Below, piece by piece: positions 1 through 64,000 of a stretch of 64,000 nucleotides of DNA (position 1 is the first letter of the stretch; each line of letters opens with the position of its first letter). This DNA comes from Hydra vulgaris (taxonomy: Eukaryota > Cnidaria > Hydrozoa > Anthoathecata > Hydridae). The position numbers were made by a program, and so were the translations under genes. Under the pieces are notes generated by a model. It saw nothing but the letters and a program-made list of their open reading frames with translations. It searched no databases and was not told where the DNA came from. The DNA lies in NCBI RefSeq assembly GCF_038396675.1, contig NC_088921.1, positions 27,335,001-27,399,000 on the forward strand. Direction: 5' to 3'.

Positions 1-48
<48 letters not shown>
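1..48. repeat. (AT)n microsatellite
   Basis: Uninterrupted AT dinucleotide run at the window edge; it probably continues outside. Confidence 0.95.
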
Positions 49-51
<3 letters not shown>

Positions 52-53
52 TT

Positions 54-345
54 CCTCAAAATATAGAGTATAATTATTTAGTCAATGATAAAACAAAAAC
101 ATGTTTTTAAAATTGCGATTTGTTAAAAATGACATTTTGGTTTATTTCTCACCAACGCTTAAAATTTACATCAGCATAAAAAACCCTATTTAAATGATAA
201 ATTCCCTCGTCCTTTTATTAGATTTGGATTTAAACTCTCCAACTTCATTTAACCCCCTTTCCTCACATTCCCTTATAAGAAAGTCTGGAGAGCACAATTA
301 AGTTTGTTGTCAGTATAATTCTTCCTTTAATAAGGTACTAAATAT
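54..345 (-). repeat. Dispersed repeat R1, unoccupied copy
   Basis: Read on the minus strand, this stretch matches 18820-19084 and then continues without a break into the sequence that begins at 22389. Shared landmarks include CATTGACTAAATAATTATAC and the AACCCTATTTAAATGATAAA region, with scattered mismatches. The copy near 19 kb is split by a 3.3-kb transposon; this one is not, so it serves as the empty target site. I do not recognise the family and see no coding potential. Confidence 0.8.
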
Positions 346-380
346 ATATATATATGTATAGATATATATAGATATGTATA

Positions 381-418
<38 letters not shown>

Positions 419-456
419 CATATATATAAATATATATATATACATATATATATATA
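343..456. repeat. TA-rich microsatellite
   Basis: Imperfect (TA)n with interspersed GTATA and TTTATA units. It separates repeat R1 from the outer end of the palindrome arm. Confidence 0.9.
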
Positions 457-647
457 AACATCATAAAATGATAGTGATTGCTTGCAAAATTGTTGGAAGA
501 AAATTATAAAAATGTAACGAAATATTAGGAACTACAAGTTTTTTTTCTTGCCCTAGCTATCAACTCCAGCTAAATCTTATAGTTTTGCCGGGGCTGCAAA
601 AACTCTAATTTTTAGCCAGGGCGGTGGCCTCGCTCACCGATAACAAG

Positions 648-1390
648 TCATGGAAACCTACTGATCGTGCAACACTATTGAGTTTAACAGCAGATGTACC
701 AATGTTTTTAGAACTATTAGTATCTTGTTTTGAAAAGCTACAGGCTCATTCTTTTTTTGCTCACTCTCAATTACAGTACCTTAACTAACTAAAACAAAAT
801 ATGGATCAATCAAACATTATCATTATTGGCAACTCTGCTGAACACTATGCTTTTTGTGGTCCAAGACGAAATACAAAGCTATCATTAGAACACCCAACAA
901 TGTTCTTTACATCCATTAGTTTAATAATATAAAGATGATAAAGGTGTACTGAAAAGTCTTTTTCACTGTTTTATATTTGACGACATTACTCATGATGTAA
1001 CTTATGCGTAAACAATATTCCAACAAACCATACCAATTTTAAAAACTTTTTCTAGCTGTCTAAATTACATTTATTCACTGATGGTTGCGCAAGACAGTAC
1101 AAAATTTGTAAAAGCTTTCACTATCCATGCCAACTAGAAAGCGATTTGCCCTTAATGTTGAATGGAACTCTTTTGCCATGATCCACAGAAAGTAAACCAT
1201 GCGATGGGATTGGCGATACTGTAAAAAGGTTAACACTGCAAGAAAGTTTAAAACGACCATACAGAAACCAAATTGTCACATCAGAAGCTATGAATTTTGT
1301 ATTGTGATATTTAAGGTTGTTAACTTTATTTACATAAAGGGATTAGACTTACAATTGCAATGTGAAGAGCAAAAAGAATGATGCACTGGT
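648..1390 (+). pseudogene. Decayed DDE-like transposase (FVVQDE / DGCxxQYK family)
   Basis: No intact frame remains, but joined frames show conserved blocks in order: WKPTDRATLLSLTAD (about 653), FVVQDEIQSYH (about 853), DDITHDV (about 980), FTDGCARQYK (about 1076), NVEWNSFAMIH (about 1150) and CDGIGDTVKR (about 1200). This order is the one I know from an abundant, unnamed family of transposon-encoded proteins in invertebrates; the spaced acidic residues suggest a DDE fold, which is inference. Several frameshifts and in-frame stops, one after the IHRK block, show that it is dead. An inverted copy lies at 9285-10027. Confidence 0.65.
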
Positions 1391-1489
1391 GTTCACTCTA
1401 CCTGGTACTCATAGCTTTTACCAGTTTATACATCTTGGAGATAATATATAATTATTATTATATAATGAGTGTCGGTACTACACCTCTTC

Positions 1490-1584
1490 AGATTATTATA
1501 TAATTAGTGTCAATACTACACCTCTTTGCCCCAACTCAGTTGGGGCAAAGAAGTGTAGTACCGACACTAATTATATAATAATCT
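1490..1584. repeat. 95-bp near-perfect palindrome
   Basis: Arms of 47 bp pair around a single central C at 1537, with the core CCCCAACT-C-AGTTGGGG and ends AGATTATTATA / TATAATAATCT. Two or three positions mismatch. A partial extra copy of one arm (GTGTCGGTACTACACCTCTT) lies just upstream at 1470-1489. It looks like a foldback MITE. Confidence 0.85.
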
Positions 1585-1591
1585 GTTGCAC

Positions 1592-2440
1592 AAGCATGCT
1601 CTAATTTCAGTAGAAACTGTATTTGAAAATTTGAAATAGAAGAAGTACAAGTAAAATGGCAACAATGTTGTGAACTATTACGAACACACTCAAAATAACT
1701 TACACCTTATCTAATCTTTTATATTTAAGTAACTTTTGAAGTTATGATAACTTATTTTTATTTCATTTACAAATATTTTTTGGGAATTTCTTCAAAAAAT
1801 TATACATCTTTGAAATTAAAATTCTATATGTTTCAGTATTTTTTTCCGATTAGATATTTTGTGCCTAATAAGATCATAAGCAGCTAAAAATATTACCAGC
1901 AAAAAAAAATATATATATATTTGACGAGGGTGTTTTGAAATATTGGGCCCCAAAGTGGGTTTATTGAAACTAGTTGTTTGATTAACTTTTAAGCATGTTC
2001 CTTTAATATTTCAGAATTTTAAGTACATTTATTGAATTCAGCATCAAAATTTTTTTTTTTTCAAATTTTTGCTATTTTTATTTCTTTATGAATTTTATGA
2101 TAACCGGATGATTATGGGAAACCAGGGTAATGTTAAAGCTGCAGTATCTTATCAACCGCTCAACATTTTTAGCTTAAATTTGCACACAATATTTTTTTAT
2201 AACTAGGAATGTGTAAAAACGTAACTCAAAAAGAAGACACATCGTTCAATGGACTGGGCGATTTGATGTGGAATTACCTTACTTTGTTTTCAACAACAGC
2301 TACCCAAGATACATCATTAGTGCCATCATTCTTTTAGGCTGAGGAGGCTGTCTGTGATAATATTAGCAATGTCATTACTTATGTATCATGTGTTGATATG
2401 CATGCGTGATTGGGTAGTTATCAGCCAATCAAAACAGTAA
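1592..2440. other. Non-coding part of the palindrome arm
   Basis: AT-rich sequence between the hairpin and the Tc1 relic. I find no coding block here and no convincing left terminal repeat for the Tc1 relic. Confidence 0.5.
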
Positions 2441-2444
2441 AACC

Positions 2445-3507
2445 ATGGTTATATATACCATCGCATGCGTGGCTGTGAATTACTATATGCATTTGACTAT
2501 GGCGACAACATCACCTGGAAAACGTGCTAAAAAACAACTTTTAATGGAAGACGAACTGTCTGAATGTGCGATTGTCGCACGTTTACAAATGCCTAAGACA
2601 ACTGTTCACGACGTCATTCAGCACATCAATTCAACAGGCACCCGCGCTGCAGGAAGATCCAGTGGCAGAACGTGATGTACCCATCAAAAACTGACACTAT
2701 AATCCGCCATGCAGCCACAAAACACCCACTGGCATCATCTTCACAAATTCTCAATGAACTGCCTCCTGATGCAAATGTGAGCTCTCGCAACGTTCGGCGA
2801 CGTCTTGTGGACAAATTCAGTATTCGATCCTATCGCGCTGCATTAAAACCACGACTTCTCAGAAAAATATTCGTGACCGCCTCAAATTTTGTAAAGTACA
2901 TAAAAATTAGACCGTGGCAATGTGGCGACGTGTCACGTTCTCAGACGAATTGCAGGTGAAATAATTTGCCATGCATAAAGTGAATGTTCGACGGCCACCA
3001 AACACACGCTACAATGTCCGTCATGTTGCTCCAGCGGTAAAGCATTGCCCTACAATTTTGATTTGGTAGCAATTACTGCCAGAGTTCGAGTGGGAATCCA
3101 TTTCATGCTGCCAGGTGAAACTATCAAAGCTGTTAATTATTTGCAAATAATAAAGGAAAATGTTCCTATTTGGCTCAAAACTCGCAACTGTGACATCTTT
3201 ATGCATGACGGCGCGCCATGTCATCAGGCAAAGATCGTCAAGACATGGTTTCAAGAGAACTCCATCAATGTTCTTGCTCTGTGGCCTGGCTCGTCATCAG
3301 ATTTAAACCCAATTGAAAATTGCTGGTCAAAATTGAAAGCTGAAGTGGCAAACGCAAACTAGACGTCGGCGACAATTTTGAAGGAGGCTATACTGGAGGC
3401 GTGGTCCCAAAAAAAAAGGCCTGATTACTGTAACTCTCTCGTTGCCTCTCTGCCTCGAAGAATAGAAGGTGTCCTCAAAGCCGGACGAAGGCATTCGAGG
3501 TACTAGA
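2445..3507 (+). pseudogene. Tc1/mariner-type transposase relic, left arm
   Basis: A likely start is the ATG at 2499 (MATTSPGKRAKK). An N-terminal helix-turn-helix region follows, then after a frameshift near 2670 the SSSQILNELPP and VSSRNVRRRL block typical of the paired-like DNA-binding domain. The catalytic core appears as TFSDELQ (about 2935), MHDGAPCHQAK (about 3200) and DLNPIENCW (about 3305), so all three acidic positions survive. Thirty-five residues separate the second D from the E. Frameshifts near 2670, 2860 and 2960-3045 and a stop at 3361 break it. The motif AACAAGCACTG followed by TA at 3662-3674 could be its right end. Confidence 0.85.
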
Positions 3508-3899
3508 AACTCTTTTCTGATGTGAACAACTTGTTGCTTTCTTCGAAAGTGTGTCATTGACTTAGGTGAATGTTGTTTGCTGCGTTTAATTCAATCATAT
3601 TATTATTAAATTGAAGTAGTATTACGTTTCTGTCTAAAAACTTTAGTGATTGGATCTTTTTAACAAGCACTGTAATTGACAATGGCGCAGAAAACGTCCA
3701 GCAAAAAAATTGTGATTTTTCTAAATCTGCATAAACTGTCGGAAAGCAGATCACATGTTTTCAATCATCAACATTTTATCTTATTAAGCAAAATAAACAG
3801 AAGGTTATACAAAAATGGATGTGTTATTCCCCAGTGAAAGGATTAGTATATTGCATCCATTATGAGGTACTCGGCTTAGGACATTAATCTAACATTTTT

Positions 3900-5690
3900 T
3901 TTCTGTTTATATAGATTGAAAATATTAAGAGTGTGATTTCACCCATCACAAAAATTCTAAACGGGATAGTGAGACTGGGGAAGCAATTTTAGAAACACAG
4001 AAAAAACTTGTATCTTTATTTTTATCTGCTCGAAGGATGAAATAATTATTCGGAAAATGTACTATGAAGAGTAATTGAGATAATAAAATTTTAAGCATTC
4101 AGAGGACTTTCTTTAAGGCGTTCTATAGGGAAGTTTGGTTTCACTAAAAATGGTAATTATGTTGAATTTTTGGAATTGCTTTTTCTCAGTTTTGTGAATT
4201 CCTTAAAAATTATATTAAACAATACGGTAACAAAGGTGAAGGCTCGATTTGATACCTCGGAAAAAATGTTTGTGAAGAATTTATAAAAACTAAAGGGAAA
4301 TCAAAGTTGAGCATAATTATTTCAGTGTTAAAGAAAGATAAGTTTTTCTATATATCATTACATTTATCCCCTGATATTGATCACATTGATCAATTAACTA
4401 TTACCGTGAGATTTTTTGAAAGCAGCAATGTTTGGGAAATATTTTTGACATTCATTCCTATCCAGCAACACCATTGCACATACTTAGCCAATGTACTCTT
4501 TCATTTGTTAGATAGTCATGATTTAGACATCGGATTTGCATTGGACAGTAATATGACAATTGCTCCAATATGAAAGGAAAAAATAAAGGTCTGAAAACCT
4601 CCACTTTAGAAAAGAATCCATTAGCCCTATTCGTGCGATGTCATGGACATTCTTCAGTTTTAGTTGAACACTCCACTATTGAATTCTGCTTCCCAGAGGT
4701 AAACTTTTTTATGTTAGTTCAAAACTTTATCCATTCCTTTTGGCAGTTTCAAAAAGTTGGAATCAGTTGAAATTACTTTTGACATTGAAATCACTAAGCA
4801 ATACTAGATAGAGTGCTTATGCTTAGGCACTAAATGCAATACTAAATGGATTTTAAAATATAACTGTTGTTTTAAATAATTCTGATTCTGATGAAAAACC
4901 TATAATAAAAGTAGGTGCAATTTCAATAAAGGATCATCTACTGACCTTGGAAACCGGTATCCTTATTTGTTTTTGGGATTCTGATTTGGAAAGATTTAAC
5001 AAATGCATTAAATGTCTTCAAAAATTGTACCTTGGCTTAAAAAGCCGCTGCATTCTAAAAACTCTAAATGAATTTACTTCAAAACATCCATCAAAAAAAG
5101 AAATAAAAGAAGTAGAAAATACGATGACGGAGTTGGAGATGCCACTTATGAAATGTTTGATGAAGACTAGCATTTTAAAGTCAATGTGTCTCTTGTATTT
5201 GATGATAAATTAAAAGCACAACTAAAAAACAGAAAAAATGTTTATAATGAAACAATTTTTTACCTATAATGTGTCAGTCTGAGTAAAAAATGTGTTGATT
5301 GAATTACAGATGCTTAAATTAATTGAAAAGTTGAATTTACCATCAGTTTTTCCTAATATGGAATCTATCCTCCAAATATATTTATTGATTCAAATTGTTC
5401 AGGTAAAAGAAGTTTTTCTGTGCTAAAAAGAGTAAAAAGTGTTATCTAGAAGTTCAATGCAGTAAGAGAGGCAGCAAGCATCATCGATGAATATGCACAC
5501 TCAAAACTACAAAAGTTACAAAAGAAAAATAAATTCTTTGCGAGTCGGATACGATATTGACACAATCGAGGAAAGACAAGTGCTGTATTGTTTAACACGC
5601 AGCTTCAAAAAAAAGGGAAGAAATGTTCATCAGTTTCTACACAAAAATACCTATAAAATTTTTTCTTTCTAAGGATTTAGCAGCAAATGA
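3900..5690 (+). pseudogene. hAT transposase relic, TTF/DUF4371 type (palindrome spacer)
   Basis: Joined frames give blocks of the hAT transposase found in TTF-zinc-finger (DUF4371) proteins: KNGNYVEFLELL (about 4150), SPDIDHIDQLTI plus FLTFIPIQQHH (4370-4475), NMKGKNKGLKTSTLEKNPLAL (about 4565) and a C-terminal CSGKRSFSVLKRVKSVI (about 5398). The last block is the hAT dimerisation motif usually written ERSFSKLKxIK. Numerous stops and shifts. The element at 14.8-18.2 kb has a better preserved relative. Confidence 0.75.
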
Positions 5691-6340
5691 TGTAAGACTA
5701 ATGATCAGTGCCTAATATAACCTCTGGAGCTACTTTACATGTAATTCCAATAGATATCGAAAATATACTATTAGAAGTACACCGTCAGTTTGATATATTT
5801 ACTGTTTAAACAGAAACATTGAAAGAGTCTTGCAACTTTGCAGGTTGCTAATTCAAAATTATTCTCTCACATTCAAAGACACTATGGCTCTCATTACCAC
5901 CATGTATAGATAGAATACTTGTAATGTTTATGTCTTTAAAGTCTTATTTTTAAGGCGGAGAAAACTCTCCACTTGCATTTTTTTAACTCTGAATCCTTAG
6001 AATTTTGGTTGCTTTTTCTTCAACTCCAATTTCATTTATCTTGTGAGACCGTAAAAAAAAAATGGAAATGATATAAGTGCGTAAGTATCAAATAAGTTTT
6101 TGAAGTTAATAGCTAATTATAAAAATAGACTTGAATGAAGATTCATACCATTTATATCAGATAATCTTTTAAAAAAATAAAGGAATATGAAGTACCTTAT
6201 GTTAAAGGAAATATTTTAATATGACGAATTTAATGAAGTTTACATATATTTCCTAAATTGAACTAAACCGTTGCCTATTCCTGTCGTTAGCGATTTTTGA
6301 CTCTTAATGCTTTCTTGAAACTTTCTTAGATATAGATCTA

Positions 6341-6565
6341 GAAGACTGGTACGCCAAGTCTGTTCCAATAATATCGTGGTGGAAAACCATTTTAGAGGGT
6401 ATAAACAATTCCAATTTAGTCATTAAATTTCTGTTTATGAAAACGCTTGCTGCATTTGTATATACTGACCAGGAACTCAGAAGTGAACGTTTGTTTAACG
6501 TAGTAGGTCAATACTCGACTGAAGACATAAGCCAATTAAAAACTTCAAAAAAATTTGTTTTTTAA
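6341..6565 (+). pseudogene. hAT C-terminal dimerisation domain fragment
   Basis: An open 74-codon segment reads EDWYAKSVPIISWWKTIL near its start and later FVYTDQELRSERLFNVVGQY. The pairing of WWK with SERLFxxxG is characteristic of BED-type hAT dimerisation domains. It differs from the DUF4371 relic upstream, so it is probably the tail of a second element. No start codon and no upstream exon was found. Confidence 0.6.
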
Positions 6566-7166
6566 AGCAATAAAATTTTAAAGAGTATGCCGAAATTAGT
6601 TTTATGTAAAATATTTTAGGATTTTTTGATGTGTTTCGATTATTGGAAAAAATATACTTTGACTGAAATTGTCTCAGTAAACACAAGTCGTGTTTAATGT
6701 GTATAAAATTATGTGTTTTAATTTGTATTTTCTAAAACGTCTAAAATACATTTCAGTTGTTTAATTATTTCATTTCAATTGTTTGATTAATGCCCTAAGC
6801 CGAGTACCTCATAATGGATGCAATATACTAATCCTTTCACTGGGGAATAACACATCCATTTTTGTATAACCTTCTGTTTATTTTGCTTAATAAGATAAAA
6901 TGTTGATGATTGAAAACATGTGATCTGCTTTCCGACAGTTTATGCAGATTTAGAAAAATCACAATTTTTTTGCTGGACGTTTTCTGCGCCATTGTCAATT
7001 ACAGTGCTTGTTAAAAAGATCCAATCACTAAAGTTTTTAGACAGAAACGTAATACTACTTCAATTTAATAATAATATGATTGAATTAAACGCAGCAAACA
7101 ACATTCACCTAAGTCAATGACACACTTTCGAAGAAAGCAACAAGTTGTTCACATCAGAAAAGAGTT

Positions 7167-8229
7167 TCTAGTACCTCGAATGCCTTCGTCCGGCTTTGAG
7201 GACACCTTCTATTCTTCGAGGCAGAGAGGCAACGAGAGAGTTACAGTAATCAGGCCTTTTTTTTTGGGACCACGCCTCCAGTATAGCCTCCTTCAAAATT
7301 GTCGCCGACGTCTAGTTTGCGTTTGCCACTTCAGCTTTCAATTTTGACCAGCAATTTTCAATTGGGTTTAAATCTGATGACGAGCCAGGCCACAGAGCAA
7401 GAACATTGATGGAGTTCTCTTGAAACCATGTCTTGACGATCTTTGCCTGATGACATGGCGCGCCGTCATGCATAAAGATGTCACAGTTGCGAGTTTTGAG
7501 CCAAATAGGAACATTTTCCTTTATTATTTGCAAATAATTAACAGCTTTGATAGTTTCACCTGGCAGCATGAAATGGATTCCCACTCGAACTCTGGCAGTA
7601 ATTGCTACCAAATCAAAATTGTAGGGCAATGCTTTACCGCTGGAGCAACATGACGGACATTGTAGCGTGTGTTTGGTGGCCGTCGAACATTCACTTTATG
7701 CATGGCAAATTATTTCACCTGCAATTCGTCTGAGAACGTGACACGTCGCCACATTGCCACGGTCTAATTTTTATGTACTTTACAAAATTTGAGGCGGTCA
7801 CGAATATTTTTCTGAGAAGTCGTGGTTTTAATGCAGCGCGATAGGATCGAATACTGAATTTGTCCACAAGACGTCGCCGAACGTTGCGAGAGCTCACATT
7901 TGCATCAGGAGGCAGTTCATTGAGAATTTGTGAAGATGATGCCAGTGGGTGTTTTGTGGCTGCATGGCGGATTATAGTGTCAGTTTTTGATGGGTACATC
8001 ACGTTCTGCCACTGGATCTTCCTGCAGCGCGGGTGCCTGTTGAATTGATGTGCTGAATGACGTCGTGAACAGTTGTCTTAGGCATTTGTAAACGTGCGAC
8101 AATCGCACATTCAGACAGTTCGTCTTCCATTAAAAGTTGTTTTTTAGCACGTTTTCCAGGTGATGTTGTCGCCATAGTCAAATGCATATAGTAATTCACA
8201 GCCACGCATGCGATGGTATATATAACCAT
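7167..8229 (-). pseudogene. Tc1/mariner-type transposase relic, right arm
   Basis: Mirror copy of the 2445-3507 relic with the same frameshifts and the same stop, so the gene was already dead when the arms were formed or homogenised. The HDGAPCH and DLNPIENCW blocks lie at about 7465 and 7360. Confidence 0.85.
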
Positions 8230-9090
8230 GGTTTTACTGTTTTGATTGGCTGATAACTACCCAATCACGCATGCATATCAACACATGATACATAAGTAAT
8301 GACATTGCTAATATTATCACAGACAGCCTCCTCAGCCTAAAAGAATGATGGCACTAATGATGTATCTTGGGTAGCTGTTGTTGAAAACAAAGTAAGGTAA
8401 TTCCACATCAAATCGCCCAGTCCATTGAACGATGTGTCTTCTTTTTGAGTTACGTTTTTACACATTCCTAGTTATAAAAAAATATTGTGTGCAAATTTAA
8501 GCTAAAAATGTTGAGCGGTTGATAAGATACTGCAGCTTTAACATTACCCTGGTTTCCCATAATCATCCGGTTATCATAAAATTCATAAATAAATAAAAAT
8601 AGCAAAAATTTGAAAAAAAAAAAAATTTTGATGCTGAATTCAATAAATGTACTTAAAATTCTGAAATATTAAAGGAACATGCTTAAAAGTTAATCAAACA
8701 ACTAGTTTCAATAAACCCACTTTGGGGCCCAATATTTCAAAACACCCTCGTCAAATATATATATATTTTTTTTTGCTGGTAATATTTTTAGCTGCTTATG
8801 ATCTTATTAGGCACAAAATATCTAATCGGAAAAAAATACTGAAACATATAGAATTTTAATTTCAAAGATGTATAATTTTTTGAAGAAATTCCCAAAAAAT
8901 ATTTGTAAATGAAATAAAAATAAGTTATCATAACTTCAAAAGTTACTTAAATATAAAAGATTAGATAAGGTGTAAGTTATTTTGAGTGTGTTCGTAATAG
9001 TTCACAACATTGTTGCCATTTTACTTGTACTTCTTCTATTTCAAATTTTCAAATACAGTTTCTACTGAAATTAGAGCATGCTTGTGCAAC

Positions 9091-9185
9091 AGATTATTAT
9101 ATAATTAGTGTCGGTACTACACTTCTTTGCCCCAACTGAGTTGGGGCAAAGAGGTGTAGTATTGACACTAATTATATAATAATCT
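9091..9185. repeat. 95-bp palindrome, right-arm copy
   Basis: Mirror of the hairpin at 1490-1584, including its mismatches. Confidence 0.85.
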
Positions 9186-9284
9186 GAAGAGGTGTAGTAC
9201 CGACACTCATTATATAATAATAATTATATATTATCTCCAAGATGTATAAACTGGTAAAAGCTATGAGTACCAGGTAGAGTGAAC

Positions 9285-10027
9285 ACCAGTGCATCATTCT
9301 TTTTGCTCTTCACATTGCAATTGTAAGTCTAATCCCTTTATGTAAATAAAGTTAACAACCTTAAATATCACAATACAAAATTCATAGCTTCTGATGTGAC
9401 AATTTGGTTTCTGTATGGTCGTTTTAAACTTTCTTGCAGTGTTAACCTTTTTACAGTATCGCCAATCCCATCGCATGGTTTACTTTCTGTGGATCATGGC
9501 AAAAGAGTTCCATTCAACATTAAGGGCAAATCGCTTTCTAGTTGGCATGGATAGTGAAAGCTTTTACAAATTTTGTACTGTCTTGCGCAACCATCAGTGA
9601 ATAAATGTAATTTAGACAGCTAGAAAAAGTTTTTAAAATTGGTATGGTTTGTTGGAATATTGTTTACGCATAAGTTACATCATGAGTAATGTCGTCAAAT
9701 ATAAAACAGTGAAAAAGACTTTTCAGTACACCTTTATCATCTTTATATTATTAAACTAATGGATGTAAAGAACATTGTTGGGTGTTCTAATGATAGCTTT
9801 GTATTTCGTCTTGGACCACAAAAGCATAGTGTTCAGCAGAGTTGCCAATAATGATAATGTTTGATTGATCCATATTTTGTTTTAGTTAGTTAAGGTACTG
9901 TAATTGAGAGTGAGCAAAAAAAGAATGAGCCTGTAGCTTTTCAAAACAAGATACTAATAGTTCTAAAAACATTGGTACATCTGCTGTTAAACTCAATAGT
10001 GTTGCACGATCAGTAGGTTTCCATGAC
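9285..10027 (-). pseudogene. Decayed DDE-like transposase, right-arm copy
   Basis: Mirror of 648-1390. It keeps the DGCARQYK and CDGIGDTVKR blocks and the same disruptions. Confidence 0.65.
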
Positions 10028-10213
10028 TTGTTATCGGTGAGCGAGGCCACCGCCCTGGCTAAAAATTAGAGTTTTTGCAGCCCCGGCAAAACTATAAGAT
10101 TTAGCTGGAGTTGATAGCTAGGGCAAGAAAAAAAACTTGTAGTTCCTAATATTTCGTTACATTTTTATAATTTTCTTCCAACAATTTTGCAAGCAATCAC
10201 TATCATTTTATGA

Positions 10214-10740
10214 GAACCTTTACAATAGAGAATAAGTTAAAATACTAGTAAACGGATAAATGACGGCCCAAAAAGTTGTATATCCTATAAAAAAGGAAAC
10301 ATGAAGATGCGTAAGAGTTACAAAGTTTTTTGATGTACAAGGAAAAAAAACTGGAATAATAAATGTTTTCATAACATAAAGTCACAGATACAGTAAAAGG
10401 ATGCAACTTGCCGAATTAATAGCAAGAATGAGATTAGGTATATTCTTATACAGATACTCCTTTTAGCATTGACCATAATTGTTTTTATAGAAAAAGGAAT
10501 TAAATGCAACCATGCATCAATGGGATGGAGGTTCAAGCTTGACGGATAAAGCAGGTCTAGTTACATTTACGATGTGCTTTTAGACTTTTAGACTTTGTCC
10601 TAGAGTAAGAGGGTTGTTATATGTCAATATAGGAACACTAACAATATTGCAATATTTTTTTGCAGTAAATAAATGAGTTTTGTTTTCTAACTAAATATAT
10701 GGATTTTAAGTCCAGAATTTAAATTCATTAGCCAATGTAA
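10214..10740. other. AT-rich sequence without a recognised gene
   Basis: No supported coding block. It may be the eroded continuation of the antisense RT fragment that follows, but nothing diagnostic is visible. Confidence 0.4.
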
Positions 10741-10990
10741 GCCTTAGGCTGTTAAAGAAAAGAGATTAGATTTAAAATCGGCTGCTTGTTGTAAGCAAAT
10801 GAAAAGTGACGATTTTTTTGTCAAGACATGAATATAAAGTTGAGTCGTCAGCAAAAAGAGCCACTCTAGATTTTATGAAGACTTCGTAGAGCTGGTAAGT
10901 ACGCCATCATTAAATTTGATAAAATTTATTGCAGAGATTTTTAAAAATAAACAGCTGTTTTAAGCGAGCGCATTTTCTAAGTTTTTATTT
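10740..10990 (-). pseudogene. Non-LTR reverse transcriptase fragment
   Basis: On the minus strand, positions 10863-10834 encode VALFADDSTLY, the catalytic FADD box of a non-LTR reverse transcriptase. Beyond it a loosely RT-like stretch continues with stops and shifts. It is antisense to the LINE that begins at 11 kb, so it belongs to a separate, older insertion. Confidence 0.5.
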
Positions 10991-11004
10991 TCTAAAAAAT
11001 CATT

Positions 11005-11945
11005 ATGGCTTATGAAACAATAGACTTTGAAAAGCTGCGTTTTAATATTTTTAAAATAGCTAATAAATTTTTACCACATAATCATTATGATGACTTTAGC
11101 TTTTTAAACGAAAAATACTCCTGTTCTGCATATTTTGACATACAAAATTTTAAATTTGAACTAAAAACCACTATAAATAACTTTACGGTAATACACATAA
11201 ACATCAGAAGTTTACTTATTAATATAGACAAATTAAAAAACTTTCTCCTTGAATGCAAATATGCTTTCAGTACGATCTGCCTTACAGAGACTTGGTGCTC
11301 TGACGAAGCAGCAGAAACAAACTCTGACCTCCAAATTCCAAACTATAAATTATTTTTTAAAGCAAGATTAGTTTTCAAAAGAGGAGGAGAAATTGTGAAT
11401 TATATAAGGAATGATCTTAACATTAAGATAAGAAATGGCCTTTCAAATTCTGATGGCAATAGTGAGGTCTTCACAATGGAAGTTATAAACACTGCCTCAA
11501 AGAACTTTCTAGTTTCTACGTGCTACAGACCACCTGATGGTGATACTTGTAAATTTTCAAATTATATGAAACATATAATTACAAAAACTAGAGAACAGAA
11601 AAAGTTATTCATAATCGGCGATATAAACATAAATATTTTAATGTACAACAAGCATGCTATTACTAAAAACTTTTTTGACGACATGTTTCAATTATTATTT
11701 TTCCCATTATCAACAAACCTACGAGGGTAACTTCCAAATCTATTACTGCTATTGGCAATATTTTAACAAACTCAATACAAGATCCTTCTTTAAAATCAGG
11801 AATAATAAAAACAGATATTTCAGATCACTTTCCAATATGCTTCTCTCTGTCACAAAATTCAACAAAAATTAATAATTCAAATATCTTATGTGATAAAAGA
11901 ATTATCGATGAAACGTCTACTCAAAAATTTAAGGAATTGCTATCG
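11005..11945 (+). pseudogene. APE endonuclease domain of the LINE
   Basis: An open frame of 241 codons carries the apurinic-endonuclease signature of LINEs: HINIRSL (about residue 68), LTETWCSD (about 93), GGEIVNYIRNDL (about 126), STCYRPPDG (about 171) and FIIGDININ (about 201). The GD of the last block is a conserved active-site aspartate. A frameshift near 11700 moves the rest (FLTTCFNYYFSHYQQTYEG, later ISDHFPICFSL with the terminal SDH box) into other frames, and a stop follows near 11968. Its product would nick target DNA for reverse transcription. Confidence 0.85.
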
Positions 11946-12228
11946 GCAACAAATTGGCAAACTGTCTAACAAGAATGTGACCAAGGAAACACAAACTATG
12001 CGTACATTAACTTTATAAATTTACTTATCCTACAATATAATAAAAGTTTTCCAATTCAAGAAAAAAAAATATTTAAAAATATTTAAAATACAAAAAAAAT
12101 ATTTAAATTGCTCATGGATAACAAAAAAAATAAGAAAATCCTCAAAACTAAAACAAAAACTATGCGTAAAATACTTAAAAATTAGAAGCGAAGCAAATCT
12201 ATCCCTTTACAAGCATTACAAAACCTTT

Positions 12229-14075
12229 TTGAAGCAATATAATACAAAAATCTATTTGACAAAATACAAAAACCTATTTGAAAAAAAGAAAAAAACACAC
12301 AAAATTTCATACTATTCTAATCAAATACAAAAATTTAATGATGACTTAAAAAAGACATGGGACATTATGAAGGAGATTATTGGTAAATTTAAAAGTAAAT
12401 TTAATGTTAACGAAATGCCTTCTAGAGTAATAATTAATGAATGTGAATCAAACAACAAGCGAGATATTTCCAATAAATTTAACAAATACTTTGCCAACAT
12501 TGGTGCTGATCTTGTATCGAAAATTCAATGCCCAAATAATACATTTAAAAGTTACTTAACAGGCTCACACTGCTCTTAAATTTTAATGAAATAAATCAAC
12601 ACGAACTTGAAATAGCTATTAAATCACTTAAAATTAAGTCCCCAGGAATCGATGATATCTCTTTCAAAGTAGTGTCAGATGTTTTTGAGGAGATACATAA
12701 TCCAATTTACCAAATATTTAGTTCATCAATTTCAACAGGCATTGTACCTGATAAATTAAAAATTTCTAAAACTATACCAATCTATAAATCAGGAGAAACC
12801 AATTCTTTAAACAATTATAGACCAATCTCTATCCTTTTGGTATTCTCAAAACTTCTAGAGCGAATAATCTATAATAAATTAAACGAATATTTAAAAACTA
12901 ACAAATTTATCAATAAAGGTCAATATGGTTTTCAAAAGCTACACTCAACTGAGCATGCAATCTTTGACTTCTCAAATAGGATAAGTATATCATTTTTAAA
13001 AAAAAATTTACATTATGGATCTTTATTGATTTGTCAAAGGCATTTGACACCGTCAACCATGAGATTTTACTAACAAAAATGAAAAACTATGGTATAAAAA
13101 ATCAAGCTTTAAATTGGTTTAAAAACTACCTTAATAACAGACAACAGTGTGTTATTAGAGATAGAAAAAGCAACTCAAATTTACTAAAAACAAAATGTGG
13201 TGTACCCCAAGGTTCCATTCTTGCTCCTCTTTTGTTTCTTATTTATATAAACGATCTTCCAAACGCCTCTAATATCTTTAAAACTATAATATTTGCCGAC
13301 GATACAAACTTATTTTACTCGTCAAAGACAATCGAAGACTTCTATGAAAATACAAATGCTGAACTAAAAAAAGTTAACATATGGTTTAAATCAAATAAAA
13401 TATCCCTCAATATTGAAAAAATATACTATTTCACTCTAATCAATATAGCATATACTATTTCACTCTAATCAACAAATTAAAAAAATACCCTTGAACCTAC
13501 CAAACATAGAAACCAAAATATAGAAAATATAACCATCAAAAGAGCTCTGAATACAAAGTTTTTAGGAGTTCTAATTGATGAACACATCTCCTGGAAACCC
13601 CACATAAACTACATAAACAAAAAAAAATCAAAGAACATAGGTTTACTTGACAAGGCAAGACCATTTTTGTCACAAAAAAGTCTCAAACTTATCTACTTCT
13701 CATTCATACATAGTTATCTCATGTATGCCAATATAGCATGGGGCAGTACCCACATATCTAAATTACAACCATTTTACTTACGTCAAAAACACGCTTCAAG
13801 ACTAGTATACAACTAAAGCAAATATACTCATGCTCAACCCTTACTGGAACAAATGAACGCGCTAAATATACTCGAAATAAATATTTTTCAAAATATACTT
13901 TTCATGTTTAAATATAAAGTCTGGTTCCAGAACATTTTACAGCACATTTTTTTTAAAACAATAAAAATAAATGCAATACAAGAGCAACAGGCAACTTTAA
14001 GATACCTTTTGAAACAACAAAACTCTCAAAACTCTCAATTACATATCGTGGTCCCTATTTATTTAACAAATTAGT
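12229..14075 (+). pseudogene. Reverse transcriptase domain of the LINE
   Basis: Successive frames give LNNYRPISILLVFSKLLERI (about 12810), GQYGFQKLHSTEHAI (about 12920), FIDLSKAFDTVNHEIL (about 13022), CGVPQGSILAPLLFL (about 13196) and IIFADDTNLFY (about 13288), then FLGVLIDEHISWKPHI (about 13560) and FSFIHSYLMYANIAWG (about 13700). These are RT blocks 2 to 7 plus the thumb and C-terminal region of jockey/CR1-type elements. The FADD catalytic pair is intact. Stops and shifts near 12578, 13020, 13440 and 13815 inactivate it. An 18-bp motif (ATACTATTTCACTCTAATC) is duplicated near 13423 and 13451 and breaks the frame. Confidence 0.88.
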
Positions 14076-14797
14076 TTCCAGAAACGAATCACTATTAAAC
14101 TTGAACAACGAACACTCTCTGAAAAAAAAGCTAAAATCTAAAATAATCAAATTAAACAACTGTAAGAATTTTTTTTAAATTTGAATAAATAAAAAATAAA
14201 TGTAACTTAACTTTATTACAAATCGATAATAAAAATAATATTAATAACAAGGAATATATGTAACACGTATATATATACCACGTATGCAACTGATTTTTTA
14301 TGTGTATTACACGTCTAAGAAGTAGGTACTCGATGACAAGACTGACTTAAGTCTTCTGCGAGCTTTCTATGACTACAAATAAGTAGTTCTTTGTATCAAT
14401 CTTACACAAATTTTGTTTTTATCATATTTATACACTAACATTGTCTTGTATGGTGATAAACGTGGTAAATTAACTTATAGTGAAACATCTAAACTCTCCT
14501 CCAAAAAATCAGCAGATTATTTTTAATTATTGTATTTTTTATTTTAATTGGAGTAATATAGTGATATATTTCTCGGATTATTTTTACTTATACGTTATTA
14601 TATTGTTGTAATTGGTATTTATTTTATTCATGTCTCGGAGTTGTAAGCAAGTATATTTTTATTTACCTCATATATTTTGAACTATATAATTATGATTTAA
14701 ATTTGTATATCTTTACTGCCAATCAGTGATTGGTAACTTGTAATTACTTTGTAGTTGTAAAATAAAACATGCATAAAAAAAATATATATATATATAT

Positions 14798-17700
14798 CAG
14801 GCAACCAAAAAAGTTCATGCCGGTTTAACCACTAAGCGAACTAGGTGGCCGCCTAGGGCAGCAAGTTTTTTAGAGCGGCACTAAAATTATCTACATAAAA
14901 AATAAATATATTAAAAAGGTATTGCTAAAATCTTTTTAAATCTCTTTGAATTAAATTTAGGAGATTTGAAAAAGTGCTTTTTTAAATCGCGTCAAATAAA
15001 ACAAAAGAATCAACTTTGATACTTTTGTTTCATTTGACGCGATTTCCTTTTTCTTTTTTTACTTCTTACGCAGAACGAAATTTTGTAGCAATTAATACAA
15101 TGCAAAGTATATTTATATAAAATTTTAGCTCGTTCAACTTTATTGAGAAAATTGATTTTGCTGGCGTGTTTATTCAGAAATAATAAGAAACCAATTTTAA
15201 TTAAATATTCTATGATAGCAATTACGAAGTAGTGTAGTAACGAAGTAGTATAGTAACAAATTACCTGATTTATATCGTGTTTTATACTAATAGAGTGTTA
15301 TTATTTATATTTATGGAGCTTTAAAAGTTTTAAAATGTATCATTAAAATTTTTATAAAGAAGGAAAAATAATATTTTAATTTAAAGACATTAAAAATGCA
15401 CGAGGTGATCATTTTTATTATTTTTAGCATTTTCCTTTGTTATTTCAATCCGCGATAGCAGTAAGAAAAAAATTTCTGGTGCGCAATATCGTAAACGGCG
15501 GGCTTCAAATGATGGGTTTATAACAAAACAGGCTGGTTCTTTGTTAAAGTATCTATGTTCACCGCAGAGAAATGAAAATGGCATGAATGGTAGATGAATT
15601 AAAAAATCAAGTTGAAGCAGACAGGGAAGCCGATGAGACGACAGTATCAGAAGAGTTTGAATTACATAACGTAATACACGTAGCACACAAACAATCTGAA
15701 GTGCATAAAAATAATAAATTTTCTTGTCTATACGCTAACTATAGCGATCTGGCTATTTAGATCGTATTTGATGATGCGACCACTTTTGATAGAACATGGA
15801 CCAAAACAAGTGGATCAGTTTTACTTTCCTAAAGACAGTATGCAAAAAAAATTTTCAAAAAACCATCACAACTGCCGGCTTGTCAATGGAGATAAAGTTC
15901 GCAGACATTGGCTGCAGTATTCTGCAAGTAATGACTCTGTGTATTGCTTCTGCTGAAAACTGTTTAACAGTAGCACAACAACTGCGTCATCTCTTTTTTC
16001 AAATGGTTTACATGATTGGATAAACATGTCCGCAATTCTGTCAGGGCATAAGAAAAGCAGTGAACATCAAGCGAATTTTAGGTCATGGAAAGAGTTTGAG
16101 CTGCCACTGCCAAGCAATAAAACAACTGATGCCGAACATTTGCGTCTTGTTAAAAAAGAAGAACAATATTGGCAGCAAATCTTGAAACGGCTTATAGTTT
16201 TAGTTAGAGTTCTTGGTATGCAAAATCTTGCTTTTTGTGGAACACATGAGAAACTAAACACTGCTGATAACGGAAACTTTCTGAAATTTGTAGAACTTTT
16301 AGCTTTGTATGACCCACTTATGGATGAGCATCTTCGAAAGATTAAAGACAATGAAACACATGTACATTGCCTAGACAAAGACATACAAAATGAATTGATT
16401 CATCTTTTATCTAATGCAATCAAACAAAAAATTTTAACATCTGCTCGTGAGTCTTTTTCAATAATTATTGATTGCACACCTGATGCGGGTCATGTTGAAC
16501 AAATGACTATGATCATTCGCTTTTTGGATGTGATTTCAAATCGAGAAAATGGCATTGCAGCAACAGCATCTATAAGGGAACATTTCTTAGATTTTGTGCC
16601 TCTAAAGGAGACAACTGGTGCTGTTAAACTGAAACTATCATTAAGCAGTTAGGCAAGATGTCTTTATCTATTAAAAACTTACGCAATCAAGGATATGACA
16701 ATGGCAGAAATATGAGGACAAAAAATAAGGGTGTCCAACGAAGAATTTTAGATGTCAATCCCCGAGCTTTGTTTATTCCTTGCTGTGCACATACATTGAA
16801 TTTTGCTGTTAATGATGCTGTTAAATGTTGCTTACGTGTATATGTAATCTTTTCTGTATCAACTCGTCGCTGGGAAGTTTTAACACGACATGTTTCTAAT
16901 CTCTCTGTTAAACCACTGAGTGAAACAAGGTGGGAAAGCCGAATTGGTGCTTTAAAACCTCTCCGTTATCAACTTGGTGATATCTACGATGCTCTGGCAG
17001 AGATTGCGAACGACACAAATTTAACAGGAGCATCTGGTAATTCAATACGGATAGATCCACGGTTTATTACAAACGCTATTTCTAGTTTTAAATTTTTTAA
17101 GTCGTTTCTCTGGTTGTGTGGTACAACGTGTTATTTGAGATTAATATAACTAGTAAGCAACTTCAGCCAAAAGAAGTAGATATGCATGGCGCCATAAACT
17201 ATCCTAATAAAAATAAAGAAGTTTCTTGTAAATCACAAAAATGAAATGGAGTTTAAAAAAATACTAGTAGATGCAGTTGAAATTGCTGTCAGTTTAGAGA
17301 TAGCTGCACTTTTTGAACCCAAATCAAGCCGTATCAGGAGAAAAAATAAACAATTTACAAATGAAGGAGATGACAAACCTATTTAAGATCCAAAAGAAAA
17401 ATTAAAAATAAACTTTTACTTTGCTATTCTTGACAAAGCAATACAATTGGTTGAAGAAAGATTTACTCTTATACAAACAATAAGTTTGTTGTTTGGTTTT
17501 CTCTATGATGTTCACAGTTTAAAGAGTGTAACAAGCAAAGAAGTTATGGAACATTGCTTGAATCCTGAGAAAGCTATGCAACATGTAAGCTCCAAAGATA
17601 TCGATGCAGTTGATCTATGTAGTGAACTGAAATCAATTTCAAGACGAATTGTAAGGTGTAAAGTGTCATTAGATTTACAAAATTTTATATTAAACAATAA

Positions 17701-18154
17701 TCTAACAGATTGTGTCCCCAACACTGTTATAGTTTTAAGAATCCTATTGACACTTCTAGCCTCTGTGGCTAGTGGTGAGCGAAGCTTCTCAAAACTCAAA
17801 CTGATAAAAATATTTTTGAGAACGTTTATGCAGCAAGAAAGACTTGCTGGATTAGCTACTCTGTCAACATATAGTGAACATGATATTGCTAAAAACATTA
17901 GCCAGACGAAACTTGTTTCTACATTTGCAAAAACAAAAGCGCGAAAAGTAAAGTTTTAAAATTCTTTATTAATATATTATAAAGTTACATGAATATACGC
18001 TTCTTTATGATTATGGATGTATGTATTCTTCCAAATTTATATGCAAAATGTAATTAAAATAACTTAAGCATTCCATTGTGAAAGTAAGTTGGGAAGGGGT
18101 ACGGGCGCAGTGTGTCAGATTCGCCTAGGGTGCCAAATACTTTAACGCCGGCCC
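14798..18154 (+). mobile_element. hAT element with TTF/DUF4371-type transposase
   Basis: The right end, read outward-in on the minus strand, begins CAGGGCCGGCGTTAAAG. The left has CAGG at 14798, then after about 17 extra bases GCCGGTTTAACCACTAAG; both ends carry the sub-terminal word CCTAGG. CAGGG ends are typical of hAT. Both flanks are (TA)n, so the element landed in a TA microsatellite and the expected 8-bp duplication cannot be read. A 24-bp inverted repeat with one mismatch (14984-15007 / 15022-15045, core AAATCGCGTCAAAT) lies in the 5' leader. Confidence 0.78.
15466..17959 (+). pseudogene. hAT transposase, TTF zinc finger + DUF4371
   Basis: The N-terminal part (SGAQYRKRRASNDGF at 15475, then FYFPKD, RRHWLQYS and CFCCKLF-like cysteines up to 15960) is the TTF-type zinc finger. 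From 16026, 208 open codons cover the start of the RNase H-like core, including GNFLKFVELL and IIDCTPDAGHVEQMTMIIRF; the D of DCTPD is the expected first catalytic aspartate. From 16658 come YDNGRNMRTKNKGVQ, PCCAHTLNFAVNDA and LSETRWESR, the usual CxxH and RW blocks. The last segment (17447-17959) ends with SVASGERSFSKLKLIK, the dimerisation motif. Breaks near 16000, 16645, 17110-17270 and 17385 show a dead gene that keeps almost its full length. Confidence 0.88.
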
Positions 18155-18155
18155 T

Positions 18156-18220
<65 letters not shown>

Positions 18221-18261
18221 AATATATAAATATATATATTTATATATATGTATATATATAA

Positions 18262-18309
<48 letters not shown>

Positions 18310-18316
18310 CAATATG

Positions 18317-18356
<40 letters not shown>

Positions 18357-18363
18357 TGTATAA

Positions 18364-18406
<43 letters not shown>

Positions 18407-18487
18407 CATATATGTATATGTATATATATATACATATATATACATATACATATATGTAAAAATATATATATTTTTATGTATATATAA

Positions 18488-18551
<64 letters not shown>

Positions 18552-18567
18552 TATATATTTTTTTTAA

Positions 18568-18624
<57 letters not shown>

Positions 18625-18626
18625 AA

Positions 18627-18668
<42 letters not shown>

Positions 18669-18677
18669 TATTTACAA

Positions 18678-18744
<67 letters not shown>
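18155..18744. repeat. Long TA-rich microsatellite array
   Basis: About 590 bp of (TA)n interrupted by TATGTATA, AAATATA and TTTTTTTAAATA units. Both strands show long open frames of alternating Tyr and Ile; these are artefacts. Confidence 0.97.
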
Positions 18745-18747
<3 letters not shown>

Positions 18748-18819
18748 TTGTCACTGTACTAAAATATCAGTATTTAGTACCAATACCTGTCAAAATACTT
18801 GGTAATTGTTACCAAATTC

Positions 18820-19084
18820 GGTACCTTATTAAAGAAAGAATTAAACTGACCACAAACTAAATTATGCTCTCGAGTCTTAATTATAAGGGAAAGGAGGGGA
18901 GGGGGACAAATGGAGGGGGAGAGTTTAAACCCAGATCTAATAAACGGGGGAGGGATTTTATCATTTAAATAGGGTTTTTTATGCTGATGTAAATTTTATG
19001 CAGTGGCGAGAAATAAATCATAAGGTCATTTTTAACAAATCGCGATTTTAAAAGCATGTTTTATTTTTGTCATTGACTAAATAA
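18820..19084 (+). repeat. Repeat R1, left half of occupied copy
   Basis: Matches the reverse complement of 81-345. It includes a purine-rich AAGGAGGGGAGGGGG tract and ends with the duplicated target CTAAATAA (19077-19084). Confidence 0.78.
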
Positions 19085-22000
19085 TAGGGTATATCATACT
19101 TTTGCATGTTTTAATTTTCATTCAGTATGTCACTTTTCCTATGTATTCATAAACTCTGAGTTGAATGGTATGATTTATTTTGGTGAAAAAACAAGTCTAG
19201 CTACTGGGAAAACGTTTTTTAATTTTTAAAAAAATTGTGTTTTTTTACTAAATGATGACTGTTTATGTTATAAATGTACATAATAATTATTTAAAATATT
19301 GTTTAACCTTATGCCTAATTTTTATAATATGCTTTGAGTTTTTAACAAAATTATTTTGTGTATAAGTATCAGTTAATATTCAAATATACTTTGAAAATAT
19401 TATAATTACCATTTTAGATTTTATTTCAAATTAATTGCTATACTTGCTGTATTTATATCTTCCAGATTCATAATATATTAAAAAAAGAAAAATGGCATTA
19501 TCAGTTAGCAAGAAAACCAGAAAATCGATTAACACCAAACCAAGTGAGTATCTTGGAGGTCCTAAAAAGTTTCTCCAAACTGAATTTCCAACATTACGTG
19601 ATTGTTTGCAGCGATGTCTAGATCTGCAGCGAAACACAATACTAGTCTGTGAAAAAAATCCGCGTAACATATCAATGCAAGAAATTTTTTCTAATGTTGC
19701 TAATGAAGTTGCAGAACGGTGGCTTATTTCCAACACAGAATTTAAAGAACCCATAGTTTGTGGAACTAAAGCAATAGCACTAAGAATTAATAGAAGTTGG
19801 TCTGCATTCTCTAAGATAGCTCGACACAAATCTCAAAAGGCAAACAAAAAATGCTGGGAACCTAAACTTGATAAACTTTTAGATATTGCTTTTTGCAAAT
19901 GCAGAATCGTTTACTGCAGTGATAATGATGCCCCTTGCAACGAATCTTGTGATGACGGTGCTCATTGCTTTTGCAAATGTGACTTAAATTTAAGAATTCC
20001 TAAAAAAGAACTTATTTGGATAAAAACCCAGCGAGAAAAACAAGGCAGTGTTTCATGTATGCAAGAATTTGGTCTTGATCTTAAAGAGACTGCCAAACTT
20101 AGGCTAAAATGCTTACGCAAGTCAACTGATCAAGCAAGACTCACGCGACAACGTGAAGAAGCTTCAAAGTATAAGTTAGAATCATCAGTCTCTATTTATC
20201 CAACCGATGTTAGATTTGATGATGAAAGTACGGGTGTTACAATAGAAATTAATAATAATTCCAATGATGTGATAGTCAGTGATAGCGATAAAGTCAGTGA
20301 TAGCGAAGAGGACTCGACAATTGAAAATCAAGAGAGTTATGTTAAACTAAACTACCTTGATATTAGTAATGCTGTCGTTGCCTCTATCAGATTTGGTGTA
20401 TCATCGACTGCTACTGCTGCTATCATTAATGGTCTACTGAAAGGTATTATGAAGGCAGGGAAACTTGTTGAAAATAAAAAAAATCTCATATGTGATAGTA
20501 TGAAAGTTTTTCGTGCCAAAGAGTGTGCTATGAAGTATTCTAGAGTAGAAGAAAATTTCGACTGTGAAAGAAATATAATTACTGGAATTTTTGTAGATGG
20601 TAGAAAAGATAAAACTTTAGTTCTTATCCATGATAAACCACAGGCACCTTCAGAAAACAAATTATCAAAGAAAATCATATAACTGTGACAGAAGAGCCTA
20701 GAGGTCGCTACCTTACTCATTATACACCAAAACCTAAGTCAGAAATATCTAAACCAGCTAAGCAATGTGCTATTGGATTATTCGACTGGTTAATGGAAAG
20801 AGGTAAAGATCTTAATCTCCAACTAATTGGCAGTGATACAACAAATGAAATGTCTGGATGGAAAGGTGGAATGCTTCATTTTGTGGAAGAACTTCTCAAT
20901 CGAAAACTTTTTAGATCTTTTTGCTGGCTTCACATTAATGAGCTTCCATTCCGTCATATTATGGAAAAACTTGATGGACCAACTTCTTCAGATAAAGGAT
21001 GGAGTGAAGCAGTAGGTAAACTGTTTTCCAAAGTAGAAAATCTTGAAAGAATTACTAAATTTATGCCAATTCCGCTTCTGGAGCCTCTTGTTACTATAAG
21101 TGAAGATTTCTTAAAGCAAATGAGCACTGACAGTTTAGTCGCATGGAAGTATTTAAATGCAATATTGAAAGGAAAGCTCGATCCTGAAGTAGCAGCTCTT
21201 AAATGTGGTAGATTGTCTCACAGTCGATGGCTTACTTGTGGCATGAGATGCCTGCTTCTCTATATGAGTAAACATGATCTTGAACCTGCTAATGCAGAGA
21301 TCTTAAGACTGCTTGCAACTTCGGTGACTCAGGTTTATTTTCCTATGTTCTTTGAGATTAAAGTTAAGCATGATATTAAATATGGTTCTTGTCATCTTTT
21401 AAAGTTGTTTCAACTTTGGCAGAAGCAAGATGATAGGATTAAAGAAGCATCTAAACTTTATCTCAAAAGTGAATCTTGGTGGGCTCATCCTGAGAATATA
21501 CTTGTCTCACTTCTCTGTTCTGATAACTCAGAACAAAGGTTATTTGCCGTTGACATAATATTGGCAGTTAAGGCCGGAAGTGAACTTGGCTCAACTGATG
21601 TTAGACCATTTAAAGTTCCGCAAACAATAAACCTTGATGCTTGTGACATCAAAGAACTTATCGACTGGGAAAAAAGAGGTCATCACTGAACCAATTTTCA
21701 CTGCAAATATGTCGTTAGTCCAACTCAATGCATTGATAGTTTCTCCCATGCAGCTACCTCTATACTCATTACATACCCAAAGTTGCGAGAGAGCAGTCAA
21801 ATTAGTCACAGAAGCAGCTCAGTCAGTCTGTGGTTTGGATAAAAGAGATGGTTTTATAAGAACTCAATTGCGAAATCGTGAATTAATGCCTTTGTTTAAA
21901 TCAAGAAAAGACTTTAAGTAATTTATGTAATTACTAATTTAGTATTTTTGATTTTTATTTATACTTTGTTGTGCATAACATTAAATGTTAAATAAATACT

Positions 22001-22388
22001 TGGTTTTAATGTTGATTTTATAAGAATTTTGGGGAGCTAAAACAAAAATTAAGGTGATATATCTTGATCTTATAATCATAATAAAACTAATATTGATAGA
22101 AGGGAGGGGGGGGGAACGCGGAAGCCCTAGCCGTGCATTCTGGCTCAAGAATTCTGGAAGCTAAATTATAATTTTGTGTTTTATAACAAATGGTTTATTT
22201 TTTACCTAATATATTTTAATTTTTATTATTAATTGACTAAAAACATTTAAAAAAACCGGTAGCTAGACATCAATATTTTGCAAAAATATTATTATATTTG
22301 AATTCCTCGTACCCAAATACATAGGAATCCAAGCGTGCTAGTCAAAATTCTGAAAATTTAATTTTTGGCTCAAGTATGATATACCCTA
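19085..22388 (+). mobile_element. 3.3-kb DNA transposon, TAGGG ends, 8-bp target duplication
   Basis: The first 17 bases, TAGGGTATATCATACTT, are repeated exactly inverted at the right end (22372-22388). Weaker inverted similarity extends about 170 bp inward, including CCTATGTATT and TCTAGCTAC. Both sides carry CTAAATAA (19077-19084 and 22389-22396). The unoccupied R1 copy at the window start has this octamer once, which proves the boundaries. An 8-bp duplication with TAGGG termini fits hAT-like transposition. It carries one gene (19492-21921), broken only by two single-base shifts. Confidence 0.92.
19492..21921 (+). pseudogene. Transposase-like protein, unnamed family (GSDT / LHINELPFRH / SCERAVKLVTEA)
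   Basis: Starting at ATG 19492, 396 codons are open; a single-base shift near 20672 leads to TVTEEPRGRYLTH and another 330 codons, and a missing A in the run near 21673 leads to the last 83. The joined product is about 810 residues. It has a Cys-rich block (residues 140-165, CKCRIVYCS / CNESC / CFCKC), an acidic linker (about 255-280), QLIGSDTTNEMSGWKGG, CWLHINELPFRH, LSHSRWLTCGMR, WWAHPENIL, and a tail with LHTQSCERAVKLVTEAAQSV and RDGFIRTQL. I know this block order from many invertebrate and cnidarian proteins of unknown function. Spaced D, H and RW motifs suggest an RNase H-like transposase distantly like hAT; that is inference. The 8-bp duplication supports it. Confidence 0.8.
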
Positions 22389-22500
22389 CTAAATAATTAT
22401 ACTCTTTTTTTTGAGGCCAAATTTCACTGATCTTTTGTTAAGGATTCGAGAGTAATCATGCATAGTAGGCTGGGGTGAAAATAAAAGTTTGATTTCATAA
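22389..22500 (+). repeat. Repeat R1, right half of occupied copy
   Basis: Begins with the second CTAAATAA and continues TTATACTCTTTTTTTTGAGG, matching the reverse complement of the window start (54-75). Confidence 0.75.
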
Positions 22501-22680
22501 ATGGATTGGCAAATAGGTACGGTTTATTGTGATGAAGTTTACACTTTTTTTTATTTTCACCGCATCCTAATGTTTAGTGCAAAATGTCGTAAATTCCCAT
22601 TTTTAGCAAATACTTGAATTTTTTTTCTCAAAACATTTTAAATAAAATAAATAAAAATTTTTTCTGACGTTTCTTTCAAC

Positions 22681-24290
22681 TTTTTTTTTTTTTTTTTTAT
22701 AGTTTATTTCGTCATTTTCATAATAAGTTATTTACAAAATATTTTGAGTTGAAGAAATGACCGGAGCAGGCAGAAGACAAAAGTTTTATCATCTAGCCCC
22801 GTTGTATCGTTTACATTATCATAAATCATAAATTTTTACAATATCAATAAAATAATATAAATACTTTTAAATAAACATTTTACATTTTCTTACATATATA
22901 AAAAAAAAACAAATTATACATTCATAAAAATATATATGTATAAAAAAAAAAAAGAATTAAATATAAATTTTGATAAATAAGCAAAAATTATATGTTTTAC
23001 TTTTGAGCAAATGAAATAAAAGTTAAGAATTGAAAAAGAAGATTTTAAAAATAAAATAGAATTTGAGATATGTCATAATCAAGTAACTGTTTTTTTTTAA
23101 ATAACTTTGAAAATTTGAAGTGAAATTAAAGTTTTACTTTCAATTGGAAGGAATGAGTTCCACAATTGTGGCCCTCGGTATGCTATTGAGAAATTAGACT
23201 GTTTTAATAAGGTTTTTGGTACCTGATAGTTATGCAATGAATGCTTTGTTTGATATTTATGATTTATAATAACAAAAAGGTCGTCAAAAATAATTGGCAG
23301 CATACGATGTTAAAATCTAAACATGAATAAAAGAATATTGTGGATATTTAATTGATAATCATTAAGCACTCCAAGCTTTTTAAGCAGTGGATTGGCACTG
23401 GTGTATTTATTAGCATTTAATATAAGGCGGCTTGCTTGTTTTTGTTTATTCAAGATACGCTTTAATATTGATGGATAAATGCTGGCCCACGCAATATTAC
23501 AATAACTGATATAGCTATGGATAAACGAAAAGTAGATAAGTTTTAAGCAGTTTTTATCCAACATATGTCTTGTATTGTACATAATTCCAATACTCTTTAA
23601 AATTTTATTTTCTATTTAATTAATGTGGTCTTTCCAACTTACTTGTTCGTCAAGTAAAACGCCTGAAAATTTAATGCAGAATGTCCTTTGTAAATTAGTT
23701 TTTTCTATTGAAATATTTGGGAGTTTTAGGGGCAAAGTTTCAGATTTGGAGGGTTTAGAAAAAAGAATATATTTGCTTTTAGTTTTATTTAGAGAGAGTT
23801 TGTTGACCTTCAACCATTCATTGAGGTTGTCAAGCTCACGATTCATAGTGATAAAGATTGAGTCTATGTTTGAGTGGGTATAAAAAACCTGAGTGTCGTC
23901 AGCAAAAAGATTGAAACTTAATACACTAGAAGATAAGTAAATATCGTTTATATAGATAATAAATAATAAAGGCCCTAGAATAGATCCCTGTGGAACTCCG
24001 CAAGAAATGTTTTCTAGTTTCGTACAGGTTTTGTCATAAGATACACATTGTTTGCGATTATTAAAATAGGAAAAAAACCATTTATAATTATTATTTTTGA
24101 CACCATAATTTCTGAGTTTGTAAACAAGAATAGTATGGTCCACAGTATCGAAGGCCTTTGAGAGGTCAATAAAAACCCCAAGAGTATATTGGTTGTTTTC
24201 AAATTCGTTTAAAATTTCTTTAACTAATTTAATTACCGCATGTTCTGTCGAGTGCCCTTTTCTAAACCCGTACTGTAACTTATAGACTCA
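22681..24290 (-). mobile_element. 5'-truncated jockey/CR1-type LINE
   Basis: On the minus strand the element runs from about 24290, inside the RT domain, to a poly(A) tail seen as 18-20 T at 22681-22700. A roughly 400-bp AT-rich 3' untranslated region lies between. Truncation at the 5' side is the usual outcome of incomplete target-primed reverse transcription. I could not identify a target-site duplication. Confidence 0.82.
23097..24290 (-). pseudogene. Reverse transcriptase C-terminal half (truncated LINE)
   Basis: Reading from 24290 down: LQYGFRKGHSTEHAVIKL, then VFIDLSKAFDTVDHTIL, SCGVPQGSILGPLLFI, FNLFADDTQVFYT and LNEWLKVNKLSLN, then after a short gap FSFIHSYISYCNIAWAS (about 23510) and YRGPQLWNSF (about 23170). 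The FADD pair is intact and the main segment (24143-23616) is open for 175 codons. It is better preserved than the LINE at 11-14.8 kb, so it is probably younger, but short disruptions lie near 23600 and 23305. Confidence 0.87.
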
Positions 24291-24299
24291 AGTTTTTAA

Positions 24300-24970
24300 A
24301 TTTTATTTTTGTTTTGGTGTATGTAAATTGTGTAAATATTTGCTATTTTGCAAAAAAAAAAAGAAATATTAGAAAAGAGAGTTTTTGAGAAACGACTTAA
24401 TTCCTACTTATGATAGATTATTAGGAATTTCCAAATCATTCCAAATTAGGCTTTAACTGACGGTAATAATGCCATCAAAAAAGATATGAAGCGGTTTTTT
24501 CATTAAAAATTTTAGTTTTCATTTTCTTAGTACTATAACCGAAAAATCGTAAAACTGAATTATTCTTTTCAAAAAAAGGCTGTTGGCTAGTCGCTAATTT
24601 TAAACGCCTATGGGTTGAAATCGTTAATTTATCTTTATATACTATATTTAGTTTCAAGAAGAAAATTTAATTGGAAAAAAAATTTCATAAACTTAATACT
24701 TGTACAAGTTGTTTATGTTCAAAAAAGGAAAAAAGTCAACATGTTATAAACCAATCACTAAGAATCGAGTATGAAGCATTTAGACTTTTAAAAATATCAG
24801 AATTTTATTGGAGAATATCTATTCAAATATGACGGTTATGCTAAATTAATTGGGGTTGAGAAAATAATATAAGACAGATCATACAGAGCTTTTAAAATAA
24901 TCTTATAAAAACAATTTTTATATATGTGTTTTATATATTATCTTTACTTTATATATTTTTTATATTATTT
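24300..24970. other. AT-rich, no recognised gene
   Basis: A 60-codon minus-strand frame (24475-24657) has no recognisable motif. Otherwise I see nothing here. Confidence 0.4.
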
Positions 24971-24974
24971 TATA

Positions 24975-25421
24975 AAAATAGTATCATTTTTTGATTTTTA
25001 CAGATTTTCCAAAAAACATTTTTTTGACTCAATCTCGAACATCTTGGGTTTACAATAAATCCTTTAGAACTAAACATTCTTTCTGATGACAACTTAATGC
25101 CGCAATACAAAGATATTTTTTGGACAATTGTGATAATTGAGGTAGTGTAACATTATTCATTTTCCACCAAAATACTGGATCTTCCTCCACACTAATTTCA
25201 TGCGTTTGATCATACACCAGCATCTCATTACTTAAATTGACGCTTTTAAAGAGATTTGTTTGGTCTGATGATAACGGTCCATCTTTTTCTTTCATTTTGC
25301 CTTTTAAAATGAAAAGCAGTTTTTTTAAGGTAGTTTTGGATTTTTTCAGAGGTTCAACTGCCTCAATCGGTTCTTCCTCAGGAACTCCTGTAAAACTTAT
25401 AATTTTTTTGCATTTTTTCAT
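24975..25421 (-). pseudogene. hAT C-terminal dimerisation domain, relic
   Basis: The minus-strand frame has FWWKMNNVTLPQLSQLSKKY and LCIAALSCHQ; after a shift near 25075 it continues RMFSSKGFIVNPRCSRLS. Together they form the WWK...PxLSxLAKKYLC...SERxFS signature of BED-type hAT transposases. The rest of the transposase was not found upstream, so this is a fragment. Confidence 0.78.
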
Positions 25422-25999
25422 TCCATTTATAATACACTGCTTTAAATAATTTATATATGAAATTTAGGCAAAAGTTTTCTTAAATCTTGGATCAAAATAA
25501 GTTGCAGTATTCAAATTTGCTTACAGCTGCAAATCATCATCGTGGTAAAAAAGATAATTTTTCTTTTTTTTTTTTTTCATCTCACGAGCTAATAAATAAT
25601 CGATTACTTTTGGACTAGTACATTAGGGTACATTTTAAACTTTTTATTGAAATTTTAGTCGGGGTTTTTACCAGTAATAAAATTTGATCTAAAAACCCTA
25701 AATCAAAAATTTTGAATTTAGGACAATTTTTGAATCCCCCAGAAAACATTGGAAGTTTGAATAACGGATTGCGCAATTGTTGTGCAACTTTTTTATCCTC
25801 TAATTGTTATAGTTACTTATTGGGGTTTACATAAGTTCATTATTAACGATTAGAAAACATTTATACAAAACTTTATTAATTTACGACTATTAGTACTTAT
25901 CCCACAAAAGATTTATTGAAATATTAATAAATATACAATTAATAACGTCACTGAAATTTTATTTGTTTGTATGTTGAAAATTAATTTTAATTGATTTCT

Positions 26000-27844
26000 T
26001 TAAGACATATGCAACTTTAAAGCTTTTTCGATGCTTTTTTACAACTTAAGCATGTTTCTCTCTCTCTCTACTGGATCAAAACATTTGTCTTTGATGTCTC
26101 CTATACGCTTGATACCTCGCTCTGCAATATTGTTGACACAGGTATGATTGCATACAAATTTTTGCGACGTTAAAGTCTTGGAACTTGTTCCAATGTTCTT
26201 ATGAAACGTTTTTCCATTCTTGGGGTCTGCCTAATTTTAACAAATGAAAAAACAATCATGACTTTTTGGCAATAAAAGACAATAAAAAAGGTTTTTCTTC
26301 GTCGAGCCAAATAATAATCGGAGTCTTCGGTGTATATGGAGTAAATACTATAGGTCTTGGTAAGTTTAATAGTTTCTGACCCATCATAGTCTTTTCTGCA
26401 TAACTCACAGAGTCGCCCAAAAAGAAAAAGAATACTAGCTACTCAGATAAGTATCCAAGGTATCTTTCAAAAGACTTGATAGTTTCCTCTGCATTTTTAA
26501 GGTCTATTGATTTAAACTTCCTCAATAAATAAAAGAAATGCAGATCATTAGCTGAAGCAGCAGAAGTAATAGCAAATTGAAGAAAGTACTTTGTGTAAAA
26601 AAGACAAAGGTACTGAGCCATCCTCTCAACCTTTCTTGCTTCTTCATCAGTAAGTTCAAAAGTACGAGGTGGCAGGAATATTTTTGTAAAATAAATGGCT
26701 TTCGACATCTACCTTGCATGATGATCAAAACAAGCAAGCGAATGTGGAAACCTCTTTTAATATGGCCTCCGAAAAAAATAGAGTAAGCTCCACTAGTTCG
26801 CGATAATCCTCACGAGAAAATGTTTTTCTCTCCAAGCAATCCATTGCACATTTCTTAACTTCAAGTGCTTGTTGAAATAAAAAAACAATTTTGATCATGA
26901 GGCCAGTCCCACACTCTTTTATATTCTTGTAAAGATCATGAAATTTTTCTTTGAACCATTCAAAAAACTGAACTCTTAGAGATTTATTTGACCAGTTCCG
27001 TCAATAATTTGAGGAGTACCTAGCAATTTAGAAGGTGGCCCTGCATACACAGCAAGTCGCTCTTCCTTTTTTCCAGTAGCTTGCCCAATAAATTTCCAAA
27101 CACTCAGGTGGAATCCAAATTTCATCAATTAATTTAGCTTCTTCAATTCTGTTAACTGATTTTGCTCTATGAACTGATGATTTAGAAAGTGTAACATCAT
27201 TTAAAGCTGCTCCACCTAATGCTATAGTCTTTCCCGAAATAAGTAGCTGTTGTCTTTCAGTAATATCGGATCCATCAGCAATAGCACACGTTGCTTTTAA
27301 TAGTTCTCTTTTTGAAATTTTCATCGTTATCCCTGATTTGCAATAATGTTTTTTTTTTCTCTTTCACTGAAAAATTTTTGTCTCCTTCACCTTCTTCCGA
27401 AATATCTGAAGAAAATTCATCAACCTCGTTGACTTAATTATTATCAGTAATGGTTAAAAATTTGAGTTGCTGTTTCTTAATATGAATCAATTCCTTTCTT
27501 TTTTTTCTTTCCTGATACTGTAGTTTGATGTAGCATTGTCACTATTTTTCAGCAAGTATTTTTTCAACTCCAGCCATTGAGCCCACTTGAGAAAACTTTC
27601 GGTGGCATTTTAGAAACTCCCAGTCTATAAGCCACTCGTCGTTACCAGAGTGTTTCAGCAATGTGTAATGCATACAGACAGTATGTGATATATCAAACAG
27701 ACTGTCCAGTTTAATCGTAAAAGATGTAGCTTTTTGCTTAACTTTTCTTTCTTGTCTCCTGCTTTCAGGAATTTTTTTCAGTGTCTCATATTCTTTTACC
27801 AAATGGACAATCTGATCAGCACAGTCCTTCTTGTTATGCTTCAT
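26000..27844 (-). pseudogene. Unnamed transposase-like gene with the catalytic middle deleted
   Basis: From high to low coordinates: FTIKLDSLFDISH (about 27710), a Ser/Glu-rich linker (27330-27420), VTLSKSSVHRAKSV (about 27190), then after a shift LAVYAGPPSKLLGTPQIIDG (about 27030), FFGGHIKRGFHIRLL (about 26760), MSKAIYFTKIFLP (about 26700), SIDLKNAEETIKSFERYL (about 26500) and VNNIAERGIKRIGDIKDK (about 26120). I know this order from a repetitive invertebrate family of unknown function. Relatives carry an FDTT...NTG and CRHH segment directly after the DGTG block; here the text jumps at about 26995 straight to the following region. An internal deletion has therefore removed the likely active site. 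Several other frameshifts are present. Confidence 0.68.
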
Positions 27845-28951
27845 TGGAATACGAGCAAGTAACCTCTACAATTTCGCTAACTAGATAATTTGCAATGAGT
27901 CTTGATTCTTTTCTAGGATTGCTTTCTCTCTCAAAAAGATATTTTTGAAATATAGCTCGATCCAATGATAGCTTTTCTTTTTTAAAGTTTTCTAAGGAAA
28001 AACCAACAATTCAATGATTTAAAAGAGAAGACGTCAGCTTTTTTATCGGCAATATTTTTGTTAATAGCAACAGTCTTGTTTATAACCATTTCCTGATGAG
28101 AATCTGGTATTTACACTACATAATTTGTTTGCTTTTTTCTCAAAAATTAATGTATTTTTATGCGCATCTTTTTTGAGTTTTTTGCGCGCAAATTCTAATA
28201 CTTTTTAACAATAATTTAAGTGTTCTTTTTTCCTTTTTTAGTTTATATGGTGCTTTGGTTTATTGCTCTTGGTTACTATGTTTTTTTTTCATAATTTATT
28301 ATATATTATTTCATTATGTTGTTAGTTAGCATTAACTGTTTGTTTGATTGCAATAAATTTTCTAATACTAAGTTTTATTAAATGGATAATAAATTTTTAA
28401 AGGTTAAGATAATAAATTTGCTAAGTAAGGCATACACACATTTTCAAACATTTTCTCGAGCTTTAATTTCGCCAAGTTGTACACACATTTTCCGAACGAC
28501 CTTTCTTATTTGTGCGTTTTTTATCCCTCATTTTTAAGCATTTTTTAGCGCCTTAGTAAAACATACGTATACAATACTCATTTTGCTAAAAAATATTGTG
28601 TGTTTGATACTAGAAGTCTGTTCAACACCTTTTAATAATTTTTAATTAATGGTATCTTCTCTCCTTCTCGCCTGAGTTTTTATTACTTTTTTCCTTTATT
28701 TTTTTTTCCTTTTTTGATATTTTACTCTCTTTGTTTTCTCTTGATCTTAAGATTTACTTCAAAATTATCTCACGTATATTTCTCGTGCACGCGCGCTCAC
28801 TCCTATCACATTTATATGTTTTTCTTTTTTTGATAAAAAATAATTATTTTTTATGAATAAGTTTTATATGTTCTTGTATTGAGGCAGTAGGCTTAAACCA
28901 GTTATCCTTTTGGACTGCTTGCCCGACTCAAAAAAACCTTTGCACTTGCAA

Positions 28952-29150
28952 GTATGCTCCACTGTGCCTGTACCTATTACAGTTAGTCGATGAGTAACAC
29001 TCCACTGTGTCTATCCCCATTTTAGTTAGTCGATGTATAGACACTCCAATGCGCCTGTCTCTATTTTATTTAGTCAATTTGTACTCCTGCTGTGGACATC
29101 CCTCTTTGAACCAGTCGATTTAATAACATTCCATTGCGCATTTCCCGATT
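28952..29150. repeat. Degenerate 44-bp minisatellite
   Basis: Four to five diverged tandem units start near 28956, 28999, 29043, 29087 and 29130. Each has CTCCA(C/A)TG(T/C)G(C/T)CT followed about 20 bp later by (A/T)TTAGTCGATG or a close variant. Confidence 0.7.
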
Positions 29151-29508
29151 TTTTATCTATAAGTTAAGCATGAATATAGATTAAGATTAACATTCACGCT
29201 ACCTAATTATTTGATCATGTATTCATACGCATCCACATCATAAGACTTCATCATTTTCTACGTCAGATTTATTATAATAATTGACTTTTTTGTTTTATTC
29301 AGTATTCGCACGTTTAGCTGATATCGTTAATACTAATAGATCCGGGTTCGTATCCCACCACAGCACATAATTTTTCTTTTTTTTAATTTTTATCTTTGCA
29401 TGGTTTTATACCTGTTTTTAGATGCCATTTACTTTTATTCTTTTGTTAATAAATCTTTTGTCTGGTTTTAACACAACACGATTCCTTATAAGTTAGATCT
29501 ACACTGAT

Positions 29509-29540
29509 GACTAAACATGTCGGCGTTGACATGTTTAGTC
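29509..29540. repeat. 13-bp perfect inverted repeat
   Basis: GACTAAACATGTC and GACATGTTTAGTC pair around a 6-base loop GGCGTT. Confidence 0.8.
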
Positions 29541-30151
29541 GTGCAAGCTCTCTCTTCTCTTTTTGTGCATCCAGCGTGCTAATAAAGATATATACGTAAA
29601 CAATGAATATAAGTAACTTTTATTTTTTGGTTTAATTTTTTGCTTTTATATCGGACATTTGTCCTAAACCTTTTTAAAAATCTTTAGCTAAATCTTACTC
29701 TAATATAACCCTTGCTCTTTCTTCACTGAGGCTTCCACAACTGCATGTGTTTCATTAAAGTAACTGGTTTAGTCCGGTTAAAAAATATTTACATTTATCA
29801 GTCAGCATCTTTTTAAAACATCTTAGTTTGAATAAGATGCAAACTGATTTGTATTTAATAAATAAAATATTTCAGATCTCCTAATTTACAGACTTTTGGC
29901 CTATTTATAATAAAATTAATATTTTCCGATTCCAATATTTAAAAAGTAGTTCTTAAATTAAACAAATTATCCAACTTTGATAAAACAATAAATAAATAAA
30001 AAAAAATCATTAAACTTAAATCAAGAATTGATTTTTTTACTTTTTTAAATATAATATTTCTCTATCCGTCCGTCAAAAGGCTTTCTTGTGGAAATTTCTG
30101 TTAATATAAGAATATATACATCATTTAAGAATGTTATACATAATATAAGAT

Positions 30152-30308
30152 GTTATACATCATGTTAAACATCAAAGAATGTTATACATCATGTTAAACA
30201 TCAAAGAATGTTATACATCATGTTAAACATCAAAGAATGTTATACATCATGTTAAACATCAAAGAATGTTATACATCATGTTAAACATCAAAGAATGTTA
30301 TACATCAT
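30152..30308. repeat. 29-bp minisatellite, about 5.4 copies
   Basis: Five identical tandem copies of a unit beginning GTTATACATCATGTTAAACA start at 30152, 30181, 30210, 30239 and 30268, followed by a partial sixth. Perfect identity implies recent expansion. Diverged half-units flank it on both sides. Confidence 0.95.
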
Positions 30309-31208
30309 ATAATAATTTTTTACATCATATTCCCTTTTTTGTTATACATCATATAAGAATTTCCAAAGATATATACGATGTGCCAAAGTCAAATGCAAGC
30401 CACATGGTGGCATTAAGTAAATAATCAATCCTTTAATTTACAATGCTCCCTGAAATAATAAAGAATGTTTTTTTCAATTTTTCAAACTTCCAAAAGGCCT
30501 AAGTTAAAAAAGTTAAAAAATTCAAACAATTTCGCACCCATTGTATACAATTAGAAACAATAGAGTATTTACGTTGTGTGAATCTTTGTCAGGCTTAGGT
30601 CTTAGTTCAACTTTTGCATGTTCTCCATGTTCTTGCATATCAGTAATTGATTGAAAACAAATCTTTCTATAATGGGGGTTTAGTCTGAAAAACTTGCAAT
30701 TAAGAAAAACTCAAAATTTTTGTAAAGTGGGTAGATAGAAAACTCTGTAGTTTTTCATCAATATTACAAGACTGTTCATAATACTCACAGCTGAAACTAG
30801 TACCATCATTGTGATTTTCTTAAATTAGACCTACATCTGTATTAAAACAGTATTTTCTGAGTTTTGGAATTTTTACATTAGTTTTCTTGAGAATATTTTT
30901 TGAGACTTTAGATATCTGCGAAATTTGGACTTTACCCATTATTATTGAAGCAATATAACGACAAGATTTTTTACAGCTTTTGCAAACCGTAAACTTTCAA
31001 TTATATGAAGTAAAAAATCAGTGCTTTTATCTATTGCCTTGTCAACAATTTCTGAACATTTATTGGTTATATAATTCACAAAACTTTTAAAAAAAATTTA
31101 ATTTTACTAGTTTTAATAATTTAGTCAATAGTTTAATATAACTAAAAGCAAAATGTAGAACATCAGAAGTAGTATTTACAACTTACTTTTTACATCTTGC
31201 TTACTATT

Positions 31209-31616
31209 TTAATGAATGAAGTGTCTCATTCCGAGATTTAATATCTTCCGAGATTTAATATCACTGAGAATAGAACTACTTTTTCCAACAACGCATTTTC
31301 TTATACTCGTTAAGTCAATTATTACTATGTTATTATTTTGGTTGTTTATATTTGTATCAAAACATTGTTTATCAAATTTTATTTTCGGACAAGATTTCTT
31401 ATAAGTGGTAAATAAAATATCAATCAAATGATACTTCACCTCTTCACTTTTATACAAGCCAAAAAACTGAAAACCAGACCATTTTTTAGAACTAATGTAG
31501 TTTAATTTCCTAAAAGCTTCTTTCACAACAGAGAAGAAATGTAATGATTTGCAATCAATTGATAATTCAGGGGCAACAACTTGATAAGCAGGACCATTAT
31601 CTGACGTGAAGCACAA
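31209..31616 (-). CDS. Unrecognised open frame, possible gene relic
   Basis: A 135-codon frame starts MCFTSDNGPAYQ and includes LHFFSVVKEAFRKLNYI and KWSGFQFFGLYKSEEVKYH. The residue mix looks protein-like and not random AT translation. A short minus-strand open stretch upstream (about 31640-31720, KDFTLRLSLSESEEI) could belong to it. I do not recognise the family. It might be a transposon gene fragment or a chance frame in AT-rich DNA. Confidence 0.3.
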   Translation of the reverse strand: MCFTSDNGPAYQVVAPELSIDCKSLHFFSVVKEAFRKLNYISSKKWSGFQFFGLYKSEEVKYHLIDILFTTYKKSCPKIKFDKQCFDTNINNQNNNIVIIDLTSIRKCVVGKSSSILSDIKSRKILNLGMRHFIH

Positions 31617-31828
31617 ACCTTTGGGATTGGATGGATTTTTTTTTTCTAATTTCTTCAGATTCAGATAAACTTAAACGTAACGTAAAATCTTTAGAGTCAA
31701 ATCCATAAAATCATTTTCCATTTAGGCTGCCATTTATTTTATCACTAAAAAAAACCAAACAACTTCAAGACAAAATGTTGGATTAATGCAGATATATCTT
31801 TTTTGTATATTGTTATCACGCATAATTC

Positions 31829-31896
31829 TAACCAATCTAATGGAAAATCTTTATACGAAGGAATCTTCGTATAAAGATTTTCCATTAGATTGGTTA
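31829..31896. repeat. Perfect 32-bp stem hairpin with 4-base loop
   Basis: Positions 31829-31860 and 31865-31896 are exact reverse complements (core GGAAAATCTTTATACGAAG) around the loop GAAT. Confidence 0.95.
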
Positions 31897-31982
31897 ATAT
31901 TTTAAAATATGGTACATAAAAATGTATACAAAAAATGTATACATAAAACACCCAAAATTTTATCACAGTTAGGTGTAATTCG

Positions 31983-32088
31983 AATGTTTCATTTAATATG
32001 TTTTTAAATATTTATAAAGGTAGAATATCTTTACAAATGTTTCATTTCCTATGTTTTCAAATATTTATAAAGGTAGAATATCTTTACA
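31983..32088. repeat. 53-bp tandem duplication
   Basis: ATGTTTCATTT...AAATATTTATAAAGGTAGAATATCTTTACAA occurs twice head to tail with a few mismatches. Confidence 0.85.
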
Positions 32089-32848
32089 AGTAATTAAAAT
32101 ATAAAATTAATTATTGACTTTTCACCCATAACTCTTTTTGCATGAATTCCTAATGAAACATAAAAAGTTTCACTTTATTGAAAAAACGGGTTTTTTTCTT
32201 AGTAAAAGAAGTATAAATAACTTCCGAACCTTTTGAACACATCTTTTGATATGAGTTAATAAAATTATAAATTATAAATCACCACCAATTAAGTTCTCTG
32301 GTTGCAAGCATCAGAACACTGTTCATATTATATTTTTTGAAAATCTAAAGCACACACTATTTTTCACTATGACAGACGCTTATCCATCTCAAAATTTTAA
32401 TATAAAATCAACTGAGAATTAGTTAATGTGTATATATTCATGTATATAAATAAAATTATATTTTCATAATAATTTTTTCAAAATCTATTTGAAAAGGTTT
32501 TGATCACATATTATTTATCTTAATTTAACTATGTCATAATCTTTAACAAGCTGAACACACAACTGAACACAAAAAAACGCTGATTTAGTTGCAACAATAT
32601 TTTTGCCACTTTTCAGGCTGTTCATTCAACTATAAAAATATTCGCTTTCATAAGCAAGAAGTGTTGATTCATAAGTTATAATTTCATCAAAACATCAAAA
32701 TTCTCATTTACTTCTGTTTGTTTAACAAAGAAGTCGCTGACTTTTTTTTTTAACTATAACATTTATTTTCCAGTTTAATTAACAACAAATAAATACAAAT
32801 AAAAAAAAATGTGTATATTCTTGGAACGCAAATGACACTATAATCTTA
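32089..32848. other. AT-rich, nothing recognised
   Basis: No coding or repeat structure that I can support. Confidence 0.4.
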
Positions 32849-33129
32849 CCCAGTGGGCAAAAGTACGTTTTTCAAACGTTTGGTAAATTTTTGTTGGTCG
32901 CTTAAACGACGATTGTGTAAGTAAAACGCTCGAACAACGTTCAAACAACGTTTTAATAGGAATCTTTATATCATTTGATTAAATATTTTACGGGACCTTA
33001 AAAAAACGTTTCAAAACGATTTTTCCAAGTAACAAACTCATACGACAGTAAAGAAACTTTTTTTTAAATTATACATTCATAAGTTCATTGATGACTCCTA
33101 CTAAGATATATGGTCATACATAAATACAG

Positions 33130-33218
<89 letters not shown>

Positions 33219-33255
33219 TATAATATATAACATATATTTATATATAAAATATAAT

Positions 33256-33290
<35 letters not shown>

Positions 33291-33356
33291 TCTATTTATA
33301 TATATATATAGTATATATATATATATATATGAATATATATATAATATATATATATA

Positions 33357-33368
<12 letters not shown>
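33130..33368. repeat. TA-rich microsatellite
   Basis: (TA)n with AATATATAA variants inside the CCAGTGGGC element. Confidence 0.95.
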
Positions 33369-33428
<60 letters not shown>

Positions 33429-33448
33429 GGAGAGGGAGAGAGAGAGAG
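33369..33448. repeat. (GA)n microsatellite
   Basis: About 80 bp of AG dinucleotides directly following the (TA)n tract, with a few GGGA interruptions. Confidence 0.95.
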
Positions 33449-33859
33449 CTACAGTTTACCAAAATTATATTTATTGCACTCTTCTCATTGAAGACTTTTC
33501 AAACGTAATAAATATTTGTTGACTTCAGTACATACATAATGCTAAGACTTAGTATTATGTATGCACTTAGTCTAAGTATGGTTGAGTTAAAAACTAAATT
33601 TTTTTATAATCAATGATTTTTACTACTTAATTCAGTTGATTATAAAACTTGTAGAATGTATCTGTATATTAGGTTGACGATTACAGAAATATTTACTTAA
33701 TATTAACACTTTATTTTGTCAATAAAAATGTGTGATACATGCATAAAGGTTGTTTCAAAACATTAGAAACTTCAAGTTCTAAAATTCAAGAAACATTTTT
33801 TTTTAATAATTAGTTCACATATATGCAAACTTTTTGAAAGATTATAAAAATGTTTGTGT

Positions 33860-33860
<1 letters not shown>

Positions 33861-33945
<85 letters not shown>
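33861..33945. repeat. (TA)n microsatellite
   Basis: Uninterrupted TA run on the left flank of the foldback element. Confidence 0.95.
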
Positions 33946-33948
<3 letters not shown>

Positions 33949-33999
33949 TGGCGGATCCAGCATTTTTTGATCTTTGAGATAGCTAACTTCCAGACATGG

Positions 34000-34515
34000 A
34001 GCTAACTCCAAACATTTATATGTTTATACTTATGTCAAATAATGAGTTTGCAAAAATTTGCGATGATTCGACGCTGGGAACAAAAAAGCCCCAAAATTTT
34101 TGCTACATCTTCCCCAAACGTGAGAGCAACAAGTTAATAAAATATTTTTTGTACTATTCTCAACTAGACTTATATTTATCGATAATTTTTAAGTTTCATA
34201 GTATTATCTCTCAGCGTTCAAAAATTATGACCATATAAAAGTTAAACCCCCTCAAATTGAGGGGGGTTTAAACTTTATATGGTCCTTATTTTTGAACGCT
34301 TAAAGATAATACTATGAAACTTAAAAATTATCGATGAATATATGTCTAGTTGAGAATAGTACAAAAAATATTTTATCAACTTGTTGCTCTCACGTTTGGG
34401 GCAGGTATAGCAAAAATATTGGGGTTTTTTTGTTCCCAGCCTCCAATCATCGCAATTTTTTGCAAACTCTCATTATTTGACATAAGTATAAACACATAAA
34501 TGTTTGGAGTTAGCT
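34000..34515. repeat. 516-bp foldback palindrome
   Basis: Two arms of about 255 bp pair around 34256 (CCCCCTCAA-A-TTGAGGGGG), with about 90 percent matching by eye. The ends are AGCTAACTCCAAACATTTAT and its complement. It is flanked on both sides by (TA)n. CAGTGGCGGATCCAGC at 33946 just outside is reminiscent of a transposon terminus. No gene inside. Confidence 0.9.
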
Positions 34516-34516
34516 G

Positions 34517-34625
<109 letters not shown>

Positions 34626-35260
34626 TATAATTAATTTTTTTATGTATTTAAAATTTTTTTTTCAAATATAATAATAAAGTTAAGCTACCATTTTCAATTT
34701 TGAGTAACAAAGGTACAAATAAAGTTACAATGAAATGATCATAATCTAAAGCAACGTAAGCTTACGATCATAATCTAAAACAAAGTAAGTCTTTTAATGA
34801 ATGCATAAAGCTATTTCCATCTAGATTATTTCACTCCAACTAGCAATTGCTCTACCATATTTATTCGAGTAGAACTTCTAGTAGAAATAACTTTGTATAC
34901 ATAATATTGAGCAATGATTTTTTTTTATTAGTAACAATCATCGATTATAAAAAAATTGAGAAACTGTACATTAGGTAAAAAAATACAAAATTATTTATTT
35001 CACCTTTTAAAGAATGACAATTGCAAATATTGACAAGCGTAAATTTTGACTACAGAACTAAAAAGATGTAAGATACACACATAAAGTGATTTAGAGACTT
35101 CAAGAATCAGGTTGCTATTATAAATTTATCTCATGCGTGCAAACTTTTTAATAATTTTACAAAATTGGTTTTATATCTAATATTCTTAACTAAATACTTC
35201 AATGTAAGTCTATTTAAAAGAGTGTGAAATCTTTTGTATTGTTTTTTAATATCAATTTAG

Positions 35261-35340
35261 AGCGAAAAGTGGTACGTATCGCAATTATTTGCACATTAGA
35301 GAAGCTAGTCCTGATATTATACTGCAAAAAGTTGCCAAAA
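35261..35340 (+). CDS. Internal exon of an unrecognised spliced gene
   Basis: An 80-bp block follows a clear acceptor (ATATCAATTTAG) and ends at a strong donor (GCCAAAA then GTAAGT). It is open in one phase for 26 codons, SGTYRNYLHIREASPDIILQ within it. Its end phase joins exactly to the exon at 36154, restoring AGA across the junction. It lies inside the CCAGTGGGC element, so it may be part of that element's gene. The family is unknown to me and no upstream exon was found. Confidence 0.5.
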
Positions 35341-35458
35341 GTAAGTTCATCTGTTTTTATGCTAAATAAAACTAGATAATTTTTTTTCAAAAAGTTAAAA
35401 ATGTGTATTTATTTTTAACAAGTTAATAAATAATACATGAAACATTTCTTCAACCAGT

Positions 35459-35690
35459 TTTTTTTTTTTTTTTTTTTCATGTGCCCCAAGAAGTCCTTAC
35501 GGTCTTATCACAGAGGATTGCGGATGAGCGTTTAATTGGAAGTTCACGCCTCCATCCAATATGATATTGCAAAACTTGCCTAGAGGTGGGGTTCAAACCA
35601 CCATACCATGCCTAATGTCTGAAATCAAAAAGTCCTTATCTGCAGTGAATATCCTGGAGGAAAAGACTGAGTGCGAAGATTCATTATTTT
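35459..35690 (-). mobile_element. Candidate SINE, minus orientation
   Basis: A run of 21 T (35458-35478) reads as a poly(A) tail on the minus strand. Upstream of it is a roughly 210-bp GC-richer body with GGTTTGAACCCCACC near 35600, which resembles an RNA polymerase III B-box. The composition contrasts with the surroundings. No A-box could be assigned. Confidence 0.45.
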
Positions 35691-36153
35691 TTTATTATAA
35701 AATAAATGATACAACAAGGTTTGATGAAAATTAAATAGTTTTAAATAAAAAAGTAAAGTTGTATCTGTTACTATATTCTTGTTTACATTTATGTATAAAG
35801 TTTTCCTAAATAAAATAAAATGTGATCAAACTAAATATATTCTATGATTTTTGAAGGTCTTTTTCTGATTTTGCTATTAATGTATTGGATGAAATGTCAA
35901 AATCTGTAATAGCATTGCTTAAGAATACTGGAAATTATGGAAATCGATAATTTAAAATAAAAACTTTATTGTTTAGAGTAATAATAGATAACTTTTTAAT
36001 AAATATGATGTAGATGTCGTTTATATTGTTCTTTTTACATACTGTATGAAATTTTAAATTACTTATTTCTTATTATTATTATTTATATTTTGATTTATTT
36101 TTTTACCTTCTAGTGAAATGCATGAAAGATTTCTATGTTTTTTTTCTTTTTAG

Positions 36154-36242
36154 GAGCATGTGTGCCACATGCTGCAAAATTCGATTTGGTCGATAAGTTG
36201 AGAGGCAATCTTTTGAAGAGAACTCTTAATAGAATAGCATAA
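36154..36242 (+). CDS. Terminal exon of the unrecognised spliced gene
   Basis: A pyrimidine tract TTTTTTTTCTTTTTAG ends at 36153. The following 89 bp encode ACVPHAAKFDLVDKLRGNLL, then KRTLNRIA and a TAA stop in the phase set by the exon at 35261. AAATAAA at about 36278 could be a polyadenylation signal. The intron would be 813 bp. The product end is basic with no domain I recognise. Confidence 0.5.
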
Positions 36243-36699
36243 AAATTACTTTATTATGTTTTTGAATGCTTAAATTGTAAATAAACACAAAATGTTTAAA
36301 CTCTTAGTTATTTATCCGGATCTCGGCTGTTTGACCTAAGTTTTCATTTGTGAAAAGGTATTTTTTCTCTATAACATAAGTTATTTATCTAAATAACTTT
36401 TACTTAAAAAAAAGGTTTTTCGGAAAACGTTTTATCGTTAAAAACGATAAAATGTTTTATTTTGGAATTAATAAAAACCAATAAATAACGTTTTCAGAAA
36501 AACGTTCGGTCACTGCTTCATATGGACGTTCAAAAAACCAATAAAAAACGTTTTTTGAAGGACCCTTAAAAAAAAGTTCAAAAAACGCTTTTAAAAAACG
36601 TCCGGTCACCGTTTCATATGGATGTTTAAAAGACCAATAAAAAACGTTTCTACGGGACCATTAAAAAACTTTCGCAAAACGTTCTTGTGCCCACTGGCA

Positions 36700-38540
36700 T
36701 GTCACCAAGCATTGCTTTTGTTTAAAAAACAGAAGTTAAGAAGTCTTAAATTTTTTTTTTTTTTTCTAAAGATTTTCCGAAGACAAAATATATTTATTAT
36801 TCTTACCATATACTTATTATAAATAATCAATTTGTTATAATAAGTATTTTTAATTATTTATTATGTCGTTTTAACTATTATGCTTAAAAGTGTACTATGA
36901 ACTATTTCTAATAATCGCAAAAGACGCCTACCTAAACCCTTAAACTTACATTTAAAACCAATTTTTATTGTTATCAAAAACGTTGTTTAGGTTCTTTCAT
37001 ATAAATTTGCATTTTGTTATGAATTTACTGTAGATCACTTTGTTTTTTCTATGGATTTGTTGATCATTTTTGTTGCAAGTGCAGGAAATTCTCATAAGAA
37101 AAGTTTAGCAGTTTTGCTCTTTTTTACTATTTACAGTTACTCATTAGATCTTTAACTTAAGGAGTTTAAAAAAATAGATTTAAATGACACAAAATAAAAC
37201 ATCTAATTGATTTCCTTGCATTTAAGCTAAATATCGAAGAGCTGCAGCTAATTTTACAACTGTATTTTATTCCAATAAAATATAGTTGTAGAATCAGAAT
37301 TAAGGAGTTAAAACTGTTTCGATATCAAATTTTAGCGGAGAGAATAGTTTTATGACATGATCATTGAAAAGATAATAATTGAATTTGAAACATTTTTTAA
37401 TCATGGTCTACATTTAAGACGAATTAGTTTTGATATAAAGGTTTTAATCATAATTTATATTTTTTGGTTTTAATTTTAACTTTTATATTACCATTTAGTT
37501 ATAAAATTTAATTTAAAATTATAAAAATTATAAAAGCTTTTATTCTACCAAGTTGTCTTGCCTACTATAGTTGTCTTTCATGTTCCTGAATTTTTTCAAA
37601 TAATATATTTCCATTCAAATAATAATAAGATTTATACCAATATCAACTAAAAATTTTAAGCCAAAGATTTATTTTGTAAACAGTAATATAAATAGTTTTT
37701 GTATCAAATAAACAATTTAATTTTTTGTAGTTTGTAGTGATTGAAAGTTTGTAGTGATTATAAAAGTAAATAATATTAATATGTTCAAAAAAAAAGTAAT
37801 TTTACTTGTTTTTATCAATCACGAAAAAATTTTATTTTTTTGTATATTATTATTGTATTGTACAATACACTAAAAACAAATGTTGCTGTAGTATATGTAC
37901 AAATGAATATAAGAATTTTGATACAAAGCATTGTAAATGTATAAGGAAGTAATGGATAAATACTTAAAAAAAAGTAAATGTAATACTTTTATTAATATTA
38001 AAATTCAAAATCTGAAACTAGTAGAGGTAAACTCAAAGATTTTTATTCTCGGCTGTGCAAATTCAGTGTAAAGAAATATTGTAATAATTCAAAAATAAAT
38101 AATAATAAAAAATCATAATAAAAATCTTTATGAATATTAAAAATAGACATACTAACATCACAATAATATCAGTTGAGGACATGATATCAGTTAAGAAGCA
38201 CGACATCAATTGAGGTGAAACTCAAAAAATTTTATACTTGGCCACTTTTATCCCAATTTAATTTAGGAGTCACATCAATCTGTCAATATCTATGTATATT
38301 TAAAATATACATAGATATATAATATCTATGTAAATTTTAAATTATGGAATTAGTCATTGCACTTTCTTATTTAAATTGAATTGTATCTTTCAGGTTTGCA
38401 CATATAACGGTACATGTGTTTGTAACAACGATTAAAGTCAAATAGACAACTGTTTAACAAGTTAACTAAATTTTTTTGATTTTTTACAACTAGAAAGTTC
38501 TTAAAACATTTTTTACTAATTTTATCTCTTAATTAGTTTT
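36700..38540. other. AT-rich, no recognised gene
   Basis: Very AT-rich. A 16-bp inverted repeat lies at 37257-37290 (ACAACTGTATTTTATT) and a short diverged duplication around ATATCAGTTGAGGACATGAT near 38165-38210. Nothing else supported. Confidence 0.45.
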
Positions 38541-38560
38541 ACCAAGAATATAAACCAACT

Positions 38561-38737
38561 GACGGTAAATGAAATGAGTGGTCAAATTATACAAAGTGCC
38601 CAAAAGATTGCAATGGGGGCATCCAAAATAGATTTCGCTTTTGTTCTAATCCTATTCCAAAGTATGGTGGTAAAAAGTGCAATGTTGATTCTAGTTCCAA
38701 GGAAGCATGCAATATATGCCTTGCCCAAGTAAATTAG
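38561..38737 (+). pseudogene. Thrombospondin type-1 repeat-like exon with a stop in the first Trp position
   Basis: The frame reads DGK-stop-NEWSNYTKCPKDCNGG, then QNRFRFCSNP, PKYGGKKCN and KEACNICLAQVN before a TAG. The WS-C-C-GG-R-R-C-GG-C-C spacing is that of a TSP type-1 domain. The TGA at 38570 sits where the first conserved Trp (TGG) is expected, so a single G-to-A change explains it. This is the only host-like domain I recognise in the window. It could be a retained scrap of an extracellular-protein gene or an exon whose splice site lies just after the TGA; GTAAAT overlaps it but is in donor orientation. Confidence 0.55.
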
Positions 38738-38759
38738 TACCCAATATAAGAATGCTTAG

Positions 38760-39350
38760 TAAAAGTTTTAAAATTTTAATCAACTTCAAACTTGATTAAA
38801 AGGATTTTCTTCAAATGAAACTGATTGAAAGTTTTATATTATTTACTTATGTTAGATCTATTTACTGGTTATAAATGTCCTCTTAACTTTTTTATTATTC
38901 ATATTTATTTACAATTTAAAGTAATCTAATGCCACCACTCTAATGTATAAGTATATCACATTTTGCGGTTTATTGCAACTGGAGTTTTAGTTAATAAGCA
39001 CTGATGATACGAGGACAATTGGGAATTAGGGTCGGCATTCGGCAATGCCAACTTAAAGTATTAAAGGTGATCTAAAAATTGCTGAACTTGTTTCTATATT
39101 TTATAGTAAAACATTTGGATCAAATTTTATTTTCTGACCGTAAGCCGATCTCTAACTGATTAAGGTCGGCAAAATATTACAGTCCTTATTTTTTCCTAAT
39201 TTTAAGGGCTGAGTATGTTAGGGGTTGGTTTGAATGTTTTTAGCATAAGTGAACTTTCATTACTGCAAACTTCAACTGATTAATTGCGAAATCTTCTTAC
39301 ATATACTAATTAAGTGTATAGCAAGATATTTAAGGTGATGATTAGTCAAA
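38760..39350. other. No recognised gene
   Basis: Only a small palindrome (GGCATTCGGCAATGCC at about 39034) stands out, along with the recurring word GTCGGCA. Confidence 0.4.
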
Positions 39351-39357
39351 GTTAGTA

Positions 39358-39546
39358 AGTTTTAAATTAGTTACTAGATCTTTAGTTATTTGGGGTTAAC
39401 TGTTTTATTTTTTTAAACGTCTTAAAAGAATTTGTTTTGGTTGAAATAAAAAATCAGAATAAAAAAAATTAATTTAATCCATTTAATCCTCAAATTTTTA
39501 TCTAAGGAGCAATAGATTTTAGTACTTTTTTGAAAACTTACTATAA
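39358..39546 (+). repeat. Direct repeat, copy 1
   Basis: About 187 bp beginning GTTTTAAATTAGTTACTAGA, repeated with mismatches at 39803-39988. Confidence 0.85.
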
Positions 39547-39802
39547 AGTATTTTTCCTTGGCGACATACTGCAAAAAACTACATAACCCCTTACAAAGAA
39601 ACGTTAGGCAAAAGCTAAGGCTAAATCCAAATAAACATCTTGTACTTATGATAATAAATATGATGTGGCATGTATCAATTGTCAGGAACATACTAGTGAA
39701 ATAACACCAAGCGGCAGAAGTTCAGTACTTTTTCATGAAATCATATTTCCTTCGGGCTGATAAAGCCCAATGGAAACATAATATGTTCAGATCTAAACTA
39801 AG

Positions 39803-39988
39803 TTTTAAATTAGTCATAAGATCTTTAGCTATTTGGGATTTACTGTTTTATTTTTTTAAACACCTTAAAAGAATTTGTCTTATTTGAAATAAAAAATCAG
39901 AATAAAAAAAAATATGTAATCCATTTAATGCTCAAATTTTTATCTAAGGAGCAATAGATATTAGTACATTTTTGAAAACTTACTATAT
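39803..39988 (+). repeat. Direct repeat, copy 2
   Basis: Second copy of 39358-39546, in the same orientation, 257 bp downstream. Its end runs straight into the transposase fragment at 39970. Confidence 0.85.
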
Positions 39989-40196
39989 TGAGATATTATG
40001 TTGGATGCAGCGTTTTTCATACCATACTCAAGGAGAAGAGAGATACATCAAACTTGTAACCGAAGCTTCAGATCAAGTTTGCGGTTTGGCTAATAGAGAC
40101 GGCTTCATTCGTGCAAGACTTGCATCGCAAAAAATAATGCCTTTATTTAACACAAAAAGACAGTTTGAGACAGATCCAAATGGATCAGATAGTTGA
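39970..40196 (+). pseudogene. C-terminal fragment, same family as the 19-22 kb transposase
   Basis: The frame contains YHTQGEERYIKLVTEASDQV and NRDGFIRARLASQKIMPLF. It aligns with LHTQSCERAVKLVTEAAQSV and RDGFIRTQLRNRELMPLF of the gene ending at 21921. It is an orphan tail; the body of another copy lies downstream at 41649, so the two are rearranged or come from separate insertions. Confidence 0.82.
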
Positions 40197-40199
40197 ACT

Positions 40200-40730
40200 T
40201 TATTACAGCTAAACTTTAACCATTTTTCAAAAATATTTTCCACATAACTTTAATTGTACATTAAGGACCGCAGAGCTTGTTTGCCAGAAACTCATGAAAC
40301 AGTGTTTTTTGTTAAAAACTTAGCCCTCTAACTGAAAGCCCAATCGAAACATGATGTGTTCAGATCCAAATGATACAAACTTTGTGACCTGTGTATTGAT
40401 AAAAAAAGACTTCTAAGTTGTTTACATCTTATGAAATAATTAGTATTTTTAGCTTAGAAAAATGGTGGTACCAGCTAAATTTGTTTAATAAGTGCAATTG
40501 TTATCATTAAATGCGTTGTTTTAGAACTTTTTTTTTTAACTAACCTTATTATTTGTTCTAACTAGCCCCTATGATAGGGTTTTTTAAAAAGTTTTTTTAT
40601 AAAGTTAAAGATATGTAACTTTATTCAAACACTTTTTAAAAAACTCCTATTTAAAAAAAGTTACATACTTGATACTTTTTATAAGTAAATATGTAACTTT
40701 ATTTATTATCATTAAATATAATATTTCTCC
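40200..40730. other. AT-rich, no recognised gene
   Basis: ATATGTAACTTTATT is repeated three times around 40610-40705. AATGGAAACATAATATGTTCAG (39770) recurs in altered form near 40343. Confidence 0.4.
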
Positions 40731-41640
40731 AGTGTCTCTGTTCTTCATTTCCTGTAACTTCTAGTGTACCTTAAGATTCTTTGCTTGGTCCTAAATTGTT
40801 TCTTATCGTCATTAGTAATCTTCCTTACAATCTTATATCTAGAGTGGCCATATTTGCTGACAAATTGAATTTATTTTATGTCTTTACAATTGCTTAGAAC
40901 AGGCAGCATATCTTGAATATGATTTCACTTTTGTATTGGGTTCGGGTTTGGAGTGGCTAGTGATTTTTAATTTAAACAACAAAAACTTTTTTACAAAAAA
41001 TTATTTTCTACAGACTGTTACAGTACCATTAAGCTGGCTAACAACCTGATTAATGAGTGGTAACTTTCTCGCTGAGTCCTCTTTTTTATGTCATTTGGAT
41101 TATCATCTATCATTGACCTATTATGAAAACCACATATACAATCAATTGCATAGTTTACATTTGTTAAGGTTGGTTCTCCTTATTTTCCATGCCATTATCT
41201 TACTCCTGATTCCATTCTCTACCTCTACAAATCTCTTATTTACCCTTGTATAGTAAACTGTTATCATATTTAGGTTGGTCTTTTTAAGGATATTCTTTTT
41301 CTTAACTGTAGTTAGATCTACTTTATCTGCCACGCTTGAGCCTTTCTGTTAACTTCTTTAGATTGCATCTCTTTTTCTCTTTTACAAATACTACCATAAT
41401 TCCCGCTCAAAAGAGTTATTATCTCTAAGACCATTTGAGCAAAACTCATTTTTACTTGACTCGTCATTTAGCAAGTTGCATTCTTTTACTCCATCTGTCT
41501 CTGCATGCTCTTAAACCTTTTATCCATCTCCTTTTTTTTCCTCCACTTGAATGCTTTTGAAATTACTTCCATCTTCATAAATTTCTGAATCATTCTACAA
41601 TTTTTCAAGTCTTCTGTTAACCGTTTCCTTGTTCTTTAGT
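40730..41640 (+). pseudogene. Non-LTR reverse transcriptase C-terminal relic
   Basis: SLLGPKLFLIVISNLPYN (about 40778) corresponds to the PQGSxLGPxLF block; VAIFADKLNLFY (about 40843) is the catalytic box with the second aspartate replaced by Lys. Later come ASLFLFYKYYHN (about 41370) and a serine-rich tail ending PESFxxFSSL-like near 41600, typical of RT-type LINE C-termini. Shifts and stops are frequent. The jump to the 41649 relic is abrupt. Confidence 0.62.
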
Positions 41641-41648
41641 TCTATTCT

Positions 41649-42770
41649 TTGTCTCTAGCTATTACAGGTATTGAAGATCAAGCAATATCATCAAGCCGCA
41701 TTCAGAATTCAAGTTTTTATTCTATATCTCAAGATTCTGACTCTGATGAAACTGTGATTTGGAATACTGACTCAGAATCAGATGCTGATTATTTCAACAT
41801 TGCTGAAGGACGCAAGCAAAAATGGAACGAAAAAGATAAAACTGAACAAATGAGATCACCGTTACTATCCTTAGCACAAGCTTGCGATAGAGTAGATGTT
41901 TCAAGCAGAGGTGCTGCATTTATAGCGTGTGCTGTGCTGAAAGACATGAACATAATTTCAAAAGGAGACCATTCTAAATTAATTGATAAAAACAAGATTG
42001 AAAGAGAAAGAAAAATAGGCTTAAAATGCAACATTTAGACCACGAAAATATTCAAATGTTAGAAGGTATGTATATTAATGGAAGAAAAGATACAACATTA
42101 GTTATTGATACAAACATGGAGAAAAATATATGAATAACTGTCAAAGAAGAACATGTAGTATTAGTACAAGAACCAGGTTCAAAGTATCTAGGGCATGCAG
42201 AGACTGCATAAAGGCATGGATACGGCATTAAGACAAGTATAAAAAAATTTTAAGCTCAAAACAACATTGATACATCTAAGCTAGTTGCCATGGGTTGTGA
42301 CGGGAAAAATACTTACTTGATATTTGAAAAGTAATATCTACAGGTTATTGTCCAAATGCTTTGGCTAACCGAAATCCTGGAAAACTTAACCATGCCAGGT
42401 GGGTGACCACTGCAAACAGAATATTGAGGTATTATGTTGGATGTTGCAAACCATCACACAGGCTGAGAGAAATAGTTGAGTTTGTTATTAAAGTTTAATG
42501 CCAAATTTGGTTCAATATAAGATGTATTCCCTTATGCACGCCAGGTGTTAGACATTTATGGCTAACCATCAATTTATCCAGGTATGCCAGTAGTGAAATA
42601 AAAAGTCTCGATCCAGTTATACAAAGGAATGGTTTTTTTGCGCATCCAGAAAACATGCTTCATGCTACAAAATTGGATACTCGCCTAAATGTAAGGAAAT
42701 TGGCATTACAACAAATAATGAAAGCAAGATCAATGAAACAAAGTCAAAATATGAGGTGTTCACTTTTATA
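41649..42770 (+). pseudogene. Second relic of the 19-22 kb transposase family
   Basis: A 129-codon frame (41649-42038) has a Ser/Asp-rich segment and LSLAQACDRVDVSSRGAAFI, the counterpart of the SNAVVASIRFGVSSTA region. In shifted frames follow MYINGRKDTTLVIDT (about 42067), TVKEEHVVLVQEPGSKYLGH (about 42140), LVAMGCDGKNTY (about 42280) and FFAHPENMLHATKLDTRLNV (about 42628). The order matches the 19492-21921 gene (IFVDGRKDKTLVLIHD, TVTEEPRGRYLTH, LIGSDTT, WWAHPENIL). The N-terminal Cys-rich part and the tail are missing. Confidence 0.78.
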
Positions 42771-42781
42771 GCTAAACACAC

Positions 42782-43082
42782 TCATTTTAAAACTACATCA
42801 TTTATGCTATAAATAGAAAGTATATCTTCAACTTGAGACACTTTAAGTTTATTTAACAATTTTGAGTCTAAAGGATATTCATAAAGGTTTGCGCTGCAAA
42901 ATAATTTTATAACTATATATATACATATATCTAAATCTTCCTTAATGATTTTTTGAGGAATTCCAAATTTGGAAATATTCAAAAGTACTCAGTTATTATT
43001 TTGTGTTAATGAAAACATATATGATTGAAGTTTGATAATCTTGTACTGAATGACATTAAACAACTAAGATCATATTATTGAA
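42782..43082 (-). pseudogene. Probable C-terminal piece of the DUF4218-like transposase gene
   Basis: A 66-codon minus-strand frame ends LYEYPLDSKLLNKLKVSQVE then DILSIYSINDVVLK and a stop; a pyrimidine-rich acceptor-like ATTATTTTGCAG precedes LYEYP. The sequence abuts the target duplication of the RAG1/Transib-type element, and its style fits the C-terminus of the family found on the other side at 46245-47760. I infer that the two were one gene before the insertion. Confidence 0.4.
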
Positions 43083-43087
43083 CCATT
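43083..43087. repeat. 5-bp target-site duplication CATTG, left
   Basis: Directly precedes the CACAGTG terminus at 43088; repeated at 46083-46087. Confidence 0.85.
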
Positions 43088-43319
43088 GCACAGTGGGCCA
43101 GGTATATGGGAAGTGGTGGACAAAACCTAATTATTACCCAATTGGTCCACAAACCTATTTAGATATATAAATAATCATTATATATGAAATAATATTTATT
43201 TTTAACAAGAATATTTTAATTTTTAATAAAATAAAAGACATTTAATTGGCTTAGGTAGAAAAAAAATATTTTTTTCAATATCAACCTTTTTTAAAAATCA
43301 AACAACAAATTGTGTTTAG

Positions 43320-45370
43320 CTACAAAGAAAAAGAAGAAGGTGGAGCTGATTCCCTCAGCAAAGCCAAAACTTCACTGGGGTATTTTTTTAAACTCTTACC
43401 ATTTTTTTTATGACACTTTCTTAATGATGTTATGACAGGATCACTAGATACAAGTAGCCTGTTAACTAGGTCACGATTTGTGTCAATTCTGGAAGTCTTT
43501 CTACTGAAATCTTCCCTAAACTTTTTAAAATCCTTGTTACAGGCCTCTTGGGCCTCCTCTGACATCAGTCCAATTGGCAAGTACTGTCTAGCAATGATGG
43601 CATGGCCATGAACTAAAATTTTGTGTACTGATTGTGCCATGTAATACCAGGAATACTTAGATATGTAAAGTTTAAGAGCAGTAATACAGAACTCTTTAAA
43701 TTTGACAGTGTCAATTTTAAATCCAGATGATAAAGTGACTAGTATGATGTAAAAATAAAATAAAAGAGTTTCATCTACTTTCAAAATTTTGGCAGTTGAT
43801 TGATAGTTTGCAAAGGCTCGTCGGGCAGTGTTACCATCATTACTGGTACCTACAAATTGTATATATGTGATAGTTAACCTGATGATTTATATAAAAGTAT
43901 TTATGTAATTTCACTTACCAGATCCTCCACTTTTTGGGAAATCCACAACTAGTCCCATTTGGTTCATAAATTCTGTCTGTATACGTTTCTTCACTTGCAT
44001 AACATTTTCTTTATCTTCTATAGCTCTAGACTGCCACTTTTGAGTTTCTAGTTTATATCCAATATGCAATACCATCTCAAAAAACCTAATCCAGGCATGC
44101 AGGCTAGAAAGACCATATTTCAATTCTAAATTATTAGAATTGTCCAATTTCAGCACCATTTCTAAGTTATTCATGTTTTTTGGAGACACACCACACACAG
44201 AGCAACATTGAGTTGAGTTAGTCACATGAGACAGAATAGTTTGAATTTTGCCATCAATCATGGTCAGTTCAATAATACTTTTGACAACCAGTTCCTTTCC
44301 ATTAAAAGTAAAATTAAAAACACCACATTTTTTGATTTCAGATTCTAAATATTTTGCTTCTTCTATAACAACTGCTTTGCTTTCATTTTGAAAAGAAAAT
44401 CTTATTGGACGACAATATGCAGTAGATGATGGCTTTTCATTTCGCCATAATAGTACTTTTTTGTTATTACAGAACCCACTGAGTTCTAGTGGTGCTAAGC
44501 AGGTAATGAACAGAGATTCTTCTTTTTTTAAGTTACGATCTCCAGCTTCCTCACTACTAATTTGCTTGTACATGCTTTGCCCAGTAGCCCCATCAAACCC
44601 AGCCTTGCAACGCAAAGTCAACCGGGTCAAACCATCTAGCATTGTGCTGATCACAGGAGCTTGCACACTTCACAAAGTCTTTTTACTGTATGTTTTAATA
44701 ATTCTTGTAGTGGTACATGTGCTGAATAATCATCAAAAAAGATGTTCTCTGGATAGCACTTAGCTTTGGACAATCTTATGTTGTTGTATGAAGGATATAT
44801 ATGGCAGTCACGTTCTTCAGCTCCATTTCTCATAAGTTGGTAGGTTGATTTTGACATGCCACCATCTATAATTAATGCCAGACCTTCATCAGGTGTATAC
44901 TTTTTAAATTGACTAGAAGGTTCTGATATCTCAGCAACTTGCTTGGCAGCCTCATAATTATACTCATTTCTTAATTTAAGCCTTGCTGAGTGGAGCAACT
45001 CATCACTAGAAAAATTATTTATAATATCATTAAGTCTTCTCCTTTTGGTTTTGTCAGAAGCAACTTTAAAGGAACAACTTGGTCTTCCACCAATCTTATG
45101 TAATTGACTAGAATTATCAGGCTTAGATATATTATTACTGTATGTAGATTTAAAGTCCTGAGTCAACCAATTTTTATTTTTACTCTCAAACTTTATGTTT
45201 CCTCGGTTTGCATCCTTCCATTTCTTTTGATAAACTTTTAAAAATGCAGCACACCCAGTAGAACCCAAATTCATAGAGACTAAAATAGCTTCTACAGACA
45301 AAGAAAATGATTTATCACTCGGATTTAGTTGGTCATGCCGTATACGGTTATGGACATCACTTATCTTCAT
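43320..45370 (-). pseudogene. RAG1/Transib-superfamily transposase, one intron, one frameshift
   Basis: The start is ATG at 45370 (MKISDVHNRIRHDQ). After 237 open codons a small shift near 44658 leads into VQAPVISTMLDG and another 249 codons; a 69-bp intron (43918-43850, donor GTAAGT, acceptor TTTGTAG) joins the last 176 codons in frame. Total is about 660 residues. Blocks: CKAGFDGATGQSMYKQ, AYCRPIRFSFQNES, LTMIDGKIQTILSHV, CCSVCGVSP (zinc-binding-like), LSSLHAWIRFFEMVL, GGSGTSNDGNTARRAF and LPIGLMSEEAQEACNKDF. These are the landmarks of the RAG1-like DDE recombinases; the D of GFDGATG, the D of MIDGK and an E of the C-terminal part are candidate catalytic residues. It would cut at the CACAGTG ends. 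Confidence 0.85.
43850..43918 (-). other. Intron of the RAG1/Transib-type gene
   Basis: 69 bp, GTAAGT to TAG on the minus strand. Removal keeps the frame: GGSG joins TSNDGNTARR. Confidence 0.82.
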
Positions 45371-45372
45371 AT

Positions 45373-46050
45373 CAACTACAAAAAAATTAATTTAAAATTA
45401 TTAGTGCAACCACTATAAACTAATATAACATGAATATGGCCATTATTTTTATTTCAGATATATTTAATTAGGCCAGTACAATAAGCACAACACCTAATAA
45501 TGACAACAAACCGAAAAATAGGTTTGTCGCGAATAGCATTTTACAACAATATATATTTTTTTAAATGTTTACCAAACCTAAAGGGACAGCTATGAGCAGA
45601 ATAAAACAGCACCAACAGGCTGTACATATATTGTATTAACTTATTCTAACATTAATATGCTGTTCCAGCAGGTTCTAAACTATATGAGCCACTTTTAACA
45701 TAATATTTTTATACTATAAACAAGAATCTTACCTTTATATTTCAAAATAAAACTGTGACTTTAATACAAGACCTTGGAATTTGTTATGGTATTTTTTGAA
45801 AAGCTATCAAATTAAATTTTAATAATATGTCAATTAATTTCGCATATGTTAAATAAGTTATTTGTTGTTATAGTTATGTTGTTATGGTATATTAAAAAAA
45901 AAAAAAAATTAATTCATCATTATATTCAATTGTAAATAATAATTGTACATTTATGATGTACAATTAAACTACAAATAATGTTTTAAACCATACATTATGC
46001 TCTTATAAATATAATGTACTAAGTAGTTGGAAGTATTTCGAAATTTTTTT
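45373..46050. other. 5' non-coding part of the RAG1/Transib-type element
   Basis: AT-rich leader between the first codon and the right terminal repeat; no motif recognised. It should hold the promoter. Confidence 0.5.
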
Positions 46051-46082
46051 TTGAGGTTTTGTCTACCACCTGGCCCACTGTG

Positions 46083-46087
46083 CATTG
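46083..46087. repeat. 5-bp target-site duplication CATTG, right
   Basis: Directly follows the GTG end at 46082. Confidence 0.85.
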
Positions 46088-46244
46088 TTAAGCTCATATT
46101 TACACATAGGGCAATCATTTTTTTGTATGATTATCTTAAAACAGAAATTTTTTCTAAAACTTGTTTTAAAACTTGTTTAAGTGGTAATGATGGTATTTAG
46201 TTTGATGGTTTTCGCATTTGGTTTGATGGTTTTCGTATAAGTTT

Positions 46245-47760
46245 TTAACACAAGTAATTTTCAATAAGAAAACCGCTTACTTCATCTAATGCACCGAAGC
46301 AACGAACAACATCTGGTAAATGAACCAGGCAGTGAATATTGAAAGTAATAAATGGTTCATATAACTTCTGTGAATGCTTTACAAAAATTGTCAACAACTT
46401 TTGAGCAAAGTTGCACACATTTTGACAAAGCATACTGCTAACATGACATGAAATGACTACATATCGAAGCAAAAAATGTTTAAACAAAAAAGGATGCAAC
46501 GTGTATATAAGAACTAATGGACCAGAATACACCAAAAACAAATAAAATTCAGTTACCTTCCAACGATCTAGTTCATGTGAGGGAAAATGGTTTACGCATA
46601 AATTCATTTGGTATAGAACTATGTAACAACTTCTAGTGTTTACTTATTTGCATAACTTGTTGTGCAGATAATATAGTTTTTAAAGGACCTTTAGACCAAA
46701 GCTGTAAAAACTTTCTCATGACACTTAAACAGACAAGATGAATGTAATCTAACACAAAGTCAGTTACCATACCAATAGATAACAGTGTTAGAGGTGATTT
46801 AATGTTGTTTTTATGATGATCATACAACATATTCTTAAATGCTTCATTAGTTCGAAGAGGGTTATTTACTTTTGGAAATATTCTTCTTCTTATATGCTTT
46901 CCCAATTGAATGCAACATTCACAGATATAATATCCATTATATAGCTTTGTATTTTTAAAAAATGATCATGCAGGAGCATTGCACACAAAACTATGAATGC
47001 GGAATTGATAACGTTTGTCTTTCAGTATTATTCCATTATTTTCTAATCGAGATGATTTGACTACAAATGAGTTGAAAAATTAAATAAGGTTAGAAGGTTT
47101 GTTTTATTCAGCATAGAATTTAATTAAAAAAGGTCTACTTGTGTAACTTGGTTGTTTTAATAAACCAAGAATTGGCAAAAGCTGTAAATCAATGCTTTTA
47201 AATATAGGCAAACCAATAAAATTGAATTGCATTGACAATCGAGAACAGTCTGATAGATTTACAAAACTTTGTTCATTATTAAACAATTTTTTAAAGCATG
47301 ATGCAATTCCGAAATGATGATAGATATCACCATTATCATAATTTTTCATAACTCGCGTATCTTGGTGTTGGCAATAAAGTCCTGGTATTAAAGGGCAAAA
47401 AATAATGATGTGGTTGAAGTAGTTAAGAGAGAGGTTTTAATGATTTGTGAGAAATTTTTTTTTCAACAGCCCATTGAGCAAGGTCATTATCAAGCAGTCC
47501 TTCGTTACCATCACTGTCATTTTTATCAGTATCTAGAATATTGTCAGATTCAGATTTCCATTCCACGCTATTCCTTATTTATATCTGTATGTAAAATATA
47601 AGTGAGTTTACTATTGCATTGTTCAACTGATACAGTATTATGCATTAGGCCATCATCTTCTCTTTTGGCACTTGAACTTTGAATTTCTTCGAAGTGTGCT
47701 TGAACTTTGGCACGAATACGACGCCTTATGGAAGAATATGACTTTAATTTGATAAAATTA
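46245..47760 (-). pseudogene. DUF4218-like (CACTA-related?) transposase relic
   Basis: From high to low: QWAVEKKISHKSLKPL and FNTRTLLPTPR across shifts (47490-47370), FIGLPIFKSIDLQLLPILGL (about 47190), RRRIFPKVNNPLRTNEAF (about 46890), LDYIHLVCLSVMRKFLQLW (about 46750), then LDRWKVTEFYLFLVYSGPLV (about 46570) and HCLVHLPDVVRCFGALDEVS (about 46320). This order is familiar from cnidarian transposase-domain proteins related to DUF4218; a CACTA link is inference. Several stops and shifts occur. The frame ends close to the RAG1/Transib-type insertion, and a plausible C-terminus lies on its other side. Confidence 0.72.
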
Positions 47761-47875
47761 AATAATTCAATTTCAAAAATCTAATAGATTTTTATTTAAT
47801 AATAAATACAATTACCATTTTATCTAAGGAATACATACAACAACAATTTTAACTACTTTTTATATCATTAAAGTT

Positions 47876-48001
47876 CAGTTTAAACTAAATGAACATATTA
47901 CTAGTATACTATAGTATACTAACAATATATTCATTTAGTATAAACTGACCTTTAATTCATTAAATCAAAAACTGATTATAATCAGTCTTTGATTTAATGA
48001 A
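47876..48001. repeat. Two adjacent inverted repeats
   Basis: CAGTTTAAACTAAATGAA (about 47876) pairs with TTCATTTAGTATAAACTG (about 47930). Directly after, a 23-bp stem with one mismatch (47956-47978 / 47979-48001) has no loop beyond TATA. Confidence 0.8.
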
Positions 48002-48179
48002 TCTAAAGATTTTACTAGTTTATTATTCAATTAACAAATTGATTCATGATTTTATCAAAATAAATTTACCAAGTAATGTAGTAAAGAATTTTGACAATAT
48101 AGAACTTGCTCCTCGCGAGTCACAACACAAGCGGTTAAATACAGGAAAGTCTCCCTACTTAAATTGGACAACGCTTTGA

Positions 48180-48900
48180 TGCCTTTTTTTAAATTAAAAA
48201 AATTATACGTTCGGTTTTTTTATTTAGATCCTACAATAAAAAACCGAACAATATCGGATGAGCGTCAGCTAAATATTTGTTAATCAAAAAATATACTTAT
48301 TTGGTTGCCAATAAACACTAAGTCAATGTTTAGCCGATATTATAAATCGAGCCGACGTTTAACCGATGTAACGATGACACCTTAACACAGGGTATGAGAA
48401 AAACTGCTTCAAAATTTTTGAAGTTCAAGGTTTTATCTTTTATCATTAGATCTTTATAATTGTTTATTAATGTTTTTTTAATTAGTATTATCTAATTAAT
48501 ATTTTTACATTTATATTTTTGGCTTGTGTTTTTTTCTAAGTTTTATTTTGTACTCATGCATATCAAAGTTACGTTTTCAATAAATTTTCGAATTGTATGC
48601 AAAGATCTTGATTTTAAACTGCGTTTTTTGTTGGTAAACTTGTGTAGCAACTTCATTAAATATTTTTATGAAGGATGAGTTTTTTACTTGCTTACTTATT
48701 ATTAACCATGAAATAGCTTGTGGATTTATTCAACATTAAAAAATAATCAACTTATTAAATAGTGAACATTTATTTTGTAAAAGTTACATAACTAGCATCA
48801 AGTTGCTAAATAAATAAATAAAACTTATTATTAGGTTATTATTAAATTTAAAAAAAAATTTATTATTGAGTTTTATTATTATTTACAACAGTTTTATTAC
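48180..48900. other. AT-rich, no recognised gene
   Basis: A hairpin with GTTCGGTTTTTTTAT and ATAAAAAACCGAAC lies at 48209-48250. GTTTAGCCGATAT and GTTTAACCGATGT are repeated near 48335-48368. Otherwise featureless. Confidence 0.45.
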
Positions 48901-49070
48901 GGGGTCCATAAATTACATCACGCTATAAGGGAAGAGGGGGGAAGGGGAGTGGTTTTGTGACGACTCATACAAAACTTTCTTCCTTAATGTAACAACTTTG
49001 TGACGAGGGAGGGGGTGGGAGGAAGGTAAAAACGGTCAAAAATTGCGTGACGTAATTTATGGACGACCCC
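48901..49070. mobile_element. 170-bp MITE, ends GGGGT...CCATAAATTAC
   Basis: Left GGGGTCCATAAATTACATCA and right, inverted, GGGGTCGTCCATAAATTACG are terminal repeats differing by a 3-base gap and one change. The centre has AAGAGGGGGGAAGGGG and GAGGGAGGGGGTGGGAGG purine tracts around TTTGTGACGA direct copies. No clear target duplication. I have the impression that this terminal sequence is common in invertebrate genomes. Confidence 0.8.
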
Positions 49071-49538
49071 TATTGAAAGACTTCAAGAAATGTAAAGGCT
49101 GGTATTACTGTGAATAAAAAGTATAAACAGCTACAAAAAAGTATTTCAGGAATTATAATTAGTATATTTAAACCGGATATTTCAATAGAACTGTGACAAC
49201 ATTTTGGTTACGAACCGACGTGTTAACAGAATTTTCTCTTTTTACAGATTTAAATGTTTTCTATTAATAATTATTCATACATATGTTGTAGTATATCTTA
49301 AAAAACTGTGTTTCTATAATATACATTTAATAATATTAACTTATGTGTTGCATGTTCAAATACAAAAGCATTTTGTAGTTTGTTTTACAAAGTTGCTTAA
49401 CTTTTGATACAAGGTATTAGATATTCCTTGCATCAGGTTATAATAACCTGATACAAGATATCAGATTATTATAAACCTTGATGTTTTGGATTTTTCTTTA
49501 ACCTTGATAAAAAAGATAGCATATATAAAAATATAATA

Positions 49539-50109
49539 CAGTCGTCCCCCGGTTAACGAACCCCCCTGTTAGCGAACTTTCGGTTAACGAACCAAAAGTT
49601 TGCCCAAAATCCTCCCCCGGTTAACGAACCGGAACTCGGTTAACGAACCGGAAATTCCGAAAAAATCGAAAATTTGACAAGGATTTTTCATGTTCAATTT
49701 TCAATTTTTTCGTAAAATTTTGACAAGCATTTTTCAAGTTCAATTCTCAATTTTTTGGTAAAAATTTGACAAGCAATTTTCTTGTTGAATTTTCATTTTT
49801 TGATAAGCAATGTTCATGTTCAATTTTTAGTTTTTTCTAAAACTTTGACAAGCAATTTTCATGCACAATTTCAATTTGTTTCAATTTTTAAAAGTGCATA
49901 AATCTCAGGTTTCAATCATTTCACCTTTGCCTATTTTATTTATCAAGTTGGACAATTTTTTGAATTTTTTCCCCCATTATTTCGGCAAAATCCATCAATT
50001 AAAAATTTTTTAATGGCGGCCTATGGGAAAACGCGTTTCGGTTAACGAACTTTTCGGATAACGAACTAGTTCGTACTCCGAATTAAGTTCGTTAACCGGG
50101 GGACGACTG
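49539..50109. mobile_element. 571-bp Tigger/pogo-like MITE
   Basis: Exact 23-bp terminal inverted repeats start CAGTCGTCCCCCGGTTAACG and are flanked by the TA duplication of Tc1/mariner elements (49537-49538 and 50110-50111). CAGTCGTCCC ends are typical of Tigger/pogo. The inside has further GGTTAACGAAC copies near both ends and, at 49665-49870, about four diverged 50-60-bp tandem units around TTTGACAAGCAATTTTC. No open frame. Confidence 0.92.
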
Positions 50110-50455
50110 TAATAATTTATTTTTGCTTGTTTTTATAAGTATTACCTGTAATAAAAGTATTGATAAGATGGTACCTTTCCTAATGTTAGGCTGCTTGTTT
50201 ATTTTGAATAAATTAAGGTGTAAATCTAAATAGTAGTTCTATTGGTTTAGGGTTGAATTATTATATTGGTTTAAGATGAAGTTAAGTTTAAGGTAAGCTA
50301 TTTAACCCACAACATATCTTAAACTAGGCTGTTCAACACGCTATGTAAATTGCAGTATGTGTATATTTATGAAATAGATTTTACAAATTGAATGACAATA
50401 AAACATGTATGATAGATTGATGGGACAGTTGTAGCTTTATTTTCTTTTTTTTTAG

Positions 50456-50531
50456 GTATTGGCAGGATCTACTAAACAAATTACCTTCCGGCAACGAGGT
50501 TAAAAGAACCTCCAACTACAAACCAATTTAA
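50456..50531 (+). CDS. Possible terminal exon, unknown gene
   Basis: A long pyrimidine tract and TTTTTTTAG precede an open stretch YWQDLLNKLPSGNEVKRTSN then YKPI and TAA. Good acceptor, but no linked upstream exon in the window. It could be chance. Confidence 0.25.
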
Positions 50532-50839
50532 ACTATTTTTGATAGCAGGATGTTTTAAGAAGATTTGCCTTTTATTTTATTTACTAATTAGAATACTTAA
50601 TTTCATAATTTCTTTAAATTATTTTTGAAGATTGTTTTGTACTGGCTTTTTTTACAAAATAAGTTTAAAAAACAATTTCACATATAGATTTTTAGATTTT
50701 AATAAATAATTTTATTAAGGAGTATAATTATAATTTGTTAGTCAATTTTTTGTATTATTTTTTTGCAAATATCAATTTGATATTATGTTACTAATGTGAG
50801 AGTTTAATCTCAAGATATATTTAAAAAAATGGCAGGATG

Positions 50840-51365
50840 TAGGGGAGGCCGGGGCTAGTTTGCTCAGTTTTTACTCTCTGATCTCTGTAGCCCTAACAGG
50901 ACATTTTTTTTGAAAATTTTAAAGTGTAGTCTCAAAGAGTATGAATTTGGGTAACTTATAAAATTTGCATTCATTTACAAAAAAAAATTCTTGGGGCCTT
51001 CCCGGGCCCTCAAAAAAAATAAAAATGATGCCAACTTACCCCACCCCAGGGTAAGTTGGCGCAAACTATAAAAGTGATTTATAATGTAATATTATGTGCA
51101 AAATTAATAGAAATTTTTTTACTATTAATTTTGTCAACAAATTTAAGCCAAAATTTAATATTACCTTTAAATGGTACCAAATCTTAGTATAGTATCCCAC
51201 TTTTTATCTGTGAAAAAAAACCTTTTTTTGTAAAGAGTAAATTTTTTCAATATTGTTAAAAATTTTAAAAAAAAAAAAAATTAATTTTATAAAAATTTAT
51301 ATTTTTTTCCATAGTAAATGCTATGGAAAAAAACTTACCCCGTGAAAATTTTGTCAACTTACCCG
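50840..51365. other. Repeat-like stretch with GGGTAAGTTGGC hairpin
   Basis: At 51030-51060, GCCAACTTACCC and GGGTAAGTTGGC pair perfectly around CACCCCA. AACTTACCC recurs at 51339 and 51357, and a GGGGCTAGTTTGCTCAG variant sits at 50853. It may be a degraded non-autonomous element; ends not found. Confidence 0.5.
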
Positions 51366-52015
51366 AAAGCCTTTTTTTCAATAAACAGTCTGTAGATCCT
51401 GAAAAACGGCAACTTTGAAAAAAAGTCTGATCGGATATAGTAAACCAATTGTGACGGGATTTTAACCGATTTTGCATTGATGATCGTGCACCCTATTTTT
51501 AAAATAAAATTATTTTGCTTAATTCTAAATTTGATCAACCTACTTCTTTGCGTCTTTTTAAAATCAAATCTTTTACTCTCCCTTATAATCAAAATTTGAC
51601 AACAAAATTTATATTATTGAAATATTTATTAAACTTTATTATCTATTCTACAAAGTGATATGTGTATGTGTATTTTATTTTATTATGTTGTAATTATAAT
51701 TACTTTATAACCTAATATTTTGTTTACACTAAGTGTAACTAAAAGTGTAACTTAACCTAATATTTTGTTTACACCAGCATAAGGCTCTGACGATAAGATC
51801 TTACTGATCTACTTTCAGATACCTAGGTTTTCAAATGTTAGTAGTATTTGCATACTTTATAATTTGCAGTAACTTTTATCTATTCTCATTGTATTGAAAA
51901 AACGAACTAACAAATGTAACCTAAAATGTTTTAAAAAAAAAAAACGCTCAGTGTGATACAAAAATATTCTTTAAAAAAGTGTAATGTTGTGTTTTAAATA
52001 ATACTTGTACACGTG

Positions 52016-52200
52016 TGATATGCTGTACTTTTCTTTGTGTTTTTGAATTTGTTCCGCAAAAGTATTTTTTTCTCATTGGACAATTTATAAAAATGCTTCA
52101 TTATTTGATTTCTTTTTTTATCTGAAAAATAATTACTGCATTTATGACCGCATTTTAATTTACAGCCTTTAACTTTTTTTGCAGAAAGTAGTTGTCCTCT
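52016..52200 (-). pseudogene. N-terminal Cys-rich fragment of a transposon protein
   Basis: The minus-strand frame reads KGCKLKCGHKCSNYFSDKKR then NQIMKHFYKLSNEKK. The CxxKCxxKC...R..I...Y..L pattern is the N-terminus of an abundant invertebrate transposon-encoded family. The preceding Arg/Glu-rich codons come from a (CT)n run at 52238-52258. No body of the gene follows. Confidence 0.45.
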
Positions 52201-52429
52201 GATATCAACATACTCTTCCACTCCACCCCACTCTTTCCCTCTCTCTCTCTCTCTCTCTTTTGCTTTTCTTACAATTTTTCCCAATTATCTGGTATCCTTT
52301 TTAGTTTTTTAGTTTATGTTATACGCTCCGTTGTTGAAATATTATTGTTAGATTTATTTAAACAGTCTTCGTTTTTTACTGTAGATGTGCTATTACTTTG
52401 TTCGACAAAAACACAGTTCGTTTATTGAT

Positions 52430-53340
52430 ATTTAGAAAGGGCCTCTATTAAAATAAATAAAAAAAAATTTTTATACTGACCAGAATTCAAAGTTTTACAT
52501 AGCTGATGGATCATATTTTATGATTATTAAAGCTTAATATTTGCCATTTTACTTTAGCTCAAAATTTTTGAAAAATTTTACTCGATCAACCATTTAGCTA
52601 TAGGTTTTTAAAGTTTAAGGCTTTTAACGCACATATTACTCAAGTTATTTTTGTTCTTGTAAATCCATTTTTTTGCTTTTTTTGCTGACTCGGCAGGAAA
52701 AAGGAAAAAAATCATGTTTTTGACAAAAAGCAAAAGTCACTTTTTGTGACAAATAAATGAAAAAGATGTTTTTTATATTCAGTTTGTTAACTACTATCAA
52801 AAAAAATTTTTAATTTAAGAAAAAGATCACATTGTAGAAAATAAAATTTATAGAGCAGTTCTACCCTAATATTGTAAGTTCTCTGTCAAACTTATAGTGT
52901 AAATTTTATTTATTTTAATAATATTATTTTGTATAACTATATTACTATTTTGATAAAAATTACTTTGGTTTATCCTGCTTAACATGCTTAGTATAATATA
53001 AAAAATGTCTTTCTTTGTAACCTACATAAAGCAAACTATTACTCTGTTCAAATTAACTTCTCTCAGATTAAACATACTTGAGCTTCTGTCAGTAAGAGAC
53101 CTTTTCACAGTACTGATCAATTAGTGCACGCGCATATTTACTTGTACATCACGGTTCCCTATGCGCAGCAGTAGTATTCATATCCCCCCAATAGACTCTG
53201 AGATAAGCTATCAGCAGGTTAAAAATAAGTCAGCATTTTTAAACGCTTTTAATTATGTATAAAAGCAAATAAACATGTACTTCGATTCATAACTTCGATT
53301 CATAAATCAGCAAGTACATGAACATATACACAAAAATATA
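52430..53340. other. AT-rich, no recognised gene
   Basis: Nothing supported, except the direct pair ACTTCGATTCATAA at 53279-53306. Confidence 0.4.
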
Positions 53341-53499
53341 AACATATGGTTTCTTTAGGAAATCCTAAAACAGCACCTCTATTCAAATTAAAAATATGAA
53401 CTTTTTAGTTACTAATTTGATATCATTCAAGCTTATAGCTATCAAATATAAATGTAAGTTGACAAAAATGTAACCTTTTCAAAAAAAATAATATTAGTG

Positions 53500-54000
53500 G
53501 GATCAAAAAAAACTTTAAATGGCGGATTTTAGCCAACTTTGCCTAAATTAGACTTTTTACATACTAAATGTTATTAATGACTGTTATTAATCTATCTTCG
53601 TCTGATTTTTAATGAATAAAAGAAAAGTGAACCTAAGCAATCAAATTTAGAACTGTTATGTATTTTCAGGGGGTAAAAACATTTAAAAATGGTGGATTTT
53701 TAGTCATTTTTGCACAAGTTAGGCTGTAAAATATTAATAATAACTGTCATTGGGTTGTCTTAATCTAATTTTTCATGAATAAAGGAAAGGTTCAACGACC
53801 AAATTTAAAACTGTTTTGTATTTTCAGGGGATCAAAATAATTTAAAATTGTGAATTTTCAGCCAATATTGCATAAATTAGGCCTTTTATGAGCTGTAAAA
53901 TGTTATTAATGACTGTTATTTGTCTATCATGTTTTGTTTTGTAATGACTTAAAGAAAAGTGAACCTAAACGATTGAATTTAAAACTTTTATGTATTTTGA
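53500..54000. repeat. Three tandem ~170-bp units in the left terminal repeat
   Basis: Units begin near 53500, 53670 and 53829; each starts GG(G)ATCAAAA or GGGTAAAAA and contains AATGGYGGATTTT and TGACTGT(T/C)ATT. Confidence 0.85.
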
Positions 54001-54032
54001 GTAATTTTTATATCAATAAAAAAAAGTCAATA

Positions 54033-57000
54033 TTATATTAATATGAGTGAGTTTTTATAGACTATATCGAATATGTTTCCGTCATCGAGTGACTCGTCAT
54101 CAGAAATATCGTCAGATTCATCTTGAATTGTGTTTTCACAACCAACACCTTTGCAATCACCACATGCCAAAACACAAAAAAGTCCATTTCTTTGACACAA
54201 ACATAGCTTAGATCCACAAGGCCAGTTCGACAAAAATTTGCAGTGAAATCTTATAACGTGAAGAATTTCCTGTGGTCAATGTTTTAAAAAATTACATTTT
54301 TGTATATTTGCTCTAAGTATAGAATAAGAGTACCATAAGAAAAAAAAAAGATACTTGGTTGGTCATTATGGGTACTATTTTTTCACTTATTATCTTCCAA
54401 CCCCATTCAAACGAATTCAAGCTACACTTCATCACCGTTTTCCACTGCCAAACCTGAAGGTATGCTCTTAAACTGTGATACCATACTGCCCTTTTTGTAG
54501 GTGGTAGCTTTGATGTTACGATGTTGAGGCAGATGCAGCCATTTGCTTATATGTGTTGAATCTTATCTCTGAAAGTGTGTCATCAGCTTTTCCGTTGTAC
54601 AGTATGATAAATAACTTGATACCTGCCTTCCCAACTTCCTCTCGCACACTAGACGAGTTTATGAAGCAGTGGAAAAGTTTTTGTCTTTTGCATTACATCC
54701 ACCAAACGCATGAATGAGAAGCAAGTATGGTATAACTTAACAGCCGGACTTCTACCATTTTTAACTAAGTTTGAACTTATGATAACCTGACCCATTTCCC
54801 AACAATTTCGATAAGAGATGCTTTGCTCCACTTTCTCATCTTATTGTCTAAAAAAAATGCTGATGGAACTGGAGTCAATTCGTAGTTGAAGTGACTCTTA
54901 ATATCGTCACAACGTTCTGCAATCATTATCAATCGCGTGAAGCAGGATAGATGGTGATCTTTTGATTGTTGATACGAACGATACAAAATTCTTCAGATCA
55001 GACAGTCGTTTCACTTACTGCTTTTGTTTTATTGAAGCTTCAACTACAGCTACACCATCCAACATTAATTGTAAATTCAACCCAACTTTTTCACATATGT
55101 CACAGTTTACTGTTTCATCTGCAATCAAACCAGTAGATAGAGACTGGAGCTCTGACCTTTTTGATTCAAATGGGTTATTTGATTCAAAAAGCTGAAATAT
55201 TTTATCTAAGTCATCATAGTCTTTTTTACTCCAACTCTTTCCCATTTCTTCATGCTAATCGCTACTGTTGTGTTTGTTGCCGGTCAAATCAGACAAAGCA
55301 TTGTGAATGCAGTGCGCACTGTGGAAGTAAATCCTTTACCTCTAGTCAGGCTGCCTCAATTTTTCAATGAACGCATCAGTACCTAGTAGAGTAAAGATTA
55401 CAAACTAAAGTATATATAACTATATAAAATATATATAACTAGTTCCATGAAGCTAATAATATTCTAAAGCCTGACCAATAAGCAGTACTTACCAAATCTA
55501 TCAATACTTACTTGAGCATAACCAACTATAAATTTTAAATCGAAAAGAAAGAACTTTAACATATGCATGCAAATACCTGTTCAACGACAAGATAAGGCCA
55601 CAACCCACCCCAAAAGCACTCTGATCTTCAAATTACATAAAAACCATTAGATGCCAACTTTTGATACAACCAAGCTGAGTCTGAGGAAGTTCAAGCATAT
55701 GTTGTAGGTAAATGTTGCGGATTTTGCGCAGTGGATGTGCCCTGTTCCTGAAAAAAGGTTAGGCATTTGATTCAACGTGATTAAATGAAGATTCCAATCC
55801 CTTTTATGCAAAGAACAGATGAATCGAGGTATAATATCAATGTATTCCATATAATTAAGCCATAACTTTGCTGTTTGGGACTTGGAAGCTAATACAGTTT
55901 TCAACAATTCAATGATCGAATCAAGCTTTTTAATAGCTGCACAACAAACATCAAAGTAGTTAATCTCTTTTTCTGAAATTTGCATGTAGATTTTTTTAGT
56001 TCAATCAATTCTTTAGGTGTTAATTTTTTATTCATCAAATCCGTATTTGCATATTGTTAGAGCTTTAGAGTGAGAGCAGCATTAATAAGCATGTGCCTTC
56101 TTGTTGCACTAGCAATCGCTTTGCCGTTGAGCATATGTTTCACACTTTTCTCCCTACAATAGCTCAAATCTTAGTTTAAAGATAATTTTTTTATACAATC
56201 TAAGTTTTAAATGTGTGTAAACGAAGATCGGTACTTTACTTCCTTTTCTCGTCACTTTGTCTTTTAAAAGAAGTCTACTGGGTCTAAGCAATTTTATATT
56301 TTCGATTGGGTTATCTCTCCTAGGTATGGTAGATGCGATAAAACCCATCCCATGGAATGTCCCAAGCCCGTCTAATGTGCAAACATTATGATCAAGATTG
56401 TCCGGTATAAAATAGGTAAACATATCCTCAGAACTAAATTGTTTTAACTCTTGATCTACTGGTTTTGACAGTGAGGCCTGTTTAAATTTTGTAACCTCGC
56501 TGTACGATATTCCAAACCTTAATTTAAACAAATCGTCATTTAACCACCAAGAACAGCATAGATTATCTACTTCAACTGCAAGTGCAAACAGAATTGGCGG
56601 AATTTTTATAAGAGCAAAAACTTTAACAATACATTGCCCAAAACTTTCTTTTTGAATTCTTGAGTTTGTGAACTCTCCAAGAAGTAAACTTAAACATTCA
56701 TGAGTTCAATCACCTTTTATTTCATCACTTATTGGGTAGTACTCAGTGCTGTACACCTTTACTCGGATTTCGGCTCTTATCAAATTAGCTGCCGACTTTA
56801 TAATTCAGGTTTTTTCACATACGATATCTTTTTCTATCACTTTGAACCTTTTGTTTATAATAAAATTTACAAAATCTTTAAAACATGTTGCAAGCACCTT
56901 TTGAATTATCCACAAATAATATATGAGATCCAAATTTATCTTTTAACAACCACTTTAAGTAACGTTTATCATACACTTCTTCACACTCGGCCCTAAGTTT

Positions 57001-57640
57001 TTTTAATTTATTACGAAACTGGCTGAGCGTTTTAATTTCTGCAGTTGCTTTGAGCCATTCACATGCTTGGTTAAATGTATATATCATATTCTCATTTTGC
57101 TGCCTTCCTGTTTTAGTGGATTTTGCTAATTCTTTTTTTGTTTGGAAATTTAAACTACAGCTCTGATGATATCTAGCTTCCGCAGCAACAAGGTCAATGC
57201 AACTTAGTAATTGAGCTTCAATCTGAGATGCCGATGAGTCATTTGCATTTTCCTCCTGATTTAACGTGCAAATGCAAAGCAGTCTTTGTTTAATATCTAA
57301 TGTTGATACAATATGCCAATCTTTTCGATTTAGGTTTTTAAATGCTGGATACACTGTTTAGCACAACAAAAACAGTTTATCTTCAAAGCAAAGGCGTCAA
57401 TATATTTTCGAGTGTTTTTTTCTTGAAGGTTCTTGAACAGCAATACGCCGTTTTTTTTAAAAAAATTTTCTAAAGCTATCGTGTACAAACACTATAGTTT
57501 TACTCGATTTCGATAAACATAACTCTCTGTATAACGAATCTTCATTTCGTACTTTGCTGAGTTGTCTTTCGGTCACTTGAATAAAATTCTCTTTTGTTGG
57601 TTCTTTACAAATAGCGCACTCCATAATTTATTTTATATAA
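54033..57640 (-). pseudogene. CXC-type transposon gene, decayed
   Basis: From high to low: MECAICKEPTKENFIQVTER (57624), DLVAAEARYHQSCSLNF (about 57190), DKRYLKWLLKDKFGSHILF (about 56960), FKQASLSKPVDQ then DNLDHNVCTLDGLGTFHGMG (56480-56350), AKLWLNYMEYI and DWNLHLITLNQMPNLFSGTG (55870-55740), FNYELTPVPSAFFLDNKMRK (about 54880), RAVWYHSLRAYLQVWQW and NSFEWGWK (54500-54400), and finally the CXC-like LCLCQRNGLFCVLACGDCKG (about 54200). I know this architecture from a repeated invertebrate family that ends in a Tesmin/TSO1-like cysteine motif. Its role in transposition is not established. Many frameshifts separate the blocks. Confidence 0.75.
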
Positions 57641-57789
57641 GCAAAACTAAAAACAAAAGAATATAGTAAATTGTGAAAATAATAAACCACAGTTTATTTT
57701 AAATTCTCATATGAAAGCAAATAAACTCACCAATGATAAAATGCATTAACTTCTGAAGAAAAAAAGAAATCAAAATTTGCATTATTTGG

Positions 57790-58075
57790 GCAAAATTAGC
57801 CAAATACCCACCATTTTTAAATATTTTTACCCCCTGAAAATATTTATTAACTTAGGTTCACATTTCTTTTATTCATCAAAAATGAGAACAAGATAGACAA
57901 GCAACATTAATAACGTTTTACAGCATGAAAAAAATTTTGGGGTAAAAATACACCATTTTTAATTATTTTTACCCCCTGAAAACAGACAGATAATAGTCAT
58001 TAATAACATTTTACAACCTATAAAAGGCCTAATTTAGGCAAATTTGGCTAAAAATCCGCCATTTAGAATTTTTTT
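57790..58075. repeat. Inverted tandem units in the right terminal repeat
   Basis: Complement of the left-end units: two CCATTTTTAA...TTTTTACCCCCTGAAAA blocks and a terminal AAATCCGCCATTTAG. Confidence 0.82.
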
Positions 58076-58329
58076 AGTTTATATACTTGAAATTTCATGC
58101 TATATTTTTCTATACAATGTTATATCCGAAGATATTGTTGGCTTAGCTTAGGAACATCCACAAATAGTCATTAAGACTAAATAGCGTCCAGACTCCAAAA
58201 TAGCGTCCGTTATTGAGCAACATTTTTGCGCACAGTAGTACTACTCAAGGGCTGAGTCCACTCAAAGTTAAAACAGTCCGGGTTTTAACTTTTCGTTTTA
58301 CACTCTAACCAACTGAGCTATCCAGCCTC
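58076..58329 (-). mobile_element. tRNA-like (SINE-type) insertion in the right terminal repeat
   Basis: The left terminal repeat passes directly from GTGGGATCA to AAAAACTTTAAATGGCGG, but the right one has 254 extra bases at that point. On the minus strand the insert begins AGGCTGGATAGCTCAGTTGG, then TTAGAGTG: a tRNA 5' half with a good A-box (TAGCTCAGTTGG, 58309-58320). No clear B-box follows. Its 3' side meets an A-run. It could be a tRNA-derived SINE or a tRNA pseudogene. Confidence 0.72.
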
Positions 58330-58682
58330 GACCCCACTGATATTATTTTTTCTAAAAAGGTTGCATTTTTGTTAACTTACATTTATATTTGATAGCAATA
58401 AACTTAATTCAAATTATTAACTGAGATCAAATTAGTAACTGAAAAGTTCATATTTTTAATTTGAATAGAGGTGCTGTTTTAGGATTTCCTTTGGAAACCA
58501 TATGTTTTTAAAATTTATTGTATTAGGTACCTCATTTTGACATCAGATTGTGAAAAACGCTCAAGGAGTATGTCGGTGAGGTTTTGAATTTGAACAATTG
58601 AAGGGTAGTAGAGACTTTTATGCTAAAAACTGCTTCTGCACTACTTAGTTTCCATTTGTTCAATTTCAAGGTCTCTATTTGC

Positions 58683-58890
58683 TTATAACTTTACAAACAA
58701 GATTTAAAAACTGACGTAATATTCTTGACTGAAATTGGTTTGTTACCAGAGATTTACCGAGTTCTCTTAAAAACAATCTTCTGTGATGCGTCTTCTGTTT
58801 ATTCCATGCAGGATTTAAATGCATCCAAATTACGTAAGCATTTGCGGCGGAAATGTCTAGGATGTTGTAAAAGATTACAATAGGTCATCT
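58683..58890 (-). pseudogene. piggyBac transposase, C-terminal part
   Basis: Minus strand: IVIFYNILDISAANAYVIWM, then HLNPAWNKQKTHHRRLFLRE and LGKSLVTNQFQSRILRQFL. The FYNxxDxSxxNAYVxW block is diagnostic of piggyBac. It is the continuation of the gene at 63290-64000, from which it is separated by the hAT element. Confidence 0.85.
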
Positions 58891-59473
58891 GAATTATAAA
58901 ACATAGACGAAAAACAATAGATTTCATAAACTTTCATAGAGTATTGCTATATTTATAATTACTAGGGATGTACCGAAGCTGATACTTGGCCGAAGCCGAA
59001 GCTTTGGCCGAAGCTACTTTGCCGAAGCCGAAGCTTCGGCAAAAGTCATGTGTACTTTAAAGCACAATACACTTCACCACCACGATTTGAATAATCAAAC
59101 TGTTTTTGAAATCATATATCAATGTTTTAGGCTTGTATGCTTTGGCCCACAAGCCCATTTTAGGAAAATTATAAAACAAAAGCACAATTATAAAAAATTA
59201 AAACAATTTTAGCGAGTGAAATTTAAATTCCTTACTTTATATCTAGAAGGTATAGACTACAAATCACTCTGCAGTCTGCAATAAATGACTTAGACAGTTA
59301 CTGATTCTTAAGATAATCTAGGGTCAATACTTTGAAAGAGTTCACAAAAATGTAAACATATGTAAAAATAGTTATTATTTTAATTTGAACATAAAATTTG
59401 GTATTTGTGTTAAACTTTGTTAAAAAAGATGAATCAGTCGAACTACGAAGTCTATTATTTACTTAATAATAAT

Positions 59474-59761
59474 TTATTCAATGAAAGTAGGCATATTATA
59501 GTTTAAAAACGCAATCAGTTCTCCATGCTCTGGTAATAGTCTGTTTCTTTTTGCTTCAAATATGTTTCCAGTTGTTTCTAAAGGCGTTTACTTTTTACGG
59601 ATGAAGGAGGCGCACACAAAACTTTCTTTAAAAACTTTGACAAATCCAACTTGTAAGTATCTTTATCAGAGCAACTATTACGGTATGCATCCCACCACTT
59701 ATAAGGGCATTCATTCTTTGGCAGTATTGGAAGGCTAAAGTAGAAGTTGACTTCATCGGTG
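59474..59761 (-). pseudogene. hAT exon 3: dimerisation domain
   Basis: After the acceptor TTATGTATCAG (59762) the frame reads TDEVNFYFSLPILPKNECPY then KWWDAYRNSC and FLKKVLCAPPSSVKSKRL. A one-base loss near 59588 turns the expected SERLFxTxGNIF into a stop; the next frame continues LETTGNIFEAKRNRLLPEHG and ends naturally at 59474. This is the complete hAT C-terminus with a single break. Confidence 0.82.
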
Positions 59762-60062
59762 CTGATACATAAAATATAAGTGATAATGTTAGGTTTATAT
59801 TTTACAAGTATTAATCTTTAAACAACTAAACAAATTAAAAGAGGACTCTTATCCGTCTTTTGAACTATAAAGAATAAAGAATGGAGATAAAAAAAATTGC
59901 TTATTGGTAAATTATAAATAATTTTGGGCATAGGCAATCAAAAATATTTCATAGAATTAAAAGAAGTAACATGAAATATAGAAATTGAAATATAATTCCA
60001 TTTAATTTATATATTTAATGTATAAGCAACACGTAAATCATAAATAGATTCTTTTTTCTTAC

Positions 60063-61560
60063 CATTTTTCTTTGACTGTTTGAGTTTTTCCCATTGAACT
60101 ATTGCTTCTTTTTCTTTTTCCCCGTCCGTCAGAACTTTCTGAATTTTGTAGGGCATACTCATTTGCACCGAATTGGTGGAAGAAGCTATATATGTCCATG
60201 CTCATTAGTTTGTTTTTTTTAATGGAGAACCATGGTCATCAAAATCTGAGTCGGACTCATGAAGTTTAGATTCTGAAAATGAATTTAATGATCCTTCTGA
60301 GTCTGATCCACTACCTCTTGCTACACTGAAGTCAATTTCTTTTGCTTGTTGTAAATGAGACTCAGAACAAAATTGGGAGAACTCTAGATAGAGTATTTCT
60401 TTAAACCTATTATTATTCGTTTCTTCAACAAACTTTAACTTGAAACGAGAACCAAGCATCATTGCAACTTTCAAATCAACATTATCCTTGTATTTTTGAA
60501 AACGACAGTTAAAATCTTTCTTAAGTTCATAAACAACAGTTTTGATTTCAGTTGCCGTGTCACAAGCATAGTCAAGAAACTTTTCCATTGCATAGATAAA
60601 TGGTATAATCTCTGATGTACATGCAGTTTCTTTACTCATTTCTTTTGTAGCACTTTCGAAGTGTTTTAATATGCATACAAGCATTTTAGCAAGTTGCCAT
60701 TGATTTTCCGTAGGATTCTTTGCATTTGTTTGAGTTCTGGTAATGCAATACAATGTAATAGCTTTTTTCTGCTCAATGAATCTCTCAAGCATATAGTATG
60801 TTGAATTCCATCTTGTGGACACATCTTGAAATATTTTGTGCTCTGGCAATTTTAATTGACTTTGAATTTCCTTTAGTTTAGTCACAGCACTGGATGAGTG
60901 ATGGAAATGTCCTGCTAATGCTCGAAAAACAGCAATTGCATCACTTGTTGTTTCTTGTTCTCTAAAGATCTTTTTCTGAACACAAAGTTGTAAAGTATGT
61001 ATCAGACATGGCAGATGCTTATCGCCCATATTTGACTCTTTAATGGCAGCCATTACATTGGCTGCATTATCAGTTAAAACTGCATGAATCTTTTCATGGG
61101 AAATTTCCCATGTTTGTAGCGCTTCATTTATGAATTTGCTTATATTGTGCCCTGTGTGCGACTCAGGGAAATGTGTAACTTGTAAGATGATATGGTTAAC
61201 TATAAATTCGTGGGTCACAAACCTAGCTGTTAAACTGTAATACGATTGAATTGTGTGCTGACAGGTCCAATCATCACAAGTTAAACTTAAAAAATCTGCT
61301 TGATCCAGCTCATATTTTACTTTGGCTTTTATGGTTTCATACATCAGCGGAATGACTTTCGCGGAGAAATACTTTCGACTAGGTATTGTATATTTTGGAG
61401 CTAAATTCTTTAAAAGTCTGGTAAAACCTTTATCTTCAACAATGCTGTATGGTTGCAAGTCCAAACATATCATTTCTCCAATAAGTTTGGTAATAACTTG
61501 AGCCTTTGGATTGTCAAGTTGCCACAATTCTTTTTTTTGCAAAATTTCCCGCAGAGAGAC
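60063..61560 (-). pseudogene. hAT exon 2: transposase core, 456 open codons
   Basis: An open run from the acceptor TTTGTTTCAG (61561) to a stop at 60205. It shows ISxFTRLLKNLAPKY-like N-terminal core, LSLTCDDWTCQHTIQSYYSL (first D pair), VLTDNAANVMAAIKES (second D), LPCLIHTLQLCVQKKI (CxxH), VSTRWNSTYYMLERF and a long alpha-helical middle. All hAT core motifs are present, as in ZBED-type transposases. The frame ends with an acidic Ser/Asp tail; a shift near 60215 continues as DIYSFFHQFGANEYAL to the donor AATG-GTAAGA at 60063. Likely dead, but recently so. Confidence 0.87.
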
Positions 61561-61610
61561 CTGAAACAAATTCAACGAATAAAAATTATTATTTAGTAAC
61601 TAACAATGAC

Positions 61611-61690
61611 CAGTGACGGATCTAAGTGATAGAAGTATGTATTATTCCCCCCTCATTTTGACAAGACTTGCCCCCATCCCGTCACAACAT
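61611..61690. repeat. Transposon end scrap in hAT intron 1
   Basis: CAGTGACGGATCTA followed by TTCCCCCCTCATTTTGAC resembles CAGTGGCGGATCCAG at 33946. It may be a remnant of a small element inserted in the intron. Confidence 0.35.
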
Positions 61691-61738
61691 CTTGAATTCT
61701 GAATAGTAAATGAATTTAGTTACAGTTATCTGAGTTAC

Positions 61739-62143
61739 CTGTTTGGATGCTCTTTGAAAAGAAAGTATTGAGTTATTAGACACATGCGAGCATCCCTGCG
61801 TTTCATATGTGGCTGTGCTGGTAATGATTTGCACTGATTCAACAGAGCTTGTTTTATCATAGCATATTGTTTGAGTAGTGCAAAATTGTTTTACAGACTT
61901 TTTGATTTGGATCTGGTGAAGATTCGTGGTTAACAGTCTTCGTCTGAGAAAGCATCATGCTATGTATATTGTAATGCATTTTTTTCAGATAGTTTTGTAA
62001 ATTTGTTGTTGACATGTTGTGTGCGTCTTTACTTCCTCTAGACAAAATCATCTTGCAAAGTATGCAGATTGCTTTGCCAACATCCTCATCACTTACTTTG
62101 AAATAATTCTATAAGGGATTTTTCGTCGCGATGAGGTAGCCAT
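61739..62143 (-). pseudogene. hAT exon 1: BED zinc finger
   Basis: Begins with ATG 62143 (MATSSRRK). After a shift near 62092 it reads KVSDEDVGKAICILCKMILS, then STTNLQNYLKKMH: a BED finger (CxxC...LxxHLxxxH), with the first His of the pair changed to Tyr. A second shift near 61910 leads to SSVESVQIITSTATYETQG and SFQRASKQ, which meets a CAG-GTAACT donor. The 178-bp intron 61561-61738 joins exon 2 in frame. Confidence 0.75.
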
Positions 62144-62159
62144 AATGCGCTAATGGATA

Positions 62160-63140
62160 ACTAAAAGTTATAATAGCAATTCTGAAAATTGAAATATGAA
62201 TTTTAATCAGTTTCTTACCTTTAATAATATTTACTGAAATAAACAATATTCATATTCAAATTAAAAAATAATTTGAAATAGTAAATAGCCAATTAACCTA
62301 TATTTGTAAGGAAGGTATATTTACTTTTCATGATCCAGCGTAAAAAATCAAACGCAATTGATTTAAATTTCAATTGAGTTTTTCTGCGTATTATTTTTTA
62401 ACATAATCGTTGTAAAACAAACTTTCATTTGCACGAAAAAATTTTAAATAAAAGTTATTTCGTGCTTTAAAATTAACTTATTTGTATAGTTTTTTTAAAA
62501 ATTTTAAGAATCTCTCAACTTTCGTGCGCTATGTTTTTTATGACATAAAATCCGGAGGTTTTAGTAACAGCTAAGTAATTTCAAATGCTAGGTTTTTTTC
62601 CAAATTTAATTTTAAATTTTAAATTAATATTTAAAAATATATAATTTAATATAACTCGGTTTTTAGAAATTATTAACTAAATGTTAGAAAAAGTTAATTT
62701 AAATTATTTTTCAATATTTTACGACTACCTAATGCATTAATAGTTTTTATTACTAAGGTCGAGTGATCATAACTTTATTTGATTTAAATTAGCAACAAAT
62801 TTTAGCTGAAAAAAATAGTAGGGTTATTAAATTTAATGAAATAAAGTTTACTATAACGTAACAGTTTAAATCATTTTTTATTTAGTAATATAAAAATCAA
62901 AATCAAAAATCTATGTGTTTCAACTAAAGTAACTTTTTTTTCTTACTGTTCTCGTTCCGTTTTTTGCCACCCTAAACAACTTGTCGCCCTTGTGTTGCGC
63001 ACAACTTTGCCATAACCCAAGACCCGGAGCTGGTTTCATTTTTATCATATTTGGTTTGTCACAGTATACTGTGACATACCAAAAAATATTTTTACGTAAT
63101 TAAAGATTCTAGGCTATAGCTTAGAAACTTAAAAAATTTC
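62160..63140. other. 5' region of the ZBED hAT element
   Basis: Very AT-rich leader between exon 1 and the terminal repeat; no coding block. A GTCACAGTATACTGTGAC palindrome lies at 63058-63075. Confidence 0.5.
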
Positions 63141-63289
63141 GTCGAAGCCAATGATTCGGCAAAAAAAACCCTAGCTTCGGCCGCAGCCGAAGCTTCGGCG
63201 TGCAGAGACCGAAGCTTCGGTCCATCCCTAATTATTAATTACATGTCCAAAATAGTCCAAAATATTCTATATTATAGTCTAAAATTATC

Positions 63290-64000
63290 TGTAGTTTTTT
63301 TTTCAGGACAGTTCCATTACTCTGCATCACGATGATTACTACTCAGCAGAATGACTGACTTTCTTTTCTTTGGGACATATGAAGCTAAAGTTAATTGTTC
63401 TTGATGACCAATTACTAAGGAGTAGATTTCTCGAGTTCAAGCTGGTAAAAATTCTCTAGGAATTACTTTTTTTTATTGCACATTGTTCCAACTAGACTTA
63501 ATTTTTTATCCAAAAGTTCTTATGTAAATGCTACTGATGTAAAAAAGTTGACCATTGTCACATTTTTTCCAGATCGTTATATAACTTTAACTAAATCATG
63601 AACTACTCGTTGCTCTTGATTTCTTTCTGGGCTCGTCCCAGGAACACAACCAGTATAAATTTGTGCAATCAAGACGTAGTTGGTACAAGAATCACACAAT
63701 GAACATAGCTTTAACCCATATTTAGCTGGTTTGGATTTTAAATATTGTTTAAAGGAACAACATCCACGTAATGGAATCAGCTGGTCATCAACAGTAACAG
63801 TTTCAAACGATCTAAAACTATTTGAAAGTATTTGAAAATGTCAAAAGCCTCACGAGTAGGTGCAAATTTATCAATGCTGCGTCTTAATAATCAAGTTGCT
63901 TTGGCTTCAAATCTCAAAACTCTTGAAATGGTATGAAAACGCTTACGACTCATTACAGAACAAAAAATCTGCCGGCCATCACTAATGTCTCGTAGCTCCT
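63290..64000 (-). pseudogene. piggyBac transposase, middle part (runs off the window)
   Basis: Minus strand from the window end: MSRKRFHTISRVLRFEAKAT, RRSIDKFAPTREAFDIFKY, then VTVDDQLIPLRGCCSFKQYL and KPAKYGLKLCSLCDSCTNYV, ERNQEQRVVHDLVK, NVTMVNFFTSVAFT and SYVPKKRKSVILLSSNHRDA. These are consecutive piggyBac DDE-domain blocks; VTVDDQLIP carries the first catalytic Asp, and the residue expected as Asp in NVTxDNFFTS is missing (NVTMVNFFTS). Stops and shifts show decay. Its C-terminus lies at 58683-58890. Confidence 0.85.

Follow-up and report, generated by a model that had tools for sequence, protein, structure and literature searches.

A Transib element in the Hydra vulgaris window

The window, i.e., the whole 64-kb stretch of DNA analyzed here, carries a Transib element of 2994 bp (43089-46082) with one frameshifted transposase gene. 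A first-pass annotation had described inward-reading CACAGTGGGCCAGGT tips with CATTG flanks, and our results confirmed this description with a one-base shift of the start: position 43088 is the final base of the CATTG duplication, and the element therefore begins at 43089. The 15-mer CACAGTGGGCCAGGT is present exactly at 43089-43103 (+) and 46068-46082 (-), with both tips reading inward, and no further match with up to 3 mismatches was found anywhere in the 64-kb window, in which the chance expectation for the 15-mer is a mean of 0.32 occurrences, with 5 of 100 shuffles reaching 2. The exact heptamer of the V(D)J recombination signal sequence (RSS), CACAGTG, stands at both ends, as had been noted, and the gene between them is near-intact, with the one frameshift and the one 69-bp intron noted there. 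The features of the locus, with the basis for each in parentheses, are as follows.

43084-43088, +: target-site duplication CATTG, left copy (sequence)
43089-43095, +: heptamer CACAGTG, long (23) end (sequence)
43096-43118, +: 23-bp spacer, long end (sequence, copies)
43119-43127, +: nonamer-like box GACAAAACC, long end (copies, shuffle test)
43144-43157, +: second box-like copy GGTCCACAAACCTA, deeper in the long end (sequence)
43320-45370, -: transposase gene (ATG at 45370, stop at 43320-43322)
43850-43918, -: 69-bp intron, GTAAGT...TTTGTAG (gene model)
44921-45091, -: nonamer-binding-type domain, starting with GGRP, residues ~94-150 (alignments)
46055-46063, -: nonamer-like box GACAAAACC, short end (copies, shuffle test)
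46064-46075, -: 12-bp spacer, short end (sequence, copies)
46076-46082, -: heptamer CACAGTG, short (12) end (sequence)
46083-46087, +: target-site duplication CATTG, right copy (sequence)

The copy GGTCCACAAACCTA inside the long end is a possible extra binding site. Rfam (gathering threshold) and ARAGORN found nothing in the window.

The transposase is nearest to HzTransib

The frameshift of the window copy was located between 44651 and 44669, and the intron measures 69 bp in all but one of the 13 full-length copies of the element, and 68 bp in that one. Over 96% of its length, the read-through protein shows 99% identity to P0001 of Hydra vulgaris, in agreement with the cnidarian host that had been proposed. 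Its N-terminal domain lines up with the RAG1 nonamer-binding domain, and D259, D372 and E581 (the DDE triad) as well as C389, C392, H559 and H564 (the zinc residues) are present in the window copy, where they occupy conserved alignment columns (A1, A2). From alignment, we take the former three residues to be catalytic and the latter four to be zinc-binding.

By the definition of the superfamily, Transib ends start with a CACWRTG-like heptamer, and CACAGTG-like tips are a familiar Transib feature. The element has such a heptamer, a homologous transposase, a 5-bp duplication, and the DDE and zinc residues. The earlier assignment to a RAG1/Transib type held in its Transib part but was overstated in its RAG1 part: in a single-sequence comparison of this one gene, the E value was 1.7e-97 for HzTransib and 0.22 for RAG1. 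Bit scores were 595 for HzTransib, 48 for RAG1 and 46 for BbRAG1L, and structural alignments with RAG1 gave 16-18% identity. When the three gene pieces were compared with Pfam, the sole match was RAG1 PF12940 in the last exon (19.5 bits, below the cut-off of 25), and P0001, an intact homolog, gave no Pfam match. No RAG2L gene was found inside the element, in which the only other frames of at least 60 aa are two, both antisense to the transposase. The element is thus a Hydra Transib, nearest HzTransib, and not a RAG1L/RAG2L element. Membership in the RAGL (RAG1L-RAG2L) group was rejected on its greater closeness to HzTransib than to RAG1 by bits and the absence of a convergent RAG2L gene. We also rejected an assignment to Chapaev, the criterion for which is a 4-bp duplication, since the duplication-length check advised in the first-pass annotation gave 5 bp in 13/13 full-length copies.

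The two ends carry the same box at different distances

The right end reads CACAGTG, 12 bp and GACAAAACCT, and the left end CACAGTG, 23 bp and GACAAAACCT. This shared box had escaped the first-pass annotation, as had the nonamer-binding-type domain and the sister families described below. Counting the first base past the heptamer as 0, the A-tract occupies offsets 15-18 in the short end and 26-29 in the long end; for the consensus RSS, a passage of PMC8289069 quotes offsets of 14-18 and 25-29. The box agrees with the nonamer ACAAAAACC at 6/9 positions with spacers of 12/23 and at 7/9 with spacers of 13/24. In the window copy alone, the score of the shared box was reached by 63 of 2000 shuffles, which is weak evidence; the case depends on further copies and families.

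Full-length copies of family 1

In the whole genome (911.5 Mb, 15 contigs), CACAGTGGGCCAGGT with at most 1 mismatch gave 302+278 matches, compared with 1+10 for the reversed control. The 40 regions that we fetched represent 52 of the 100 places listed for the 15-mer, and the full-length copies of the window element's family, family 1, are L038-L049 and L059, the window copy being L043. This search for CACAGTGGGCCAGGT-ended copies, which the first-pass annotation had called for, showed that each of the 13 has a short end, a long end and perfect 5-bp duplications. Twelve of them (L038-L049) were picked for an exact 15-mer match at both tips, a choice that cannot favor short-long pairs because the 15-mer is present on both end types. 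The first-pass annotation had also advised looking for a nonamer-like word at a fixed distance from the heptamer: the box follows a short spacer of 12 bp in 13/13 copies and a long spacer of 23 bp in 12/13, the exception being L045, in which the long spacer is 22 bp and the box is damaged.

The 13 copies diverge by 0.2-0.6% from their own majority (mean pairwise divergence, 0.66%), and recent activity of family 1, as had been suggested, is therefore likely. When the window's gene model was applied, the frame was open in one of the 13, L046. According to an excerpt of PMC12220107, 14 putatively active families are enriched in AEP versus strain 105, and CMC-Transib is one of them.

The duplications prefer a palindromic C-A-N-T-G, with C first in 38/46 and A second in 29/46, a tally over both strands of 23 copies with 5/5 letters that excludes L054, L061, L069, L072 and L074 (imperfect duplications), includes L086 and L087, which were located partly via the duplication, and takes L070 at its outer tip. 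The minus-strand end of L070 (2366-2373), which belongs to family 2, has a doubled heptamer, CACAGTGCACAGTGGGCC; the 5-bp duplication CGATG is perfect at the outer heptamer copy and not at the inner one, as would be seen if the outer heptamer had served as the tip when this element moved.

Short ends pair with long ends in a genome sample and in six families

Exact CACAGTGGGCC followed by GACAAAA occurs 434+439 times genome-wide with a spacer of 19-34 and 393+398 times with a spacer of 9-18, and the reversed control gave 0 in both searches. Spacers among the 100 long ends listed were 21 (82), 23 (15), 22 (2) and 27 (1), and those among the 90 short ends used were 12 (83), 11 (4), and 9, 14 and 15 (1 each). 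The pairing sample consisted of these 100 long ends and of 90 of the 100 short ends listed, the last 10 of which lie outside the stretch covered by the long ends. We found 60 convergent pairs within a distance of 6 kb, made up of 120 of the 190 sampled ends, and 60/60 pairs are short plus long, counts that are non-independent because copies inherit their ends and because the six families described below probably share an asymmetric ancestor. Fifty-three of the pairs were 12/21 and seven 12/23, with no like-end pair; label shuffling gave a mean of 29.8 like-end pairs and a minimum of 18 in 10000. Unpaired in the sample were 30 short and 40 long ends. The long end with a spacer of 27 (C1:28514311) is really a short end whose tip is doubled and which is counted among the short ends as well, and pairing there used the inner tip, giving a short-long pair.

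The sole apparent like-end structure that we saw is L056, in which 316 bp separate two short ends. We read it as a rearrangement, since its flanks are palindromic rather than a 5-bp duplication, and it lies outside the tally of 60 pairs because its second end, CACAGTGAGCC, fails the exact pattern. Ends with a spacer of 18 (L050-L053, L058 and L075) were considered as a seventh type and rejected: their outer flanks are alike, so that we read them as copies of one insertion within a larger repeat, and they were omitted from the family count.

Furthermore, we ran two protein searches of the genome and then sought ends via CAC, tip similarity and duplication. Credible end pairs were present at 11 of the 22 protein-match loci (L084, L086-L093, L095 and L098), and 11/11 were short plus long. 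No credible end pair was found at the other 11/22 (L080-L083, L085, L094, L096, L097 and L099-L101), the P0017 family included. These searches gave two families with GGTC replacing GGCC, X (L084, L086, L087) and Y (L089, L092, L095), four further copies (L088, L090, L091, L093) of the fourth family, which L054 and L066 had first revealed, and an additional family 3 copy, L098. Family 3 is a large 12/21 Transib family of ~3.3 kb (e.g., L078 and L097-L099), the protein of which is 57-58% identical to that of the window element; it has many uninterrupted frames, and more than 30 of 68 scored matches are without an internal stop.

Comparison of one end pair per family showed that the box of the long end is shifted relative to that of the short end by 11, 11, 9, 9, 10 and 10 bp in families 1, 2, 3, 4, X and Y, with 11, 11, 10, 10, 7 and 11 of 12 bases, respectively, matched at the best shift; the margin is narrow in family X (7/12 at 10 versus 6/12 at 9). 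All six families with identified ends are thus asymmetric by 9-11 bp. Long spacers across the families are 21, 22 or 23, and exact 12/23 ends occur in two (1 and 2), which cluster with a support of 100/100 in a tree built without a RAG1 outgroup. Identity among the transposases of families 1, 2, 3 and X is in the range of 43-63%. The middles of equal-length spacers are 50-55% identical between families, and spacer length is better preserved than spacer sequence.

Proposed mechanism and alternatives

On sequence evidence, we favor, with a probability of roughly 0.6, a young cut-and-paste Hydra Transib whose transposase would pair a short end with a long end via linked nonamer-binding-type domains. 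The predicted protein combines a DDE RNase-H-type core, zinc-binding Cys/His pairs and the N-terminal nonamer-binding-type domain, and would touch each end twice, at the terminal heptamer CACAGTG, the presumed cut site, and at the internal A-tract box. With the box set in by about one helical turn at the short end (spacer 12) and by two at the long end (23; 21-23 across families), a transposase dimer would most likely join one short and one long end, the arrangement in which linked domains should best fit the offset. Paired N-terminal domains may fit one-turn and two-turn ends as in RAG, and RAG2 would be unnecessary. Excised DNA would then enter CANTG-like sites and generate the 5-bp duplication. 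This reading is backed by the HzTransib homology, the catalytic and zinc residues, the alignment of the N-terminal domain with that of RAG1, and the short-plus-long arrangement in the 13 full-length copies, the 60 sampled pairs, the six families and the 11 end pairs at protein-match loci. We infer from these patterns that the transposase may itself enforce unlike ends.

A further-reaching claim can be made only tentatively, namely that this RAG2-free Hydra transposase enforces, by means of its nonamer-binding-type domain, a one-turn/two-turn end rule, and that the essentials of the 12/23 rule of V(D)J recombination, with the same heptamer/A-tract register, would have existed in Transib-type transposition and would predate immunity. 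Counting against the favored mechanism are the preponderance of 12/21 over 12/23 pairs in the sample (53/60), the non-independence of the counts, the weakness of the shared box in the window copy, its incomplete match to the nonamer, the narrow margin in family X, the two short ends of L056, which has no duplication, and the argument of PMC7204232 given below.

One alternative is a standard Transib in which descent alone accounts for the unlike ends, owing to ancestral extra bases in one of them, with a transposase that reads the terminal ~15 bp and ignores the spacer. Copying by itself yields uniform pairing, most Transib families are symmetric-ended according to a part of PMC8289069, and a portion of PMC7204232 argues that invertebrate RAGL depends for the most part on the terminal 15-17 bp and does not respond to asymmetry. 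However, the box and its 9-11-bp offset survive across families while the long spacers drift in sequence, short spacers are 12 in 83/90 sampled ends, and the transposase retains its nonamer-binding-type domain, and we consider descent alone less likely than not.

We consider it likewise less likely than not that the asymmetry works and yet resembles the RSS 12/23 arrangement by convergence, as could happen if bipartite paired-end complexes settle near one plus two turns. Exact 12/23 in two Hydra families would then be one outcome within a range of 12/21 to 12/23. Such convergence would agree with the variable Hydra long spacers, and with spacers of 27/31 in ProtoRAG (PMC8289069, in part) and 4/13 in AanRAGL (PMC9435367), which indicate that spacer lengths drift among relatives. 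Against it stand the homologous transposases with their nonamer-binding-type domains, the same heptamer and an A-tract register nearly identical to that of RSSs, and the insect Transibs that have 12/23 ends too (a section of PMC8355894). Finally, a RAG1L (RAGL-type) transposon nearer to RAG1 than to Transib, for which the RAG1 fold and the sub-threshold RAG1 match in the last exon might speak, is not supported and is extremely improbable.

Relation to known systems

The literature already contains asymmetric Transib ends, with 12/23 ends described for a small number of insect Transibs. PMC9435367 describes a GRP nonamer-binding domain and reports that the ends are asymmetric in subgroups I and II of Transib, and a section of PMC8355894, citing a 2005 paper, gives 12/23 ends for Transib5 of Drosophila melanogaster and Transib2, N1, N2 and N3 of Anopheles gambiae. 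As described there, the insect elements resemble those of Hydra in having one 12-type and one 23-type end, a heptamer and nonamer-like words; Hydra differs, in a comparison made by description, in its phylum, its exact CACAGTG and its two 12/23 families beside 12/21 and 12/22 in one genome. The ends of HzTransib (Helicoverpa zea; PDB 6pqn, 6pqx) are symmetric with scant nonamer likeness, according to part of PMC8289069, whereas the Hydra ends are asymmetric; its solved chains start past the N-terminal domain. Repbase lists Hydra Transibs of the same host species group and superfamily, HvuTransib-7_HMp and HvuTransib-9_HMp (PMC9435367), known here by text, which may include family 1. Among the titles and abstract openings listed by literature searches, none described 12/23 ends in Hydra; such ends may nevertheless be drawn in Fig. 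1g of PMC9435367.

With the 12/23 RSSs of RAG1/RAG2, the element shares CACAGTG, spacers of 12 and 23, near A-tract offsets, a nonamer-binding-type domain and the catalytic fold; unlike that system, it is without RAG2, transposes rather than assembles genes, matches the nonamer at only 6-7 of 9 positions and has 16-18% protein identity. ProtoRAG and AanRAGL likewise have asymmetric bipartite ends and 5-bp duplications (PMC8289069 in part, PMC9435367), but differ in their spacers and in carrying RAG1L and RAG2L genes.

What Hydra adds is consensus heptamers, several families, young copies and a comparison within one genome. Most Transibs, according to a part of PMC8289069, have symmetric ends and no clear nonamer, and autonomous Transibs are typically one or few per genome (a passage of PMC4411706); the Hydra genome holds at least six asymmetric-ended families, of which two are exactly 12/23, and offers consensus heptamers together with young copies and open frames. 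In the part of PMC8355894 that treats it, 12/23 asymmetry is recognized in jawed vertebrates only with RAG2. With such material, a direct test of unlike-end preference without RAG2 is possible, and the element offers a route to asking whether the 12/23 rule predates the immune system.

Other observations

A nearly perfect inverted repeat of ~3.4 kb lies at 461-3897 and 6777-10213 of the window, in three abutting pieces each 100% complementary. It surrounds a 2.9-kb center and contains a Tc1-type DDE_3 transposase fragment twice; either a segment was recently duplicated in inverted orientation or the repeat is an effect of assembly. Long TA microsatellite arrays are present at 18159-18744 (~586 bp), 33130-33369 and 34517-34621. 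Long open frames of 402, 350 and 464 aa, at 19474-21686 (+) and 60208-61599 (-), gave no Pfam match at E 0.01; the last (464 aa; 60208-61599, -), judged by eye, may resemble a hAT-type transposase.

No relatives were confirmed in the genome contigs of GTDB or the viral contigs of IMG/VR, which gave 33 and 9 pattern stretches, respectively, and matches to the 15-mer in 29 viral contigs, one apiece, were taken as chance. P0015, which NCBI names as a protein of a Rickettsiales bacterium MAG (K2P53_03655), shares 95-96% identity with the chromosomal Hydra Transib copies L080, L082 and L087; it is probably host DNA within a bacterial bin, a case that bears on claims of bacterial Transibs.
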